Shown: positions 1 through 64,000 of the stretch, piece after piece
Layout: every line of letters starts with the position of its first letter
Position numbering within the stretch: the first letter of the stretch is position 1
Assembly (NCBI RefSeq): GCF_900112595.1
Contig: NZ_FOMI01000009.1
Coordinates: 62,001-126,000 of the forward strand
Direction of reading: 5' to 3'
From: Algibacter pectinivorans
GTDB lineage: Bacteria > Bacteroidota > Bacteroidia > Flavobacteriales > Flavobacteriaceae
DNA: 64,000 bases
Made by a program: the position numbers and the translations under genes
Notes under the pieces: generated by a model
Database searches by the model: none
The model's input: the letters and a program-made list of their open reading frames with translations, nothing else
Told to the model about the DNA's origin: nothing

Positions 1-1311
1 TTTGATTATTATTTTCGTCATAATCCTTTTGGTAGTGGCTATTCCATATTTGCTGGGTTGGAAGATGTATTAGATATTTTGGATTCGCTTAAATTTTCAG
101 ATTCCGACATCTCTTATTTAAAAGAAAAAGGATTTGAAAATGAGTTTTTAGAGTACTTGAAAAATTTCAGTTTTAAAGGCAATATCCGTTCTAGTAAGGA
201 AGGGGATGTTGTTTTTCCTAATCGTCCTATTTTACAAGTAGAAGCCAATATTATAGAAGCACAAATAATAGAAACTCTGTTACTTAATATTCTTAATTTT
301 CAAACCTTAATTGCTACCAAAGCGAGTAGAATTCGCTATAGTGCCAAAGATGCTATATTATTAGATATGGGTTTACGTCGTGCACATGCTACAGGTGGAT
401 ATTATGCCTCGAGAGCTGCTGCCATTGGTGGATTTGATAGTACTAGTAATGTAAAAGCAGCAGAGGATTACAGCATCCCATCTACAGGAACCATGGCGCA
501 CGCTTTTATACAAAGTTATAATAACGAGTTAGAGGCCTTTCGCGATTTTGCTCGAATACGCCCTGAAAATTGTGTGCTTTTAATTGATACATATAACACC
601 TTAAAAATAGGACTTCCAAATGCCATTACAGTGGCTAAAGAAATGGAAGAACGCGGCGATAAATTATTCGGAATCCGTTTAGATAGTGGCGATTTGGCCT
701 ATTTATCTAAAAAAGCAAGAGCCGTTTTAGATGCTGCTGGTTTACAATATGTAAAGATTGTTGTGTCCAATCAATTAGACGAAATTGTAATTAAAAGTTT
801 AAAAGAACAACATGCGCCTATTGATGTTTTTGGTGTAGGAACCAATCTCGTTACAGGAAGACCAGATGCTGCTTTGGATGGTGTTTATAAATTATCGGAA
901 TTTAATGATGCGCCTAGAATTAAACTCTCTGAAAACATTATAAAAGTATCGCTTCCTTTTAAAAAGCAAGTGTATAGAATGCTGGATGCCGATGGCATGT
1001 TTTATGGCGCAGATGCGGTTGCTATTTACTCAGAAGGCGAAGTAAGCCAAATGGAACATCCTTTTGATATTACTAAGCAAATAGATATTAGTGAGCTTGA
1101 AAAAGAGCCTTTATTAGAATTGGTTATGGAGCATGGTAAACGTGTGGCACCGGCTAGAACAGTTACCGAGATTTCAAAATATTCGCAATCGCGTTTAGAT
1201 AAACTACCTGTTGAATATAAACGTTTTCATAACCCGCATATTTATAAAATAGGACTTAGTAGTAAACTTAAAAACGAACGAAATAATCTTATTAACCAGC
1301 ATAAAAGCTAA
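1..1311 (+). CDS. pncB: nicotinate phosphoribosyltransferase, 5' end cut by window
   Basis: This enzyme makes nicotinate mononucleotide from nicotinate and PRPP in the Preiss-Handler NAD salvage route, in the cytoplasm. The reading frame is open from base 1: the first visible residues, FDYYFRHNPF and then GYSIFAGLEDVL, are the usual NAPRTase N-terminal block, so the TTG at 58 is internal and the true start lies outside the window, probably a few tens of codons upstream. Family segments include RRAHATGG, the GTMAHAFIQSY block near the middle, and FGIRLDSGDL, where the phosphoribosyl-binding region lies. The stop is 2 nt before pncA, so the two genes are almost certainly one transcript. The fit is clear from the length and motif order of the visible 436 residues. 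Confidence 0.95.
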   Translation, partial: FDYYFRHNPFGSGYSIFAGLEDVLDILDSLKFSDSDISYLKEKGFENEFLEYLKNFSFKGNIRSSKEGDVVFPNRPILQVEANIIEAQIIETLLLNILNFQTLIATKASRIRYSAKDAILLDMGLRRAHATGGYYASRAAAIGGFDSTSNVKAAEDYSIPSTGTMAHAFIQSYNNELEAFRDFARIRPENCVLLIDTYNTLKIGLPNAITVAKEMEERGDKLFGIRLDSGDLAYLSKKARAVLDAAGLQYVKIVVSNQLDEIVIKSLKEQHAPIDVFGVGTNLVTGRPDAALDGVYKLSEFNDAPRIKLSENIIKVSLPFKKQVYRMLDADGMFYGADAVAIYSEGEVSQMEHPFDITKQIDISELEKEPLLELVMEHGKRVAPARTVTEISKYSQSRLDKLPVEYKRFHNPHIYKIGLSSKLKNERNNLINQHKS

Positions 1312-1313
1312 AT

Positions 1314-1931
1314 ATGAAAACACTTTTAGTTATTGATGTACAAAATGATTTTATTCCTGGAGGATCACTTTCCGTACCTAACGGCGATAAAATTGTACCA
1401 GTAATAAATAGCATACAAGATTCATTTGATTTGATAGTAGCCACACAAGATTGGCACCCTAAAGAGCATTCTAGCTTTGCTGTAAATCATGAAGGTAAAT
1501 CGGTTTTTGATCGTATTGAGTGGCGCGGTAATATGCAAACCTTATGGCCAGAACATTGCGTGCAAGGTACCGTGGGAGCAGAGTTGCATCCAGAATTAGA
1601 CACCACAAAGTACGAGGCTATTTTTAGAAAAGGAACCGATAAAGCTATTGATAGTTATAGTGCCTTTTATGATAATAACCATTTAAAAGCAACTGGTTTA
1701 ACTGGCTATTTAAAGGAAAAAGGAGCGACCCAACTGTATTTTTGTGGTTTGGCTTCAGATATTTGTGTTTACTTTTCTATATGTGATGCTGTTAAAGAAG
1801 GATTTGACTGCTATTTTATTGAAGATGCCGCTAAACCTCTAGATGTAGAAGCGTTTGAAGCTATAAAGACTAAGATGCTTGCCATGGGTGTTCAAATTAT
1901 AACATCTGAAAACTTTATAGCACTTAAATAG
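1314..1931 (+). CDS. pncA: nicotinamidase
   Basis: It hydrolyses nicotinamide to nicotinate and ammonia, supplying the substrate of the preceding pncB. The 205-residue protein has the isochorismatase fold with the catalytic triad visible as D8 (LLVIDVQNDF), K106 (FRKGTD) and C151 (GLASDICVYF). The metal-site residues are D46 and H48 (TQDWHPKEH) and H81 (PEHCVQGT). Length matches bacterial PncA. The ATG lies 2 nt after the pncB stop, so translation is likely coupled. Downstream, it faces a small membrane protein gene on the other strand. Assignment is secure because all metal and catalytic residues are in place and the partner enzyme is adjacent. Confidence 0.95.
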   Translation: MKTLLVIDVQNDFIPGGSLSVPNGDKIVPVINSIQDSFDLIVATQDWHPKEHSSFAVNHEGKSVFDRIEWRGNMQTLWPEHCVQGTVGAELHPELDTTKYEAIFRKGTDKAIDSYSAFYDNNHLKATGLTGYLKEKGATQLYFCGLASDICVYFSICDAVKEGFDCYFIEDAAKPLDVEAFEAIKTKMLAMGVQIITSENFIALK

Positions 1932-1965
1932 TAGCATATGTTTTAGTCACCAAATAAATAAACCA

Positions 1966-2262
1966 TTATTGATTAAGCTTGTTGTATAGTGTTTTAGCGG
2001 CTATAAGTCCCAAAACACCTCCTATAGTGGAAACCAAGCAGTTAATGGCAAATAGCGATACATTAAAACTTTCATTTTGCATTATGGACCACGGGTCGAA
2101 ACCTAATCTTCCAAAAGATTTGATTAATAAAACACTACCAAAAACACCAATTAGAGTATTACCGGTTAACCCGAAAGAATATGTTTTTTTGAAATAACCG
2201 AAGGTGTTTGCTGCGGTAATGCCAATTATGATACTAATTAATGAAATAAAAGTTCCCGTCAT
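1966..2262 (-). CDS. small membrane protein downstream of cydB
   Basis: This 98-residue protein is not assigned to a family by me. It has three probable membrane segments, at about residues 4-22 (SLISIIIGITAANTFGYF), 33-50 (GNTLIGVFGSVLLIKSFG) and 67-90 (NVSLFAINCLVSTIGGVLGL). It is glycine-rich within the helices, like GlsB/YeaQ-type stress membrane proteins, but the match is only by general appearance. Its start is 15 nt after the cydB stop on the same strand, so it is probably the last gene of the cyd transcript. That suggests, without proving, a role linked to the oxidase or its membrane environment. Confidence 0.7.
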   Translation of the reverse strand: MTGTFISLISIIIGITAANTFGYFKKTYSFGLTGNTLIGVFGSVLLIKSFGRLGFDPWSIMQNESFNVSLFAINCLVSTIGGVLGLIAAKTLYNKLNQ

Positions 2263-2277
2263 AACAGAAAATTAAGA

Positions 2278-3351
2278 CTAATGTCCGTAATCCATATTAT
2301 CAATTTTACCGCTTAATAATCTTTTTTGAACTATAAAGTAAACAATAAGCAAAATGAAACCAATAATGCCCCAGTTTAAGGCTACCGATAAACCATACTC
2401 TGGGGCCGCAGTGTTGTATATGGTTAGAGATTCATTAACTGGATTAACCGAAGGTAATATTACCGGAAATAAAGATGCCAAAGACGATGTAATTCCTCCT
2501 AATATTAATAAGGTAGAATATAAAAAGGCATACTCATCTTTTTTTATTTTTTTTCTATAAAATAAACCAATTAAACCTATAAAATAAATAATTGGAAATA
2601 CTAGTAAAAACGGTTTGTCTACAAAATTATTTAAAGAATTAGGGTTTACTATCTGCCACAGGTATAGCGAGAATAAGGTAAGTACTGTTAGTACAATATT
2701 AAGCTTAAAAATAATACCTTTTAGTTTGTTATTTATGGAAGAATTGGTTTTTAAAATAACCCAATTGGCTCCATGAATAGCTAAGGTAACTACAGAAATT
2801 ATACCAATTACAATTGTAAACCAATCTATAACTCCTGGATGATCTGTTAACGGACTAAAACTAGTATTCCATAATGGAAGAAAGAAGTAATGCCCTTCGT
2901 GAGCAGAAACTCCATGATGTACATCTCCTAAATTTACGCCACGAACAATATTACCTAACGCAATACCAAAAAACAGGGCTAATAACAAACTTGAAACCCC
3001 AAAGGATTTGTCCCAAATGTCTTTCCACATTTGGTATTTAAATTGGCTTCTAAACTCTAGGCCAATGGCTCTAAAAATGATTAACCAAAGTACTATTATT
3101 AATGGTAAATAAAACCCGCTAAAAACCGAAGCGTAAAACGTTGGGAAGGCCATAAAAAGCATACCGCCAGCGGCTACTAACCAAACTTCATTTGAGTCCC
3201 AAAATAAACCAGCCGATTTAGTAATTACAGCTTTGTCTTTTTCTTTTTTAGCAAAGAATAAATGAATTATTCCCGCTCCAAAGTCATAACCGTCTAAAAT
3301 AAAAAATACTGCTAAAACAATAGCTATTGCTATATACCAAAATACTTCCAT
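2278..3351 (-). CDS. cydB: cytochrome bd oxidase subunit II
   Basis: Subunit II of the quinol:oxygen oxidoreductase in the inner membrane, which pairs with CydA and contributes to the stability of the haem site. The 357-residue protein opens with WYIAIAIVLAVFFILDGYDF, the typical CydB start containing the DGYDFG signature, and continues with DSNEVWLVAAGGMLFMAFP, another hallmark. About nine hydrophobic segments are visible. Its ATG is 2 nt after the cydA stop, so the two are co-translated. Length is in the normal range for the family. Cytochrome bd is typically used at low oxygen or under nitrosative stress; the sequence gives no direct sign of its regulation. Confidence 0.95.
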   Translation of the reverse strand: MEVFWYIAIAIVLAVFFILDGYDFGAGIIHLFFAKKEKDKAVITKSAGLFWDSNEVWLVAAGGMLFMAFPTFYASVFSGFYLPLIIVLWLIIFRAIGLEFRSQFKYQMWKDIWDKSFGVSSLLLALFFGIALGNIVRGVNLGDVHHGVSAHEGHYFFLPLWNTSFSPLTDHPGVIDWFTIVIGIISVVTLAIHGANWVILKTNSSINNKLKGIIFKLNIVLTVLTLFSLYLWQIVNPNSLNNFVDKPFLLVFPIIYFIGLIGLFYRKKIKKDEYAFLYSTLLILGGITSSLASLFPVILPSVNPVNESLTIYNTAAPEYGLSVALNWGIIGFILLIVYFIVQKRLLSGKIDNMDYGH

Positions 3352-3353
3352 AG

Positions 3354-4685
3354 TTAATGTGTTTGAGGCGTAGGACCTTGATTTATCGTTTTTCCAACTA
3401 ATACTAAAAATAATAATCCCAACAGCATATACAAAGCGACAAAACCAAGTAAGGTAAATAATGTATTCCCAGAAGATACGGTAGGTGAAATACCATCGCT
3501 AGTTTTTAATAAACCGTAAACAAGGTATGGTTGTCGTCCTAACTCGGTAGTATACCAACCTGTTAAATTTGCTATATAAGGAAAAGGTACTAAAAACATA
3601 ATTGTCCATAGTAATGGTTTAATAGTATAAAGGTTTTTTCGTATTAAAAAGAATAAGGCCAATGCCATAACACCTATAAAAATAGTACCTAAGCCAACCA
3701 TTATGTGATACGAATAGTAAAGCGCAGGAATATTACTAGGTAGTTCCTCTTCTTTAAATTGATCCATACCCGGAATTTGTTTGTTCCAATCTTGATGCGT
3801 TAAAAAACTTAAAATATTGGGGACAGCAATTTTATTATCCAATTTTTTATCTACCATATTGGGTTGCCCAATAAGAACAATTTCAGAACCAGCTTCTTCG
3901 GTTTCAAATATACCTTCCATGGCGGCAAAAGCTGCTGGCTGATGTTTAGCCACGTTTTTAGCATTCCAATCGCCTGTAGGGAACGCTACTAATAGGCTAG
4001 AAACCAAACCAAAAATGACCCCTGTTTTTAAGAATAGTTTTCCGTACTCCACTTGTTTATTTCTCAACACATAAAAGGCGCCTATGCTGGCAACAACAAA
4101 AGAAGATGTTACTACAGAAGCCATTTGGTTATGTAAAAATGCAGGTAAAAGCCAAGGGTTAGAAAAAAGATCTCCAAAATTATTAAGTACAAATTTTCCG
4201 TTTTCTAATATTTCATAACCCACAGGATGTTGCATCCAAGCATTTGTTGCCAAAATAAACCATCCACTTGCCCACGAGCCTAAAAAGACTAAAAAACCAG
4301 TTAAAAAGTGTAGTTTTTGCCCCATTAACTTTTCTCCAAAAATAAACAAGGCTAGAAAAGAAGATTCTAAAAAGAAAGAGAACATGCCTTCCATGGCTAA
4401 AGTTTGGCCTATAACACTACCTGTTAATTCTGAAAACTTTGCCCAATTGGTTCCAAACTGAAATTCCATAGGAATGCCAGTAACAACACCCATAGTAAAA
4501 TTAATAGCAAAAATGTTCATTAAAAATTTGGCAGCATTATTATATTTTTCAATTTTAGATAGTAAATACTTCCCTTTTAAAAAGACTATCAATAGTGATA
4601 ATCCCATGGTTAGCTGCGGAAATATATAATGAAATGTGATAGTAAATGCAAACTGCAATCTATCGTAAAAGAGCATGTCTTCCAT
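3354..4685 (-). CDS. cydA: cytochrome bd oxidase subunit I
   Basis: Subunit I of the cytochrome bd quinol oxidase; it binds haems b558, b595 and d and oxidises quinol while reducing oxygen. Visible ligands and key residues line up with the E. coli numbering: H19 (TFHYIFPQ), E99 and E107 in AMEGMFSFFLESS, and H185 (FLHNQMAS), equivalent to H186. The Q-loop begins with KHQPAAFAAMEGIFET and the signature GRQPY sits before the final helices (GRQPW in many homologues). At 443 residues it is a compact form with a short Q-loop. It is the first gene of a cydA-cydB-small membrane protein operon transcribed leftward; no clear promoter was recognised in front of it. Confidence 0.95.
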   Translation of the reverse strand: MEDMLFYDRLQFAFTITFHYIFPQLTMGLSLLIVFLKGKYLLSKIEKYNNAAKFLMNIFAINFTMGVVTGIPMEFQFGTNWAKFSELTGSVIGQTLAMEGMFSFFLESSFLALFIFGEKLMGQKLHFLTGFLVFLGSWASGWFILATNAWMQHPVGYEILENGKFVLNNFGDLFSNPWLLPAFLHNQMASVVTSSFVVASIGAFYVLRNKQVEYGKLFLKTGVIFGLVSSLLVAFPTGDWNAKNVAKHQPAAFAAMEGIFETEEAGSEIVLIGQPNMVDKKLDNKIAVPNILSFLTHQDWNKQIPGMDQFKEEELPSNIPALYYSYHIMVGLGTIFIGVMALALFFLIRKNLYTIKPLLWTIMFLVPFPYIANLTGWYTTELGRQPYLVYGLLKTSDGISPTVSSGNTLFTLLGFVALYMLLGLLFLVLVGKTINQGPTPQTH

Positions 4686-5001
4686 ATTCTAATTTTAGGC
4701 TATAAAAATACAACACAGATCGTTAAATTGACGCTGTTTTACTATAAAAGTATATAAAAATAAGGCTGTATTATTTAAAATAAACTTCTACTTAGCGAAT
4801 TAAAAAACTTCTATGAAAATCCACTGAATTTTAACCCTATACTAAAGTTAATATTCTATGTTAAAATAAAAAGTAAATGTTTTTAAATACCTAATTTAGG
4901 TTTGTAACTCATGTTACGTCCGGTATGTTATTATAGAAAGGTTGAGATATAAAAGAGGTTTTATGAAGCGTTATTTGTATTATAATGTAAATCGAATACC
5001 T
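4686..5001. other. gene-free stretch upstream of cydA
   Basis: An AT-rich stretch between the cydA start and the 48-codon gene at 5002. It must hold the leftward cyd promoter. I looked for an FNR-type TTGAT/ATCAA palindrome and saw none. No hairpin, repeat or coding potential was recognised. Confidence 0.5.
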
Positions 5002-5148
5002 TTAGTTATCGTCTGGTGGGGTGTTTTTTTTGCCTCCCATCATAAAGTTAATCAAAATACCTACTAAGGTTAGGCAAACCAGAGCGAAAATAGCAATCAT
5101 TATTACGCCATTACTCCAGTTGTATAATGCTATGTTTTGAGTTATCAT
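5002..5148 (-). CDS. 48-residue single-pass membrane protein
   Basis: A small gene found by reading the minus strand: ATG at 5148, stop TAA at 5002-5004, 48 codons. The product has a short polar N-terminus (MITQNIALYNWSNG), one hydrophobic segment of about 20 residues at 15-36 (start VIMIAIFALV), then a basic and acidic tail containing MMGGKKN and ending in PPDDN. Clean start, one helix and a charged tail argue for a real small membrane protein rather than noise. Flavobacteria carry similar short proteins, but I cannot name a family. It lies between cydA and tRNA-Arg, on the same strand as cydA but about 320 bp ahead of it, so it is probably its own unit. Function unknown. Confidence 0.6.
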   Translation of the reverse strand: MITQNIALYNWSNGVIMIAIFALVCLTLVGILINFMMGGKKNTPPDDN

Positions 5149-5386
5149 GTTTAAAGTATTTAGTCGTTACTATAAAGTGTAAATGTATTAACCCTAGTTT
5201 TTATTAAATATGATTTTTATCAGTATAGTTGTTTAAAAATTATTTTGACTGATGCTCTAACTTAATTTATAAAACATTACTGGTGTTTTAATAGTCTCGA
5301 ACAATTGATGTTAGGCTAATATTAGAGATAAGCTTTTATTATTGATAAAAACAATTTTTAAAATTTATTTAAATAGAAAGAAAAAA

Positions 5387-5419
5387 TTTGGTGGTTTTTT
5401 ATAAAAAAATGTATATTTG
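5387..5419 (+). promoter_or_regulatory. tRNA-Arg promoter, Bacteroidetes type
   Basis: A TTTG box at 5387-5390 is followed after 21 bp by TATATTTG at 5412-5419, which fits the Bacteroidetes -33/-7 promoter form TTTG and TAnnTTTG. It ends 13 bp before the tRNA, as expected for a stable-RNA gene. Confidence 0.65.
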
Positions 5420-5432
5420 CACCCACAAAAAA

Positions 5433-5506
5433 GGCCTCGTGGCGCAACTGAATAGCGCACTTGATTACGGCTCAAGAGGTTACAGGTTTGAATCCTGTCG
5501 AGGTCA
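5433..5506 (+). tRNA. tRNA-Arg (anticodon ACG)
   Basis: A complete cloverleaf can be folded: acceptor GGCCTCG (5433-5439) with CGAGGTC (5499-5505), with one G-U pair; D stem GCGC/GCGC; anticodon stem CTTGA/TCAAG around the loop TTACGGC; and T stem ACAGG/CCTGT around TTTGAAT. Bases 34-36 are ACG (5467-5469), reading arginine CGN codons after inosine modification. The discriminator is A5506 and the CCA end is not encoded. The D-loop has a single G followed by A where GG is usual. A strong hairpin terminator follows directly. Confidence 0.95.
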
Positions 5507-5508
5507 CA

Positions 5509-5540
5509 AAAAGCTTTCAAGAAATTGAAAGCTTTTTTTT
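5509..5540 (+). terminator. intrinsic terminator of tRNA-Arg
   Basis: A 12-bp stem AAAAGCTTTCAA / TTGAAAGCTTTT with a GAAA tetraloop, continuing into a run of T, starts 3 bases after the tRNA end. Confidence 0.9.
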
Positions 5541-5650
5541 GTTTACTCTGTTCCCCATTAATATTCACGAAACTATTTATAAGTACAAGACAAAATGGTG
5601 TTTTACTTATAAAAATACTATGCTAATTTCTTATTTAGTTTGAATAGGAT

Positions 5651-5722
5651 TTCAATTCATCATACAAATTTTACAGTTCGGTAATTAAGAGTTTTTGAAG
5701 TTGCCCTTGTAATGCACCTTTG
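5651..5722 (+). promoter_or_regulatory. paired LytTR-type sites before the TonB-dependent receptor
   Basis: Two 12-bp direct repeats, TTCAATTCATCA (5651-5662) and TACAGTTCGGTA (5672-5683), start 21 bp apart. The second contains ACAGTTCGG, which fits the known LytTR half-site pattern [TA][AC][CA]GTTN[AG][TG]. Exactly 31 bp further on is CACCTTTG (5715-5722), placed like a -7 box. The same geometry is found before the LytS operon at 9570. Binding by the LytTR regulator encoded at 12645 is inferred. Confidence 0.55.
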
Positions 5723-5784
5723 CGGTATGTTACTTGTGTTTCAGTAACTCATCAAAAAAATCGAACAGTAAAATTACATTCATC

Positions 5785-7938
5785 ATGAAAAAAATTACCA
5801 TGATCCTAGTGGCGTTAATCAGCCTACAAGTATCGGCTCAAACCATTATAAGCGGAACCGTTTTTAATGCCAAAAACGAACCTATAGAAGGTGCTAACGT
5901 TTATTTAGAAGGCACGTACGATGGCGCTACTTCTAACGAAAAAGGAGCCTTTTATTTTGAAACCCCAGCAACAGGAACCCAAACTTTAGTGGTTTCATTT
6001 TTGTCGTACGAGCCATTTACAATAGTTGGCGATGTTTCTTTTATGAAAGGTATAGAAGTAAAATTACGAGAAGATGTAAGCGCTTTAGATGCCGTGGTAT
6101 TATCGGCAGGAACATTTTCGGCAGGCGATAATAGTAAAGTTAATGCTTTAAAACCTCTAGATGTAGTAACTACTGCCAGTGCATTAGGCGATTTTGTAGG
6201 TGCTTTACAAACCTTACCAGGAACGACTACGGTGGCCGAAGATGGCAGGTTATTTGTTAGAGGTGGCGAGGCTAACGAAACTCAAATTTTTATTGATGGT
6301 ATTCGTGTATTTACGCCATATTCTCCAACTACAAATAATGCTCCAACACGCGGTAGATATTCGCCTTTTTTGTTTGATGGCATTACGTTTTCAACTGGAG
6401 GATATTCCGCCGAATATGGGCAAGCCTTATCGAGTGTTTTACTTCTAAATACAACAGATGAGCCCGATCAAGAAAAAACAGATATAGGTATAATGAGCCT
6501 TGGTGCTACGCTTGGTAATACGCAAAAATGGAAAAAGAGCGCTTTAAGCGTTAATGCATCATACATAAATTTAACACCTTATAATGCTATTTTTAAAAGC
6601 AGAAATGATTGGATAAAGCCTTTTGAAACCGTATCGGGTGAAGCTGTTTTTAGAAAAAAAACAAACTCAGGCTTGTTTAAGCTTTACGGAGTTTTTGATG
6701 CTACTAATTTCGAGCTTACTCAAGATGATATTAATGAGCCAGAAGGGGCTTATTTTAAACTTAAAAACAATAATTTTTACTTAAACGGATCGTATCAAGG
6801 TGTATTAAATGATACTTGGACTTTTTTTAGTGGCGTTAGTTTAACGCAGGCTAAAAACGACTTAAATATAATTGAAAGCAAGGTAAATAACCACGAAAAG
6901 TCTTTGCACGCTAAAATGAAATTTAAAAACAGAATTAGTAACCGTTTGAAACTTTATTTTGGTACCGAATATTTTGCAACTCAATTTAACGAATCGTATA
7001 AAGACACTTCTATTGTCCATGAAGATTATGGATATAATAATAACATTGCAGCCGTTTTTGCCGAAGCCGATATCTTTATATCTAAAAATTTAGCGCTTAA
7101 AACTGGGCTGCGTGGCGAGTATAGTGCAATTTTTAAAGATTTTACAATGGCACCACGAGTTTCGGTTGCTTATAAAACAAGTAGTAAAAGTCAAGTATCT
7201 CTGGCTTATGGTAATTTTTATCAAAACCCTTCAAGTAATATTTTAAAGTTTAATACAGACTTAAAAGCGGAAAATGCGTCGCATTATATTTTTAATTATC
7301 AATACAATGGCGATAGACAAGTTTTTAGAGCCGAAGGCTATTATAAAAACTATAGTAATTTGGTTAAGTATGATACAGAGTTTACCAATTTTAACAGCAA
7401 TTATACCAGTAATGGTAGCGGTTATGCCACGGGATTAGATTTGTTTTGGAGAGATAGTAAAAGCATTAAAAATTTCGATTACTGGTTAAGTTACTCACTT
7501 TTAGATACCCAACGCGATTACAATAATTATCCAACAAAAGCGCAACCCAATTTTGCAAATACGCATAATGCATCGGTTGTGGGAAAATATTGGATAGACT
7601 CATTGCGTAGTCAGGTTGGTATGAGTTATAGTTTTGCTTCGGGAAGGACGTATACAAACCCCAATAGCACAGGTTTTTTAAACCATAAAACAAAATCATT
7701 TAACAACTTAAGTTTAAATTGGGCTTATTTAATTAGTCCGCAAAAAATACTCTATGCCTCGGTAAATAATGTGTTAGGATTTAAAAATATTAACGGTTAC
7801 CAATATGCCAATGCACCAGATGTAAATGGAACTTTTAATAGACGTGCTTTACAACCGGCTACCGATCAGTTCTTTTTTGTTGGCTTCTTTTGGACCATTA
7901 GCGACGATAAAAAAAGCAATCAGTTAGATAATTTATAG
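5785..7938 (+). CDS. TonB-dependent receptor with carboxypeptidase-like domain
   Basis: An outer-membrane TonB-dependent receptor of 717 residues; its ligand is not evident. The start is taken at ATG 5785, giving the signal peptide MKKITMILVALISLQVSAQ; the in-frame TTG at 5734 would put 17 polar residues in front of it. After the signal peptide comes a carboxypeptidase regulatory-like domain (ISGTVFNAKNEPIEGANVYL, about residues 20-105), then a plug (GALQTLPGTTTVAEDGRLFV, then RGGEANETQIFIDG, about 115-230), then a beta-barrel ending in an aromatic-rich strand (DQFFFVGFFW) followed by a short tail. There is no SusD partner, so it is not a standard polysaccharide locus. A paired LytTR-type site lies upstream. 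A TonB gene follows two genes later. Confidence 0.85.
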   Translation: MKKITMILVALISLQVSAQTIISGTVFNAKNEPIEGANVYLEGTYDGATSNEKGAFYFETPATGTQTLVVSFLSYEPFTIVGDVSFMKGIEVKLREDVSALDAVVLSAGTFSAGDNSKVNALKPLDVVTTASALGDFVGALQTLPGTTTVAEDGRLFVRGGEANETQIFIDGIRVFTPYSPTTNNAPTRGRYSPFLFDGITFSTGGYSAEYGQALSSVLLLNTTDEPDQEKTDIGIMSLGATLGNTQKWKKSALSVNASYINLTPYNAIFKSRNDWIKPFETVSGEAVFRKKTNSGLFKLYGVFDATNFELTQDDINEPEGAYFKLKNNNFYLNGSYQGVLNDTWTFFSGVSLTQAKNDLNIIESKVNNHEKSLHAKMKFKNRISNRLKLYFGTEYFATQFNESYKDTSIVHEDYGYNNNIAAVFAEADIFISKNLALKTGLRGEYSAIFKDFTMAPRVSVAYKTSSKSQVSLAYGNFYQNPSSNILKFNTDLKAENASHYIFNYQYNGDRQVFRAEGYYKNYSNLVKYDTEFTNFNSNYTSNGSGYATGLDLFWRDSKSIKNFDYWLSYSLLDTQRDYNNYPTKAQPNFANTHNASVVGKYWIDSLRSQVGMSYSFASGRTYTNPNSTGFLNHKTKSFNNLSLNWAYLISPQKILYASVNNVLGFKNINGYQYANAPDVNGTFNRRALQPATDQFFFVGFFWTISDDKKSNQLDNL

Positions 7939-7961
7939 CATATAATTAAGATTATTAGATA

Positions 7962-8471
7962 CTATTTAATGCGCCTTGCCTGTGTGGTAAAGGATAAACC
8001 TTGTTGCCCTTTGGTAGAATTCATAACACCTTCAAATAAAGGTTCTGGACAGCCTTTAGGGACTTTCCATTCAAAAATAAAATTAGAGCCTGTGCCACCA
8101 GCAACATCGGTTTCATCAATTATTATTTCGGTGGTTTCCATAGGGCCCAAATAAATAGGGTCTTTAAAATAGGTTTTTACTGGTGCGCCATGAGAATCGT
8201 AGTAATTAGCCTTTAAAAGATATATGGTGTCTAAATCGCTGGTGTTTCTTAAGCTCACCATAACAGTTAAATTATGAGTAGTGTGCTCAGAAACGCTATA
8301 AATTTGAGAATATATAGATAGATACGATTTTCCATATTCCAAAGAATCTGTAGCTTTTATGTTCGCCTTACGTTTCGACCAGTTTTCATGGTGAAGCGAA
8401 CTAACCTCTTTCGTTTCATTACAACTTAAAAAAATAAAGAACAGTGCAAGCGAAAAATATTTTAGTTTCAT
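7962..8471 (-). CDS. DUF3124 lipoprotein
   Basis: A 169-residue predicted lipoprotein with signal peptide and lipobox LFFIFLSC (cysteine 17). The rest resembles the DUF3124 family: LRNTSDLDTIYLLKANYYDS, then ETTEIIIDETDVAGGTGSNF, then FEWKVPKGCPEPLFEGVM and the closing GQQGLSFTTQ. The family has no known function; its beta-rich pattern suggests a periplasmic or surface domain. It points toward the TonB-dependent receptor gene and ends 24 bp from it, with no terminator hairpin recognised between them. Confidence 0.8.
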   Translation of the reverse strand: MKLKYFSLALFFIFLSCNETKEVSSLHHENWSKRKANIKATDSLEYGKSYLSIYSQIYSVSEHTTHNLTVMVSLRNTSDLDTIYLLKANYYDSHGAPVKTYFKDPIYLGPMETTEIIIDETDVAGGTGSNFIFEWKVPKGCPEPLFEGVMNSTKGQQGLSFTTQARRIK

Positions 8472-8746
8472 TTTTAATGCGATTTTATTAAAATGCTATT
8501 ACTACAAATATAACACACCCTTTCTAGAAACGTTTATGCATCCGGTATATAATTACTTTTTTACCTCAAATTTTAAAAGGAAATAAATTTTAAATCCTAA
8601 AGAGTTTGTAATATTCAATTAAATAGGTAAACAATTTTAAGATATGACAAATATCATAGTTGATTAATTGAAGATACAATAATTTTAAGGTATTGAAATT
8701 AAGATGACTTAATAAAGTAATAAGGCATCTGTTAATACTAAATGTT

Positions 8747-9484
8747 ATGGAAGCTAAAAAAAATCCAAACTTAGACATAGGAAGAAATAGCAGCATTTAT
8801 TTTGCTATAGGGTTAAACTTAATGTTGTTTTTATCATGGCAGGCGTTAGAATATAGAACCTATGATAAAGCAGAATCTAATATCGATATTGTAGAAATGG
8901 AAGACGTAGTCGAAGAAGATATTCCTATTGTTTCCATGAATACGTCACCACCGCCACCACCACCGCCACCAGCGGCTATTAGCGAATCGGTTGAAATTGT
9001 GGACGATGCCATTGAAATTGAAGAAACTGTAATTGAAAGTACAGAAATAGATCAATCTGATGCTATTGAAGAGCGCATTGTATCTGTTGGAGATGTGGTT
9101 GTCGAAGAAATAGAAGAAGACGTTCAAGTGGCTTTCGCGGTTATTGAAGACGTACCTGTATTTCCAGGATGCGAGGGCTTATCTAAACAGGCCACTAAAG
9201 ACTGTTTTCAAAAAAAGATGTTAGAGCATGTTACCAGTAATTTTATTTACCCTCAAGCCGCTTTAGATTTAGGAATTCAAGGTCGAGTATCCGTAATTTT
9301 TGTAATAGATAAAACAGGATACATAACAGGGATTCGTTCTAGAGGTCCAGATAAAATATTGCAAAAAGAGGCAGAGCGTATTATAGGTAAATTACCCAAA
9401 ATGGAACCTGGTAAACAACGTGGTAAGCCAGTAAAAGTAGCTTACGCAGTTCCAATATTTTTTAAGTACGATAGTGGGTCATAG
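8747..9484 (+). CDS. tonB: energy transducer TonB
   Basis: TonB family protein of 245 residues that couples the inner-membrane proton gradient to outer-membrane receptors. It has a short cytoplasmic N-terminus, one membrane anchor at about 16-34 (SSIYFAIGLNLMLFLSWQAL), an acidic region, a run of eight prolines (near residues 68-75), a strongly acidic linker rich in E, V and I, and a C-terminal TonB domain (FIYPQAALDLGIQGRVSVIF, then KVAYAVPIFFKYD). The MPG-like pair PKMEPGKQRGKPVKVAY is typical. No exbBD is nearby. It may serve the receptor at 5785, though TonB proteins are usually shared. Confidence 0.9.
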   Translation: MEAKKNPNLDIGRNSSIYFAIGLNLMLFLSWQALEYRTYDKAESNIDIVEMEDVVEEDIPIVSMNTSPPPPPPPPAAISESVEIVDDAIEIEETVIESTEIDQSDAIEERIVSVGDVVVEEIEEDVQVAFAVIEDVPVFPGCEGLSKQATKDCFQKKMLEHVTSNFIYPQAALDLGIQGRVSVIFVIDKTGYITGIRSRGPDKILQKEAERIIGKLPKMEPGKQRGKPVKVAYAVPIFFKYDSGS

Positions 9485-9511
9485 TTTTTAATTTGGGATT
9501 AGTTCAATGTG

Positions 9512-9549
9512 AAATAGGCTGTTTGATAATAGATCAAGCAGCCTATTTT
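9512..9549 (+). terminator. terminator after tonB
   Basis: A hairpin with arms AAATAGGCTG(TT)TGAT and ATCAAGCAGCCTATTTT runs into T residues 28 bp after the tonB stop. Confidence 0.8.
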
Positions 9550-9569
9550 GGTTGTTTATAGGTGTATTT

Positions 9570-9641
9570 TACAATTCAGTATTAAAAAATTACAATTCGG
9601 TAAGTTGGTTTTTTAAAACCTTTAGTTCTGTTGGATATTTG
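9570..9641 (+). promoter_or_regulatory. paired LytTR-type sites before the TPR/LytS operon
   Basis: Two nearly identical 12-bp direct repeats, TACAATTCAGTA (9570-9581) and TACAATTCGGTA (9591-9602), start 21 bp apart, two helical turns. A -7-like box GATATTTG (9634-9641) lies exactly 31 bp after the second repeat, the same distance as in the copy at 5651. Each half-site differs from the LytTR pattern at one base (A for the central G). Autoregulation by the LytTR protein of this operon is inferred. Confidence 0.6.
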
Positions 9642-9666
9642 TTGCATCATTTTAAAACAATCAATC

Positions 9667-10290
9667 ATGAAACAATTAATTATTATTGCAACACTACTAA
9701 TTTCAGGATTAGTATCTGCACAAACAAGTTATGAAAAAGGTATGCAAAAAGCCTTTAGTTTATGGGAGCAAAACCAACCAACCGAAGCTTCAAATTTATT
9801 TGAGCGTATTGCACACGCAGAACCAGATAACTGGTTGCCGCCTTACTACGCGGCTCAAATTAATATCCTATATAGTTTTGGCGAAAAAAATGAAGATGTC
9901 CTTGCAGCTAAATTAAAAAAAGCTCAAAATTTAATTAATGATGCTACCGCCATTTCAAAGGATAATCCAGAAATTTTGGTGCTTCAAGCCCTTTTACATA
10001 CCGTTTGGGTTACTTTTGATGGTGCTACCTATGGCATGACACTATCAGGTAAGGTTGTAGAGTTATATACTAAAGCAAAACTTTTAGATCCTACAAACCC
10101 TCGTGCTGTGTATTGTAAAGCAGAGTGGGATATGGGTGGAGCAAAGTATTTTGGTCAAGACATCACGCCATTTTGTAAAGATTTAGAGCACGCCACAGAA
10201 CTTTTTGCTAACTTTAAACCAGAAACTGCATTTCACCCAAATTGGGGAGCAGATAGAGCAAAAATGTTGTTAGACTCTTGCCAAAAATAA
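9667..10290 (+). CDS. periplasmic TPR-repeat protein
   Basis: A 207-residue secreted protein of unknown function. The start is placed at ATG 9667, which gives a signal peptide MKQLIIIATLLISGLVSAQ; an in-frame TTG at 9631 would add 12 residues before it and would also overlap the likely promoter. Helical repeats are visible: EKGMQKAFSLWEQNQPTEAS with FERIAHAEPDNWLPPYYAAQ, and later VVELYTKAKLLDPTNPRAVY, both matching the TPR pattern. It is the first gene of a run that includes a LytS-type kinase 22 bp downstream and 2TM proteins, so it may act as an extracytoplasmic accessory of that signalling unit; this is inference from context only. Confidence 0.75.
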   Translation: MKQLIIIATLLISGLVSAQTSYEKGMQKAFSLWEQNQPTEASNLFERIAHAEPDNWLPPYYAAQINILYSFGEKNEDVLAAKLKKAQNLINDATAISKDNPEILVLQALLHTVWVTFDGATYGMTLSGKVVELYTKAKLLDPTNPRAVYCKAEWDMGGAKYFGQDITPFCKDLEHATELFANFKPETAFHPNWGADRAKMLLDSCQK

Positions 10291-10312
10291 AACCGATTAG
10301 ATAAAAACCATC

Positions 10313-11653
10313 ATGATAAAATCAAATAAAAATATCATTATCACAGTTGTAATTGGCTGTATCATTTTTGCTATTGGTAATTTAATATCGGGTGGTTTTA
10401 ATTTTAAAACGGTAACAGATTTTTTAGTCAATTTTAGCTTTTATCAGTTGTATTCCTTTGTGTTAGGCTATTCCAATATGTTTTTTTTCGATTATATGGA
10501 ACGCCGCAACTGGAAAAAAGGCGATGCTATAAAACGGGTTGTTGCGGGCATTATTGGTTCTACTGTTTTAACATTAATAGGTTTGTTTTTGTTAAGAACA
10601 ACAACTGCTATGGTGTTTAAAGGTTTAACTTTTTCAGAATTTATTAGTAATGAGCGTTTTGAGTTTTATCAATTTGGGTTGTGGATCACCTTAACCATTG
10701 TTGTTATTTTTCATGTTATTTATTCGTATAACAAGTATCAGCAAAATAAAATTAAAGAACAAAAAGTTATTGCAGGAACCGCAAGCGCTAAGTTCGATGC
10801 TTTAAAAAACCAATTAGACCCACATTTTCTATTTAATAGCTTAAATGTATTAACCAGTTTAATTGAAGAGAATCCTGTTAATGCTCAAAAATTTACAACA
10901 TCTTTATCCAAAGTATATCGCTATGTTTTAGAGCAAAAAAATAAAGAATTGGTAACGGTAGACGAGGAGTTAAAATTCGCCAAAACCTACATGTCGCTGC
11001 TTAAAATGCGTTTCGAAGATAGTATTGTTTTTACCATGCCCGAAAACGCCTCAAACCCAGAAAGCAAAGTCGTGCCATTATCATTACAACTACTGCTAGA
11101 AAATGCAGTAAAGCACAACATGGTAACCCCTAATAAACCTTTACAAATAAGAATTTACGAAGAGGCAGGTAATTTAGTAGTCGAAAACAACTTACAACCT
11201 AAGCAAATAGTAAAAAAGAGTAGCGGTGTAGGCTTAAGCAATATCATGCAACGCTATGGTTTATTAACCAACAAACAAGTAAATATATATAAAGAAGCAA
11301 ACCGTTTTGCAGTGTCAATACCTATGCTTACTAAACAAATATCAGTTATGAGAAACGAACCATCCACATCAAAACTAGACGATAGTTACATGCGTGCATT
11401 AAACCACGTCGACGAGCTAAAAGGCTTCTATTACAGCCTAATATCTTACTGCTTAGTTATTCCCTTTTTAATCTTTATAAATTACCGAACCTATTGGGAT
11501 TTCCAATGGTTTTGGTTCCCAATGTTTGGTTGGGGAATAGGCTTAGCCATACAAGCCTTTAGAGTATTTGTAAACGACGGTGCATTTGGCCGGAACTGGG
11601 AAAAGCGTAAAATGGAAGAGTACATGCAAAAGGATAAAAACGATTGGGATTAA
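10313..11653 (+). CDS. LytS-type sensor histidine kinase with fused C-terminal 2TM domain
   Basis: A 446-residue membrane histidine kinase of the LytS/His_kinase family. Four membrane segments lie in the first 140 residues (about 8-28, 40-60, 75-96, 120-140). The kinase core follows: phospho-acceptor H171 in NQLDPHFLFNSLNVLTSL, N-box LLLENAVKHN (about 260-269) and the glycine motif SSGVGLSNI (303-311). Unusually, residues about 359-446 form a 2TM domain (LKGFYYSLISY, INYRTYWDFQWFWF, WGIG, WEKRKMEEYM) that is paralogous to the two small genes just downstream. The partner is the LytTR response regulator at 12645. Cues are unknown. Upstream paired direct repeats suggest autoregulation. Confidence 0.9.
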   Translation: MIKSNKNIIITVVIGCIIFAIGNLISGGFNFKTVTDFLVNFSFYQLYSFVLGYSNMFFFDYMERRNWKKGDAIKRVVAGIIGSTVLTLIGLFLLRTTTAMVFKGLTFSEFISNERFEFYQFGLWITLTIVVIFHVIYSYNKYQQNKIKEQKVIAGTASAKFDALKNQLDPHFLFNSLNVLTSLIEENPVNAQKFTTSLSKVYRYVLEQKNKELVTVDEELKFAKTYMSLLKMRFEDSIVFTMPENASNPESKVVPLSLQLLLENAVKHNMVTPNKPLQIRIYEEAGNLVVENNLQPKQIVKKSSGVGLSNIMQRYGLLTNKQVNIYKEANRFAVSIPMLTKQISVMRNEPSTSKLDDSYMRALNHVDELKGFYYSLISYCLVIPFLIFINYRTYWDFQWFWFPMFGWGIGLAIQAFRVFVNDGAFGRNWEKRKMEEYMQKDKNDWD

Positions 11654-11665
11654 AATACAGTAGTC

Positions 11666-11968
11666 ATGCAAAATAATTCAGAAAATCAAATCAGTAAAAA
11701 GCAAGAGCAGGCGCGCCAACACATCCAAAATATAAAAGGGTTTTACCAGCATCTTGTTGCTTATATTTTATTTATTCCATTTACCATTTTTATAAATTAC
11801 AAAACCTATTGGGATTATAAATGGTTTTGGTACTCCATAATCATTTGGGGTATAGGGGTAGCCATTCATGCACTTCGAGTTTTTGTGTTTAAAGATGCTT
11901 TAGGCTCAAAATGGGAAGCACGCAAAATAGAAGAGATTATGCGAAAAGAAGAAAACAAATGGGAGTAA
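11666..11968 (+). CDS. free-standing 2TM domain protein
   Basis: A 100-residue protein consisting almost entirely of one 2TM domain: a basic amphipathic lead (KQEQARQHIQNIKGFYQHL), a first membrane helix (VAYILFIPFTIFINYKTYWD), an aromatic WFW turn, a second helix with IIWGIGVAIHALRVFVF, and a charged tail (WEARKIEEIMRKEENKWE). It is closely similar to the C-terminal domain of the preceding kinase, and even the DNA matches around the FINYxTYWD segment, so a tandem duplication is likely. It starts 12 nt after the kinase stop. It may bind or modulate the kinase through like-with-like association; that is inference. Confidence 0.85.
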   Translation: MQNNSENQISKKQEQARQHIQNIKGFYQHLVAYILFIPFTIFINYKTYWDYKWFWYSIIIWGIGVAIHALRVFVFKDALGSKWEARKIEEIMRKEENKWE

Positions 11969-11991
11969 CAACACCAATAACACACAACATC

Positions 11992-12327
11992 ATGCAAAAT
12001 GCTAATATAGAACCATTCACTAAAAATAATTATGATAAAGAGCAGGCCTATATACGCGCCAAAAAACGTGTAAAAGCGCTAAAAGGATTTTATTGGCACC
12101 TGTTCTGGTACATCCTAGTAAATATTTTTTTAATAGCTATGATAGCCATAAACTCAAGCAGTGCCCAATTCTGGCAATTTGGAACCTTTTCAACTGCTTT
12201 TTTCTGGGGTATTGGTATCGTTTTTCATGCCATAGGCGTATTTGCTAAAAACCCAATATTTAGTAAAGCCTGGGAAGAAAAAAAGATTAAAGAGTATTTA
12301 GAAAAAGATAAAAAACAGTGGAAATAA
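11992..12327 (+). CDS. second free-standing 2TM domain protein
   Basis: A 111-residue 2TM protein, third paralogue in the operon. The start is set at ATG 11992 (MQNANIEPFT); a TTG/ATG-like extension to 11911 would overlap the previous gene by 58 bp and read it out of frame. It shares RAKKRVKALKGFYWHLFWY, FFWGIGIVFHAIGVF and the tail WEEKKIKEYLEKDKKQW with its neighbours, but the loop between the helices is longer and lacks the NYxTYWD block. It starts 23 nt after the previous stop. Beyond it lies an intergenic repeat element that separates it from the response regulator gene. Confidence 0.85.
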   Translation: MQNANIEPFTKNNYDKEQAYIRAKKRVKALKGFYWHLFWYILVNIFLIAMIAINSSSAQFWQFGTFSTAFFWGIGIVFHAIGVFAKNPIFSKAWEEKKIKEYLEKDKKQWK

Positions 12328-12364
12328 AAGGTGGCTTTAAGTATTTAAAAAGACTTTAGAAGTT

Positions 12365-12508
12365 GGGCGCTACCGCACCCTTCGTCTACGCTCAGGGCAG
12401 GCGGTCAGGCTTTCAGCAGTCGCTTTTTTGTGTTGCATACCTGCCTGCCGGCAGGCAGGAGTGCAACAACACAAAAAGAGCTCCAACAAATGCCTCAATC
12501 CCTAGCGC
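12365..12508 (+). repeat. intergenic palindromic-end element, copy A
   Basis: An element framed by GGGCGCTA (12365-12372) and TAGCGC (12503-12508). It shares the 3' segment GAGCTCCAACAAATGC...TCAATCCCTA with the copy at 19041. Its end bases are GCGCTA/TAGCGC where other copies have GCGTTA/TAACGC, so both sides changed together. Its middle carries a perfect 20-bp palindrome (12440-12459) flanked by TTTTTGTGTTGCA and its near-complement, forming a long hairpin. A further stem, CAAGGTTT/AAACCTTG, follows at 12556-12575. Together these fill the 317-bp gap before the response regulator gene. Confidence 0.7.
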
Positions 12509-12644
12509 GGGTTAACCTGTAGTGAGCAGTAATAAAAAAAAGAGATGTTTTCCCGCAAGGTTTTTATAAACCTTGTAGGTATATTTAAACAAGCGGCACT
12601 GGCCCTCATGACCATGACAAAAGAAATTAAAAAAAAATAAATCC

Positions 12645-13400
12645 ATGAATGTAATTATTATAGAAGACGAAAAACCATCAGCAAGACGCTTACAACGCAT
12701 GCTTCAAAGTCTAGATCTAGAAGCTCAAGTCATGTTGCACTCGGTCGAAGAATCCATAAATTGGTTTCAAAATAACTCGCATCCCGATTTAATTTTTCTA
12801 GACATTCAATTAAGCGATGGCTTATCTTTCGAGATTTTCGAAGCTATCGAAATAAAATCGGCCATCATTTTTACCACTGCTTACGATGAGTACGCATTAC
12901 AAGCCTTCAAACTAAACAGTATCGACTATTTGCTAAAACCTATTGATGACGACGATCTAGCAACCGCAGTAAAAAAATATCAAGAACGCGCACCGCAAAA
13001 GCAAGCCGTAACCCTCGATTTTAACGATATTAAAAAATTACTAATAAATCCTTTAGATCGGGAGTATAAAAAACGATTTTCGGTTAAAGTTGGGCAGCAC
13101 CTAAAACTTATAAATATAGACGAAATAGAATGCTTTTATAGCGAAAACAAAGGCACCTATGTACACACCACCGAGGGCCGAAACTATCTTTTAGATACGA
13201 CCTTAGATAATCTAGAAAACGAGTTAGAACCCAATACCTTTTTCCGTATTAATCGTAAGTTTTTTGTTAATATTAATGCCATAAAAGATATGGTGAGTTA
13301 TACCAATTCGCGTTTGCAAATAAAATTAAACACGTACAACGAGCAAGATGTTATTGTGGCACGAGAGCGGGTTAAAGATTTTAAAAACTGGTTGGAATAG
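12645..13400 (+). CDS. LytTR-family response regulator
   Basis: A 251-residue response regulator made of a receiver domain (about 1-120) and a LytTR DNA-binding domain (about 145-251). Receiver residues visible are the acidic pocket IIIEDE (E7, D8, E9), phospho-acceptor D53 in LIFLDIQLSDG, T77/T78 and K98 in LLKPIDD. The LytTR part includes LINIDEIECFYSENKGTYVH, LDNLENEL, then FFRINRKFFVN. It is the natural partner of the LytS-type kinase at 10313. LytTR proteins bind paired direct repeats, and such pairs occur at 9570 and 5651, so control of its own operon and of the TonB-dependent receptor is predicted. It is separated from the rest of the operon by repeat A. Confidence 0.93.
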   Translation: MNVIIIEDEKPSARRLQRMLQSLDLEAQVMLHSVEESINWFQNNSHPDLIFLDIQLSDGLSFEIFEAIEIKSAIIFTTAYDEYALQAFKLNSIDYLLKPIDDDDLATAVKKYQERAPQKQAVTLDFNDIKKLLINPLDREYKKRFSVKVGQHLKLINIDEIECFYSENKGTYVHTTEGRNYLLDTTLDNLENELEPNTFFRINRKFFVNINAIKDMVSYTNSRLQIKLNTYNEQDVIVARERVKDFKNWLE

Positions 13401-13461
13401 CATTAGTTTTTCCTGTAAATTGTAGTTTCAACTACTAGTTAATTAAAATACATGTATAAAG

Positions 13462-13499
13462 TTTAAAACACAAACAGATAAAACTATTTGTGTTTTAAA
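13462..13499. terminator. bidirectional terminator between response regulator and VOC genes
   Basis: A 13-bp perfect stem TTTAAAACACAAA / TTTGTGTTTTAAA with a 12-nt loop lies between two convergent genes. The AT-rich arms could serve both directions. Confidence 0.65.
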
Positions 13500-13526
13500 A
13501 CATATTATGTAATAGAGTACTAGTAT

Positions 13527-13901
13527 TTATGATCTGGAATGTAAACCAATAGCATTACCATCTATATCTTGTAATATGGAAACAAAACCAAATTCTCCAA
13601 TGGACATTTTAGGTCTTATAATTTTTCCGCCTGCTTGTTCAACTAGGTTTTCTTCGGTTGTGCAGTCTTGCGATTCAAAATAAATAATCGTGTTGTTGCT
13701 ATTAGGTACAAAATCTTTTTTTTCTACTAAGGCACCAGTAATGTTTAACCCTTTTGGGTCGAAAGGGAAACCAGATTGTTTTCCAAATTCTGCTGGAAAA
13801 TCAACAAGTTTTATATTAAAAACAGTTTCGTAGAATGTTTTAGCTTGGTTTAAGTTAGATACATGGATGTCGAACCAATTTACAGGATTTACATTTTTCA
13901 T
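13527..13901 (-). CDS. VOC (glyoxalase-fold) family protein
   Basis: A 124-residue single-domain vicinal oxygen chelate protein. The start NPVNWFDIHVSNLNQAKTFY, followed by the beta-alpha-beta-beta-beta pattern and the second half (GKIIRPKMSIGEFGFVSILQ, then DIDGNAIGLHS), are typical of the family. The potential metal residues H13-like (FDIHVSN) and the terminal GNAIGLH are visible. Family members include glyoxalases, dioxygenases and binding proteins, so the substrate cannot be told. It lies 85 bp downstream of the AraC-type regulator on the same strand and may be expressed with it. Confidence 0.8.
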   Translation of the reverse strand: MKNVNPVNWFDIHVSNLNQAKTFYETVFNIKLVDFPAEFGKQSGFPFDPKGLNITGALVEKKDFVPNSNNTIIYFESQDCTTEENLVEQAGGKIIRPKMSIGEFGFVSILQDIDGNAIGLHSRS

Positions 13902-13986
13902 ATTATTTGCTTTTATATTTTGTTGCGTTATTGCATTACAAAGATGCTACGACTTTAAAATATAAAATTGTAAAAATGGGACACGC

Positions 13987-14802
13987 TTATTTTTTGCCGT
14001 CAAAAATTAAAGACATTTTTAAATGATCGCCATAAAACTCCTTAGGCGTTAAACCTGTAAATTCTTTAAAATCTTTTATAAAATGAGCCTGGTCGAAATA
14101 CTCGTTTTCGTAGGCTAAATCGGTAAGACTTGGCACATCTTTATTTAATAGTGTTTTTAATGTGTTTTGAATGCGAATGGTTTTAGAGAGTTGTTTAGGA
14201 CTTAACCCTATGGTAGATGAAAATTTACGGGTTAACTGCCTTCTATTAATATTGTTTTGTTTGGAGAGTTCTGTTACCGAGAATTGTCCATTGGTTTCAA
14301 AAATGGTTTCAACGGTCGATTTTACAATACTGTCTATAGTATTTTTATCTGTTAACCGCTTTAGCAGGAATGCTTCTGCTAACTCAATTCTTTCGGCGGT
14401 ATTGTTGGCGTTTAAAATGTTGTTTCCTAACTCTTGGCCTTCTTTTCCAAAAAGTTCTGTTAAGGGTACCGCGGTGTTTTGAATATCTTTAATAGCAATG
14501 TTAGCAAAAGGAAAAAAGCCGTTAGGTTGAAACCGAACTACAAATGAGCCCGTAAAACCTAGCGGTTCTACAACATAAGGTCGTGTAAGTTGCCCTATTA
14601 AAAAACAATGTGGTAAAATAATACTTTCTTGGTTGTTTGGGTGGTGGCGGTAAGTATCGGCATAATGAAAAATGAGCTTCATGGTACCATCTGGAATAAT
14701 GGTATTTTTTGTAGGTGTGTTTTCTGGTGCACTCTCTAAAGTCCAATAACACTTTACCCATTCTACCAAATTTTCTTGTGGTTCAAATATTTTGTGGTTC
14801 AT
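13987..14802 (-). CDS. AraC-family transcriptional regulator
   Basis: A 271-residue regulator. The N-terminal half (ENLVEWVKCYWTLES, DGTMKLIFHYADTY, then HCFLIGQLTRPYVVEPLGF) matches the DUF6597-type ligand-sensing domain often found in Bacteroidetes AraC proteins. The C-terminal third has two helix-turn-helix motifs: VTELSKQNNINRRQLTRKFS, and SLTDLAYENEYFDQAHFIKD, followed by FKEFTGLTPKEF, the usual closing block. The likely target is a neighbour such as the VOC gene downstream, but no operator was recognised. The stop is followed by 85 bp with no hairpin seen. Confidence 0.88.
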   Translation of the reverse strand: MNHKIFEPQENLVEWVKCYWTLESAPENTPTKNTIIPDGTMKLIFHYADTYRHHPNNQESIILPHCFLIGQLTRPYVVEPLGFTGSFVVRFQPNGFFPFANIAIKDIQNTAVPLTELFGKEGQELGNNILNANNTAERIELAEAFLLKRLTDKNTIDSIVKSTVETIFETNGQFSVTELSKQNNINRRQLTRKFSSTIGLSPKQLSKTIRIQNTLKTLLNKDVPSLTDLAYENEYFDQAHFIKDFKEFTGLTPKEFYGDHLKMSLIFDGKK

Positions 14803-14858
14803 AATATTACTCTTAGAGCTAAGTTAATAAAAGAAAATGAGTCTTAGTTTTAGGTTGT

Positions 14859-14922
14859 AAAAAAACCACCTTGTTTTCACAAAGTGGTTTTTCTGTTTTT
14901 ATCATTTCCGCGAAAGCGAAAA
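14859..14922. repeat. 64-bp repeat, copy 1 (terminator hairpin plus GCGAAAGCG box)
   Basis: Contains the stem AAAAACCAC / GTGGTTTTT around CTTGTTTTCACAAA, then CATTTCCGCGAAAGCGAAAA. It is nearly identical (one difference in 64) to 15700-15763. It lies just after the stop of the DUF4377/META gene on the minus strand, so it probably ends that transcript. Confidence 0.8.
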
Positions 14923-14935
14923 AGTAACCTTAAAA

Positions 14936-15619
14936 TTAATCTACTTTTTTAAACCGAAGCGTTTCATTGCCATTTACATCGAAAAAAGTTAATATTAAGT
15001 TTTCTCTTTTATAAGCTGTTGTATTGGCTAAGGCTTTATTGTAGCTATCTGCTTCAGTGCTATTTACGCACATTTTTTTTGTAGAGGCCATTACACCAAA
15101 ACTTATGGCGGTATCTGTTATTTTTTTAATTTGGCCTGTGTAATTGTTACAACCATCTGTACCTAAAGCTTGCATGTTAGCAACGTTAATCTCTAAATTT
15201 GGTCTGTTATTAGTGTTTGAAATGGCGGTACTGTTAACATGGGTAGCGGCCCAAATATCATGTAAAGCCATTTTGGGATCTTTCTTTTTTTCTAAAACAT
15301 TAACTAGTTTGTATGCTATTGAAGATGCATCTGCAGGTGTATTACTTTTATCTTTAGGCGTTTCGGTAACTTCAATTTTTTGAAGATAACCAAATTCAAA
15401 TTCAAAATTTTCAATAGGAGCGTAGAAGTAGCTCCATTTGGCATTTTCTAAATTATTGCCCTTATAAACTTGTAAGCATTTTGTTTTACCTGCCCCTGCA
15501 TCGCAATCTGCTTTTACACTATTTACCCAATAGGTTACGGTTGCTGTTTCTTTAGTGCTACAAGATGTGCTTAAAATGGTTAAGAATAGAATAACAGTAA
15601 GTGATTTTAATAGTTTCAT
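14936..15619 (-). CDS. lipoprotein with DUF4377 and META domains
   Basis: A 227-residue predicted lipoprotein; lipobox LTILSTSC with cysteine at about residue 20. The first domain (YWVNSVKADCDAG, KTKCLQVYKGN, then FEFEFGYLQKIEVTETP) resembles DUF4377, a short cysteine-containing module. The second (LHDIWAATHVN, RPNLEINVANMQALGTDGCN, then NYTGQIKKI) is a META/HslJ-type domain with its typical DGCNNYTG signature, closing with ENLILTFFDVNGNETLRF. Family members are linked to heat-shock or drug resistance in other bacteria, without a known reaction. The gene is bracketed by two nearly identical 64-bp repeats, and htpG lies directly upstream on the same strand. Confidence 0.85.
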   Translation of the reverse strand: MKLLKSLTVILFLTILSTSCSTKETATVTYWVNSVKADCDAGAGKTKCLQVYKGNNLENAKWSYFYAPIENFEFEFGYLQKIEVTETPKDKSNTPADASSIAYKLVNVLEKKKDPKMALHDIWAATHVNSTAISNTNNRPNLEINVANMQALGTDGCNNYTGQIKKITDTAISFGVMASTKKMCVNSTEADSYNKALANTTAYKRENLILTFFDVNGNETLRFKKVD

Positions 15620-15699
15620 CTGGTTTTTTAATTTTTAAAGGGACAAAGGTCTTAACTTTTATAAAAATTGAATGTTAAAGGTTTTATAAACTATGGCAT

Positions 15700-15763
15700 A
15701 AAAAAACCACCTTGTTTTCACAAAGTGGTTTTTCTGTTTTTATTATTTCCGCGAAAGCGAAAA
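15700..15763. repeat. 64-bp repeat, copy 2
   Basis: The second copy of the 64-bp unit, matching 14859-14922 except TTATTATT for TTATCATT. Its hairpin lies about 55 bp after the htpG stop on the minus strand and probably terminates htpG. Confidence 0.8.
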
Positions 15764-15816
15764 TATTTGGTTTTTGTTAATTAAGCGCCCTGTTTTTAGG
15801 GTTTGCTACAAATAAC

Positions 15817-17727
15817 CTATTTAATCATGTCGTAACTACGTTTAATAAAGTTTGTTAACTCTTCGCCTTTTAGTAAGCCTTGAGATAAACGTGCTAAATC
15901 TAAACTTTGTGTAATTAAACGCTCTTTATCTTCCTTAGCTTCTGCAGCTAAAATATCGCTTACTAACTTAGAGTTTGTATTTACAATAACGTTGTACATT
16001 TCTGGCATATTACCAAACATTTGCATACCGCCGCCTCCTGTAGCTTGCATTTCTTTCATTCTACGCATAAATTCTGGTTGCGTAATTGTAAAAGGTGTTT
16101 CTGTGCTTTCCATAGCTTCTAATTGTACTTGGAATTTATCAGAAGGTATTACAGATTTTAACAACTCATCTAAAGCTTTAGTTTGATCTTCATCTAATTT
16201 AGAAATTGTTGTGTCGTCTTTCTTAATTAAATTATTTACATGATCGCCATCTACACGTGCAAACGTAATGTTGTCTTTAGTGCTTTCTAGTTTCTGAATT
16301 AAATGCGATACAATTGGAGAATCCAATAATAACACTTCGTAATCTTTTGCTTTTGCAGACTCGATGTAACTGTGTTGCGCATCTTTATCTGAAGCATAAA
16401 GGATAACTAACTTACCATCCTTATCTGTTTGGTTTGCTTTAATTTTATTGAATAACTCCTCGTAAGTGTAATACTTACCATCTACTGTTGGGTATAAAGT
16501 GAATGCTTCAGCCTTTTCGAAGAATTTCTCTTCAGACAGCATACCGTACTCAATTACAATTTTAATATCGTTCCATTTAGCTTCAAAATCTTCGCGGTTA
16601 TTATTAAATAAGGATTTTAATTTATCGGCAACTTTTCTAGTAATGTAAGACGAAATCTTTTTTACTGCACCATCGGCTTGTAAATAAGAACGCGATACGT
16701 TTAACGGAATATCTGGCGAGTCAATAACACCACGAAGCATGGTTAAAAACTCTGGTACAATACCCTCAACATTATCCGTTACAAATACTTGGTTTTGGTA
16801 TAATTGGATTTTATCCTTCTGGATCTGCATGTCGTTAGACATTTTTGGGAAGTATAAAATACCAGTTAAATTAAACGGGTAATCTACATTTAAGTGGATG
16901 TTAAACAAAGGCTCCTCAAATTGCATTGGGTACAATTCGCGGTAAAATTGGCTATAATCCTCATCCTTTAAATCTGCTGGTTGTTTTGTCCAAGCCGGAT
17001 TAGGGTTGTTTATAATATTATCAACCGTAATTTGTCTGTGTGGCTCAGTTGTTTCTTTACCGTCTTTATCCTTTGTAGTTTCCGGAGTATGCTCTGGGTC
17101 GTTAATTTGCTTTGTTCCAAATTTAATTGAAACTGGCATAAACTTGTTGTACTTGTTTAATAACTCAGAAATTCGAGACTCTTCTAAAAACTCGGTAGAA
17201 TCTTCGGCAATATGAAGTATAATTTCTGTGCCTCTTTCGGTTTTATCAGAAGGTTCTAAGGTAAATTCTGGCGATCCGTCGCAAGTCCAATGTGCAGCAG
17301 GCTCATCTTTAAACGATTTTGTAATAATTTCAACCTTTTCGGCTACCATAAATGCCGAGTAGAATCCAAGACCAAAATGTCCTATAATTCCAGAATCTTT
17401 AGCCGAATCTTTGTACTTATCTAAAAACTCTTCAGCTCCAGAAAAAGCCACTTGGTTAATGTATTTTTCAACTTCATCGGCTGTCATACCTAAACCTTGA
17501 TCGATAATATGAAGTTTTTTGCCTTCCTTATCAATTTTAACTTCAATTACAGGATTGCCATACTCCACTTTAGCATCGCCAATATTGGTTAAATGTTTAA
17601 GTTTTAAAGTAGCATCTGTTGCGTTACTAACCAGCTCACGTAAAAATATTTCGTGGTCGCTATACAAGAATTTTTTAATGAGTGGGAAGATGTTTTCTAC
17701 CGATACATTAATGTTTCCTTTTGTCAT
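15817..17727 (-). CDS. htpG: molecular chaperone HtpG (Hsp90 family)
   Basis: Cytoplasmic ATP-dependent chaperone of 636 residues, dimeric in the family. The GHKL ATPase domain is at the N-terminus: FLRELVSNATDATLKLKHL, IDQGLGMTADEVEKYI and SGIIGHFGLGFYSAFMVAEK. The middle domain includes FNIHLNVDYPFNLTGILYFP and GVIDSPDIPLNVSRSYLQAD, a well-conserved catalytic-loop block with the arginine of NVSRS. The C-terminal dimer domain has EFMRRMKEMQ and ends without the eukaryotic MEEVD tail, as expected for bacteria. A glycine-rich patch GGGGMQMFGN is a little unusual. It is probably transcribed alone, with the 64-bp repeat downstream as terminator. Confidence 0.97.
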   Translation of the reverse strand: MTKGNINVSVENIFPLIKKFLYSDHEIFLRELVSNATDATLKLKHLTNIGDAKVEYGNPVIEVKIDKEGKKLHIIDQGLGMTADEVEKYINQVAFSGAEEFLDKYKDSAKDSGIIGHFGLGFYSAFMVAEKVEIITKSFKDEPAAHWTCDGSPEFTLEPSDKTERGTEIILHIAEDSTEFLEESRISELLNKYNKFMPVSIKFGTKQINDPEHTPETTKDKDGKETTEPHRQITVDNIINNPNPAWTKQPADLKDEDYSQFYRELYPMQFEEPLFNIHLNVDYPFNLTGILYFPKMSNDMQIQKDKIQLYQNQVFVTDNVEGIVPEFLTMLRGVIDSPDIPLNVSRSYLQADGAVKKISSYITRKVADKLKSLFNNNREDFEAKWNDIKIVIEYGMLSEEKFFEKAEAFTLYPTVDGKYYTYEELFNKIKANQTDKDGKLVILYASDKDAQHSYIESAKAKDYEVLLLDSPIVSHLIQKLESTKDNITFARVDGDHVNNLIKKDDTTISKLDEDQTKALDELLKSVIPSDKFQVQLEAMESTETPFTITQPEFMRRMKEMQATGGGGMQMFGNMPEMYNVIVNTNSKLVSDILAAEAKEDKERLITQSLDLARLSQGLLKGEELTNFIKRSYDMIK

Positions 17728-18015
17728 AATATAATTTATTTGTCATTTCCTTTAAGCAGGAAATCTGATTAATTTTAGTTTTAAATTACTGTGATTGTAA
17801 TAGTCAACAAAAATGCCAATTGACTAAATATGACAAACTGACACCCCTTTTTTATTTGATAAAAGTGAATTATAAAAAACGCCTAAATGCCAAACCTTAA
17901 TCTATACGGTTTTGGGAATTTCATTTCATTTGGAATTTTACCGTTTAATTTTGTACTTTGTTAATTCATTTAAAAGGTTTCCGTATTCGCAGAAATAGAA
18001 ATAAGAAAATAACAT

Positions 18016-19029
18016 ATGTACAATTCAAAAATAATAGGGCTAGGTAAGTACGTTCCAGATAATGTGGTAACAAACCATGATTTATCTAAAATGATGGATA
18101 CTAATGATGAGTGGATTACCGAGCGCACTGGTATAAAAGAACGTCGTTGGGTAAAAGAAGGCTCTGGAGATACAACAGCAACAATGGGTGTTAAGGCAGC
18201 AAAACAAGCCATAGAGCGCGCAGGAATAGATAAAGACGATATCGATTTTATAATCTTTGCAACCTTAAGTCCAGATATGTATTTCCCTGGACCAGGAGTG
18301 CAAGTACAACATGCTTTAGATATTAAAACCATTGGCGCTTTAGATGTTAGAAACCAATGTTCTGGCTTTGTATACGCTATTTCGGTGGCAGATAATTTTA
18401 TAAAAACCGGTATGTATAAAAACATATTAGTTATTGGTAGCGAATTGCACTCTCACGGATTGGATAAAACCACACGAGGCCGTGGTGTTACTGTAATTTT
18501 TGGCGATGGGGCAGGAGCTGCCATTTTAAGTAGAGAAGAGGATAATACAAAAGGTATTTTATCTACGCATTTACACTCGCAAGGCGAACATGCCGAAGAG
18601 TTGGTATTAGTAGCTCCAGGCATGGGGAAACGCTGGGTAAACGATATTATAGCAGATAACGATCCTAACGATGAGAGTTATTTTCCTCACATGAATGGCC
18701 AATTTGTGTTTAAAAATGCCGTGGTACGTTTTAGCGAGGTTATTGTAGAGGGTTTAACAAAAAATAACTTGCAAAAGGAGGATATCGATATGTTAATTCC
18801 GCATCAAGCCAACCTGCGTATAGCGCAGTTTATACAAAAGAAATTTGGTTTGCGCGACGACCAAGTGTTTAATAATATTATGAAATACGGTAATACAACA
18901 GCCGCATCTATTATTATTGCACTAACCGAAGCTTGGGAAGAAGGCAAAATAAAAGAAGGCGATAACGTGGTTTTAGCCGCCTTTGGTAGTGGCTTTACAT
19001 GGGGAAGTGCCATTATAAAATGGGCCTAA
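18016..19029 (+). CDS. fabH: beta-ketoacyl-ACP synthase III
   Basis: It starts fatty acid synthesis by condensing an acyl-CoA with malonyl-ACP. The 337-residue thiolase-fold protein shows the catalytic triad C115 (VRNQCSGFVYAIS), H263 (LIPHQANLRI) and N293 (KYGNTTAASI), and closes with LAAFGSGFTWGSAIIKW. Not every FabH in this phylum is the main initiation enzyme: several paralogues usually exist, and this one is not next to rpmF or plsX, so it could serve branched-chain or secondary metabolism. It faces no same-strand neighbour and is followed by an intergenic repeat (copy B) and a hairpin terminator. Confidence 0.9.
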   Translation: MYNSKIIGLGKYVPDNVVTNHDLSKMMDTNDEWITERTGIKERRWVKEGSGDTTATMGVKAAKQAIERAGIDKDDIDFIIFATLSPDMYFPGPGVQVQHALDIKTIGALDVRNQCSGFVYAISVADNFIKTGMYKNILVIGSELHSHGLDKTTRGRGVTVIFGDGAGAAILSREEDNTKGILSTHLHSQGEHAEELVLVAPGMGKRWVNDIIADNDPNDESYFPHMNGQFVFKNAVVRFSEVIVEGLTKNNLQKEDIDMLIPHQANLRIAQFIQKKFGLRDDQVFNNIMKYGNTTAASIIIALTEAWEEGKIKEGDNVVLAAFGSGFTWGSAIIKWA

Positions 19030-19040
19030 AATAAAACATT

Positions 19041-19116
19041 GGGCGTTACCACAAGGGTCGGGCTTTCGCAAGTCGCTCTCTGCGAGGAGCTCCAACAAAT
19101 GCTCAATCCCTAACGC
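19041..19116 (+). repeat. intergenic palindromic-end element, copy B
   Basis: A 76-bp element from GGGCGTTACC to TAACGC, with GGGTCGGGCTTTCGCAAGTCGC inside in two parts and GAGCTCCAACAAATGCTCAA shared with copy A. It starts 11 bp after the fabH stop. Confidence 0.7.
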
Positions 19117-19175
19117 ATTATCCGCCAAAAACAAGCATCTATGCCAAGGTAAAACTTATCTATAAATATAAAATC

Positions 19176-19207
19176 AAAAAACCCGAAACATTTAGTTTCG
19201 GGTTTTT
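19176..19207. terminator. terminator after fabH
   Basis: Stem AAAAACCCGAAAC / GTTTCGGGTTTTT with a short AT loop, followed by T on the plus strand and preceded by A, so it can work in both directions. A second palindrome CTCGAAAC/GTTTCGAG lies at 19332-19349. Confidence 0.8.
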
Positions 19208-19632
19208 CTAGCTATTAATCAACTCCAATTAACACTTAAATGAAGAATTATATGGTAGTTGGACGTTTTATTTGTAAAAATATTACAAAGTTTTATTTTT
19301 ATTCGGTTTTTTACTTCCTGTGATAAAAAAACTCGAAACAGGTTTCGAGCTTTAATTATATGCATCTTAAACTACGAATATGTTTTTTGTAGACGACTAA
19401 CTCTAAAAATAATTACGTTTTCGCTAATTGGTTAGATTACATATTATACGTTTAACGTAAAAATATTGTGTGTTATTGTTCTGATTTTCAAATTTTAACA
19501 ATTTTTTTTAACATTTTAAAAATATACACTTAAAAAAACAAAACCCCTAAACTAAATGTTTAAGGGCTTTTATTTAATAATCGTACAAAAATACTAACCA
19601 TCAATTATTATACAGATTATTAAATGTAATTA
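19208..19632. other. gene-free stretch with two further hairpins
   Basis: Between fabH and the receptor gene on the minus strand. It holds the short palindrome at 19332-19349 and, at about 19539-19570, a hairpin AAAACCCCTAAAC...GTTTAAGGGCTTTT with A-runs on its left, positioned as the minus-strand terminator of the receptor at 19633. The rest is AT-rich with nothing else recognised. Confidence 0.5.
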
Positions 19633-22107
19633 TTACATATAGCCGCCACCTCCAGATTTGGTGTCGTTTTCTCTTTGTTTTCTTTTTAAGGCACTGTAGT
19701 TATTACCACCAAATCTGTACGATAACGCTACATTCCAGGTGTTGCTTTCCCAATTAAATCCGCCAATATTAGGAAATGGTGTGCTGCCTTCAAATTCGAA
19801 TTTCATGGTGTTAAAAATGTCGTTATAATTAAAACTAAGTGTAGCTCTGTTATCTTCTAAAAAGTTATAGCGCATACCTGTATTAACCATATACATAGGT
19901 TCTCTAGTAAATTGAAGACTTTCCTCTTCGCCTCTATACATGGCAAATAATGAAAAACTTAATTTTTTCGATACTTTAAAATTGTTAAAGGCTCTTACAT
20001 TCCAAATAATAGTTTCAACCTCGTTGTTTTGCTCCAAAATATCATCTACGGTTGCATTTTGTATATCGTCGGTATTTAAAACCTCTATAATACCTTGTTG
20101 CTTTTGCGAGTACAAATCAAAACTACCATTTAAGCTCCACCATTTGGTTGGTCGGTAATTTGTAGATAACTCAAAACCATATGCTGTGGTGTTATCAAAA
20201 TTATCATAAGATAAATTTGAATTTCCAGAGGTTATATTGGTTCTATCTATAAAAACATATCTATTAATATTGTCTTCAATAATTCTGTAAAAAACACCTG
20301 CAGTTATACTACCTTTTTTTAATTGTCTTGTATAATTTGTTTCAAGAGAGTTTGTAAATTGAGGTTGCAATTTGGTATTTCCAAACGACGATAAACGTGG
20401 TGTGCTCCACTCTCTAATTGGGTTTACCTGCTGTAATCCTGGGCGGTCTACACGACGACTAAAACTTAATTGATAGGAGTTCTTTTCGGTTGGGTTGTAA
20501 GTTATAAATGCCGAAGGGTATATTTGAAAATAATCATTTTCAAAAGGAATAAATTCTGTGCTAGCATCGCTAAATGTTTTTAAAGCATCGGCGTTTACGT
20601 TAACCTGTTCTCCTCTAATACCAACTTGATAGTTCCATTTTTCCAATGTTTTTCCGTAGGTAAAGTATGCCGAGTATATGTCTCTATTATAATCAAAACC
20701 GGTACTTGGTGTGGGTATAATGTCGCCTTCGCTAGAAAACGTTTGCCCTGTAGAGGTGTAGTCGATATTGGTGTTAAATAAGCGAGCTTCAAGGCCTGCT
20801 TCAATTTTGGTTTTGTCGTTTACAGGTTTTACGTAGTCAATATTTACTGTGGTTTGTTGGCGTTGTGTGTCCACATTATCAACATAGTTATTAGGGAAAT
20901 CAAAATTAAAGAAATTAAAATTGGCAAGTTCGTCGCTTTCAAAATCGTTGTAATCAATTTCAATATCTAAGGTTTCGTTTTCATCTGTAAATTCGTGCTT
21001 GTAGGCTAAGTTATATTGTCCAGAATTATTACCCGAAGTATTATTAAATAATTGACTTTGTGTAAGCGATGGGTAGTTTATTATGGCGCTTCCAGAATTA
21101 TTACCGTTATAAATATTTTGGTTGGTAAAAAATGAAAGTGTGTTTTTATCATTCACATAAAAATCGACCCCAACTTTATATAAATGCGATGTTCCACTGT
21201 TTAAAAATTTAAAGTTTTGCATGGAATTATCATCCAAACGCAGTATCGACCCAAAATTATCGTATTTACCTACGTTATTTCCGTAGTTTCCATAAAAATT
21301 GAATTTACCATTTCTGTAATTCATATCTATAGAGCTATTAAATTTTGCAAATACCTCATGCGTTAATCCTACATTAAGGTTACCATTAAAACCAATTTTT
21401 GTGTTTTTATGTAATTTAATATTAATTATACCACTCATGCCTTCAGGATTATATTTAGCCGAGGGATTTGTAATTAATTCAATTTCTTTAATGGATGTAG
21501 ACGGAATTTGTTTTAAAAGCTGTGCAATAGGCACGTTGCTTAATTTGCCATCAACCATAACGCGTACATTTTCGTTACCACGTAAGCTAATGTTTCCGGA
21601 TTGTTGATCGATACTAACCGAAGGAATATTATTCATAATATCGCTTGCGTTTGTTCCGGCGGTAGTTAAATCTTTTCCAACGGTAATTACTTTTCGGTCT
21701 ACCTTTTGTTGAATGGTCGATACCTCGGCTACTACAGTAACAGCGTCTAAACCTTCGGCAGCTTCTTCAAGTAAAATAGTACCTAAGTTAACATTGTACT
21801 TGTTTTTGCCAATGGTAATAGTTTTATTTACTGTTTTATAGCCAATGTATTGTATGCTTACAATAATGTCTCCTTCGGGTACTTGGCTTATAGTAAATGT
21901 ACCATCGTCTAAACTTATACCTCCAGTAATGTTAGCGTTTTTTGTATCTTTAATTATAATATTTACATACGGTAAGGGTTGCTGTAAAGTGGCGTCTAAT
22001 ACAGTACCAAATACGGTTCCTGTTTTATCAATTTTGGGATCTGTTGTTTTGGCTTGTGCTATGGAAATGGAAAATAAAATAGCACACAAATAAATTAGTG
22101 GTCTCAT
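19633..22107 (-). CDS. outer-membrane receptor (carboxypeptidase-like domain, plug, beta-barrel)
   Basis: An 824-residue outer-membrane protein of the TonB-dependent receptor type. The signal peptide is MRPLIYLCAILFSISIAQA. A carboxypeptidase regulatory-like domain follows (VFGTVLDATLQQPLPYVNII, about 30-115), then a plug (GTNASDIMNNIPSVSIDQQS, GNISLRGNENVRVMVDGKLS, about 140-225) and a barrel with many alternating aromatic strands (SFSRRVDRPGLQQVNP and NLETNYTRQ-like repeats). It belongs to the outer membrane beta-barrel group often annotated OMP_b-brl or TonB-dependent receptor. The tail is unusual: KRKQRENDTKSGGGGYM, a basic and glycine-rich end. No transporter neighbour reveals the ligand. 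Confidence 0.85.
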   Translation of the reverse strand: MRPLIYLCAILFSISIAQAKTTDPKIDKTGTVFGTVLDATLQQPLPYVNIIIKDTKNANITGGISLDDGTFTISQVPEGDIIVSIQYIGYKTVNKTITIGKNKYNVNLGTILLEEAAEGLDAVTVVAEVSTIQQKVDRKVITVGKDLTTAGTNASDIMNNIPSVSIDQQSGNISLRGNENVRVMVDGKLSNVPIAQLLKQIPSTSIKEIELITNPSAKYNPEGMSGIINIKLHKNTKIGFNGNLNVGLTHEVFAKFNSSIDMNYRNGKFNFYGNYGNNVGKYDNFGSILRLDDNSMQNFKFLNSGTSHLYKVGVDFYVNDKNTLSFFTNQNIYNGNNSGSAIINYPSLTQSQLFNNTSGNNSGQYNLAYKHEFTDENETLDIEIDYNDFESDELANFNFFNFDFPNNYVDNVDTQRQQTTVNIDYVKPVNDKTKIEAGLEARLFNTNIDYTSTGQTFSSEGDIIPTPSTGFDYNRDIYSAYFTYGKTLEKWNYQVGIRGEQVNVNADALKTFSDASTEFIPFENDYFQIYPSAFITYNPTEKNSYQLSFSRRVDRPGLQQVNPIREWSTPRLSSFGNTKLQPQFTNSLETNYTRQLKKGSITAGVFYRIIEDNINRYVFIDRTNITSGNSNLSYDNFDNTTAYGFELSTNYRPTKWWSLNGSFDLYSQKQQGIIEVLNTDDIQNATVDDILEQNNEVETIIWNVRAFNNFKVSKKLSFSLFAMYRGEEESLQFTREPMYMVNTGMRYNFLEDNRATLSFNYNDIFNTMKFEFEGSTPFPNIGGFNWESNTWNVALSYRFGGNNYSALKRKQRENDTKSGGGGYM

Positions 22108-22212
22108 AATGGTGGTTTGATTTTTGATTGATGTTTCTTAGAAGACGGCAAAAATCAAGTTCTGTTACCGTAATGAGGTGAAATTAACAGTCTTTTAACA
22201 GTTTAAAGATTT

Positions 22213-22575
22213 ATGAATAAAAAAACACTGGTGCTTGGGGCATCATTAAAACCACAAAGGTATTCCAATATGGCTATTAAGCGATTGGTTTCAAATAATA
22301 TAGAGGTAGTTGCCTTTGGTTTACGTAAAGGGGAAGTGGCTGGCGTAGAAATAGATACCGATTTAATACCATACAAGAATGTGCATTCGGTTACCTTGTA
22401 TTTAAACCCAGCACGACAACAAGAATACTACGATTATATCGTGTCTTTAAAACCCAGTCGTGTAATATTTAATCCTGGTACGGAAAACCCAGAGTTATAT
22501 AACATTTTAAAGGCAAATAATATAGCTTTTGAAGTAGCCTGTACCTTGGTGTTACTTTCTACGAATCAATATTAA
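22213..22575 (+). CDS. CoA-binding (Rossmann-fold) protein
   Basis: A 120-residue CoA_binding domain protein related to the YccU family. The Rossmann motif is TLVLGASLKPQRYSNMAIKR, followed by a beta strand and DLIPYKNVHSVTLYLNPAR, and KPSRVIFNPGTENPELYNIL, which is the conserved second half. Members bind CoA or NAD-like ligands; no reaction is known. The 3' end overlaps the convergent sodium symporter gene by 24 bp, so the two transcripts must be partly antisense to each other. Confidence 0.85.
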   Translation: MNKKTLVLGASLKPQRYSNMAIKRLVSNNIEVVAFGLRKGEVAGVEIDTDLIPYKNVHSVTLYLNPARQQEYYDYIVSLKPSRVIFNPGTENPELYNILKANNIAFEVACTLVLLSTNQY

Positions 22576-24006
22576 ACCTAAAAAAGTTATTAAGCCATTT
22601 ATTGGTAAAATTTCCCAATGAAATTTATAATGTCCTATAACACTTGCCGGTAAAGAGGTTAATCCAAATGTTATGAGTATGGACGCTAACCCAACAAGCC
22701 AAACATATTTATCTTTAATTTGGTAATTGGTAAGAATGCCAAATGCAAATAAGCCAAGTAACGGCCCATAAGTAAATGTGGCAAACTTAAATAGGTTGCT
22801 TACTACATTCCCTTCTAGGCTATTAAAAATAATAACCACAATTATTAGTAAAATGGAAACGCCAATGTGTACCTTTTTACGTAGTGGTTTTTGGGCTTCT
22901 GTTGGTAGTTTTTCAATGTTTAAAAAATCAACAGAAAACGATGTGGTTAAAGAGGTTAATGCGCTATCTGCACTAGAGTATGCGGCAGCTATTAATCCTA
23001 TAATAAAAGTAACGCTTAAAGCTGCGCCCAAATTTTGATTCATGGCTATTTCAGGAAATAATAGATCGGTTCTTACTCTGCCATCAACTACAGGTACTTG
23101 CAACCCAAATTTATCGGCATAAATAAATAATAAGGCACCAAGAGATAAAAATAAAAAGTTTACAAATATAAGTAGCGTAGCCATGGTAAACATGTTTTTC
23201 TTGGCTTCGGTAGGTGTTTTACAGGTTAGATTTTTTTGCATCATATCTTGGTCTAAACCAGTCATGGCAATGGCTATAAAAATACCACCAATAAAATATT
23301 TCCAGAAGTACGTTGTCGCATTAGCGTCGTCAAAAAAGAAAATTTTTCCTTTGGCAGAAAACTCCGGCGAGCTTAAAAAATCAATATAGGTCCAATCTAA
23401 TTTATCGGTTATTAAAAAAACAGCAACACTTACCGAGGTTAGCATAGCTAGAGTTTGTAAGGTATCTGTCCAAACAATCGTTTTTATACCACCTCTATTG
23501 GTATAAACCCAAATTAAAAGAATGGATATTACTACAGTAGCCCAAAACGGAACACCAATGTTTTCAAAAACAATGTATTGCATGGCTAGGGCTACTAGAA
23601 ATAGTCTAAACGAAGCGCCTGTAACACGCGATAATAAAAAGAAAAAAGCACCGGTTTTATAACTTATTACCCCAAAACGTTGCTCTAAATACTGGTAAAT
23701 AGACGTAACATTAAGTTTGTAATAAATTGGTAGCAGAACAAATAATATAAATAAATACCCTACAAAAAAACCAAGAACGCCCTGCATATAAGCAAATTGT
23801 TGTCCTTCAATCATTCCAGGCACCGAAATAAAGGTAACTCCAGATAATGAAGCCCCTATCATTCCAAAAGCAACTAAATACCATGGCGCCGATTTGTTAG
23901 CCTTAAAAAAGGCTTCGTTGCTATCTTCTTTACCAGTAAAATATGAGATTAAGATTAGAACAACAAAATAAGCTGCAATTAGAAGCATAATTTGGGTAGC
24001 CGTCAT
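22552..24006 (-). CDS. sodium:solute symporter
   Basis: A 484-residue inner-membrane transporter of the SSS family with about 13 hydrophobic segments. Family features seen are GMIGASLSGVTFISVPGMIE at the N-terminal helices, LWVYTNRGGIKTIVWTDTLQ (the WTD block of the fourth/fifth helices) and AAAYSSADSALTSLTTSF (helix eight, sodium site). The substrate cannot be assigned from sequence; sugars, amino acids, sialic acid and urea are all possible in this family. It stands alone on its strand. Its stop is embedded in the end of the convergent CoA-binding gene. Confidence 0.88.
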   Translation of the reverse strand: MTATQIMLLIAAYFVVLILISYFTGKEDSNEAFFKANKSAPWYLVAFGMIGASLSGVTFISVPGMIEGQQFAYMQGVLGFFVGYLFILFVLLPIYYKLNVTSIYQYLEQRFGVISYKTGAFFFLLSRVTGASFRLFLVALAMQYIVFENIGVPFWATVVISILLIWVYTNRGGIKTIVWTDTLQTLAMLTSVSVAVFLITDKLDWTYIDFLSSPEFSAKGKIFFFDDANATTYFWKYFIGGIFIAIAMTGLDQDMMQKNLTCKTPTEAKKNMFTMATLLIFVNFLFLSLGALLFIYADKFGLQVPVVDGRVRTDLLFPEIAMNQNLGAALSVTFIIGLIAAAYSSADSALTSLTTSFSVDFLNIEKLPTEAQKPLRKKVHIGVSILLIIVVIIFNSLEGNVVSNLFKFATFTYGPLLGLFAFGILTNYQIKDKYVWLVGLASILITFGLTSLPASVIGHYKFHWEILPINGLITFLGLILIRRK

Positions 24007-24188
24007 TGTAAAAAAGGATTTTTTAAGTTTTTAATTTACAAATATAAATTGAAAAAAGGGTTTTTACGTTTTATGGGGCCTATATTACTTTAATTGTGTT
24101 TAATATAAAATGTATAAATAACAAGTAATATTTTAAAAGTGAAGGTTAAAATTAGCGAAATTCATGGCTAAATATTAATTTCGCAGGT

Positions 24189-24806
24189 ATGGAATTTTCT
24201 TCGAAGCTTTTAGAACGTGCTGTAAACGAAATGTCGCAGCTACCAGGTATAGGTAAGCGTACAGCTTTGCGTTTGGTTTTACATATGTTAAGGCAGCCTA
24301 AAGAGCAAACTTTAGCCTTGTCTGAAGCATTACAAACTATGCGAAGCGATGTTAAATTCTGTAAATGTTGCCATAATATAAGCGATGTTGAACTTTGTGA
24401 AATATGTGCAAACCCTAAGCGTAATAAAGATGTTATATGCGTAGTAGAAGATATAAGAGATGTAATGGCTATTGAAAACACAAGTTCTTTTAGAGGGGTT
24501 TATCATGTTTTAGGAGGCAAAATATCTCCTATGGATGGTATTGGCCCGCATCAATTAAATATAGCATCATTAGTGAAAAAAGTAAAAGAAGAAGAAATTA
24601 GCGAGCTTATTTTTGCATTAAGTTCTACAATGGAAGGAGATACCACTAATTTTTATATATTTAAGCAAATTAAGGATTTTGGTATAACAACTTCAACCAT
24701 AGCCAGAGGGATTTCGGTTGGAGATGAGTTGGAGTATGCCGATGAAATTACCTTAGGACGAAGTATAGTAAATCGTATTCCGTTTGAATCTTCAATTAAA
24801 CTATAA
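24189..24806 (+). CDS. recR: recombination mediator protein RecR
   Basis: RecR works with RecO and RecF in gap repair and loads RecA. The 205-residue protein has the expected order: helix-hairpin-helix ([20 protein letters not shown]), a four-cysteine zinc finger ([17 protein letters not shown], about residues 57-73), and a Toprim domain ([15 protein letters not shown]) ending with [19 protein letters not shown] and [10 protein letters not shown], the usual Walker-like ending. It is followed after 14 bp by a glycosyltransferase gene with a TTG start, so the two may share a transcript. The usual dnaX/YbaB neighbours are absent, but recR is often separate in this phylum. Confidence 0.96.
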
Positions 24807-24820
24807 ACTGAAACTAAAAT

Positions 24821-25921
24821 TTGAAACTCTCAATAGTTATATTAAATTATAATGTAAAATGTTTTTTGGAATTATGTCTTAGAAGTGTTGAGGCTGCAAT
24901 TTCAAATATCGATGCCGAAATTATTGTAGTAGATAATAACTCTACAGACCATAGTTGCCAAATGGTTAAATCCAAATTTTCCAATGTAACTCTTCTTGAA
25001 AATAAAGAAAACGTGGGATTTTCTAAAGGTAATAATATAGGAGTTTCTGTAGCAAAAGGCGAATATTTGTGTATATTAAATCCAGATACTGTAGTAGCCG
25101 AAGATACGTTTACAAAGTTATTAGCTTTTTCTGAAACTAAAAGAAAAATGGGTATTGTAGGTTGTAAATTAATTAATGGAAGCGGTTTGTTTTTGCCAGA
25201 AAGTAAGCGTAAAATACCTTATGTTATGGCGTCCTTTAAAAAAATGCTTGGTAATTCAGAGGACTATTATGCTACTAATATAAAACAAAATGAGGTTAGT
25301 GAAGTAGAAATACTAGTTGGGGCGTTTATGTTTTTAAAGCGCGCTGTATATAGAGATATTAAAGGCTTCGATGAAGACTATTTTATGTATGGCGAAGACA
25401 TAGATATCTCTTACAAAGCCTTAAAAAAAGGCTATGTTAATTATTATTACGGAGATACTACCATTCTGCATTTTAAAGGCGAAAGTACTTTAAAAGATAA
25501 AAACTATGCGCGACGATTTTATGGAGCAATGCAGATTTTTTATAAGAAGCACTTTAAAAAAAATATGCTATTCGACCTTTTTGTTTGGGGAGGTATTTAT
25601 ATTGTTTATTTCTTTAGAAAGCAACATATAAAAAAAATTAAACGGGTTTATAAATATGTTTTTATATCAGATAAAATTAATGAAGGTTTGGAATCTGTTT
25701 TAGAAAAAGATGTCCTTTTAAGATCCGACTTAAAAAATATTATTAAAGAATCTGAAGTAATTTTCGATGCTAATGTTTTAAGTTTTAAAACAATTATTAA
25801 TTTTATCGAGAGCAATAGATTAGACAAATCGGTCACTTTTAAAATATTACCTAATAATTCTAATTTTATTATAGGGAGCGATGATGGAATGAGTAGAGGT
25901 GAAGTTATTAGTTTTAACTAG
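24821..25921 (+). CDS. family 2 glycosyltransferase (TTG start)
   Basis: A 366-residue glycosyltransferase with a GT-A domain at its N-terminus: LSIVILNYNVKCFLELCLRS, IIVVDNNSTDHS, GFSKGNNIGVSVAKGEYLCI, then the metal-binding LNPDTV and YFMYGEDIDISYKALKKGY, typical of rhamnosyltransferase-like members. A hydrophobic stretch near residue 250 (DLFVWGGIYIVYFF) may anchor it to the membrane. The start must be TTG 24821: an in-frame stop lies two codons upstream and the next ATG is at residue 49, deep inside the catalytic fold. Likely role is in surface polysaccharide synthesis, acceptor unknown. It follows recR by 14 bp. Confidence 0.88.
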   Translation: MKLSIVILNYNVKCFLELCLRSVEAAISNIDAEIIVVDNNSTDHSCQMVKSKFSNVTLLENKENVGFSKGNNIGVSVAKGEYLCILNPDTVVAEDTFTKLLAFSETKRKMGIVGCKLINGSGLFLPESKRKIPYVMASFKKMLGNSEDYYATNIKQNEVSEVEILVGAFMFLKRAVYRDIKGFDEDYFMYGEDIDISYKALKKGYVNYYYGDTTILHFKGESTLKDKNYARRFYGAMQIFYKKHFKKNMLFDLFVWGGIYIVYFFRKQHIKKIKRVYKYVFISDKINEGLESVLEKDVLLRSDLKNIIKESEVIFDANVLSFKTIINFIESNRLDKSVTFKILPNNSNFIIGSDDGMSRGEVISFN

Positions 25922-26006
25922 TTTTATTGTATATTATAAGGCAATTTGTTATTTTTTTTGATAATTTTGTAAAATAAAAATTAAAAATAAGCATTACGTT
26001 ATTGAT

Positions 26007-27362
26007 ATGGCAAAGTTTGAGCTTAGATTACCAAAAATGGGAGAGAGTGTTGCAGAAGCAACCGTAACATCTTGGTTAAAAGAAGTTGGTGATACTATCG
26101 ATATGGACGATCCTGTATTGGAAATAGCAACCGATAAAGTAGATAGTGAAGTACCAAGTGAAGTTGATGGTGTTTTGGTTGAGCGTTTTTTTAATGTAGA
26201 CGATATTGTTCAAGTAGGCCAAGTTTTAGCGATTATTGAAACTGAAGGTGAAGATACTCATGCTAACGAAAACCTTAACGGTGAAGAGAGCGTTGAAGCC
26301 TTAGATGATAATGAAAAAGTAGTTGTAGCAGAATTAGAAGAGGTTTTAACCGTAGCCAAAGAAACTGTGGCTCCGGCTGTAGTATCAAGTGGCGATCGTT
26401 TTTACTCGCCGTTGGTTAAAAATATTGCCAAGGCCGAAGGTATTTCGCAAGCGGAATTAGATGGTATTACTGGAACAGGAAAAGATGCTCGAGTTACTAA
26501 AAATGATATTTTAGATTACATAACAATTAAAGGAGCAGGACAACAAAATAATACTGCTAAAATTGAAACACCTATAACATCTACAGCGAAGATAGAACAA
26601 CCTAAGCAAGTAGAGTCTAAAGCTGTAAAACAACCTGCAGTAATACCTAGCGGAGAAGACGAAATTATACAAATGTCTAGAATGGGTAAGCTTATTGCAC
26701 ACCATATGGTTGAGTCTATAAAGACTTCGGCTCATGTGCAAAGTTTTATTGAAGCCGATGTTACCAATATTTGGAATTGGAGAAAGAAAGTTAAAGACGA
26801 CTTTATGAAACGTGAAGGCGAGAATTTAACATTTACGCCTATTTTTATGGAAGCTATTGCCAAGGCTTTGCGAGATTTTCCAATGATGAATATTTCTTTT
26901 CAAGACGATAAAATCATTAAAAAGAAGAACATTAATCTTGGTATGGCTGCGGCTTTACCAGATGGAAATTTAATAGTTCCTGTTATTAAAAATGCCGATC
27001 AGCTAAATTTGGTTGGTATGACAAAGCAGGTTAACGATTTAGCAAATAGAGCTAGAATAGGTAAATTAAAACCAGATGATACTCAGGGTGGTACATACAC
27101 AGTTACAAATGTGGGTACTTTTGGTAGTATTATGGGTACTCCAATAATTAACCAACCTCAAGTTGGTATTTTAGCATTAGGAGCTATTAGAAAAGTCCCT
27201 GCAGTTATTGAAACTCCAGAAGGCGATTTTATTGGTATTCGTTACAAAATGTACTTGTCACATTCTTACGATCATCGTGTGGTAAATGGCGCATTAGGCG
27301 GCATGTTTGTAAAGGCTGTAGCAGATTATCTTGAGGCTTGGGATGTTAATAGAGAGATTTGA
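26007..27362 (+). CDS. 2-oxoacid dehydrogenase E2 (dihydrolipoyl acyltransferase)
   Basis: The acyltransferase core of a 2-oxoacid dehydrogenase complex, 451 residues. The lipoyl domain has the lipoylated lysine K44 in EIATDKVDSEVP. A peripheral-subunit-binding domain is at about 133-171 (YSPLVKNIAKAEGISQAELD). A linker with AKIETPITSTAKIEQP follows, then the catalytic domain with HHMVESIKTSAHVQSF and PQVGILALGAIRKVP. The active-site motif is YDHRVVNGALGG: H423 is present, but the usual aspartate of DHRxxDG is asparagine (N427). Branched-chain or 2-oxo acid type cannot be separated here; E1 and E3 are not nearby. An unknown secreted protein gene follows after 4 bp. Confidence 0.9.
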   Translation: MAKFELRLPKMGESVAEATVTSWLKEVGDTIDMDDPVLEIATDKVDSEVPSEVDGVLVERFFNVDDIVQVGQVLAIIETEGEDTHANENLNGEESVEALDDNEKVVVAELEEVLTVAKETVAPAVVSSGDRFYSPLVKNIAKAEGISQAELDGITGTGKDARVTKNDILDYITIKGAGQQNNTAKIETPITSTAKIEQPKQVESKAVKQPAVIPSGEDEIIQMSRMGKLIAHHMVESIKTSAHVQSFIEADVTNIWNWRKKVKDDFMKREGENLTFTPIFMEAIAKALRDFPMMNISFQDDKIIKKKNINLGMAAALPDGNLIVPVIKNADQLNLVGMTKQVNDLANRARIGKLKPDDTQGGTYTVTNVGTFGSIMGTPIINQPQVGILALGAIRKVPAVIETPEGDFIGIRYKMYLSHSYDHRVVNGALGGMFVKAVADYLEAWDVNREI

Positions 27363-27366
27363 GTTA

Positions 27367-28167
27367 ATGCTAACTAAAATTAATTTTGGATTTTTGTTTT
27401 TTTTGCTAGCAACCATGTTTTGCTACGTAAAGGCATTTTCTCAATCTGATACCATTTACTTAGACGAACTTGACAACCCTGTTTCAAAAATAAAATTCTA
27501 TACCAAAGAGCAATCCTCAATTTATAGTGGAACAAGGTATTCCTCGGATACGTTGGTTTTGCAAACACTGAGGTTAAATTATATGTATGATAAAATGCCT
27601 CTTATCTCCAAAGAGCGTCTTTTTAATTTTTTGTCATCTAATTATAAATTAGATACCACAAAAACCATAGTCATTCATTACACAAATACTTTAAAGAATC
27701 CCAAAGATTACCCTAATAGAACACCCGTATATAAATTTGATAGCTTAAATAATACTTATAAATTGCTTAAATACCATAATGCCGGTAATTTAGATTTAAC
27801 CCTTGGCGTTTCTGGTCATATGCATGCACAAAATTACAGCGCTATCATGTATGGTTATAAGCAATGCATTAAGTATCATAGAAAAAAGAATGAAGAACTA
27901 AGTGTACTGCATCTTTATGCTAAAAACGAAGGCTTTCCTTTGGAAGAAAAGGGTTTAGAATGGTACTTGGATAAAAATCAATTTATTAAAGGTTTTTTTA
28001 AGAAATTTAATACGGTGTCTAACATTGTAATTATACAGCCAAATGGGGAGTTCTACGTTCAATACTGTAGTTCTAAGTATGACTATGCTTCATTAATAGC
28101 AAAACATAAATGGGGCACTCATAAAACAGAGTTTTTGCGTGAAATCGAATTCTTAAATGAAGATTGA
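27367..28167 (+). CDS. secreted protein of unknown function
   Basis: I do not recognise this 266-residue protein. The start is put at ATG 27367, which gives a signal peptide (MLTKINFGFLFFLLATMF, then CYVKAFSQS); an ATG-containing extension to 27331 would overlap the E2 gene. The body has mixed alpha/beta character with repeated tyrosines and lysines, for example PKDYPNRTPVYKFDSLN and YNAGNLDLT-like strands, and NVVIIQPNGEFYV-like beta segments near the end. It follows the E2 gene by 4 bp, so they are probably co-transcribed. A redox or envelope function cannot be supported from the sequence. Confidence 0.6.
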   Translation: MLTKINFGFLFFLLATMFCYVKAFSQSDTIYLDELDNPVSKIKFYTKEQSSIYSGTRYSSDTLVLQTLRLNYMYDKMPLISKERLFNFLSSNYKLDTTKTIVIHYTNTLKNPKDYPNRTPVYKFDSLNNTYKLLKYHNAGNLDLTLGVSGHMHAQNYSAIMYGYKQCIKYHRKKNEELSVLHLYAKNEGFPLEEKGLEWYLDKNQFIKGFFKKFNTVSNIVIIQPNGEFYVQYCSSKYDYASLIAKHKWGTHKTEFLREIEFLNED

Positions 28168-28258
28168 GAGTAATTAATGGGTAAAGATAATCTCTTTTTC
28201 TAGTAAAATAGACAACGCTATAAGTGAGGGGTTATTAGCCTTGTTGAAGTTTAATAAT

Positions 28259-28909
28259 TTATTCTATGTGGTTTTTTAAAGCTTCTAAAAGTTCTTTTTT
28301 AGTACTTATTCCTCTGTAAATGGCATCTTCAATTTTTAAAACAAATACATCTCGTTGTATGTTTTCTATTGATTGTCCATTGTTTTTAAGCGCTTTTAAA
28401 AGTAAATCTTGGTCATTATTAATAGCCTTTAAGTTATAGGCTACTTTGTTATTGTTAAATAATAATTTAGTGTCTTCGCAAATTTCGCAAGCGTCAGATT
28501 CAAATAAGGTTATGTTTGCGGTTTTTAAGGCGGTATCAAAATTTATTTGCATATCGTCGTCGTCCTTTCTAAACTTTAAATTTGTACTTACTTCATTTAC
28601 AATAAATTGTTTTTCGTAATTCCCCTCAGAGCCAGCTAGTTTAATAAGAGTTAGCAAATGGACTTCGCTGTTAGCGCTTACAGGTTTTAATACAGGTCGG
28701 TTACTACTTCGTCTAAAGTCATTAGTAGTGACCCGCAAGAATACCACATAAGGAATAGTATCTGTGTTTTTTGCATATAGTTCTAAGCGTTTTCCATTTT
28801 GCTTTTCCACAAGCGTAACATTTTCAGGATTTGCACCTTGAGCAAAGCCTAAAAAAGATGTTAAAAAAATGAGTATAACTAAAAAGAAGTGATTAAATTT
28901 CAATTTCAT
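28259..28909 (-). CDS. secreted protein with C-terminal glutaredoxin-like domain
   Basis: A 216-residue exported protein. The start is ATG 28909 (MKLKFNHFFLVILIFLTSFL, a signal peptide ending near GFAQ); seven extra upstream codons would be MFNFALP. The N-terminal 110 residues look beta-rich (TLVEKQNGKRLELYAKNTDT, PYVVFLRVTT). The C-terminal domain begins ANITLFESDACEICEDTKLL and continues NKVAYNLKAINNDQ, which is a glutaredoxin-like fold with CEIC as the CxxC pair. A periplasmic disulfide role is plausible but not shown. No partner gene is adjacent. Confidence 0.75.
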   Translation of the reverse strand: MKLKFNHFFLVILIFLTSFLGFAQGANPENVTLVEKQNGKRLELYAKNTDTIPYVVFLRVTTNDFRRSSNRPVLKPVSANSEVHLLTLIKLAGSEGNYEKQFIVNEVSTNLKFRKDDDDMQINFDTALKTANITLFESDACEICEDTKLLFNNNKVAYNLKAINNDQDLLLKALKNNGQSIENIQRDVFVLKIEDAIYRGISTKKELLEALKNHIE

Positions 28910-28942
28910 AGGTAATGCAAAATTAAACAAATTTTAAAAAAT

Positions 28943-28950
28943 TATATTTG
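28943..28950 (+). promoter_or_regulatory. -7 box before the exonuclease gene
   Basis: TATATTTG matches TAnnTTTG and ends 22 bp before the ATG at 28973. No clear TTTG -33 box is seen. Confidence 0.5.
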
Positions 28951-28972
28951 CAATAAACATACCATAAAAGTA

Positions 28973-29749
28973 ATGCAATTAAACCTAAAAAGACCCATCT
29001 GTTTTTTCGACTTAGAAACCACAGGAATCAACATAACCAAAGACCGTATAGTAGAAATTTCTATATTAAAAGTATTTCCTAATGGCACCGAAGAAAGTAA
29101 AACATGGTTGGTAAACCCAGAAATGGTAATACCCGATGAGGTTGTGGCTATTCATGGCGTTTCCAATGAAAGAGTGGCAAACGAGCCTACTTTTAAGGTC
29201 CTAGCTAAGGATATTTATAATATGATTAAAGATTCCGATTTAGGAGGCTTTAATTCTAATCGTTTTGATATTCCGTTATTGGCAGAAGAAATGTTACGTG
29301 CCGGAATAGATTTCGATATGAAAAGTACTTTGGCAGTTGATGTTCAAACTATTTTTCATAAAATGGAACAACGTACGCTAAGTGCTGCTTACAAGTTTTA
29401 TTGCAATGAAAGTTTAGAAAATGCCCATAGTGCAGAAGCAGATACCAAAGCGACTTACGAGGTTTTAAAAGCACAATTAGATAGATACGATGACCTAGAA
29501 AACGACACCAAGTTTTTAGCAGAGTTTAGTTCTCGAAAAAAGTTTGCAGATTTTGCAGGTTTTATTGCCTATAATAAGGAAGGTGTAGAGTGTTTTTCTT
29601 TCGGAAAACATAAAGGAAAATTAGTTACCGAAGTTTTAGAGAAAGAACCAGGATATTTTGGTTGGTTACTAAATGCCGATTTTCCGTTGTATACTAAAAA
29701 GGTGCTAACAGCTATAAAGCTTAGAAGTTTTAATAATAAATTGGGTTAA
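28973..29749 (+). CDS. DEDDh 3'-5' exonuclease with C-terminal DUF3820-like module
   Basis: A 258-residue exonuclease related to the DNA polymerase III epsilon and ExoX families. The metal sites are visible: D and E in FFDLETTGIN (Exo I), D in GFNSNRFDIPLL (Exo II) and H plus D in NAHSAEADTKATY (Exo III, DEDDh type). The C-terminal third, FSFGKHKGKLVTEVLEKEPG followed by YFGWLLNADFPLYT, matches the short module seen in DUF3820 and ExoX-C proteins. It may process DNA ends or take part in repair; it is not the polymerase epsilon subunit by position or length. No operon partner is evident. Confidence 0.85.
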   Translation: MQLNLKRPICFFDLETTGINITKDRIVEISILKVFPNGTEESKTWLVNPEMVIPDEVVAIHGVSNERVANEPTFKVLAKDIYNMIKDSDLGGFNSNRFDIPLLAEEMLRAGIDFDMKSTLAVDVQTIFHKMEQRTLSAAYKFYCNESLENAHSAEADTKATYEVLKAQLDRYDDLENDTKFLAEFSSRKKFADFAGFIAYNKEGVECFSFGKHKGKLVTEVLEKEPGYFGWLLNADFPLYTKKVLTAIKLRSFNNKLG

Positions 29750-29790
29750 TAAAGACTTTGTAAGAGTAAGGAACTGTGGTAATCTTATCC

Positions 29791-29860
29791 GCGTTACGTA
29801 TTGCAGTTGAAAGCCCACAGCCCGATACTTTTAGGGTAACCTGCCTGCGGGCAGGCGCCT
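29791..29860 (-). repeat. intergenic palindromic-end element, copy D (reverse)
   Basis: On the plus strand it runs GCGTTACGTATTGCAG...AAAGCCCACAGCCCGA...TAGGGTAAC and then is interrupted by CTGCCTGCGGGCAGGC (29841-29856) before GCCTAAA. Read on the minus strand this is GGC-insert-GTTACCC...TAACGC, so the GC-rich palindrome appears inserted into the terminal arm. It lies between the exonuclease and FAH-type genes. Confidence 0.6.
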
Positions 29861-29879
29861 AAAATAAATTTAAAAATAC

Positions 29880-30491
29880 ATGAAACTAATTTGCATAGGT
29901 AGAAATTATACCGATCATATAAAGGAGCTACAAAACGATAAACCAACAGATCCTGTGGTGTTTTTAAAACCAGACACAGCTATTCTGTTAAAAAAGCAGC
30001 CGTTTTTTATTCCAGATTTTTCCGATGATGTACATTATGAAGTTGAGGTTTTGGTTAAAATTAATAGAGTAGGGAAGCATATTGATAAAAAATTTGCAGG
30101 TAAATATTATAACGAAATTAGTTTGGGTATTGACTTTACCGCTCGCGATTTACAAAGCACATTAAAGGCTAAGGGTTTACCTTGGGAGAAAGCAAAAGCT
30201 TTTGATGGCGCTGCGGTAATTGGTAAATGGATTGATAAAAAGGAGGTAACCAATATTAACAATTTTCAATTTTCTTTAAAAAAGAATGAAGATTTTGTAC
30301 AAAATGGAAATACAAGCCATATGCTTTGGAAAATTGATGAATTAATAGAATATGTGTCAAAATATTTCACTTTAAAGATAGGAGATGTTATATTTACAGG
30401 CACACCAGCAGGAGTTGGCCAAGTTTTTGCCAACGATAAGTTAACTGGTTTTATAGAAGATCAAGAAATGTTTTCAATAACTGTAAAATAA
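29880..30491 (+). CDS. fumarylacetoacetate hydrolase family protein
   Basis: A 203-residue FAH-fold enzyme. The start MKLICIGRNYTDHIKELQN and PVVFLKPDTAIL are typical of the family. Metal-ligand region YEVEVLVKINRVGK and the block SLGIDFTARDLQSTLKAKGL followed by PWEKAKAFDGAAVIG are well conserved, as is FTGTPAGVGQV near the C-terminus. These enzymes hydrolyse acylpyruvates or decarboxylate oxaloacetate-type acids; acylpyruvase is the most likely class for this short form, but the substrate is not defined. The next gene begins with no gap (stop 30491, ATG 30492). Confidence 0.88.
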   Translation: MKLICIGRNYTDHIKELQNDKPTDPVVFLKPDTAILLKKQPFFIPDFSDDVHYEVEVLVKINRVGKHIDKKFAGKYYNEISLGIDFTARDLQSTLKAKGLPWEKAKAFDGAAVIGKWIDKKEVTNINNFQFSLKKNEDFVQNGNTSHMLWKIDELIEYVSKYFTLKIGDVIFTGTPAGVGQVFANDKLTGFIEDQEMFSITVK

Positions 30492-30833
30492 ATGGAACTA
30501 CATTATAAATTATTTAGGGTACGTGAATTAGCGGATAACGACGAAAGTTTTGTTGCTGCTTTAGCCGAAGCTTTTTTAGAAGAAGTTCCTATTGATGCCG
30601 AACGTTTAAAGAATGCTGTGGCTGTAAAAGATTATCAAGAAGCCTACCAAGCAGCACATAAAATGAAACCTACGGTCGATTTGTTTGAACTTGGTGTGCT
30701 AGATAAATTAATTGAAGTGCAAGATTGGGGAAAGTTTACTAAAACCGACGAGGATATTACCGAGCAGTTAAACATTGTACTTACGGCAGTAAATAAAGCT
30801 AGTGCCGAAATGAAATCTGATTTTAAATTATAA
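30492..30833 (+). CDS. Hpt-like phosphotransfer protein
   Basis: A 113-residue all-helical protein resembling Hpt domains. The candidate phospho-histidine is H56 in YQEAYQAAHKMKPTVDLFEL, in the position expected for the second helix of the bundle. The N-terminal helix NDESFVAALAEAFLEEVPID is also typical. It abuts the FAH gene upstream and overlaps the cinA start (TAATG) downstream, so it is translated with both. No kinase or response regulator is beside it, so its partner must lie elsewhere if it is a phosphorelay protein at all. Assignment to the fold is reasonable; the function in this operon is unclear. Confidence 0.7.
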   Translation: MELHYKLFRVRELADNDESFVAALAEAFLEEVPIDAERLKNAVAVKDYQEAYQAAHKMKPTVDLFELGVLDKLIEVQDWGKFTKTDEDITEQLNIVLTAVNKASAEMKSDFKL

Positions 30834-32083
30834 TGAAGGCAGAAATAATCACGATAGGTGATGAGCTTTTAATTGGGCAAGTTATAGATACCAATTCGGC
30901 TTTTATGGCCAAACAGCTTAATAAAATAGGTGTTTCTGTATTTCAAATTACTTCCATTCAAGATGATAAGGCACATATATTACAAGCCTTAGCCGATGCC
31001 GAAAGTAGAGTAGATATAATAATATGTACAGGCGGATTAGGCCCAACAAAAGACGATATAACCAAAAAAACCATAGCCGAGTACTTTAATGATACCTTGG
31101 TTAGAGATCAATCGGTTTTAGATAATATCGAAAACATTTGGAAACAACACGTAAGAACGCAGTTACTTCAAGTAAATAAAGATCAAGCCTTTGTGCCAAG
31201 TAAGGCCAAGGTTTTAATGAATAAGTTAGGTACAGCTCCAGGTATGTGGCTGGAAAAAGGAAACAAAGTGTTTATATCTTTACCTGGCGTACCATACGAA
31301 ATGGAGGCCTTAATAGAGCATCAAGTTGTTCCTAAATTAAAAGTTAAATACAACTGTCCTTTTATATTACACAAAACATTATTGGTTTACGGCTTAGGTG
31401 AAAGTGCATTAGCAGCAAGAATAGAAGCTTGGGAAGATGCTTTACCAAAACACATTAAACTAGCATACCTACCTAATTTAGGGAAAATGCGTTTACGTTT
31501 ATCTACAACTGGATATAACGAAGCTCAGTTAAAACAAGAAGTACAAGAGCAAATAGATAAGGTTATACCTTTAATACAAAAGGAATATGCTGGGTTAGAA
31601 GATGAGGATGGCTCTGTAGAAGTGGTTATAGCTAAACAATTAACTAAGCTTGGTAAAACCTTAGCCATTGCAGAAAGCTGTACTGGTGGAGCGGTTGCCG
31701 AAAGATTTACAACACATTCTGGAGCATCGGCTTTTTTTAAAGGCGGTATAGTAACATACGCTACCGAATCTAAAATTAACATATTAAAGGTTTCAAAAGC
31801 AGAAATCGATGCCCATTCGGTAGTCAGTTTTCAGGTCGCCGAGGCCATGGCAAAAAATGCACAGCAATTATTTCAATCAGATTACGCCATTGCAACAACA
31901 GGAAATGCAGGCCCTACAAAAGGAGAGTCCGATGCAGAGGTTGGAACGGTATTCGTTGCTATTGCTAGTAAAACAGGAGTATACTCAGAGGGATTTAACT
32001 TCGGAAATTCTAGAATAAAGGTTATAAATAAAGCCGTAAATAAGGCTTTAGAAATGATGCTAAAAGAAATTTTTAAAAATTGA
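30833..32083 (+). CDS. cinA: CinA family nicotinamide-nucleotide amidohydrolase
   Basis: A 416-residue CinA protein with the usual two parts. The N-terminal MoaB/MogA-like (COG1058) domain starts KAEIITIGDELLIGQVIDTN and contains ICTGGLGPTKDDITKKTIAE and SLPGVPYEMEALIEH, the pyrophosphatase side. The C-terminal domain (VVIAKQLTKLGKTLAIAESC, TGGAVAERFT, then ATTGNAGPTKGE) is PncC-like and removes the amide from NMN, returning nicotinate mononucleotide to NAD synthesis. The ATG shares a base with the stop of the Hpt-like gene. Ribosomal genes follow, a common arrangement in Flavobacteria. Confidence 0.93.
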   Translation: MKAEIITIGDELLIGQVIDTNSAFMAKQLNKIGVSVFQITSIQDDKAHILQALADAESRVDIIICTGGLGPTKDDITKKTIAEYFNDTLVRDQSVLDNIENIWKQHVRTQLLQVNKDQAFVPSKAKVLMNKLGTAPGMWLEKGNKVFISLPGVPYEMEALIEHQVVPKLKVKYNCPFILHKTLLVYGLGESALAARIEAWEDALPKHIKLAYLPNLGKMRLRLSTTGYNEAQLKQEVQEQIDKVIPLIQKEYAGLEDEDGSVEVVIAKQLTKLGKTLAIAESCTGGAVAERFTTHSGASAFFKGGIVTYATESKINILKVSKAEIDAHSVVSFQVAEAMAKNAQQLFQSDYAIATTGNAGPTKGESDAEVGTVFVAIASKTGVYSEGFNFGNSRIKVINKAVNKALEMMLKEIFKN

Positions 32084-32094
32084 TAAAAATATGG

Positions 32095-32124
32095 TTGTCA
32101 GATTATAAAGATTTTATATATTTG
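32095..32124 (+). promoter_or_regulatory. promoter of the rpmB-rpmG operon
   Basis: TTG (32095-32097), 19 bp, then TATATTTG (32117-32124), a very good match to the Bacteroidetes form TTG-N19-TAnnTTTG. A leader of about 35 nt precedes rpmB. Confidence 0.75.
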
Positions 32125-32165
32125 CACCTCGATTTTAAGCAACAAAGAATTTAAAGTTATATACA

Positions 32166-32402
32166 ATGTCAAGAGTTTGTGAACTTACAGGAAAGAAGGC
32201 CATGGTTGGTAACAATGTGTCTCATGCAATGAACAAAACTAAACGCAAGTTTCATGCGAATTTAGTTAAGAAACGTTTTTACATTCCAGAAGAAGACAGC
32301 TGGATAACTTTAAAGGTTTCTACATCTGCGTTAAAAACTATCAACAAAATAGGAATTTCTGCAGCAATTAAAGATGCAAAATCTAAAGGATTTTTAAAAT
32401 AA
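32166..32402 (+). CDS. rpmB: 50S ribosomal protein L28
   Basis: A 78-residue large-subunit ribosomal protein. MSRVCELTGKKAMVGNNVSH and TKRKFHANLVKKRF are the L28 signatures, with the C-terminal WITLKVSTSALKTINKIG. It lacks the CxxC pairs of zinc-type L28 proteins. It begins the operon rpmB-rpmG-DUF4295, with the promoter just upstream. The order is the usual one for Bacteroidetes. Confidence 0.97.
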   Translation: MSRVCELTGKKAMVGNNVSHAMNKTKRKFHANLVKKRFYIPEEDSWITLKVSTSALKTINKIGISAAIKDAKSKGFLK

Positions 32403-32427
32403 TAGCTGTATTTAATAAGAAAAAGAC

Positions 32428-32610
32428 ATGGCAAAGAAAGGCAATAGAATACAAGTAATCTTAGAGTGCACAGAGCACAAAGAGTCTGGACAACCAGGAA
32501 CTTCAAGATATATTACAACTAAAAATAAAAAGAATACGCCAGACAGAATGGAGATTAAAAAATTTAATCCTATTCTTAAACGTATGACAGTTCATAAAGA
32601 AATCAAGTAA
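32428..32610 (+). CDS. rpmG: 50S ribosomal protein L33
   Basis: A 60-residue large-subunit protein of the zinc-free L33 type: [57 protein letters not shown]. Only one cysteine is seen, so no zinc ribbon is expected. It is 25 bp after rpmB and 12 bp before the DUF4295 gene. Confidence 0.97.
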
Positions 32611-32622
32611 AAAAAATAGATC

Positions 32623-32775
32623 ATGGCAAAGAAATCAGTAGCATCATTACAAACAGGATCTAAAAGATTAACAAAAGCAATAAAAATGGTTAAGTCTCCA
32701 AAAACAGGAGCTTACATGTTTGTTGAATCTATAATGAATCCAGAACAAGTAAACGACTTTTTAGCTAAAAAGTAA
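32623..32775 (+). CDS. DUF4295 small basic protein
   Basis: A 50-residue gene: ATG 32623, stop 32773-32775. The product starts MAKKSVASLQTGSKRLTKAI, continues KMVKSPKTGAYMFVESIMNP and ends EQVNDFLAKK. This matches the DUF4295 family, which is nearly always found after rpmG in Bacteroidetes. The basic character and position suggest that it is ribosome-associated, but its function is not known to me. A terminator hairpin follows after about 25 bp, closing the operon. Confidence 0.88.
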   Translation: MAKKSVASLQTGSKRLTKAIKMVKSPKTGAYMFVESIMNPEQVNDFLAKK

Positions 32776-32798
32776 TATACATTGTTTCAAGATATTAT

Positions 32799-32828
32799 AA
32801 GCTGCTTTCTATACGAAAGCGGCTTTTT
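32799..32828 (+). terminator. terminator of the rpmB operon
   Basis: Stem GCTGCTTTC / GAAAGCGGC (one G-U) with a TATAC loop, followed by TTTTTT. Confidence 0.85.
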
Positions 32829-32930
32829 TATTTTATATTTGGTTTAAAGTTTTCATTTCCGAGTAATCGGGAATCTACTGCCATAATAACAGGTATTAAT
32901 TTATGGTAAGGTAATTGACTTTAATTTTTA

Positions 32931-33009
32931 GGGCGTTACCACAAGGGTCGGGCTTTCCGCTATATCTTTTGCGAAAAAAGCAAAAGGATGTCGCTGCAAT
33001 CCCTAACGC
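32931..33009 (+). repeat. intergenic palindromic-end element, copy C
   Basis: A 79-bp element from GGGCGTTACCACAAGGGTCG to TAACGC. Inside, the arms CTTTTGCG and the AAAAGG segment pair around a short loop (CTATATCTTTTGCGAAAAAA and GCAAAAGGATGTCGC). It is the most complete copy and ends 35 bp before the ftsY start. Confidence 0.75.
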
Positions 33010-33044
33010 ACTTTGTAGTTAATATTAACCAACCAACAAGAAAA

Positions 33045-34019
33045 ATGAGTTTTTTTAAAAAAATATTTTCTTCAGAAAAAAAAGAAACCCTAGATAAAGG
33101 GTTAGAGAAAACTAAAACCAGCTTTTTAGGTAAACTAAGTAAAGCTGTAGCAGGAAAATCTAAGGTAGATGATGATGTTTTAGATAATCTTGAAGAGGTA
33201 TTAGTATCTAGCGATGTAGGTGTAAATACAACTCTAAAAGTTATAGAACGTATTGAAGCTCGCGTATCAAAAGATAAATACTTAGGTACCGACGAACTAA
33301 ATAAAATTCTACGCGAAGAAATTGCAGGATTATTAAGCGAAACAAATTCTGGCGAAGAAACCGAATACACAATACCTAATTTACCAAAACAAGCCAACGG
33401 AAGTAAAACACCTTATGTATTAATGGTGGTAGGTGTAAATGGAGTTGGTAAAACCACAACTATTGGTAAATTGGCTTATCAATTTAAAAAGCAAGGCTTA
33501 AAAGTAGTTTTAGGTGCAGCCGATACGTTTAGAGCCGCAGCTATAGATCAGCTTCAAGTATGGGCAGATCGCGTAGATGTACCTATGGTAAGACAAGAAA
33601 TGGGTAGTGACCCTGCTTCTGTTGCTTTCGATGCTTTAGAGTCTGGAGTAAACCAAGATGCCGATGTTATTATAATAGATACCGCTGGACGTTTACATAA
33701 TAAAATAAACCTAATGAACGAGCTTAGTAAAGTTAAGCGCGTTATGCAAAAAGTGGTTGGCGATGCACCACACGATGTTTTATTGGTTTTAGATGGTTCT
33801 ACCGGTCAAAACGCATTCGAGCAAGCAAAACAGTTTACAGCAGCAACTGAGGTAACAGCTTTAGCAGTTACAAAATTAGATGGTACTGCCAAAGGTGGTG
33901 TTGTAATTGGTATATCAGACCAATTTAAAATTCCTGTAAAATATATTGGTGTTGGAGAGGGTATTGAAGATCTTCAGGTTTTTAATAAATTCGAGTTTGT
34001 CGATTCGTTTTTCAAATAA
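33045..34019 (+). CDS. ftsY: signal recognition particle receptor FtsY
   Basis: SRP receptor GTPase that delivers ribosomes to the membrane translocon; 324 residues. The start is ATG 33045 (MSFFKKIFSSEKKETLDKGL). A TTG-started extension to 32988 would pass through repeat C and is not credible. The N-domain is short, without the long acidic A domain of E. coli, as usual in this phylum. The NG domain shows GVNGVGKTTTIGKLAY (G1), AADTFRAAAIDQLQVW (G2), IIIDTAGRLHNKINLM (G3) and AVTKLDGTAKGG (G4). A terminator hairpin follows at once. Confidence 0.97.
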   Translation: MSFFKKIFSSEKKETLDKGLEKTKTSFLGKLSKAVAGKSKVDDDVLDNLEEVLVSSDVGVNTTLKVIERIEARVSKDKYLGTDELNKILREEIAGLLSETNSGEETEYTIPNLPKQANGSKTPYVLMVVGVNGVGKTTTIGKLAYQFKKQGLKVVLGAADTFRAAAIDQLQVWADRVDVPMVRQEMGSDPASVAFDALESGVNQDADVIIIDTAGRLHNKINLMNELSKVKRVMQKVVGDAPHDVLLVLDGSTGQNAFEQAKQFTAATEVTALAVTKLDGTAKGGVVIGISDQFKIPVKYIGVGEGIEDLQVFNKFEFVDSFFK

Positions 34020-34028
34020 TATAAAGTC

Positions 34029-34057
34029 AATCCCGCCAAGGCGGGATTTTTTTTTTT
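34029..34057 (+). terminator. terminator after ftsY
   Basis: Stem AATCCCGCC / GGCGGGATT, loop AA, then a run of T; very strong. Confidence 0.92.
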
Positions 34058-34106
34058 GATACTATTATATTTACATTGGCACTATAAAAGTTAAGTACTT
34101 TAAAGC

Positions 34107-35180
34107 TTAGTCAATTAAGGCATTAATTTTCGCCCATAAGTCATTATCAAAATTAGATAATGCAAAATTATCCTCGTCTGCCGCTTCTCCCATGCGTATT
34201 ATTACAAGGTCTTTACTAGGTACAATATAAATTTTCTGGTCATTTTTACCTAAAGCAGCATACATATCATCTGGTGCATTTGGTATGAGTGTGCCATTAA
34301 ATTCAATTTGCGAAGCAGGTAAATGATAGCTGTCTTTACCATTTAACCACCACATGTAACCATAAGCTTTATTTATATTTTGAGAAGTATTTGTAGCCTC
34401 ACTTAAAAAATCTTGAGGTATAATTTGAGTATCTCCCCATTTGCCTTGGGCAGCAATTAATAGACCAAAGCGGGCCATACTTCTTGTATTACTCCAATAT
34501 ACACTTAGGTCGCCTAAATTAGTCCATTGCCCAGTCATACCAATTTTGTCTCTTAGTTTGGTGTTAAAATATTTAGACCATTCTTGGTTACTAGCACTAG
34601 CAATAACATCTTGCAATTTTACATATACATTGTGGTAGGCCCAACGTGAACCCGCATCGGTGAGGTATTGTAAGTTATCTGGCGATACACCATCACCCAA
34701 CCTATCATCCAAACCAGAATTCATAGATAGCAAGTGTTTACATGTAATTAAATTTTCTTGTGCTGTGGTGGCACTAGTCCATCCTGTTCCTAAATAATTA
34801 GAAACTTTTTGCTCTATATGTATTAATCCTTCATCTTGAGCAATTCCGGTAACGGCAGTAGTTAAGGTTTTTCCTGCACTTCCCCAATACCATGATTTCG
34901 TGTTACTATGGTCGTTCATGTATTCTTCTAAAACAATTTTTCCCTTATGCAGAATCATAAAACTTTTAGTGTTTTTTTCTTCTAAAAAATCGAGTAGCGG
35001 TATTAGATTATTTGTGTTCCAATTCAATATAGAAGTGGTTGTGCTTTCCCAATATACACTATTAATTTCAGGGAAGTACAGCTCTTTTTGATGTGTTTCG
35101 GTCTCAGTAATCTCTTTAGAATTTCTAGAGCAGCTATTTAAAACAGTTATAATGATAATAAGATAGTAAGTTAATTTCAT
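34107..35180 (-). CDS. beta-lactamase-family serine hydrolase, lipoprotein
   Basis: A 357-residue lipoprotein of the class C beta-lactamase/esterase family. Signal peptide and lipobox: YYLIIIITVLNSCSRN, cysteine at 17. Active-site motifs are SxxK (WGSAGKTLTTAV) and the YxN (YHNVYVKLQD). The third motif is not certain. Members are D-alanyl-D-alanine esterases, lactamases or hydrolases of small esters; a role in cell-wall or peptide turnover is possible. It is followed, on the same strand and upstream in the genome, by an integral membrane protein gene at 35219, whose stop is 38 bp before its start, so the two may be co-expressed. Confidence 0.83.
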   Translation of the reverse strand: MKLTYYLIIIITVLNSCSRNSKEITETETHQKELYFPEINSVYWESTTTSILNWNTNNLIPLLDFLEEKNTKSFMILHKGKIVLEEYMNDHSNTKSWYWGSAGKTLTTAVTGIAQDEGLIHIEQKVSNYLGTGWTSATTAQENLITCKHLLSMNSGLDDRLGDGVSPDNLQYLTDAGSRWAYHNVYVKLQDVIASASNQEWSKYFNTKLRDKIGMTGQWTNLGDLSVYWSNTRSMARFGLLIAAQGKWGDTQIIPQDFLSEATNTSQNINKAYGYMWWLNGKDSYHLPASQIEFNGTLIPNAPDDMYAALGKNDQKIYIVPSKDLVIIRMGEAADEDNFALSNFDNDLWAKINALID

Positions 35181-35218
35181 TTTTTTTTAAGTTAGTTAAA
35201 TAACGTTATTAGCATTAA

Positions 35219-35926
35219 TTAAGGACTTAATACATCGCAGTTATTTTTAGTTGTTTTCGTTAAATTGTGCGCGTGACAAATTAAAAAGTATAAACTTAAA
35301 ATGTAAAGAATCCGATTTAAAACGTAAAACCAACAAAATTTAAAGCTATACCCTAAAATATTAAAAATATCTGATACTATGTACAAAGCAACGAATAGCA
35401 TGAAGTATTTAGGAATCTTGTCTGTTGTATAATGAAATAAAAAGGTAAGAGTGGCTAATAGTATATGCGATATACCTAGACTAAATATACCTACACTACT
35501 ATATTTTATTACACCCGTATAGTAATTAACTAAATCATTTATATTGTAAATAACATATAGGTTTAAGAGTACTACAATAGTTATTATGGGATATAGTTCA
35601 AACTTATTATGTAATAATATTTTTTGTTTTGGGTAAATATGTATAATAAAGAAAATATTTGCTATACTTCTAAAAGTATGAAGTCCCAATCTTAAAATAG
35701 AATTCTCGTAATCCCAAAAGCAAAACGAACTAAGGAGTAAAAAACTAAACCCTAATAAAAAGGCATATTTTTTTTTAGCGTAGGGCAAAAAAAAGAGGAA
35801 CATAGCAGCCGTATTAATTATGTTTAAAAAAGGTAGTTTAATGGTCTTGCTAAAAAGAGTAAGTACTACATTTACTAAAAGGAGTAGCGTGGCTACGACT
35901 AGTACTTTTTTGTTATGTATAAACAT
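35219..35926 (-). CDS. integral membrane protein of unknown function
   Basis: A 235-residue protein with about seven or eight hydrophobic segments, starting MFIHNKKVLVVATLLLLVNV. ATG 35926 is chosen; a TTG four codons upstream is possible. There is no transporter motif visible. The hydrophobic pattern with short loops is like YhhN-type or TMEM-like proteins, but I cannot assign it. Codon use and base composition are more AT-rich than its neighbours. Gene order suggests co-transcription with the serine hydrolase downstream. Confidence 0.65.
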   Translation of the reverse strand: MFIHNKKVLVVATLLLLVNVVLTLFSKTIKLPFLNIINTAAMFLFFLPYAKKKYAFLLGFSFLLLSSFCFWDYENSILRLGLHTFRSIANIFFIIHIYPKQKILLHNKFELYPIITIVVLLNLYVIYNINDLVNYYTGVIKYSSVGIFSLGISHILLATLTFLFHYTTDKIPKYFMLFVALYIVSDIFNILGYSFKFCWFYVLNRILYILSLYFLICHAHNLTKTTKNNCDVLSP

Positions 35927-36043
35927 TGTTTGGGACAATTTACTGGTAAATATAATAAATTACTTACGCAACTCTGTTTTTATTCAAAAAAAATCTATAC
36001 TAATAGATAATCAATAAGGTAGTTTACTCTTCAAATCATTTGT

Positions 36044-36051
36044 TATCTTTG
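36044..36051 (+). promoter_or_regulatory. -7 box of rimO
   Basis: TATCTTTG matches TAnnTTTG and lies 17 bp before the ATG at 36069. A weak TTTA at 36022-36025 is 18 bp upstream. Confidence 0.55.
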
Positions 36052-36068
36052 CGCACTAATTTTAAGCT

Positions 36069-37376
36069 ATGCGCACAAAAACTCTTAAGAAGAACAAAAT
36101 TAATGTAGTAACCCTTGGTTGTAGTAAAAATGTTTACGACAGCGAAGTGTTAATGGGGCAATTAAAGGCCAATGGAAAGGATGTTGCTCACGAAGAAGAG
36201 GGGAATATTGTTGTAATAAACACCTGCGGATTTATAAATAATGCTAAGGAAGAAAGTGTAAATACTATTCTTGAGTATGTTAAGAAAAAAGATGAAGGCG
36301 AAGTAGATAAGGTTTTTGTAACAGGTTGTTTAAGTGAGCGTTATAAGCCGGATTTAGTAAAAGAAATCCCTAATGTAGATGAGTATTTTGGAACCACTGA
36401 GTTGCCAGGACTTTTAAAAGCTTTAGGTGCCGATTATAAACACGAACTTATTGGAGAGCGTTTAACAACAACTCCAAAAAACTATGCCTATTTAAAAATT
36501 GCCGAAGGTTGCGACAGACCATGTTCGTTTTGTGCTATTCCTATCATGCGCGGGAAACACAGAAGTACACCTATTGAAGAGATTGTTATTGAAGCGGAGA
36601 AATTAGCAGCTAATGGCGTAAAGGAATTAATTCTTATCGCTCAAGATTTAACCTATTACGGATTAGATTTATATAAAAAACGAAACTTAGCCGAATTATT
36701 AGAAGCTTTAGTAAAGGTAGACGGTATTGAGTGGATTCGATTACATTACGCATTTCCTACAGGTTTTCCTTTAGATGTTTTAGATGTTATGAAACGCGAG
36801 GATAAGGTTTGTAACTATTTAGATATTCCTTTGCAGCATATTTCTGATGATATTCTTAAAAGTATGCGTCGCGGAACAACTAAAGAGAAAACTACAAAAT
36901 TAATTTCTCAGTTTAGAGAAGCAGTGCCAGAAATGACTATTAGAACCACGCTTATTGTTGGATATCCTGGTGAAACTGAGGAACATTTTCAAGAATTAAA
37001 GCAATGGGTTAAAGATATGCGTTTTGAACGTTTAGGCTGCTTTACCTATTCGCATGAAGAAAACACACATGCTTATAATTTAGAGGATGATGTTCCGGAA
37101 GACGTTAAAATTGAAAGAGCAAATCAAATTATGGAAATTCAATCTCAAATCTCATGGGAGTTGAATCAACATAAAATTGGACAAGTGCTAAAGGTAGTTA
37201 TCGACAGAAAAGAAGGTAACTATTTTGTTGGTAGAACCGAATTTGACTCACCAGACGTGGATAACGAAGTTTTAATTGATGCGACTAAAACCTACCTTAA
37301 AACTGGAGAATATACAACTGTTAAAATTATTGAAGCCGAAGATTTTGATTTGTATGCCGAAGTAGTAACAGCGTAA
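36069..37376 (+). CDS. rimO: ribosomal protein S12 methylthiotransferase
   Basis: A 435-residue radical SAM enzyme that adds a methylthio group to an aspartate of ribosomal protein S12. The N-terminal MTTase domain has cysteines C18, C53 and C87 for one iron-sulfur cluster; the radical SAM motif CDRPCSFC supplies C148, C152 and C155. A TRAM domain closes the protein (VVIDRKEGNYFVGRTEF). The block GCSKNVYDSEVLMGQL is typical of RimO rather than MiaB. It has its own promoter box and is followed by the convergent ttcA gene 7 bp away. Confidence 0.95.
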   Translation: MRTKTLKKNKINVVTLGCSKNVYDSEVLMGQLKANGKDVAHEEEGNIVVINTCGFINNAKEESVNTILEYVKKKDEGEVDKVFVTGCLSERYKPDLVKEIPNVDEYFGTTELPGLLKALGADYKHELIGERLTTTPKNYAYLKIAEGCDRPCSFCAIPIMRGKHRSTPIEEIVIEAEKLAANGVKELILIAQDLTYYGLDLYKKRNLAELLEALVKVDGIEWIRLHYAFPTGFPLDVLDVMKREDKVCNYLDIPLQHISDDILKSMRRGTTKEKTTKLISQFREAVPEMTIRTTLIVGYPGETEEHFQELKQWVKDMRFERLGCFTYSHEENTHAYNLEDDVPEDVKIERANQIMEIQSQISWELNQHKIGQVLKVVIDRKEGNYFVGRTEFDSPDVDNEVLIDATKTYLKTGEYTTVKIIEAEDFDLYAEVVTA

Positions 37377-37383
37377 AACCGCC

Positions 37384-38181
37384 TTAAACAAAGGTGTCAT
37401 CTTTTACCGTTGTCTCTTCAAGGGTATCAAAATTATAAAGGTTTCTGTCGAGTAAATGAGATGGATACACGTTTTGTAGTGCATGCATCATAACAGAACT
37501 TCTATCAGGAAAATCGGTTTCCCAATCGGCAATCATTTGTTTTACCTTTTTACGTTGTAAATTCTCTTGCGAGCCACATAAATTACAAGGAATTATTGGG
37601 AAATTCATGTAGTTCGAATAAACTTCTATATCACTTTCCTTGCAAAAGGCTAAAGGTCTTAAAACTACTAAGTCGCCTGCATCGTTTTTAAACTTTGGTG
37701 GCATGGTTTCCAGCTTTCCTGCAAAAAAGAAATTTAATAAAAACGTTTCTATAATATCGTTTCTATGATGGCCTAAGGCTAATTTGTTACATCCTAAATC
37801 TTTGGCAGCTTCGTATAATGTACCGCGACGTAATCTAGAACACAAGCTACAAGTTGTTTTGCCTTCGGGTGTTTTTTCCATAACCACCTTATAGGTGTTT
37901 TTTTCTATTATTTTATAATCAACTCCTAACTGGCTTAAGTAAGTTGGTAAAATAGCTTCAGGAAAACCAGGTTGTTTTTGGTCTAAGTTAACCGCTATAA
38001 TTTTAAAGGATATTGGCGCTACTTTTTGAAAATGTAACATCATTTGTAAAAGCGTATAACTGTCTTTTCCTCCAGAAAGACACACCATAATAGAGTCGCC
38101 ATCTTCAATCATTGAAAACTCTTTAATAGCTTCGCCAACGGCACGATGTAATTTTTTTGTAACCTGTTCCTTGTTTTCCAT
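37384..38181 (-). CDS. ttcA: tRNA 2-thiocytidine biosynthesis protein TtcA
   Basis: A 265-residue PP-loop enzyme that thiolates cytidine 32 of some tRNAs. The start is ATG 38181 ([20 protein letters not shown]); a longer frame to 38370 would overlap the divergent peptidase gene at 38276. Motifs: the PP-loop [12 protein letters not shown], two cysteine pairs [10 protein letters not shown] and [12 protein letters not shown] for the iron-sulfur cluster, and [17 protein letters not shown]. Length and motif order match the TtcA family. The gene is convergent with rimO. Confidence 0.93.
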
Positions 38182-38244
38182 GAGTGCAAAAATATTATTT
38201 AATTGGATAATATGGAATATTTTAATCTTAAAGAAATTCTTTAT

Positions 38245-38252
38245 TACTTTTG
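38245..38252 (+). promoter_or_regulatory. -7 box before the M23-type peptidase
   Basis: TACTTTTG matches TAnnTTTG; a transcript starting about 7 nt later would give a leader of some 15-20 nt before the TTG start at 38276. Confidence 0.5.
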
Positions 38253-38275
38253 AATAATACCTAAATAATAAGCCA

Positions 38276-38947
38276 TTGCGTTTTTTAGAAGTACTTAAAA
38301 AAATAGGAGAGCAGCCAATACAGGTTATAGAGGCGTCAAGATATATTCCGTTAGATTTATCTGAATCCAATTATGAGCTAAATGCCATCGATGTATCATC
38401 GGCCGAAAAGCTTGGAGATTATGTTAATAGTGTAATATCGAAAGGTCAGGCCGAAGTGGCTTACGGTGGTTATTTAGAAATTAGAAACATTTATAAACGC
38501 AGTATTCATTTTAATAATCAAGCCGAGAGCGAACGCAATATTCATTTAGGTGTTGATTTATGGTGTGCAGCAGAAACACCAATTTATGCACCTTTAGATG
38601 GCCGTGTGCATAGTTTTAATAACAATACCAATTATGGCGATTATGGTCCAACTATAATTTTGGAGCACCATTTTAATGGCACGGTGTTCTATACGCTGTA
38701 TGGCCATTTAAGTTTAGCTTCTATAAATAGCTTAAAAGTTGGAACCGTTTTTAAACAAAATGAAGCCATAGCAACTCTTGGTGATGCTTCTGTAAATGGC
38801 GATTATCCGCCACATTTGCATTTTCAAATTATTAAGGATTTAGGAGACTTTAAAGGGGATTATCCCGGAGTTTGTAATAAAAAAGATTTGGAATTTTATA
38901 AAGAAAACTGTCCAAATCCGGAGCTTTTACTAAGCATCAAAGGCTAA
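38276..38947 (+). CDS. M23-family peptidase-like protein (TTG start)
   Basis: A 223-residue protein with an M23/LytM-like fold. Metal-site motifs HLGVDLWC (HxxxD) and HLHFQ (HxH) are in the expected order, with the glycine-rich strand [13 protein letters not shown] and TLYGHLSL between them. No signal peptide is present, unlike secreted endopeptidases, so it may work in the cytoplasm or may be a modified family member. The first codon is read as TTG 38276 (MRFLEVLKK), supported by the promoter box 24 bp upstream. It diverges from ttcA; only about 95 bp separate the starts. Confidence 0.75.
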
Positions 38948-38980
38948 TTTAGACTTCAAATTAAAGTGCAAGAGTTTTTA

Positions 38981-39664
38981 CTAATAAGCGGCCAAAATAC
39001 TAGCAATTTTATTTAAATCTGTTTCAACTATTTCGGTTTCTGGAGCTAAAGGAAACCTTTGTTGTCCTGGTCTGTTTACAAAAGCAGCGCGCCAACCAGC
39101 CCAAAGTGCACCGGCAACATCCCAACCATGGGCTGCAATTAGCATACAGTCCTCTGGTTTTACGTCCATTTGTTTTGCTCCCCAAAGATAGGTGTCTGTA
39201 AATGGTTTAAATTTTCCGGTAGGCTCAACACTAAGCATGTCATCAAAATAATCCGTTAATCCAACATTTTTAAATTGGTTTTTTAATCCATCTTGCGATG
39301 AGTTTGTAAAAGCAACCAATTGGTATCCTGCTTTTTTTAAATCAACTAAAGCATCCTTAACCTCGTGGTGTGGCCGTAGGTTTTGCATAGAATCTGTAAC
39401 AATGTTCCGAGCCTCATTTTCAGAAATTGAAATGTTATGGTTTGCCGCTACCATTTGCAGTGTAGCAGCACCTATATGTCCAAAAGAGTGATACGTACCA
39501 CTTGCCGAAACCACTAACGAATACTGTAACATGGTTGTAAACCACAAAGGGAGCAATTCCTCTTTACCGCCTAAAGCTTCTCCAATCTGTTTTTTCATAG
39601 TAGATAGATCTAAAAGCGTTTCGTTTACATCAAAAAAAAGCACTTTAGGTTTTAAAGGTGTCAT
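38981..39664 (-). CDS. haloacid dehalogenase type II
   Basis: A 227-residue HAD-superfamily protein resembling L-2-haloacid dehalogenase. Nucleophile D12 lies in VLFFDVNETLLDL. The second motif is VAFTNSS, with a lysine in SVEPTGKFKPFTDTYL, and the last motif is MLIAAHGWDVAGALWAGWRA, the characteristic dehalogenase block. The CoA-free cap domain is helical and short. It is the last gene in the TetR-controlled run (TetR, AhpD-like, DsbA-like, this gene), all on the minus strand. Hydrolysis of a haloacid is the family's reaction; whether this one does that is not shown. Confidence 0.85.
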   Translation of the reverse strand: MTPLKPKVLFFDVNETLLDLSTMKKQIGEALGGKEELLPLWFTTMLQYSLVVSASGTYHSFGHIGAATLQMVAANHNISISENEARNIVTDSMQNLRPHHEVKDALVDLKKAGYQLVAFTNSSQDGLKNQFKNVGLTDYFDDMLSVEPTGKFKPFTDTYLWGAKQMDVKPEDCMLIAAHGWDVAGALWAGWRAAFVNRPGQQRFPLAPETEIVETDLNKIASILAAY

Positions 39665-39722
39665 AGTATGCGTTATTTAGGTTTTTGCAAGCTGCTACTA
39701 TTAGATACGAATGCTCATTATA

Positions 39723-40379
39723 TTATGCATTAGCTTGTTCCGCTATTAGCTCGTTTAGCACTTGCTTAAATGTATCTATAGGTTGCGCGCCGGTAACAGC
39801 ACTTTTTCGATTAAAAACAACCGTTGGCACCGAATTTACACCTAGGTTTTTCCAATAGTTTTGTGTTTGCCGTATTTGGTAACGTGTTTCCTCATTATCT
39901 AATTGGGCTAATGCGTCGTCTGCATTTAAACCTACGTTAATTAAGGCTTCTTTTAAAATATTTCTATCGGACACATCTTTACGGTCGCTAAAAAACGCCT
40001 TAGTTAGAGTCATTTTTAATTCGGTTTGCTTGCCAAACGCTTTAGCATATTCTAATAAAACATGAGCATTAAAGGTATTTACCATACGCATGTCGTCAAA
40101 ATAATCAAATTTAAAACCGAGTTCTGCGCCAACTTCAGTCATGTGTTGTTGAGATTCCTTCTGCTGTTCTAAAGTAGCCCCATATTTTTCTGTAATATGT
40201 TCGGTTACATTTTGGCCTTCAGCGGGCATATTAGGATTCAATTCAAATGGCTGCCATTCAATTTCAATTTGGTCTTCAATACCTAATTCTTTTATGGCTT
40301 TTTCCAAACGCTTATAGCCAATGGTACACCAGGGACATACAACGTCTGATACGATATCTATTTTTAATTTTTCTTTCAT
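39723..40379 (-). CDS. DsbA-family oxidoreductase (FrnE-like)
   Basis: A 218-residue thioredoxin-fold protein of the DsbA/FrnE group. It starts KIDIVSDVVCPWCTIGYKRL with the CPWC active-site pair, has the helical insertion (FNAHVLLEYAKAFGKQTELK) and ends GVNSVPTVVFNRKSAVTGAQ, containing the cis-proline VPT. There is no signal peptide, so it is cytoplasmic, like FrnE. It is transcribed between the AhpD-like and HAD genes. A hairpin of ACCT(C)CCGTA and its complement lies just upstream, at 40397-40418, in the gap. Confidence 0.87.
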   Translation of the reverse strand: MKEKLKIDIVSDVVCPWCTIGYKRLEKAIKELGIEDQIEIEWQPFELNPNMPAEGQNVTEHITEKYGATLEQQKESQQHMTEVGAELGFKFDYFDDMRMVNTFNAHVLLEYAKAFGKQTELKMTLTKAFFSDRKDVSDRNILKEALINVGLNADDALAQLDNEETRYQIRQTQNYWKNLGVNSVPTVVFNRKSAVTGAQPIDTFKQVLNELIAEQANA

Positions 40380-40445
40380 AAACTTAAAATTAATAAACCT
40401 CCCGTAAATACGGAAGGTCTATTGCTATTAATCAAATTTAAAATA

Positions 40446-41009
40446 TTAAGAGTTTACGTTTTCTTTAGACCAAGCAAATTTTTCAAATGAGGCATCTACC
40501 GGTGTATTGGCAATATGGTTTGTATAGTTACTTATGGTTTTTTGAGATAATCCTAAAATAATGTCTAAAACATGTTTTTCTTCATAACCAGCTGCGTAAA
40601 AGGTGTCTAAATCTGCTTGCGATACGTTACCACGATTTCTAACAATAGTTAAAGTCATAGTACGTAAGGCTTCTAGTTTCGAGCTTTCTAGAGGTGTTTC
40701 GTTACGTAAAGCTTCGGTAATAGCATCATCAATTTTCATCATTTTTGCAATACCTGTGTGTGCAGGAACACAATAATGACATGCATGCTCTACATTAATG
40801 GTTTGCCAAACCACAGTTAATTCCTCTTCGTTAAATGAAGATTGAGTAAATAGCTCATGTATAATTTGGTATGCTTTTAAAATTTGTGGAGAACTGGCTA
40901 AAACGCCGTGTAAACCGGGTATCATCCCGTAAGCTTTTTTAGAGTTTTCTAATAAAGGTTTTGCTTCTGTTGGAGCCGTTTCAATGTCGTGAATTTTTAA
41001 ACTTGTCAT
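40446..41009 (-). CDS. carboxymuconolactone decarboxylase (AhpD-like) family protein
   Basis: A 187-residue protein of the CMD/AhpD family. The redox motif is VEHACHYCVPAHTGIAKM: two cysteines as CxxC and a nearby histidine, as in AhpD. The C-terminal helices (TEALRNETPLESSKLEALRT and LDIILGLSQKTISNYTNHIA) complete the all-helical fold. It is likely to be a cytosolic thiol peroxidase-type reductase for reactive compounds. It lies in the divergently spaced operon just behind the TetR gene, and a TetR-like palindrome (41041-41056) sits between the two, so it can be controlled separately. Confidence 0.85.
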   Translation of the reverse strand: MTSLKIHDIETAPTEAKPLLENSKKAYGMIPGLHGVLASSPQILKAYQIIHELFTQSSFNEEELTVVWQTINVEHACHYCVPAHTGIAKMMKIDDAITEALRNETPLESSKLEALRTMTLTIVRNRGNVSQADLDTFYAAGYEEKHVLDIILGLSQKTISNYTNHIANTPVDASFEKFAWSKENVNS

Positions 41010-41040
41010 AATTTTTATTTTATATTTATGTTAATTATTT

Positions 41041-41056
41041 CTAAACGTTCGTTTAG
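41041..41056. promoter_or_regulatory. palindromic operator before the AhpD-like gene
   Basis: CTAAACGTTCGTTTAG is a perfect 16-bp inverted repeat with the outer form CTAA-N8-TTAG. It lies between the TetR stop (41075) and the AhpD-like start (41009), in the right place to repress the three-gene run. Confidence 0.6.
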
Positions 41057-41074
41057 GTATTGTGTAAAAAAAGG

Positions 41075-41638
41075 TTATATATTTTTGAAAGTCATTTCAA
41101 TATAATCTTCAATTTCTTGTGTTGTGTTTACTCTTGCTGCTGCTGCTAAACCATGCTTTGCTAATAATAAAAAGTTAGCTTGTTTTAAAACCGTTGCTTC
41201 AGTTTTGGTTGGATCCATCTTTAATTTTTCAATAATTATAGATTTTAAGTGATGCATAAAAGTATCCATCTGTGCTTTTATTAATTCGTCTTCCGTTTCA
41301 GAAAATTCATTATAAGTGTTTGTTACAAAACAACCTTTTAAATGCTCATTTTTAAAATTAGAGCTTACAGAATCGTAAAAGAATTGTTTAATATCTTTTA
41401 CGCCACTAGTTCCGTTTTTAAATTTTTGCAAAACGTCGTTTACTTGGCATTTGTAACGTTTTAAACTTTCTAGAAACAATCCATGTTTATTACCAAAACT
41501 AGAATAAATGGAAAACTTATTAATGCCCATTTCTTTTTCTAACATCTGCATAGAGGTTGCCTCATAACCGTTTTTCCAAAAAAGGTACATTGCTTTTTCA
41601 AGGACTTCGTCTTCGTTATATTGTTTGGTTCTGGCCAT
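41075..41638 (-). CDS. TetR/AcrR-family repressor
   Basis: A 187-residue regulator with an N-terminal helix-turn-helix (YNEDEVLEKAMYLFWKNGYE, then ATSMQMLEKEMGINKFSIYS and SFGNKHGLFLESLKRY), and an all-helical ligand domain. The GLSK-like turn is TSMQMLEKEMGI. Ligands in this family are small hydrophobic compounds. It is transcribed leftward ahead of the AhpD-like, DsbA-like and HAD genes. Two 16-bp palindromes of the shared form CTAA-N8-TTAG lie on each side of it, at 41041-41056 and 41661-41676, which suggests autoregulation and control of the downstream genes. Confidence 0.88.
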   Translation of the reverse strand: MARTKQYNEDEVLEKAMYLFWKNGYEATSMQMLEKEMGINKFSIYSSFGNKHGLFLESLKRYKCQVNDVLQKFKNGTSGVKDIKQFFYDSVSSNFKNEHLKGCFVTNTYNEFSETEDELIKAQMDTFMHHLKSIIIEKLKMDPTKTEATVLKQANFLLLAKHGLAAAARVNTTQEIEDYIEMTFKNI

Positions 41639-41659
41639 TATTTTGTTTTACAATACAAA

Positions 41660-41677
41660 ACTAACCAATCGGTTAGT
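41660..41677. promoter_or_regulatory. palindromic operator before the tetR gene
   Basis: ACTAACCAATCGGTTAGT is an 18-bp palindrome (arms of 7 bp around AATC). Its core CTAACCAATCGGTTAG shares the outer CTAA...TTAG with the site at 41041. It lies 22 bp upstream of the tetR start. Confidence 0.65.
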
Positions 41678-41763
41678 AATAAAAAAGCTTTTAACATTAA
41701 TTTAGTGTTTTAAGAATTAAAAGTAGAAAGTATTGGGTTTAGCAGGTTGGTTATAAAACAAAA

Positions 41764-41795
41764 AAAAGCCACTTTGTTTTAAAAAAGTGGCTTTT
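41764..41795. terminator. terminator after the YceI gene
   Basis: Stem AAAAGCCACTTT / AAAGTGGCTTTT with an 8-nt loop, about 20 bp after the YceI stop on the minus strand. The A and T runs allow work in both directions. Confidence 0.8.
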
Positions 41796-41814
41796 AAAAT
41801 TATGTGTTTAAAAA

Positions 41815-42468
41815 TTAAGACTTTGTAGCCTTAACGGTCACTTTTAATTCCATATCGTCATTAATAAATTTATCACCTAAATTATCAAAAATAGATTTAG
41901 ATCCGTATTGTACATTCCATTTTGTACGGTCTATGGTAAACGTTTCACTAGTAAGTGTAATAGAACCATTCTCATTGGTAACCGTTACAGGAAATGTTAC
42001 ATTGTTTTTAGTTTCTTTAAGTAATAAGTTACCAGAAAGCATTGTTTTACCCTCAACTTCTTCTAAGCCCGTAATTGTAAATGCTGCGTTAGGATATTTT
42101 TCAACATCAAAGAAATCGGCATTTTTTAAGTGGCCAACAAGTTTTGCATTACCTTCATCATCTGCAGGAATGTCTAAAACAGTAATAGAGTTCATGTTAA
42201 TAATAAAAGAACCACCAACAATTTTACCGTTTGTAACATCTAAAATACCATTTTCAATAGCAATAGTTCCGTTATGCGACCCAGTAGGCTTATAACCTGC
42301 CCACTCTATAGTTGAAGCATCTGTATTTACGGTATATTTTTCTGCGTTTACAACTTCTTCAACAGCTTCGGCTGCTGTGGTTGCAGCTTCCTTAGCTTTG
42401 TCTTTACAATTTGTTGCTGTTACAGCTAAAGCTGTTACAAATAAAATCTTTGCAATATTTTTTTTCAT
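41815..42468 (-). CDS. YceI-family lipoprotein
   Basis: A 217-residue predicted lipoprotein: LFVTALAVTATNC gives the lipobox and cysteine at about residue 21. The rest is a YceI lipocalin-like beta-barrel that binds isoprenoid-type lipids in the periplasm or outer membrane: YTVNTDASTIEWAGYKPTGS, FIINMNSITVLD, LVGHLKNADFFDVEKYPNAA and FTIDRTKWNVQYGSKSIF. A short alanine- and lysine-rich linker (EAATTAAEAVEEVV) follows the lipobox. It is monocistronic with a terminator downstream. The promoter was not recognised. Confidence 0.9.
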   Translation of the reverse strand: MKKNIAKILFVTALAVTATNCKDKAKEAATTAAEAVEEVVNAEKYTVNTDASTIEWAGYKPTGSHNGTIAIENGILDVTNGKIVGGSFIINMNSITVLDIPADDEGNAKLVGHLKNADFFDVEKYPNAAFTITGLEEVEGKTMLSGNLLLKETKNNVTFPVTVTNENGSITLTSETFTIDRTKWNVQYGSKSIFDNLGDKFINDDMELKVTVKATKS

Positions 42469-42571
42469 TTTAAAATGTTTTAAATGTTATTGTGTAAAAT
42501 TAGGCAATACCTAGCAAAAAAAAAATTATAATTATTTTAATGACATTATGACATTTTTATAATAATGGCAG

Positions 42572-42579
42572 TACTTTTG
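42572..42579 (+). promoter_or_regulatory. -7 box before grpE
   Basis: TACTTTTG fits TAnnTTTG and lies 37 bp upstream of the grpE ATG. No clear TTTG -33 box. Confidence 0.5.
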
Positions 42580-42616
42580 CCAACTTAAATTTAAGATTGA
42601 AAAAATTGAATTTACC

Positions 42617-43189
42617 ATGAGTAATAAAGAAAATAAAGATATAGAGAACGAACAAGCGGAAGCTAACCAAGACCAAGCAGTTGAGGTTGGAGCACAGGTT
42701 GAGGAACAAGTTGAAGAGCCAGCAGAAGAGGAACTTACCAAAGAAGAAAAACTTGAAGCTGAAGTAAAGCAAGAGAAAGATAAGTTTTTAAGGCTATTTG
42801 CAGAGTTTGAAAATTATAAAAGACGTACCGCTAAAGAGCGTATAGAATTATTTTCTACCGCAAGCGAAGGTGTTATGAAAACTCTATTACCTGTTTTAGA
42901 TGATTTTGAACGTGCATTAACGCATATTGAAGACGATAAGGAAGCTGAAGAATTGCGTAAAGGTGTATTATTAATTTACCAGAAATTAATAAAAACACTT
43001 GAACAAAAAGGGTTAAAGCCTATGGAGGTTAAAAAAGGCGATGTTTTTAATGCCGACAACCATGAAGCTATAACACAAATACCTGCACCTTCCGATGATA
43101 TGAAGGGGAAAATTATCGACATCGTTGAAAAAGGATACCTTTTAGGAGAAAAAGTAATTCGTTTTCCTAAAGTAGTTATAGGGCAATAA
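42617..43189 (+). CDS. grpE: nucleotide exchange factor GrpE
   Basis: Exchanges ADP for ATP on DnaK. The 190-residue protein has an acidic disordered N-terminus (about 1-55, rich in E, Q and A), the long coiled-coil LEAEVKQEKDKFLRLFAEFE, and the conserved core NYKRRTAKERIELF, LPVLDDFERALTHI, and the C-terminal beta segment GKIIDIVEKGYLLGEKVIRF. dnaJ follows 53 bp downstream on the same strand. dnaK is not in the window. The order grpE-dnaJ is usual in this phylum. Confidence 0.95.
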   Translation: MSNKENKDIENEQAEANQDQAVEVGAQVEEQVEEPAEEELTKEEKLEAEVKQEKDKFLRLFAEFENYKRRTAKERIELFSTASEGVMKTLLPVLDDFERALTHIEDDKEAEELRKGVLLIYQKLIKTLEQKGLKPMEVKKGDVFNADNHEAITQIPAPSDDMKGKIIDIVEKGYLLGEKVIRFPKVVIGQ

Positions 43190-43242
43190 AAAGTATTAAT
43201 AATTAAAAAACATCCTTTAGGTTTTAAAGGATAGGAATAGGA

Positions 43243-44361
43243 ATGGCTAAAAGAGATTTTTACGAAATATTAGGGATAAGTAAAGGGGCTAGTGCAGCCG
43301 AAATAAAAAAAGCTTACAGAAAAAAAGCGATTGAATTTCACCCTGACAAAAACCCAGATGATAAGGACGCAGAGGCTAAGTTTAAAGAAGCGGCCGAAGC
43401 CTATGAGATATTAAGCGACGAAAACAAAAAAGCACGTTACGACCAATACGGACACCAAGCCTTCGAGAATGGTGGCGGTGGCGGCGGCTTTGGCGGCGGC
43501 ATGAATATGGACGACATATTTAGTCAGTTTGGTGATATCTTTGGCGGCGGCGGAGGCGGTTTCTCTGGTTTTGGCGGTGGCGGTGGCCAACGTCGAGTTA
43601 AAGGGAGTAACTTACGTATTCGTGTAAAATTAACTTTAGAGGAAATAGCTACTGGAGTCGATAAAAAAATTAAAGTAAAACGTAAGGTGCAAGCACCAGG
43701 AACTACCTATAAAACATGTTCTACATGTGGCGGTTCTGGACAAGTAACACGTATTGCTAATACTATTTTAGGTAGAATGCAAACCTCGGCACCTTGTAAT
43801 GTATGTGGTGGCGCCGGACAAACTATCGATAAAAAACCTAGCGATGCAGATGCACAAGGTTTAAAAGTAGCCGAAGAGACTGTATCTATTAAAATACCGG
43901 CAGGTGTTGTTGATGGTATGCAACTTAAAGTATCTGGTAAGGGTAACGAAGCTCCTGGTAACGGCATTTCTGGAGATTTAATTGTTGTTATTGAAGAAGA
44001 AGCACACGCAAAATTACAGCGTGAAGGTGATAATTTACATTACGATTTGTATGTAAGTTTCCCTGATGCTGTTTTAGGAACATCAAAAGAAATTGAAACT
44101 GTAACTGGTAAAGTACGTATTAAGGTTGAAGCTGGTGTACAATCGGGCAAAATTTTACGCTTACGCGGAAAAGGTATACCTAGTATAAACGGTTACGGCA
44201 AAGGCGATTTATTAGTGCATGTTAATGTATGGACGCCAAAAACATTGAATAAACAGCAAAAAGACTTTTTTGAGTCTATGCAAGATGATGAGCATTTCTC
44301 ACCAAAGCCAGAAAGCTCAGATAAATCATTTTTTGAGAAAGTTAAAGATATGTTTTCTTAA
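43243..44361 (+). CDS. dnaJ: chaperone DnaJ (two-motif zinc finger)
   Basis: A 372-residue Hsp40 co-chaperone that stimulates DnaK. The J-domain has HPD at 33-35 and is followed by a glycine-rich linker (about 76-116). The zinc-finger region holds only two CxxCxGxG units, CSTCGGSG (C159, C162) and CNVCGGAG (C185, C188), where E. coli DnaJ has four. The retained spacing and the QVxR sequence correspond best to motifs 2 and 3, so one zinc site is kept and the outer pair is missing. The C-terminal domains are normal ([20 protein letters not shown]). A terminator follows the stop. Confidence 0.95.
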
Positions 44362-44380
44362 AAATAGTTATATAGTAATA

Positions 44381-44411
44381 AAAAAATCCGCTTTTAAGCG
44401 GATTTTTTTTT
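44381..44411 (+). terminator. terminator after dnaJ
   Basis: Stem AAAAAATCCGCTT / AAGCGGATTTTTT with a TT turn, then further T. Confidence 0.9.
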
Positions 44412-44509
44412 GCTTAATAATGCCTTAGGTTTAACAATAAAACTTACTGTATCCGTTGAATTTTAGAAGTTATTTTGGTGATTATCTAGTATTTGTATTG
44501 AAAAAAAAC

Positions 44510-44605
44510 TATATTTGAATATCACTAATTTATTTTAGTGATAATTTTTCTTTTTCATAGCAATTTTTTTCCCATCCTTAATTTATTAAGGGTGGGTTTT
44601 GTTTT
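44510..44605 (+). ncRNA. candidate small RNA or operator region
   Basis: This lies in the 438-bp gap between dnaJ and the ABC ATPase. TATATTTG (44510-44517) fits a -7 box. It is followed by the palindrome TATCACTAA/TTAGTGATA (44520-44543) and then by a hairpin CCCATCCTTAA / TTAAGGGTGGG (44571-44591, one G-U) running into GTTTTGTTTTTT. A transcript of about 80 nt ending in a terminator is possible. The first palindrome straddles the likely transcription start, so it could instead be an operator. No ORF of note is seen. The rest of the gap (44606-44799) shows nothing recognisable. Confidence 0.3.
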
Positions 44606-44799
44606 TTAGTAAAACTTAATTTTTTAAATACTTTTAATAGAGAAACACTTTTAAGTAGACATAGGTTTTAAGTTACTAATACGCTTTTTGTTAATTTGCA
44701 AAATCTGTATCATAATAGTCATAATTATTACTAAAAGCGTCAAGCTTCTAAAGCAACATTTAATATATTTACGGTCTTACAGTTAATAAAAAACGCAAC

Positions 44800-45726
44800 A
44801 TGAATAACTTACTTGAAGTCAATAATGTTTCTAAGTATTTTGGAGACTTTAAAGCTTTAAACAATGTGTCGGTATCTATTCCTAAAGGAAGTATATTTGG
44901 TCTTTTAGGACCTAACGGAGCAGGAAAAACAACGCTAATACGTATTGTAAATCAAATTACAATGCCAGATGCTGGTTCGGTAGTTTTAGATGGCGAAGCA
45001 CTGTCTCAAAAGCATATCATGGATATAGGTTATTTGCCAGAGGAACGAGGTTTATATAAGTCTATGAAAGTAGGTGAGCAGGCTATTTATCTTGCCCAGT
45101 TAAAAGGTTTAAGTAAGGCCGAGGCTAAAAAACGTTTAAAATATTGGTTTGAACGTTTGGAAATTGGCGATTGGTGGAACAAAAAAATTCAAGAGCTATC
45201 TAAAGGGATGGCGCAAAAAATACAATTTGTTGTTACGGTATTGCACGAACCTAAACTTTTAATATTCGATGAGCCATTTTCGGGATTCGATCCTATAAAT
45301 GCTAATTTAATTAAAGATGAAATTTTACGCTTACGCGAAAACGGAGCAACCGTAATATTTTCTACTCACAGAATGGAATCGGTAGAAGAGTTGTGCGATG
45401 ATATTGCATTAATTCATAAATCGAATAAAATATTGGATGGTAAATTGGTTGATGTAAAACGACAATTTAAGATTAATACGTTTGAAGTTGGTATTCGCTC
45501 AAACAATCAACTAGAGCTAGAAAAAGAAATCTCCGAAAAGTTTAGTGTTTCAAAGGCTAATTTTAAAACCTTAGAGGATGAGCTTAAGTTAAATATAAAA
45601 ATAAATCCAGGCGAAAATCCAAATGATTTATTAAACTATTTAACCCAAAAAGGTGAGGTGTCTCATTTTGTAGAGCTTATTCCTAGTGTGAACGATATAT
45701 TTATTCAAGCTGTAAATAATAGTTAA
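44800..45726 (+). CDS. ABC transporter ATP-binding protein
   Basis: A 308-residue ATPase of the ABC-2 (NatA-like) exporter type. It has Walker A GPNGAGKTT, signature ELSKGMAQKIQFV, Walker B LLIFDEPFSGFDP and the H-loop STHRM. The C-terminal extension after residue 215 is typical of this subfamily. It is followed by its permease after 4 bp and then by MscS, an outer-membrane protein, a sigma54-type regulator and PPK2 in close order, so it heads a six-gene run. The substrate is unknown; the permease resembles sodium-extrusion or lipid-type exporters. Confidence 0.93.
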   Translation: MNNLLEVNNVSKYFGDFKALNNVSVSIPKGSIFGLLGPNGAGKTTLIRIVNQITMPDAGSVVLDGEALSQKHIMDIGYLPEERGLYKSMKVGEQAIYLAQLKGLSKAEAKKRLKYWFERLEIGDWWNKKIQELSKGMAQKIQFVVTVLHEPKLLIFDEPFSGFDPINANLIKDEILRLRENGATVIFSTHRMESVEELCDDIALIHKSNKILDGKLVDVKRQFKINTFEVGIRSNNQLELEKEISEKFSVSKANFKTLEDELKLNIKINPGENPNDLLNYLTQKGEVSHFVELIPSVNDIFIQAVNNS

Positions 45727-45730
45727 TAGT

Positions 45731-47044
45731 ATGAACCATTTACCACTTATTATAAAACGAGAATATTTAACTAAGGTTAAAAACAAATCGTTTATTATTA
45801 TGACGTTTTTGAGTCCGTTAATCTTTATTACGTTTATAGCTGTTATTGCCTATTTAACACAATTAAATAACGATAAAGTAAAAGTTATTTCGGTTTTAGA
45901 TGATTCAGGATTGGTGCGTCATGTGTTTAAAAGTACCGAGCATACGGCTTATAATAATTTAGAAGGCATGTCGTTAAATGATGCTAAAGCTTTGGTGCAA
46001 GAATCAGAAGGTTACGGATTGCTATATATATCTAAAGTTTCAGAAGGACCAATAAAGTCTAAAAATGTAACGTTTTATTCAGAAGAGTCGCCATCAATTA
46101 CTTTAATTTCAGCAATAGAAAATAAAATTCAAACGGAATTAACCCTTCAAAATAGAATACATGAAGGCATAGATGTAGAAAAGTTAGAAGCTTCAAAAGT
46201 TCAAATTGAAATTAATCAAGAAAGTTTTAAAGGTGAAAAAACATCGAAAGTAGATAGTGTTGTAAAATTAATTTTTGGAGGTGCAGCGGGTTATTTGCTC
46301 TTTATGTTTATTATTATTTATGGTAATATGATAATGCGTAGTGTTATTGAGGAGAAAACGAGTAGGATTATTGAAGTTATTATTTCTTCAGTAAAACCTG
46401 TACAACTAATGTTGGGTAAAATTATTGGAACCTCGCTAGCTGGGATATCGCAATTTGTAATTTGGATTATTTTAGGCGGTGTTTTAATGACGGTGGCATC
46501 GTTTGTATTAGGTGTAGACTTGGCACAAATGCAAACACCACAGCAGCAAATGGTGGAACAAGCCATGGCAACTCCAGAGATTAATAGCGAAATTCAAAAC
46601 ATTGTTACGGCTTTTTTTAATTTGCCTTTGCTTAATTTAATAACGGCATTTATTTTATTTTTTATTTGCGGTTATTTACTTTACAGTTCGCTGTATGCAG
46701 CTATTGGAGCAGCTGTGGATAATGAAACCGATACCCAACAATTTATGCTACCCATTTTAATGCCACTAGTACTGGCTGTTTATATAGGTATATTTACGGT
46801 TATTGAAGATCCTCATGGTACGGTGTCTACCGTGTTTTCATTTATACCATTTACATCGCCCGTAGTTATGCTTATGCGTATTCCTTTTGGTGTGCCTATT
46901 TGGCAACAAGTGGTATCTTTGATAATATTAATAGGTACATTTATGTTTACCGTTTGGTTTGCTGCAAAAATTTATCGTGTTGGTATTTTAATGTACGGTA
47001 AAAAACCGAGTTATAAGGAATTGATTAAATGGATTAAGTATTAA
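45731..47044 (+). CDS. ABC-2 type permease (NatB-like)
   Basis: A 437-residue inner-membrane permease of the ABC-2 type, partner of the preceding ATPase. It begins with PLIIKREYLTKVKNKSFIIM and has a first helix, then a large extracytoplasmic region (about 40-180), then five or six helices including GGAAGYLLFMFIIIYGNMIM and RSVIEEKTSRIIEVIISSVK, the NatB-like signature, and LPLLNLITAFILFFICGYLL. A glutamine-rich loop (QMQTPQQQMVEQ) lies between helices. The substrate is not known; sodium or drug export is described for relatives. Confidence 0.88.
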   Translation: MNHLPLIIKREYLTKVKNKSFIIMTFLSPLIFITFIAVIAYLTQLNNDKVKVISVLDDSGLVRHVFKSTEHTAYNNLEGMSLNDAKALVQESEGYGLLYISKVSEGPIKSKNVTFYSEESPSITLISAIENKIQTELTLQNRIHEGIDVEKLEASKVQIEINQESFKGEKTSKVDSVVKLIFGGAAGYLLFMFIIIYGNMIMRSVIEEKTSRIIEVIISSVKPVQLMLGKIIGTSLAGISQFVIWIILGGVLMTVASFVLGVDLAQMQTPQQQMVEQAMATPEINSEIQNIVTAFFNLPLLNLITAFILFFICGYLLYSSLYAAIGAAVDNETDTQQFMLPILMPLVLAVYIGIFTVIEDPHGTVSTVFSFIPFTSPVVMLMRIPFGVPIWQQVVSLIILIGTFMFTVWFAAKIYRVGILMYGKKPSYKELIKWIKY

Positions 47045-47045
47045 A

Positions 47046-47927
47046 ATGAATCAAAGTATAGAACAAATAGAAGAGACTATAAAAGAAAGCTCACTTTGGG
47101 AAAAGATTACAGACTTTTTAAATCTGCACTACGATTTTAGTAAAGATATAAGTATTTCTATTAGGGATGTTATTGTTATTATAACCGTAATTTTTATTAC
47201 TACCTTATTACTAAAATTAGTTTTAAAAATTATTACCAGAAATTTACCAGCCGAGAATAAGGGTAAATTTAATGTGGTTTATGGCTATTTTAGGTGGTTA
47301 ATATACTTGGTTATTTTATTAATTACGTTAAATAGTTTAGGTGTTAATGTTACGGCTGTTTTTGCGGCATCGGCAGCATTAATGATTGGTATTGGTTTAG
47401 CGTTACAAACCCTGTTTCAAGATATTATTTCGGGTGTTTTTATTCTTATAGACCAAACGGTTCATGTAGGCGATATTATTGAGCTAGAAGGCAAAGTAGG
47501 ACGAGTAGAAGAAATTAAATTAAGAACCACAAGAGCTACAACTATAGACAATAAAGTGCTTATTATTCCAAATCACTTATATTTAACAACTAGCTTGTAT
47601 AACTGGACTCAAAACGGAACATCAACAAGAGAAAGTGTTTCTGTAGGAGTGGCTTATGGTAGCGATGTGCAATTAGTTAAAAAGCTACTTTTAGAAGCCG
47701 CAAAAAAGCAAAAAGATGTTCTTAAATTTCCAGAACCAACGGTACTATTTACAAATTTTGGCGATAGTTCATTAGACTTTAAAGTGGCCTTTACTATTAA
47801 CGATAGTTTTAATGCGCGTATTCCACAAAGTGAAATTCGATTTGAGATTGATAGATTATTCAGAAAACACAATATAACCATACCATTTCCGCAAAGAGAT
47901 GTTCATATTTTTAACCCAAAAGAGTAA
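47046..47927 (+). CDS. MscS-family mechanosensitive channel
   Basis: A 293-residue channel that opens when membrane tension rises and releases osmolytes. There are three or four helices in the first 150 residues, the pore helix being GLALQTLFQDIISGVFILID. The beta domain follows with QTVHVGDIIELEGKVGRVEE, IKLRTTRATTIDNKVLIIPN and the C-terminal alpha-beta region ending in QRDVHIFNPKE. It begins 1 bp after the permease stop. The next reading frame directly after its TAA encodes an outer-membrane protein in the same frame with no standard start codon in front of the signal peptide. Confidence 0.92.
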   Translation: MNQSIEQIEETIKESSLWEKITDFLNLHYDFSKDISISIRDVIVIITVIFITTLLLKLVLKIITRNLPAENKGKFNVVYGYFRWLIYLVILLITLNSLGVNVTAVFAASAALMIGIGLALQTLFQDIISGVFILIDQTVHVGDIIELEGKVGRVEEIKLRTTRATTIDNKVLIIPNHLYLTTSLYNWTQNGTSTRESVSVGVAYGSDVQLVKKLLLEAAKKQKDVLKFPEPTVLFTNFGDSSLDFKVAFTINDSFNARIPQSEIRFEIDRLFRKHNITIPFPQRDVHIFNPKE

Positions 47928-47933
47928 TACAAA

Positions 47934-48842
47934 ATCAAGACCATTACATTAAAACATAGAATTAAAGATGCCCTAAAATACCTGCTTATTTTAGGAGGTC
48001 TTACATGTTTTCAATTAGGTAATGCCCAACTTACAGATTTAGCGCGTTTGGAGTATTCCTTTATTCCGCAAAGTAATTCCGAAGATCAATATACAAGACT
48101 AAGAGCGCTTGTAAATTACCCTATTAAAATTAAAGACGATAATTATTTAATAGTAGGTGCAGAGTATAATCGTATTTTACTTAATTTAGAAGACGATTAT
48201 CCTTTTGATGTTTCTAGTCTAAAAAAAATTCATGTTATCGATTTAAATTTAGGCTACACATTTAAATGGAACCAAAGTTGGCGGTTTGGTGTAAAGGTTA
48301 ATCCTCGAATAGCTTCTACGCTATCTCAACCCATAGGATCTCAGGATTTATTTATTAATGGTGGCGCGTTTTTTATAAATGATAAAAGGAAAGACGAGAG
48401 TTTAAAACGGCCGTATCGCTTAATTTTAGGTTTAACTTATAATGCGACTACAGGACTTCCGTTTCCGTTGCCTTTTGTTAGTTATTTTAGAGAAATAAAC
48501 GAAAATTGGAGTTTTAATGCAGGGGTACCAAAGTCCAATTTAAAATACACGTTTAACGAGCGCAACAACATGCAGGTTTTTGTGGGCTTAGATGGATATA
48601 TGGCGCACCTTCAAGATGCTACCATTATAGACGGTAAAAAAACAGAGCATATATCATTATCTGTTGCTATTGGAGGATTAGGGTTCGAGCATTGCTTTAC
48701 AAAACATTTAGTAGCTTACATGTATAGTGGTTATACATTTAGGTTAAATAACGTTTTACGTAATAAAGATAGAGATGAAGTTTTTAAATTTAACACGTTA
48801 AATGCTTTTTATTTAAGAACAGGATTAAAATTTAAAATTTAA
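47934..48842 (+). CDS. outer-membrane barrel protein (DUF6268-like), start codon not standard
   Basis: The mature part is a beta-barrel of the DUF6268 type, repeating patterns such as NYLIVGAEYNRILLNLEDDY and NWSFNAGVPKSNLKYTF. The only standard start is TTG 48048, which begins inside the mature protein. Upstream, in the same frame right after the mscS stop, the codons read IKTITLKHRIKDALKYLLIL then GGLTCFQLGNAQ, a typical signal peptide (basic lead, hydrophobic core, AQ cleavage). No ATG, GTG or TTG occurs there, so ATC 47934, ATT 47943 or ATT 47961 is a likely start. The start given is the most upstream of these. It is followed after 2 bp by the response regulator. Confidence 0.55.
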   Translation: MKTITLKHRIKDALKYLLILGGLTCFQLGNAQLTDLARLEYSFIPQSNSEDQYTRLRALVNYPIKIKDDNYLIVGAEYNRILLNLEDDYPFDVSSLKKIHVIDLNLGYTFKWNQSWRFGVKVNPRIASTLSQPIGSQDLFINGGAFFINDKRKDESLKRPYRLILGLTYNATTGLPFPLPFVSYFREINENWSFNAGVPKSNLKYTFNERNNMQVFVGLDGYMAHLQDATIIDGKKTEHISLSVAIGGLGFEHCFTKHLVAYMYSGYTFRLNNVLRNKDRDEVFKFNTLNAFYLRTGLKFKI

Positions 48843-48844
48843 GT

Positions 48845-50008
48845 ATGTCAAAAATTTTAGTAATTGAAGATGAAGCAGCTATTAGACGCGTGCTTGTAAA
48901 AATTCTTTCAGAAGAAAACGAAGCCTATAAAGTAGATGAAGCAGAAGATGGTTTGGCAGGTATTGAAAAAATAAAAGACGAAGATTTCGACTTAATACTT
49001 TGCGATATTAAAATGCCAAAAATGGATGGTGTCGAGGTGCTAGAGGCTGTTAAAAAAATAAAACCTGAAGTTCCAATAGTTATGATTTCTGGTCATGGCG
49101 ATTTAGATACAGCAGTAAATACAATGCGTTTAGGAGCTTTCGATTATATATCGAAACCACCAGATTTAAACCGTTTATTAAATACCGTACGCAATGCTTT
49201 AGATAGAAAAGAATTGGTTGTCGAGAACAAAATTCTTAAAAAGAAGGTTAGCAAAAAATATGAGATGATTGGCGAAAGCGAAGTCATATCTCAAATTAAA
49301 TCCATTATCGATAAAGTAGCACCAACCGATGCGCGTGTGTTAATTACTGGACCTAACGGAACAGGAAAAGAATTAGTAGCCCATTGGTTGCACGAAAAGA
49401 GTACACGCTCTAAAGGAAGTTTAATAGAAGTTAACTGTGCAGCCATACCAAGCGAGTTAATTGAAAGCGAATTGTTTGGTCATGTAAAAGGCGCGTTTAC
49501 AAGTGCAAATAAAGACCGTGCGGGAAAATTTGAAGCCGCTAATGGCGGTACTATTTTTCTAGACGAAATAGGCGATATGAGTCTTTCTGCCCAAGCCAAA
49601 GTATTACGTGCATTGCAAGAAAGTAGGGTGCAACGTGTAGGTAGCGATAAAGACATTAAGGTCGATGTTAGGGTTATAGCAGCAACCAACAAAAATTTAA
49701 AAAAGGAGATAGAAGAAGGTAGATTTCGAGAAGATTTATACCACAGACTAGCCGTAATTTTGGTTAAAGTTCCAGCCTTAAACGATAGGCGAGAGGATAT
49801 TCCCTTATTAGTAGAGCATTTTTCAAACAAAATAGCTAGCGAGCAAGGAACGGCCAAAAAAGGCTTTTCAGATAAAGCTATAAAACTGCTTCAAGAGTAC
49901 GATTGGACCGGAAATATTAGAGAGCTTCGTAACGTTATAGAGCGTTTAATTATCCTTGGTGGTAACGAGGTAAGCGAACAAGATGTAAAGCTATTTGCAT
50001 CAAAATAA
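48845..50008 (+). CDS. sigma54-type response regulator without DNA-binding domain
   Basis: A 387-residue NtrC-like protein: receiver with phospho-acceptor D54 (LILCDIKMPKMDG) and K104 (YISKPPD), then an AAA+ ATPase with GPNGTGKE (169-176), LFLDEIGDMS (Walker B) and the sensor region. The loop that meets sigma54 reads GAFTSA (216-221), not the usual GAFTGA. The protein ends at residue 387 with VSEQDVKLFASK, so the C-terminal Fis-type helix-turn-helix of the family is absent. It may act without binding a specific enhancer, or have lost the function. Its histidine kinase is not in this window. It follows the barrel gene by 2 bp and precedes PPK2 by 19 bp. Confidence 0.9.
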   Translation: MSKILVIEDEAAIRRVLVKILSEENEAYKVDEAEDGLAGIEKIKDEDFDLILCDIKMPKMDGVEVLEAVKKIKPEVPIVMISGHGDLDTAVNTMRLGAFDYISKPPDLNRLLNTVRNALDRKELVVENKILKKKVSKKYEMIGESEVISQIKSIIDKVAPTDARVLITGPNGTGKELVAHWLHEKSTRSKGSLIEVNCAAIPSELIESELFGHVKGAFTSANKDRAGKFEAANGGTIFLDEIGDMSLSAQAKVLRALQESRVQRVGSDKDIKVDVRVIAATNKNLKKEIEEGRFREDLYHRLAVILVKVPALNDRREDIPLLVEHFSNKIASEQGTAKKGFSDKAIKLLQEYDWTGNIRELRNVIERLIILGGNEVSEQDVKLFASK

Positions 50009-50027
50009 ATTTAAAATATAAAGACAC

Positions 50028-50885
50028 ATGCAAGTAGATAATTATAAAGTAACATCGGCCATTAGTCTTAAAAAATCGGTAACAAAAGTTGTTGTAGACG
50101 ATGCCGAAAAGGAACTTAAAAAAGTTCGTAAAAAACTAGGTAAACTACAAGATACCCTTTATGCACACGGCAAATATGCGGTTTTAGTGTGTATTCAAGG
50201 TATGGACACCGCCGGAAAAGACAGTTTAATTCGCGAAGTCTTTAAAGATTTTAATGCACGAGGAGTGGTGGTTCATAGTTTTAAAGTGCCAACGCCGTTG
50301 GAGTTAAAACACGATTTTTTATGGCGCCATTACATCGCGCTTCCGGCACGAGGTAAATTTGGCGTTTTTAACCGCACGCATTACGAAAATGTGCTGGTAA
50401 CACGCGTACATCCAGAGTATGTAATGGGCGAAAATATTCCGGGTATAAACACCGTAAACGATGTTAACGATGCCTTTTGGGACAAGCGTTTCGAGCAAAT
50501 AAATAACTTCGAGAAGCACATTGCCCAAAACGGAACCATAATTTTTAAATTCTTCTTAAACCTATCCAAGGACGAACAGAAAAATAGACTTCTACGTCGC
50601 CTTAACAAGAAAGAAAAAAACTGGAAATTCTCGGCAGGCGATTTGGAAGAGCGCAAATTATGGGACGCGTATCAAACCTATTACGAAGAGGCTATAAATA
50701 GAACATCCAAGCCACATGCACCTTGGTTTACTGTGCCGGCAGACGATAAACCATCGGCACGATTCATTATGGCAAAAATCATGTACAACACCTTAAGCAC
50801 ATACACCGATATTAAAGAACCAGAATTAGACGATAAGGTTAAAGCCAACATCGAAATGTATAAGCAAGAGCTAAGTAACGAGTAG
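50028..50885 (+). CDS. ppk2: polyphosphate kinase 2 family protein
   Basis: A 285-residue PPK2-family enzyme that moves phosphate between polyphosphate and nucleotides. Walker A is VCIQGMDTAGKDSLIREVFK (G58-S66), the lid is LPARGKFGVFNRTHYENVLV and the C-terminal base-binding region holds NWKFSAGDLEERKLWDAYQ. The N-terminal helix is long, as in class I/III members. It is the last gene of the run with the sigma54-type regulator. Polyphosphate metabolism with a mechanosensitive channel and an ABC-2 exporter suggests a stress or osmotic cluster; this is inference from position. Confidence 0.9.
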   Translation: MQVDNYKVTSAISLKKSVTKVVVDDAEKELKKVRKKLGKLQDTLYAHGKYAVLVCIQGMDTAGKDSLIREVFKDFNARGVVVHSFKVPTPLELKHDFLWRHYIALPARGKFGVFNRTHYENVLVTRVHPEYVMGENIPGINTVNDVNDAFWDKRFEQINNFEKHIAQNGTIIFKFFLNLSKDEQKNRLLRRLNKKEKNWKFSAGDLEERKLWDAYQTYYEEAINRTSKPHAPWFTVPADDKPSARFIMAKIMYNTLSTYTDIKEPELDDKVKANIEMYKQELSNE

Positions 50886-50890
50886 GTTTT

Positions 50891-51041
50891 GGGCGTTTTA
50901 ACACGCTTTCACTACTCAATCTTTTTTGTGTATTTAGTGTTTTCGTAGCATTAAAAGGGGGGTATTTAAAAATATAACCCCTTTATAAGGTTTTGGTTAA
51001 CACAAAAAAGGATTTCAAACATGCCGTTCAATCGTTAACGC
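50891..51041 (+). repeat. intergenic palindromic-end element, copy E (variant)
   Basis: A longer variant framed by GGGCGTTTTAAC (50891-50902) and GTTAACGC (51034-51041). A perfect 10-bp stem CTTTTTTGTG (50921-50930) / CACAAAAAAG (51001-51010) closes an inner region that itself folds as AAAGGGG / CCCCTTT. It fills most of the gap between ppk2 and the M28 peptidase gene. Confidence 0.55.
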
Positions 51042-51126
51042 ATTTGCCCCATGCTATTAACACAAATTTAGGGTTCTGGTTAATACCTAATTTTTAAGAA
51101 ATAGTATCTTTAAAAAAAATAACACC

Positions 51127-52530
51127 ATGAAACGAATACTTCTAATTTTAATAGTAATTAGTACTTCAATTGGCTATTCTCAAACCGATGCCGAGGTTTT
51201 AAGAACCATTTACACACAATCTTTAACAAACGGAAAAAGCTACGATTGGTTAAACCATTTATCCAATCAAATTGGTAGCAGGTTATCGGGTTCTCTGGGT
51301 GCAGAACGCGCTGTAGCTTATACAAAAGAGGAGCTAGAAGCCTTAGGATTAGATAAGGTGTGGTTACAACCCGTAATGGTTCCAAAATGGGTGCGTGGAG
51401 CAAAAGAATTTGCCTTTATAGAAACCGAACCAGGTAAAACTACTAACGTTAATATCTGTGCCCTTGGTGGCTCTGTAGCAACCCCAGCTTTAGGATTAAA
51501 GGCCCAAGTGGTAGAGGTGCATAACTTTCAAGAATTAGAAGCCTTAGGTACTGCAGGCGTACAAGGTAAAATAGTATTTTATAATCGCCCTATGCAAGCC
51601 GATTTAATTCAAACTTTCGATGCTTATGGTGGCTGTGTTAATCAGCGTTACCAAGGCGCAGTAGAAGCTATAAAATATGGCGCTGTTGGTGTTATTGTGC
51701 GATCTATGAATTTACGCATGGACGATTTACCGCATACAGGAAGTATGACCTATAATAATGTACCAGTCGATAAACGTATTCCTTCGGCAGCCATTAGTAC
51801 AAACGATGCAGAGTTATTAAGTACCATGTTAAAACTCGATAAATCTATTCAATTTTATTTTAAGCAAAATTGTAAGCAACTTAAAGATGTACAATCGCAT
51901 AACGTAATAGGCGAAATTACAGGAAGCGAATTCCCAGACGAATATATTATTGTTGGCGGCCATTTAGATTCTTGGGATTTAGGCGATGGCTCTCACGATG
52001 ATGGTGCAGGCGTAGTGCAATCTATGGATGTTTTACGCTTGTTAAAAGCATCTGGAATTAAACCAAAACGCAGTATTCGTGTGGTATTATTTATGAACGA
52101 GGAAAACGGATTACGCGGTGGTAATAAATATGCCGAGGTTGCCAAACAGAAAAACGAGAATCATATTTTTGCTCTAGAAAGTGATGCGGGAGGCTTTACA
52201 CCGCGTGGTTTTAGTTTCGATTGTAGCGATGCTGCTTTTAGTCAAGTATTAAGCTGGCAACAATTGTTTAAACCCTATCTTATTCATTATTTTGAAAAAG
52301 GAGGTAGCGGTGCAGATGTAGGGCCTTTAAAAACAGAATCTATTGTTTTGGCTGGTTTACGTCCAGATTCTCAGCGCTATTTCGACCATCACCATGCTAG
52401 TAACGATACTTTCGATGCTATAAATAAACGCGAACTAGAACTAGGCGCTGCAACAATGACATCTTTAGTGTATTTATTCGATAAGTATGGTGTAAACCCT
52501 ATTTCTAATAGCAGCCTAATAAAAAACTAA
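51127..52530 (+). CDS. M28-family zinc metallopeptidase
   Basis: A 467-residue exported peptidase similar to carboxypeptidase Q. The signal peptide is MKRILLILIVISTSIGYSQ. A PA-like domain lies at about 125-215. The two-zinc site is H279 and D291 (GGHLDSWDLGDGSHDDGAG), E325 and E326 (MNEENGLRGG), D353 (ESDAGG) and a histidine in the RYFDHHHASNDTFD block. It should cleave N-terminal residues from peptides in the periplasm or outside. It is followed by a DinB-like gene 25 bp away. The tail SNSSLIKN carries no T9SS sorting signal. Confidence 0.93.
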   Translation: MKRILLILIVISTSIGYSQTDAEVLRTIYTQSLTNGKSYDWLNHLSNQIGSRLSGSLGAERAVAYTKEELEALGLDKVWLQPVMVPKWVRGAKEFAFIETEPGKTTNVNICALGGSVATPALGLKAQVVEVHNFQELEALGTAGVQGKIVFYNRPMQADLIQTFDAYGGCVNQRYQGAVEAIKYGAVGVIVRSMNLRMDDLPHTGSMTYNNVPVDKRIPSAAISTNDAELLSTMLKLDKSIQFYFKQNCKQLKDVQSHNVIGEITGSEFPDEYIIVGGHLDSWDLGDGSHDDGAGVVQSMDVLRLLKASGIKPKRSIRVVLFMNEENGLRGGNKYAEVAKQKNENHIFALESDAGGFTPRGFSFDCSDAAFSQVLSWQQLFKPYLIHYFEKGGSGADVGPLKTESIVLAGLRPDSQRYFDHHHASNDTFDAINKRELELGAATMTSLVYLFDKYGVNPISNSSLIKN

Positions 52531-52555
52531 TATCTTTAGCATAAAGTTACGGTCT

Positions 52556-53110
52556 ATGAAGTTATTATTACTAGTACTCAACTTATTTTTTACAATTATT
52601 TTTATGGCACAAACTACAGAAGAACTTCCTTTTTATGAAATTCCAGATAATCCCAATACGTATACAGCAGAAACGGTGGCAGCTAGAACAATTGATGGTT
52701 TAGGATTTCGTTTTTATTGGGCTACACAAGGTTTAAGTAACGAAGATTTAAGCCATAAAGCTAGTGCATCTGGAAGAACTTCAGCCGAAACTATTACGCA
52801 TATTTATGGGCTTTCAAAATTTATTAGAAATAGTATCTTAGTAAATAATAAGGACGAAAATAGAACGGCGTTAAGTTTTAAAGACCAGCGTAAACAAACC
52901 TTACTAAACTTAAAACTAGTGTCCGATGTGTTACGCGATACAAAAACACCATACAATCTTGAAAACTCCGAGATTCCTTTCTGGAACATTATTAATGGAC
53001 CCATTGAAGACGCTTTATGGCATTGCGGACAAATTGTTATGCTACGACGTGCATCAGGAAATCCTTTTAATTCTAAGGTAAATCTATTTAGTGGAGCAGT
53101 ACAAAAGTAA
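52556..53110 (+). CDS. exported DinB-like protein
   Basis: A 184-residue DinB-fold protein with a signal peptide (MKLLLLVLNLFFTIIFMAQ). The DinB helices are recognised by DGLGFRFYWATQGLSNEDLS, ETITHIYGLSKFIRNSIL and the C-terminal WNIINGPIEDALWHCGQIVM, whose histidine is one of three usual ligands. A typical closing LRRASGNPFN follows. Function is unknown; many such proteins bind metal and act as bacillithiol/mycothiol-type transferases or are uncharacterised. It lies 25 bp after the M28 gene and may share its transcript. Confidence 0.8.
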   Translation: MKLLLLVLNLFFTIIFMAQTTEELPFYEIPDNPNTYTAETVAARTIDGLGFRFYWATQGLSNEDLSHKASASGRTSAETITHIYGLSKFIRNSILVNNKDENRTALSFKDQRKQTLLNLKLVSDVLRDTKTPYNLENSEIPFWNIINGPIEDALWHCGQIVMLRRASGNPFNSKVNLFSGAVQK

Positions 53111-53318
53111 TATGTAAGCTTGTTATTTTACTTTTAGAAAAAAATACATTAAAGTTAATTTAATAAGATTTATTATTGTTCATTTTATAGGTAGCTTAAG
53201 CACCATTTATCTTTATTATTAGCTTTATAAATCATGTGTTTTTTTGAAGATTAGATAAACTATTAACTATAATCAAATGTTTTATAGTTTATGTAAATAA
53301 GGCAGTTATGTAAAAAAA

Positions 53319-53354
53319 TTCTCCAAAGTCTTAGTGATTTTGGAGGCTTTTTTT
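53319..53354. terminator. bidirectional terminator between DinB-like and sterol desaturase-like genes
   Basis: Stem CTCCAAA / TTTGGAG around GTCTTAGTGAT, with a T run on the right and an A run on the left, so it can end transcripts from both sides. Confidence 0.7.
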
Positions 53355-53367
53355 TAATCTTAAAAAG

Positions 53368-54306
53368 TTAGCTTTTTAAGGTTTCTGCTTCCATTTGTTT
53401 GCGTATTTGTTTAATGGTAAGGGTACTACCATCATGACTCCAACCTGGTGCACCAAAAGCATACATGAATTTATGGTACCAGTTTTTAGATTTCTTCATA
53501 TCATTCCAGATATCCTTGTATTCATGAGTTAAAATAACTAATGGATTATAGGAGTTAGGAGCGTGCGTTACACCATATTTTATTTCAATGTTTTCATCTA
53601 GTTCTTTCCAGGTACCAAACATTTTATCAAAAATATTTAAAAATCCTCCATGGTTTTTATCCATATACTCTAGATTTTGAGCGTGATGTACTTGATGCAT
53701 GGTGTGTGTATTCATAAATTTTTCTATGAATCCCATTTTAGGAATATAAACCGAATGTAATTGGAATTGCCAAAGGGCTTCAATACCTAAACATACCACC
53801 AACATTTCTGGAGGAAAACCAATTGCAGGAATCCACATATAGAAAAAAGGTTTATAAAAAATAGTAAACCAACCGTTTCTTACAGCAGTTCCTAAATTAA
53901 AATTATCCGAAGAATGGTGTACAATATGTGCTGCCCATAAAAAGCGTACGTTATGATTTTGTCTATGAAACCAATAATAACTAAAATCATCTAACAATTG
54001 GCATATTAACCATGTATACCAGGCATAACCAAAAGATTCCCAACCCATAATGTTCATACGAACACCATCAACTAACGGGTTAAAAACTTCATAAACATAA
54101 TTAAATAGTACTATGGCTGCTATTGTTTTGGTAAGTGGAGCTAGTATAGCTGAGCCAATTCCCATGGTAAGACTTGCACCTAAATCTTTCCAATTGTATA
54201 ATTTTTTACTTTTTTCGTCATTATGGTTTTTACTATAAGTAAGTTCTAATAAAATTAAACCTAAAAAACAAGGTACTCCGTAAACGAGGGGGTTTGTAAA
54301 ATCCAT
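53368..54306 (-). CDS. sterol desaturase-like fatty acid hydroxylase
   Basis: A 312-residue membrane-bound di-iron enzyme of the fatty acid hydroxylase superfamily. Histidine boxes are in the expected order: WFHRQNHNVRFLWAAHIVHH (HxxxH and HxxHH) and HTMHQVHHAQNLEYM (HxxHH). At least three hydrophobic segments flank the active site. Substrates in bacteria include lipids and carotenoids; none is indicated here. It stands alone, convergent with the DinB-like gene and separated by a terminator. Confidence 0.9.
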   Translation of the reverse strand: MDFTNPLVYGVPCFLGLILLELTYSKNHNDEKSKKLYNWKDLGASLTMGIGSAILAPLTKTIAAIVLFNYVYEVFNPLVDGVRMNIMGWESFGYAWYTWLICQLLDDFSYYWFHRQNHNVRFLWAAHIVHHSSDNFNLGTAVRNGWFTIFYKPFFYMWIPAIGFPPEMLVVCLGIEALWQFQLHSVYIPKMGFIEKFMNTHTMHQVHHAQNLEYMDKNHGGFLNIFDKMFGTWKELDENIEIKYGVTHAPNSYNPLVILTHEYKDIWNDMKKSKNWYHKFMYAFGAPGWSHDGSTLTIKQIRKQMEAETLKS

Positions 54307-54380
54307 AATATTATAATTTTCTCAAAAATATAACGATTTTAATTGTAATGCTTAATAAGCTTCAAGTAATTTCAAAAAAA

Positions 54381-54417
54381 AATGGCTTTAAAACAATTTT
54401 TGAGTTTTAAAGCCATT
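54381..54417. terminator. terminator after lysA
   Basis: 14-bp perfect stem AATGGCTTTAAAAC / GTTTTAAAGCCATT with a 9-nt loop, about 20 bp after the lysA stop on the minus strand, with an A run on its left. Confidence 0.85.
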
Positions 54418-54437
54418 AATATTTTTTCAGAAAGCTA

Positions 54438-55673
54438 TTATTTTTCTAAAACAGTTTCTTTTTTTGAACTGAAGTCAACTTCAATTTGATTATTTAAAAT
54501 ATCTTCAAAGGTTTCTCTTTTTCTAATTAGGTGTGCTTCATTATTATGCCATAATACTTCGGCAGGACGAAATCTAGAATTGTAGTTACTCGCCATAGAA
54601 AAGCAATACGCTCCTGCGTTTTTAAAACTTAAAATATCACCTTCATTAATTTCATTAATACGTCTGTTATTACCAAACGTATCGGTTTCACAAATATAAC
54701 CAACAACGGTATAAAAACGCTCTCTTCCTTTTGGGTTAGAAATGTTTACAATATCATGGTGCGAACCATAAAACATAGGGCGAATTAAATGATTAAAACC
54801 AGAATCTACCTGAGCAAATACAGTTGAAGTAGTTTGTTTTACAGCATTTACTTTAGTTAAAAAGCTACCAGATTCGCTTACTAGAAACTTACCAGGCTCA
54901 AAGGCTAAGGTTAAATCCTTTCCGTAAGACTTACAGAAATCATTAAATCTTGCCGACAATTTTTTGCCCAGTTCTTCAATATTAGTTTCAATATCTCCTT
55001 GTTTGTAAGGGACTTTAAAACCAGAACCAAAATCGATAAACTCTAAGTTTTTAAATTGTTTAGCCGTGTCAAATAAAATTTCACTGGCGTAAAGAAACAC
55101 TTCAATATCTAAAATATCACTACCAGTATGCATGTGTATACCGTTAATGGTCATTTTAGTGTTTTCTACAATTCTTAAAATATGAGGTATTTGGTGTATT
55201 GAAATACCAAATTTAGAATCTATATGACCTACAGAAATATTAGCATTACCGCCCGCCATAACATGAGGGTTTATACGAATACAAACAGGTACTTTTGGAT
55301 GCTTTGTTCCAAATTGCTCTAATATAGAAAGGTTATCTATGTTTATTTTCACTCCTAATTTTGCAGCTTCTTCAATTTCGTCTAAAGACACGCCGTTTGG
55401 AGTAAAAATAATTTGCTCTGGCGAAAAACCTGCGGCTAATCCTAACTGCACTTCTTGTATTGAAACTGTATCAATACCAGACCCTAAAGACTTTAAAAGT
55501 TTTAAAATAGAGATGTTAGATAAGGCCTTAACCGCATAATTTATCTTTAATTTCTTTACATTTTTAAAAGCAGACGTAAGTCTTTTGTATTGGTTTTCTA
55601 TTTTTTTAGCATCATAAACATATACTGGACTTCCAAAATCTTGTGCAATTTTAAGCAACTGATTATCTAACAT
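54438..55673 (-). CDS. lysA: diaminopimelate decarboxylase
   Basis: Converts meso-diaminopimelate to L-lysine with PLP. The 411-residue protein has K49 in INYAVKALSN as the PLP lysine, the substrate specificity helix and EFIDFGSGFKVPYKQ, and CETDTFGNNRRINEINEGDI (cysteine and dimer contacts) at the C-terminus. PVCIRINPHVMAGGNANISV is typical of the fold. A promoter box (55692-55699) lies just upstream and a terminator downstream, so it is monocistronic. The acidic tail VDFSSKKETVLEK is normal. Confidence 0.95.
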   Translation of the reverse strand: MLDNQLLKIAQDFGSPVYVYDAKKIENQYKRLTSAFKNVKKLKINYAVKALSNISILKLLKSLGSGIDTVSIQEVQLGLAAGFSPEQIIFTPNGVSLDEIEEAAKLGVKINIDNLSILEQFGTKHPKVPVCIRINPHVMAGGNANISVGHIDSKFGISIHQIPHILRIVENTKMTINGIHMHTGSDILDIEVFLYASEILFDTAKQFKNLEFIDFGSGFKVPYKQGDIETNIEELGKKLSARFNDFCKSYGKDLTLAFEPGKFLVSESGSFLTKVNAVKQTTSTVFAQVDSGFNHLIRPMFYGSHHDIVNISNPKGRERFYTVVGYICETDTFGNNRRINEINEGDILSFKNAGAYCFSMASNYNSRFRPAEVLWHNNEAHLIRKRETFEDILNNQIEVDFSSKKETVLEK

Positions 55674-55691
55674 GATTCATTTAATTTTTGT

Positions 55692-55699
55692 CAAAGATA
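55692..55699 (-). promoter_or_regulatory. -7 box of lysA
   Basis: On the minus strand TATCTTTG, matching TAnnTTTG, 18 bp before the lysA ATG. No clear -33 box. Confidence 0.5.
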
Positions 55700-55840
55700 T
55701 TTGTTTGATTTCAAAAAAAAATAAAAAAATAAAAAATATATTAAATTAAACATATTGTTAATTATTTAACAAAACTGGATCTATAAATATTTTTTACATG
55801 TTTTGATAAATAAATATTAGGGTAAGTAAACGCTATTATT

Positions 55841-55848
55841 TACATTTG
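55841..55848 (+). promoter_or_regulatory. -7 box of sucC
   Basis: TACATTTG matches TAnnTTTG and lies 25 bp before the sucC ATG. The -33 region is weak. Confidence 0.5.
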
Positions 55849-55873
55849 TGAATCTTAAAAAAGAAGCCATATT

Positions 55874-57064
55874 ATGAATTTACACGAATATCAAGGTAAA
55901 GAAATATTAAATAGTTTTGGAGTACGTATCCAAAGAGGTATTGTAGCACAAAATGCTCAAGAAGCAGTTGCTGCAGCAAAACAATTAACAAGTGAGACCG
56001 GAACAAGCTGGCACGTAATTAAAGCACAAGTACATGCTGGAGGACGTGGAAAAGGAGGAGGCGTTAAGCTTGCTAAAAATTTACAAGAAGTAGAAGAAAT
56101 TGCTGGTCAAATAATAGGTATGGATTTGGTTACACCTCAAACTTCGGCTGAAGGTAAGCGTGTGCATCAAGTTTTAGTTGCCGAAGATGTTTATTACCCA
56201 GGTGAAACTGAAACTAGTGAGTTTTATGTATCTGTTTTATTAAATAGAGGTACAGGGCGTAATATGATTATGTATTCTACAGAAGGTGGAATGGATATTG
56301 AAACTGTTGCAGAGGAAACACCACATTTAATATTTACTGAAGAAATTGATCCTGCTGTAGGTTTAATGCCGTTTCAAGCAAGACGTGTTGCTTTTAACTT
56401 AGGTTTATCTGGTTTAGCTTTTAAAGAAATGACAAAATTTGTTACTAATCTTTATACAGCTTATGTAAAATCGGATTCTTCTTTATTTGAAATTAACCCG
56501 GTTTTAAAAACAAGTGATAATTTAATTATGGCTGTTGATGCTAAAGTAACTATTGATGATAACGCATTATACAGACATAAAAACTACGTAGATTTACGCG
56601 ATGTTCGTGAAGAGAGTGCTATAGAGGTTGAAGCAGGAGAACTTGGATTAAATTACGTTGATCTAGATGGAAATGTTGGTTGTATGGTTAACGGAGCTGG
56701 TTTAGCAATGGCAACAATGGATTTAATTAAGCAAGCAGGAGGAGAACCGGCTAACTTCTTAGATGTTGGTGGTACTGCTGATGCTGCTCGTGTTGAGGCT
56801 GCGTTTAAAATTATTTTAAAAGATCCTGCGGTAAAAGCAATTCTAATAAATATTTTTGGTGGAATTGTACGTTGCGACCGTGTTGCACAAGGTGTTATTG
56901 ATGCCTATAAAAATATGGGAACTATAAACGTGCCAATTATAGTGCGTTTACAAGGTACTAACGCTGATATTGCCAAAGAGTTAATTGATAACTCTGGTTT
57001 AGATGTTATGAGTGCTACAGAGTTCCAGGAGGCTGCTGATAAAGTACAACAAGTATTAGGATAA
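55874..57064 (+). CDS. sucC: succinyl-CoA synthetase beta subunit
   Basis: The ATP-grasp subunit of the TCA-cycle enzyme that makes succinate with substrate-level phosphorylation. The 396-residue protein opens MNLHEYQGKEILNSFGVRIQ, has the ATP-grasp block KAQVHAGGRGKGGGVKLAKN, and the signature GGTADAARVEAAFKIILKDP and FGGIVRCDRVAQGV. sucD is not adjacent in this window, which is common in Flavobacteria. It has its own promoter box and a strong terminator after it. Confidence 0.97.
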   Translation: MNLHEYQGKEILNSFGVRIQRGIVAQNAQEAVAAAKQLTSETGTSWHVIKAQVHAGGRGKGGGVKLAKNLQEVEEIAGQIIGMDLVTPQTSAEGKRVHQVLVAEDVYYPGETETSEFYVSVLLNRGTGRNMIMYSTEGGMDIETVAEETPHLIFTEEIDPAVGLMPFQARRVAFNLGLSGLAFKEMTKFVTNLYTAYVKSDSSLFEINPVLKTSDNLIMAVDAKVTIDDNALYRHKNYVDLRDVREESAIEVEAGELGLNYVDLDGNVGCMVNGAGLAMATMDLIKQAGGEPANFLDVGGTADAARVEAAFKIILKDPAVKAILINIFGGIVRCDRVAQGVIDAYKNMGTINVPIIVRLQGTNADIAKELIDNSGLDVMSATEFQEAADKVQQVLG

Positions 57065-57104
57065 AAGTTAAGGGCTAAAATTTTTAGCACTTTAATTAGT
57101 ATAT

Positions 57105-57139
57105 AAAAAAAGAGCAACATTTATATGTTGCTCTTTTTT
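57105..57139 (+). terminator. terminator after sucC
   Basis: Stem AAAAAAGAGCAACAT / ATGTTGCTCTTTTTT with a short loop, followed by more T. Confidence 0.92.
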
Positions 57140-57164
57140 GTTTTTATATTTAGTGTGATCAATA

Positions 57165-57485
57165 TTATTTTTTAATATCCTTTTTCTGCTCTGGTTTAGA
57201 AAACTTATTCCCTTTTTTAGGGTTAAATTTTGGTTTGTCCTTTTGCGGGGACTTTTCATTTTTCTTTGGCATGGGGCCTCTTAAATGAATAACAAGTCCG
57301 TTTAAAAAATTACGCAAAATCTGGTCGCCACATTCCATATACTTTGGATGGTCTTCTTTTCTAAAAAAAGCCCCTAATTCGCTTTTAGAAATCCGGAAAT
57401 CTACTAGTTCTAAAATTTTTACTATATCGTCATCGCGAAGCTTTAGGGCTACTCTTAACTTTTTTAAAATATCGTTGTTTGTCAT
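57165..57485 (-). CDS. DUF1456 protein with lysine-rich tail
   Basis: A 106-residue protein with one DUF1456 domain (TNNDILKKLRVALKLRDDDI, then LVDFRISKSELGAFFRKEDH, KYMECGDQILRNFLNGL). E. coli YehS, the best known member, carries two such units in about 156 residues. Here the second unit is missing and is replaced by a basic tail of about 35 residues (MPKKNEKSPQKDKPKFNPKK). Nucleic-acid binding through the tail is possible but not shown. The stop is about 25 bp from the sucC terminator on the other side. Confidence 0.8.
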   Translation of the reverse strand: MTNNDILKKLRVALKLRDDDIVKILELVDFRISKSELGAFFRKEDHPKYMECGDQILRNFLNGLVIHLRGPMPKKNEKSPQKDKPKFNPKKGNKFSKPEQKKDIKK

Positions 57486-57869
57486 GCTTATATAATGGTT
57501 TACTTAAGGTCTATGCATTTCATCGATTTTGAATTTTAATTAATTAAATACTGCCTTTTTTTACTTCTCGTAAAGATACCTTAAAATATGTGTTTTTAAA
57601 ACATACTGCGATTTTAAGTTTTATCTATTTTAATTGTCTGTTTTTTAGTGTTTTACAGGTTCTTAATCTTGGGTATTGTTCTAGGTGTTAACGAGATAAA
57701 GTGCAGTTTTTTTAGTTTAATAAATTGTTTTATTGACGAAACCAATAAAAATTACGATTAAAAACCTACTGTTTTTCGATAAGTTACATTAAATCCACGA
57801 TTACTTATGTATCTCTTCTGTGTAACTTTATGTAATAATTAATTCATCCCTTTAAAGAAACCCTCAAAA
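57486..57869. other. gene-free stretch
   Basis: An AT-rich gap between the DUF1456 gene and the TerB-like gene. An 8-bp inverted repeat AAGTTACA/TGTAACTT (57781-57788, 57821-57828) lies close to the second gene. Nothing else was recognised. Confidence 0.4.
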
Positions 57870-58283
57870 ATGGTAAATAGAGTAGAAAAATTAAGTCTTT
57901 TGTCCGAAATGATTGCTTTTGCAAAATATGATAAAGACATTAGGCGTATAGAATATAATTTTTTGTTAGGAGTGGCTAAGCAATTAGAAATTTCTCGCGA
58001 CGATTTTGATTATTTGTTAGATAACCCTGTGTCTTATACTCACTTAAAATCACATAGCGAACGTATTGTTCAATTTCATAGACTAGTATTATTGCTAAAT
58101 ATTGAGCAAGAAACAAATGAAGATAATAATTCTGCTGGAGTAATTAAGTTATATAACTTTGGTTTGCGTATGGGCTTAAGCCACGAATCTATTACCAAAG
58201 TATTATACTTAATGGAAAGTTTTCCTAATAAAATAGTGCCGCCAGACGTTTTAATAGATATTTTTAAAACGCAGTATAACTAA
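57870..58283 (+). CDS. TerB-like helical protein
   Basis: A 137-residue all-helical cytoplasmic protein. The repeating pattern LSLLSEMIAFAKYDKDIRRI and NFLLGVAKQLEISRDDFDYL resembles TerB-type domains, in which an EF-hand-like acidic stretch follows the first helix. No cysteines or motifs for catalysis are seen. It sits convergent with uvrB, sharing a bidirectional hairpin, but there is no reason to think it is part of UvrB. Function unknown; TerB relation is only by appearance. Confidence 0.55.
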   Translation: MVNRVEKLSLLSEMIAFAKYDKDIRRIEYNFLLGVAKQLEISRDDFDYLLDNPVSYTHLKSHSERIVQFHRLVLLLNIEQETNEDNNSAGVIKLYNFGLRMGLSHESITKVLYLMESFPNKIVPPDVLIDIFKTQYN

Positions 58284-58363
58284 CGTGTTATTTCTCTCTT
58301 AGAATTTTTGAGGATTACTATTATAAGTGTTGATTATATTAAAAGGTGTATTATCGCCTATAT

Positions 58364-58391
58364 AAAGCTAAAAGTTTAAACTTTTAGCTTT
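58364..58391. terminator. hairpin that contains the uvrB stop codon
   Basis: Stem AAAGCTAAAAG (58364-58374) / CTTTTAGCTTT (58381-58391) around TTTAAA. The uvrB stop (58376-58378) is inside the loop, and the right arm is the last uvrB codons. It can serve as terminator for uvrB and for the convergent TerB-like gene. Confidence 0.7.
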
Positions 58392-60379
58392 TCTAGTTTT
58401 TCTTGGTATGCTTTAATTTCATCTCTAAGTTTTGCGGCAACTATAAAGTCTAAATTTTTTGCAGCCTCTTCCATTAGTTTACGGCGTTCTCTTATTTTCT
58501 TTTCTAGCTCGGGTTTGCTTAAGTAGTCACTTTCTGGTTCGGCAGCTTTTAGCGCTTCAAGTTCATAACTGTAAGTGCTTACCGAGTTTTTAGAAAGCAC
58601 ATTGTCTAAGCTTTTGTTTAATGCCGTAGGAACGATATTGTGTTTTGTATTGTATGCAATTTGTTTTTCTCTTCTGTACTCTGTTTCGTCAATAGTTTTT
58701 TGCATGCTTTTAGTTATTTTATCGGCATACATTATGGCTTTACCATTTAAGTTTCTAGCGGCCCTTCCAACCGTTTGGGTAAGTGAACGTGCAGAACGTA
58801 AAAACCCTTCTTTATCGGCGTCTAAAATGGCTACTAAAGATACTTCGGGTAAATCTAATCCTTCACGAAGTAAATTAACACCAACCAAGACATCAAAAAG
58901 ACCTTTTCGTAAATCTTGCATAATTTCTACACGCTCCAAAGTGTCCACATCACTATGGATATAGCGGCAGCGAATTTGAATTCTATCTAGATATTTAGTT
59001 AACTCTTCTGCCATACGTTTAGTAAGTGTTGTTACTAAGGTACGTTCGTCTTTTTCAATACGCTGTTGTATTTCTTCAATTAAATCGTCAATTTGGTTTA
59101 AACTTGGGCGTACCTCAATAATAGGGTCCAATAACCCTGTAGGACGTATAACTTGTTCTACATAGATACCATCAGATTTTTGCAATTCGTAATCTGCAGG
59201 TGTAGCACTAACATATATAATTTGATTCTGTATGGCTTCAAATTCTTCAAATTTTAATGGTCTATTATCCATGGCAGCAGGTAATCTAAATCCATATTCT
59301 ACCAAGTTTTCTTTTCGGCTTCTATCGCCTCCATACATGGCGTGAACTTGAGATATAGTTACGTGACTTTCATCTACAACCATTAAATAATCATCTGGAA
59401 AATAATCTAATAAACAGAACGGACGGGTTCCTGGTAAACGACCATCTAAATAACGCGAATAGTTTTCAATACCCGAGCAATAGCCTAATTCGCGAATCAT
59501 TTCCAAATCAAATTCGGTACGTTCCTTAAGGCGTTTTGCTTCTAAGTGCTTACCAATCTCTTTAAAATAATCATGTTGTTTTACCAAATCGTCCTGAATT
59601 TCCCTTATAGCGCCCTGTAAAACATCGGGCGAGGTTACAAACATGTTTGCGGGATATATAGTTAGTTGATCGTATTTTTCAACAACTTCGTTGGTTTGAA
59701 TATCAAAGGATTCAATATCTTCAATTTCATCTCCAAAAAAGTGAATTCTAAAGGCATCATCGGCATAACTCGGGAAAATATCAACCGTATCTCCTTTTAT
59801 TCTAAAGTTTCCGTGTCTAAAATCGGCTTCGGTTCTAGAGTATAAACTTTGTACTAAACTATGTAGTAATTTGGTTCTAGAAATTTCTTGGTCTCTTTTT
59901 AATGTGATTACGTTTTTTTGAAACTCAATAGGGTTTCCAATACCATAAATACAAGAAACCGATGCAATTACTAGAACATCACGACGCCCAGAGAGCAGAG
60001 AAGAGGTTGCGCTTAAACGCATTTTCTCTATTTCTTCATTAATAGATAAATCTTTTTCAATGAATACTCCAGAAACGGGGATGTAGGCTTCTGGTTGGTA
60101 GTAGTCGTAATACGACACAAAGTACTCAACGGCATTGTTTGGGAAAAACTGCTTAAATTCTGAATACAACTGGGCAGCTAAAGTTTTGTTGTGTGCCAAA
60201 ACTAAGGTTGGCTTTTGCACCTCCTCAATAACATTGGCTACCGTAAATGTTTTTCCAGAACCCGTTACACCCAATAGCGTTTGGTATTTTTCGCCAGAAG
60301 TAATACCACTAACTAACTGTTTTATTGCCTGTGGTTGATCTCCGGTGGGTTTAAATTCCGATTCAATTTTAAACTGCAT
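58376..60379 (-). CDS. uvrB: excinuclease ABC subunit B
   Basis: UvrB, the helicase-like damage verifier of nucleotide excision repair; 667 residues. Walker A GVTGSGKTFT, the beta-hairpin YYDYYQPEAYIPVSGVFIEK, Walker B DESH (VVDESHVTISQVH), helicase motifs V and VI (GLDLPEVSLVAILDADKEGF, QTVGRAARN), and the C-terminal UVR motif (MEEAAKNLDFIVAAKLRDEI) that contacts UvrC. Length is normal. It is monocistronic and convergent with the TerB-like gene. Confidence 0.97.
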   Translation of the reverse strand: MQFKIESEFKPTGDQPQAIKQLVSGITSGEKYQTLLGVTGSGKTFTVANVIEEVQKPTLVLAHNKTLAAQLYSEFKQFFPNNAVEYFVSYYDYYQPEAYIPVSGVFIEKDLSINEEIEKMRLSATSSLLSGRRDVLVIASVSCIYGIGNPIEFQKNVITLKRDQEISRTKLLHSLVQSLYSRTEADFRHGNFRIKGDTVDIFPSYADDAFRIHFFGDEIEDIESFDIQTNEVVEKYDQLTIYPANMFVTSPDVLQGAIREIQDDLVKQHDYFKEIGKHLEAKRLKERTEFDLEMIRELGYCSGIENYSRYLDGRLPGTRPFCLLDYFPDDYLMVVDESHVTISQVHAMYGGDRSRKENLVEYGFRLPAAMDNRPLKFEEFEAIQNQIIYVSATPADYELQKSDGIYVEQVIRPTGLLDPIIEVRPSLNQIDDLIEEIQQRIEKDERTLVTTLTKRMAEELTKYLDRIQIRCRYIHSDVDTLERVEIMQDLRKGLFDVLVGVNLLREGLDLPEVSLVAILDADKEGFLRSARSLTQTVGRAARNLNGKAIMYADKITKSMQKTIDETEYRREKQIAYNTKHNIVPTALNKSLDNVLSKNSVSTYSYELEALKAAEPESDYLSKPELEKKIRERRKLMEEAAKNLDFIVAAKLRDEIKAYQEKLEKLKV

Positions 60380-60454
60380 ACGCCTTATACTTTAATATGT
60401 CTAAATTACTTAAAGTTGATGGAATTAGGAATTTAACTGATGGAAATTTAATTT

Positions 60455-63400
60455 TTATCGTTTTAACGCAAAATGCCCTTTAATATTAAATGTTTCGCCA
60501 TTTTGAACGATATCTGCAGAGAACCAATAATCATCAGAAGGCATGTTTTGGCCATTAAAAGTACCATCCCAACCCAAGGAATTATAGGGTAGCATTTTTA
60601 GTAATTTACCATGTCTGTTGTAAATATAAACTTTGGTACCTGGTAATTGATCTGCTCCAATAATGTGCCAAGTATCATAAGCATTATCATTGTTTGGTGT
60701 TACAAACTTTGGAATGTCAAATACAAAAACGGTCTGCGATATATCCATACACCCATTTAAATCTCTAACGGTTACAAGATGGCGTCCAAAAGACACATCG
60801 TTAAAAATGTTTGATGTTTGTGGTTCGCCACCATCTAATATAAAAACATAGTCGCCAATTCTACCATTATTAATTTCTACAGTTATTCTATTAGGGTCTG
60901 CAAAATTAACCGTTGAGGTAAGTGTTATCTCCGCCTCTTCAGATGGTATTACTCTAAAATTATGGGTAGAACTACAGTTAGCCCCTATAGTGTTGGGTCT
61001 AGTTACAGTAACAGAGTAATCTCCAATGTCTTCTGGGTTAATTATAATTTCGCTTGTTGTTGCCCCGGTAGACCATAAATATTGATCGCCAGGAACTCCG
61101 GTATCTGCTACGACTAGTAAAGGCTCATCGTTACATAAAGGCACAATTTCTTCTAAAGGAATTTCAGGTTTAGGATTTACTAGTAAATCAAATTGTGTGG
61201 TGTTAAAGCACCCCGTAGTTCTATTTTCTAGTCTAACAAAAATGGTTTTCTCGGTAGAAGATGTGTAGTTGTTAGAAAGCGCATCGGTTTCAGTTTCGGC
61301 ATTATCTAGAGTGTCATAAAAAGTAATGTTGTGATTGGAAGCCGGTAAACTACCAAGGATAGTATTATTGTTATCTGTTAAAATGAAATTTTGCTCGCCA
61401 TCAAAATCATCATCACAGATTACCAAATCTGAAGGTCTATTAGCTGTTGGATTTTGATTTATTTCTAATACAAACGAGGTTACTATCGGACAGCCAGTAA
61501 CATTATCGAAAATTCGAATAAAAATTTCGTGGCTGCTAGCCGTATAGTTAAATGTATTACCAATAGGAGCGGCATTATCTATGGCTTCTTGTTCAGTTTC
61601 GTGATAGGAAATAGTAACAATATTTGGGTCGTTAACAACTAAACCATCAACGTTTGATAAATCATAGGTATCGGTATCGTTATCGCAAATAGGAATATTG
61701 TTTACCGTGTTTATTACGGGTGGTAAATCCACATTTAATTCTATAGGTACTAAAGTGAAACAGCCTGTTAAGGTGTTCGTTATTTTAATATAAACGGTTT
61801 TTGCTTCAGAATCTAGACTTGTTGGGTCTGGTATTTCATTGGAATTGTCCATACCATTGTCTTGATTAATATCTGTTAGGTTTTCAAAGTAATTAATAAC
61901 AAGGTTACTTTTTACCCGATCTAGTATTTCAAAATCTGCAGTTTGTGTATCTATGTTGTAAACTGTTAAATCGAAGTTTGCTATACCTGCTTGTGTTGGC
62001 GCACATTCTGTTATTGAGGGCGTTCCTACTAAAACATCTGGTGCCGAAACAATGTTCATTCCTAATTCCTCAACAACATAACAAAACGATGCGCTACTTT
62101 CTATTCGTATATAAATACTTTGTGGATTGGTTACGTTTGTGTAAGTTGAAGGTAATGGATCTAAATTATCCATTGCATCTTGTTGTGATGTGTGAAAGGT
62201 AATGCCTAATACATCTGGCGAATTGGTTTGAATTTCGGCTTTTTTATCGTCTAAATTAAATTCGAAAAAGCCATCGTTTGTAGCATCGTCGCAAACTAAG
62301 AAATCGATAATAGGATCGAAAACTGGATCTGGTGCTACTTGAATTTCAATAGACCCGGTACTATAGCAAGTTTGGTCTGTAATATTTTCAACTCTAACGT
62401 ATAGTGTTCTGGAAGCTGAGTTGTAAGGCATGTCTGCTCCTTTAGGAAGAGCATTTGCTATGTTTCTGTTTATGGCATCGTTTTCATCTTCAAAATAATA
62501 CACTACTTTGCCAGTTTGTGCATTTAGGACTTCTTCATCTATTTCAGATAATATAAAATCGGCAAAATTATCGCCATCGTCTTCACACACCTGAAAAAGG
62601 ATATCTGTTGGGATAACAGGAACCGTGTTTATTATGGCTTCAAACGAAACAATAGACGTACAGTTTGTGTCTGTAATGGCATTTTCAATACGTATATAGA
62701 TGGTTTGGGTATCTGTATTGTATGCTGCACGTTCCGATTCTGGTATAGCCTGGGTAATTGTGTTGTTGTTAGCGGCTTCAAGGTCTGTAAATACATCAAT
62801 ATTTAATCCCGTTCTACTGGCTACAGCTTCGTCTATTTTATCTTCAATATTTATAACATAGAATCCATCATCGTCGTCATCACAAATAACAATGTCGTCT
62901 GGTTGGTTAGAGGATGGTGCGACTAAGACTTCAATTTGAAACGGGTTAACAGTAGCGCAGCCTGTATTAACACTTTCTAATCGTGCATAAAGCGTTTCTA
63001 TGTTACTTGAGTTATTGTAAAATGGCGGTAATTGGTTTGCTGTATTATTAGTTTGTGCATCCATTTCATCTGCAAAATAAGTAACTGTAAAGTTTGTGTT
63101 ACCGCCGGTTACTGTATCGTCTAAAGAATGCAGGTCTATGCTGGTAAAGCCATCATCATCGTCATCACAATAAGGCACCGTTACTTCGGCAAATAGTAAA
63201 ATTGGGTTTACTAAAAGATTTATTTCAGAGGTTTCAACACAGCCACCACCTTCAATACTTACATATAGAACTTGCGGACTTAAAGCTGGATATGGTACTG
63301 TTTTATCGATAGGGTTAACACCATTATCACGTTCGTCCTCGTTTTCATAAAAGGTAACGGTTATAGAACTGGGTAGGTCGTTGGCTATAAATGTCTCTAT

Positions 63401-64000
63401 GGTATTTAAATCGAAATCTAGGGTGTCTGTAGAGTCATCATTATCATCACAAAGTGCAAAATCTCCTGTGTCTGTTCCTGTTAATAGTAAATTGGTGTGA
63501 ATTTCGAAAGGGACAATGGTTGGACACCCTGTTGAGTCGTCTACAATTCTTAAATAAATAGTTCCAGAACCTGGTTCTGTAACTGCGTTAGTATACTGGT
63601 AGCTTGTTTCGTCTGCTATAGCATTAATGTTCATTTCGGCATCGTTAAACGACTGGTGAAAAGTTGTTGTTACTCCAGTTAGTCCATTTAATATTGGTGC
63701 TATTACTTCGGTTAAATTAAACTCGGCATCGCCATCTAAATCTCTATCACAAGCATCTAGGTATTGGGTGTCTCTATTTACAATTGGGCTAATAGTAATA
63801 TCGACATTTAATGTTGTGGTAGTAACGCAGCCTGTTTCAATGTCAATAATTCTTACGTAAACTAATTCTGGCGAACTAGAGTTAACATAAGGTGTTGGTA
63901 TTGGATTGCTTCCGGTACTAACGTCTAAGGAGTTATAATGGTATGAAACTACTAAGTTGCTTTGCCCCGAGGTAATTTCCTCGTCTTTTTCTGTTAGGTC
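60455..64000 (-). CDS. giant repeat-rich T9SS (type B sorting) surface protein, 5' end cut by window
   Basis: A cell-surface or secreted protein running leftward; at least 1,181 residues are visible and the frame is open to the window edge, so the ATG at 63634 is internal. It consists of about nine tandem units of some 100 residues, each with an acidic motif such as CDDDDDGF, CDDNDDSTD or CEDDGDNF after a conserved strand (QTIYIRIENA-like), followed by a spacer. At the C-terminus is a T9SS type B sorting domain: KFVTPNNDNAYDTWHIIGAD, KVYIYNRHGKLLKMLPYN, GWDGTFNGQNMPSDDYW. The aspartate-rich units may bind calcium. A role in adhesion or gliding is plausible but not shown. Confidence 0.85.
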   Translation of the reverse strand, partial: DLTEKDEEITSGQSNLVVSYHYNSLDVSTGSNPIPTPYVNSSSPELVYVRIIDIETGCVTTTTLNVDITISPIVNRDTQYLDACDRDLDGDAEFNLTEVIAPILNGLTGVTTTFHQSFNDAEMNINAIADETSYQYTNAVTEPGSGTIYLRIVDDSTGCPTIVPFEIHTNLLLTGTDTGDFALCDDNDDSTDTLDFDLNTIETFIANDLPSSITVTFYENEDERDNGVNPIDKTVPYPALSPQVLYVSIEGGGCVETSEINLLVNPILLFAEVTVPYCDDDDDGFTSIDLHSLDDTVTGGNTNFTVTYFADEMDAQTNNTANQLPPFYNNSSNIETLYARLESVNTGCATVNPFQIEVLVAPSSNQPDDIVICDDDDDGFYVINIEDKIDEAVASRTGLNIDVFTDLEAANNNTITQAIPESERAAYNTDTQTIYIRIENAITDTNCTSIVSFEAIINTVPVIPTDILFQVCEDDGDNFADFILSEIDEEVLNAQTGKVVYYFEDENDAINRNIANALPKGADMPYNSASRTLYVRVENITDQTCYSTGSIEIQVAPDPVFDPIIDFLVCDDATNDGFFEFNLDDKKAEIQTNSPDVLGITFHTSQQDAMDNLDPLPSTYTNVTNPQSIYIRIESSASFCYVVEELGMNIVSAPDVLVGTPSITECAPTQAGIANFDLTVYNIDTQTADFEILDRVKSNLVINYFENLTDINQDNGMDNSNEIPDPTSLDSEAKTVYIKITNTLTGCFTLVPIELNVDLPPVINTVNNIPICDNDTDTYDLSNVDGLVVNDPNIVTISYHETEQEAIDNAAPIGNTFNYTASSHEIFIRIFDNVTGCPIVTSFVLEINQNPTANRPSDLVICDDDFDGEQNFILTDNNNTILGSLPASNHNITFYDTLDNAETETDALSNNYTSSTEKTIFVRLENRTTGCFNTTQFDLLVNPKPEIPLEEIVPLCNDEPLLVVADTGVPGDQYLWSTGATTSEIIINPEDIGDYSVTVTRPNTIGANCSSTHNFRVIPSEEAEITLTSTVNFADPNRITVEINNGRIGDYVFILDGGEPQTSNIFNDVSFGRHLVTVRDLNGCMDISQTVFVFDIPKFVTPNNDNAYDTWHIIGADQLPGTKVYIYNRHGKLLKMLPYNSLGWDGTFNGQNMPSDDYWFSADIVQNGETFNIKGHFALKR

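Follow-up and report, generated by a model that had tools for sequence, protein, structure and literature searches.

Activators with a LytTR DNA-binding domain bind two imperfect direct repeats, and for one of them, HdrR, activation of its own operon has been shown as a positive feedback, according to the passages on these proteins in PMC6193735, PMC2766830 and PMC4064291. The passages on site architecture in PMC6193735 give 9-bp repeats with a 12-bp spacer, mostly ~10 bp upstream of the -35 element, and a motif loosely similar among LytTR proteins. Among the matches listed in the open-licence PMC literature, none described a LytTR operator or regulon in Flavobacteriaceae.

The window, i.e. 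the whole stretch of DNA that was analysed, comprises 64,000 nt of Algibacter pectinivorans (assembly GCF_900112595.1, contig NZ_FOMI01000009.1, positions 62,001-126,000, forward strand). It contains two tandem repeat sites, A and B, which in all probability are LytTR-type activator operators joined to weak sigma-A promoters, through which the operon's own LytTR regulator would activate that operon and a small envelope regulon. A LytTR operator, as these sites are predicted to be, belongs to a class already known; what is new is the extent, namely a rigid promoter design kept in a large part of the family, together with a small coherent regulon.

The operon and the two repeat sites

The genes that enter the argument are these.

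5785..7938, + strand: TonB-dependent receptor (CarbopepD_reg_2, plug, barrel), second predicted target
9667..10290, + strand: small exported TPR-like protein, operon gene 1; the TPR_14 match is weak, under the Pfam cut-off
10313..11653, + strand: LytS-type histidine kinase with a C-terminal 2TM domain; PHFLFN at residue 170, ENAVKH at residue 263
11666..11968, + strand: 2TM protein
11992..12327, + strand: second 2TM protein; start taken by eye as the ATG at 11992, the mechanical open reading frame running from 11911
12645..13400, + strand: response regulator with receiver and LytTR DNA-binding domains, proposed binder of the sites

The kinase matches His_kinase (PF06580) in Pfam. A simple hydropathy scan shows three clear hydrophobic segments N-terminal to its catalytic part, to which inspection by eye perhaps adds a fourth; a large external domain is absent, which is compatible with intramembrane sensing. 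The regulator matches LytTR (PF04397, E 5.2e-23) and the receiver family PF00072. A PDB sequence search with the whole regulator gave 34 matches, all in or around the receiver domain, while a search with the LytTR alignment gave one chain, 3d6w ('Methyl-accepting/DNA response regulator', E 7.5e-4), and two unrelated weak matches. In NCBIfam the kinase had no match; the regulator had none above cut-off among the best 25 of its 29 matches, nor did the TPR-like protein, the receptor or the TonB protein among the matches listed. An LcrH/SycD identity for the TPR-like protein was rejected (19.7 bits against a cut-off of 104.8), the similarity being generic to TPR proteins.

A 317-bp gap containing a strong hairpin separates the last 2TM gene from the regulator gene, so the latter may be just partly co-transcribed from the promoter at 9570. 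The hairpin (12424-12475) is built on a perfect palindrome, CCTGCCTGCCGGCAGGCAGG, at 12440-12459; it could attenuate read-through into the regulator gene. With 22 copies in the A. pectinivorans genome (10 exact, 12 with one mismatch), the palindrome is a dispersed repeat element.

The two sites have the following elements.

9570..9581, + strand: site A, half-site 1 (upstream repeat), TACAATTCAGTA
9585..9588, + strand: site A, A-tract between the repeats, kept in relatives (logo positions 16-19)
9591..9602, + strand: site A, half-site 2, TACAATTCGGTA, 21 bp after half-site 1
9609..9613, + strand: site A, T-tract at the -33 region (logo 40-44; -37 to -33 by prediction)
9634..9641, + strand: site A, -7 box GATATTTG, family form [CG]AnnTTTG; predicted -12 to -5
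9646, + strand: site A, predicted transcription start, inferred from a pyrimidine-purine step kept at logo 76/77
5651..5662, + strand: site B, half-site 1, TTCAATTCATCA
5672..5683, + strand: site B, half-site 2, TACAGTTCGGTA
5715..5722, + strand: site B, -7 box CACCTTTG
5727, + strand: site B, predicted transcription start, inferred

Site A starts 97 bases upstream of the ATG of the TPR-like gene (9667), and site B lies upstream of the TonB-dependent receptor gene; a tRNA-Arg gene (anticodon ACG, 5433-5507, + strand) is found upstream of the receptor promoter. The initial annotation had reported direct repeats at 9570-9641 that are spaced 21 bp and lie 31 bp before the box, had noted identical distances at 5651-5722, and had judged the match hard to explain by chance. 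At site A these distances are exact to the base, and both the period and the gap recur at site B. The half-site core ACARTTCRG fits eight of the nine positions of a LytTR consensus, [TA][AC][CA]GTTN[AG][TG], which reportedly goes back to Nikolskaya and Galperin in 2002; at position 4 the core has G or A and the consensus G.

Counts of single half-sites proved uninformative and were set aside: the window holds 29 with up to two mismatches against 35 expected, i.e. no enrichment, and of the six exact ones in the genome three fall inside unrelated open reading frames. The pair pattern behaves differently from its control. With up to three mismatches allowed, the 3.65-Mb genome has just two occurrences of it, sites A and B, and none of its reversed form. 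With up to two mismatches it occurs at 44 places in 40 of 199 Flavobacteriaceae genomes, against two places in two genomes for the reversed pattern. When periods from 10 to 32 bp were allowed, 66 of 75 exact matches had the 21-bp period, and the other nine were spread over seven of the 22 other periods. These counts uphold the earlier judgement about chance, and we give next to no credence to the notion that the resemblance is accidental or that one promoter segment was duplicated. The two copies do lie within 4 kb of each other, as a duplication would have them, but in register their half-sites agree at 9/12 and 11/12 bases while agreement outside the half-sites and box falls to 15 of 31 bases in the gap and 24 of the 60 upstream bases. 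The sites are therefore not mere copies of one promoter, and with the 44 places against two in the family this reading is already contradicted.

Promoter anatomy and targets in the family

A logo was made from a gapless stack of the sites of 42 relatives, leaving out sites A and B. Also left out, here and from the profile and target census below, was L058, a chance-like place in G129 that has no -7 box. The block in the 42 relatives consists of TACARTTCRGTA, a 9-bp spacer with an A-tract, TACARTTCRGTA again, a T-tract 7-11 bp further on and the box [CG]AnnTTTG; the second repeat ends at logo position 33, the T-tract occupies 40-44 and the box 65-72. The box was outside the search pattern, yet TT stands at positions 69-70 in 42/42 sites (42/43 if L058 is included), A66 in 41/42 and G72 in 33/42. 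Position 65 is C or G in 36 sites and T, the base of the sigma-A box TAnnTTTG, in just five. Position 76 is a pyrimidine in 36/42 and position 77 a purine in 39/42. In the Flavobacterium psychrophilum transcriptome map, the part of PMC9723704 that deals with this box places it at -12 to -5, which would put +1 at logo position 77, the starts at 9646 and 5727, and the repeats at a predicted -76 to -44. Relative to this predicted start the repeats are placed directly upstream of the -35/-33 region, as in LytTR-type operators.

This anatomy bears on the direction of the effect. That the regulator represses, or that it does both according to its phosphorylation state, is unlikely: the repeats stop upstream of -33, leaving 31 bp to the -7 box, and the box is without its first T in 37/42 sites, both of which are typical of activator-dependent promoters. 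Both the placing of the repeats upstream and the weakness of the -7 box favour activation as the probable effect.

From the same 42 sites a sequence-only profile, R1, was built. On the A. pectinivorans genome it recovers site A (61.4 bits, E 3.4e-16) and site B (42.0 bits, E 3.6e-10), neither of which was used to build it, and a third place outside the window (contig 15:14306-14379; 30.5 bits, E 1.5e-6); after these three members the next match stands at E 0.109. The third site precedes a DUF2807 gene (PF10988, E 2.1e-46), again with a 31-bp gap to GATATTTG, and has as neighbours a PadR gene, a second DUF2807 gene and a gene whose PspC product also carries LiaI-LiaF-TM and Toastrack domains. 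Within the window, a DUF3124 gene (7962-8471, - strand) lies between the receptor gene and the TonB gene (8747-9484); upstream of the DUF3124 and TonB genes R1 has no match at E < 0.1. In a class-wide sample R1 finds 12 of 295 genomes at E ≤ 1e-4, eight in the same family (the A. pectinivorans genome included), one in another family of the order and three in other families of the class. Outside the family, L175 and L176 have the 31-bp gap and the AnnTTTG box, L178 has TACATTTG at a 32-bp gap, and L177 has no box.

Conservation in other Flavobacteriaceae, which had been proposed as a check, is borne out by the 44 places in 40 genomes and also by 80 loci in named species (Algibacter, Winogradskyella, Tamlana, Lacinutrix and others), which were found via the regulator (best segment at least 82% identical), some of these species probably being R1 training genomes as well. 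The site stands before the operon, on the coding strand, in 77 of the 80; in the other three the sequence before the regulator gene is too short, with just 108, 313 and 1520 bases. The first gene after the site encodes a TPR-like protein in 39 of the 77 loci, a DUF2141 protein in 30 and a kinase-like protein in eight.

Targets were counted over 104 sites, made up of 60 further R1 sites (in listing order, E up to 2e-9), the 42 relatives' sites and the two sites of the window, with classes assigned by phmmer from likeness to proteins of the window and to relatives typed in Pfam. Next after the site comes a gene of the TPR/kinase/2TM operon in 43 cases, DUF2141 in 31, a receptor orthologue in 19, DUF2807 in six and something else in five, one of these five being the L053 gene described below. 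All 60 further sites have A66 and TTT at positions 69-71, a box that the selecting profile itself includes. Papers matching DUF2141 or '2TM domain-containing' included none with a relevant title.

Some sites stand in other positions. In six loci (L046, L192, L224, L236, L243 and L249) a 2TM-type gene within the operon or close to it is preceded by a site; the one in L046 is a second site, after that heading the operon. In two others (L053 and L227) a site precedes a gene for a small membrane protein of ~160 aa, which in L053 is DUF2306 (PF10067, E 7.3e-10) and in L227 looks similar by eye; this protein is a possible further regulon member.

Co-occurrence with the regulator and proposed mechanism

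An orthologue of the regulator (E ≤ 1e-50) is present in 153 of the 199 family genomes. An R1 site at E ≤ 1e-5 is found in 138 of these 153, leaving 15 without, and in one of the 46 genomes that lack the regulator (Fisher test, shared ancestry uncorrected). The figures are 130/153 against 0/46 at E ≤ 1e-6 and 150/153 against 14/46 at E ≤ 0.01; at E ≤ 1e-3, five of the 46 have a site. The training set of R1 includes 38 of the 153 regulator genomes, and without these, subtracted by hand, the comparison at E ≤ 1e-5 is 100/115 against 1/46. Regulator-less genomes are often small; 13 of the 46 reach at least 2.6 Mb, of which one has a site at 1e-5 (counted by hand).

The single regulator-less genome with a site, G006, has a decayed locus (L335, ~4000-7400), where the receptor and the TPR-like gene are fragments and neither kinase nor regulator was found; matches are left before DUF2141 (E 3.1e-6) and DUF2807 (E 0.0098), relics as expected after loss of the regulator. 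Of two weak regulator-less cases that were inspected, one (L332, from the 88%-complete genome G051) shows a box at the expected offset and the other (L331, from G046) does not. G094, with a regulator 65% identical, is a true miss, having no site at E ≤ 0.01.

The A. pectinivorans genome encodes seven intact LytTR proteins, six of them besides the operon's regulator, and as far as sequence tells cross-talk is possible. An eighth LytTR match (contig 10:115222-115434), a 68-aa open frame with one internal TAA, is apparently a broken paralogue. It is conceivable, on account of these proteins and of the loosely similar motif common to LytTR proteins in the relevant passages of PMC6193735, that the repeats are a LytTR target whose main regulator is another family member, the operon being merely one client. 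We regard this as distinctly improbable, as the sites follow this particular orthologue through the family. G007 and G022, which pass the orthologue threshold with a relative just 43-44% identical, have no site at E ≤ 0.01, and G006, the sole exception, holds only the relics described. Co-occurrence and operon linkage thus single out the operon's LytTR protein as the probable binder.

The co-occurrence with a LytTR gene also counts against the repeats belonging to an alternative sigma factor's promoter, not to a regulator site, a reading suggested by the entire 72-bp block being kept as a single unit and one to which we assign very little probability. Repeats at -76 to -44 would be beyond the usual reach of sigma, and AnnTTTG is close to the F. 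psychrophilum sigma-A box TAnnTTTG, as that box is given in PMC9723704.

Autoregulation of the operon by its LytTR protein, through an activator site just upstream of the -33 region, had been suggested in the initial annotation. It is the best-supported reading, to which the LytTR-type geometry, the 77 of 80 loci and the co-occurrence (138/153 against 1/46) all point. The LytS-type kinase (10313-11653) would sense a signal, probably in the envelope, and phosphorylate the LytTR response regulator (12645-13400). The regulator would then occupy the two direct repeats together, from the same side of the helix at about -76 to -44, directly upstream of the T-tract that stands in for a -33 element, and would recruit sigma-A RNA polymerase to the imperfect -7 box ([CG]AnnTTTG for TAnnTTTG). 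Expression of the regulator's own operon would rise in a positive feedback, as would that of the receptor (5785) and of the DUF2807 envelope protein encoded elsewhere in the genome.

The Toastrack/PspC surroundings of the third target weakly suggest envelope stress as the signal, by analogy with the parts of the Lia/Psp survey that concern such genes (PMC11237479). More broadly, and tentatively, Flavobacteriaceae may have an envelope-stress response that has gone unrecognised, with the system at its core as a self-amplifying LytS-2TM/LytTR switch and a LytTR-based counterpart of Lia/Psp, though we hold this to be somewhat less probable than the contrary. Were it true, the regulon would consist of the system's own operon, one TonB-dependent receptor orthologue and DUF2141 and DUF2807 envelope proteins, all under the same rigid promoter design in a large part of the family, with the block decaying upon loss of the regulator (one genome, G006). 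The analysis also provides a base-level site model with which any flavobacterial genome can be scored. It ties the TPR-like partner and the 2TM, DUF2141 and DUF2807 proteins, families without known function, together with the receptor to a single predicted two-component system, and it places an uncharacterised kinase in a testable pathway with a defined promoter, a predicted start and a small target list.

Comparison with known systems

Two repeats at a 21-bp period are LytTR-type geometry, and the operon predicted to be controlled encodes a LytTR regulator (PF04397). In the described features of the AgrA, SilA, PlnC and HdrR/BrsR operators, insofar as the sources above cover them, the likeness lies in imperfect direct repeats of ~9-12 bp with a period of ~21 bp upstream of -35/-33; with HdrR the locus further shares an operator that heads its own operon. 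Unlike those operators, the present sites carry a Bacteroidota-type promoter ([CG]AnnTTTG) and keep an A-tract between the repeats, and their targets are a 2TM kinase operon and envelope genes, not genes of bacteriocin production, virulence or quorum sensing. A LytTR Regulatory System, in which a membrane inhibitor acts without a phosphorelay, is ruled out by the receiver (PF00072) and the kinase (PF06580).

The Bacteroides LRS-like operons, in the passages of PMC6193735 on them, resemble the locus in belonging to the same phylum and in having direct repeats before a LytTR operon. Their repeats are 11 bp long with an 11-bp spacer, and a membrane-bound LytTR protein has an NfeD/DUF2154 partner, whereas here a soluble receiver-LytTR regulator is paired with a kinase. 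The Lia system proper is excluded, as it requires a REC-wHTH LiaR according to the relevant parts of PMC11237479 and the regulator here combines a receiver with LytTR. To Lia/Psp systems, as the same parts of that survey present them, the likeness is one of functional analogy only: the sensor operon contains small membrane proteins, and the third target, predicted as such from sequence, is a DUF2807 (Toastrack) gene that has PspC-Toastrack and PadR genes next to it.
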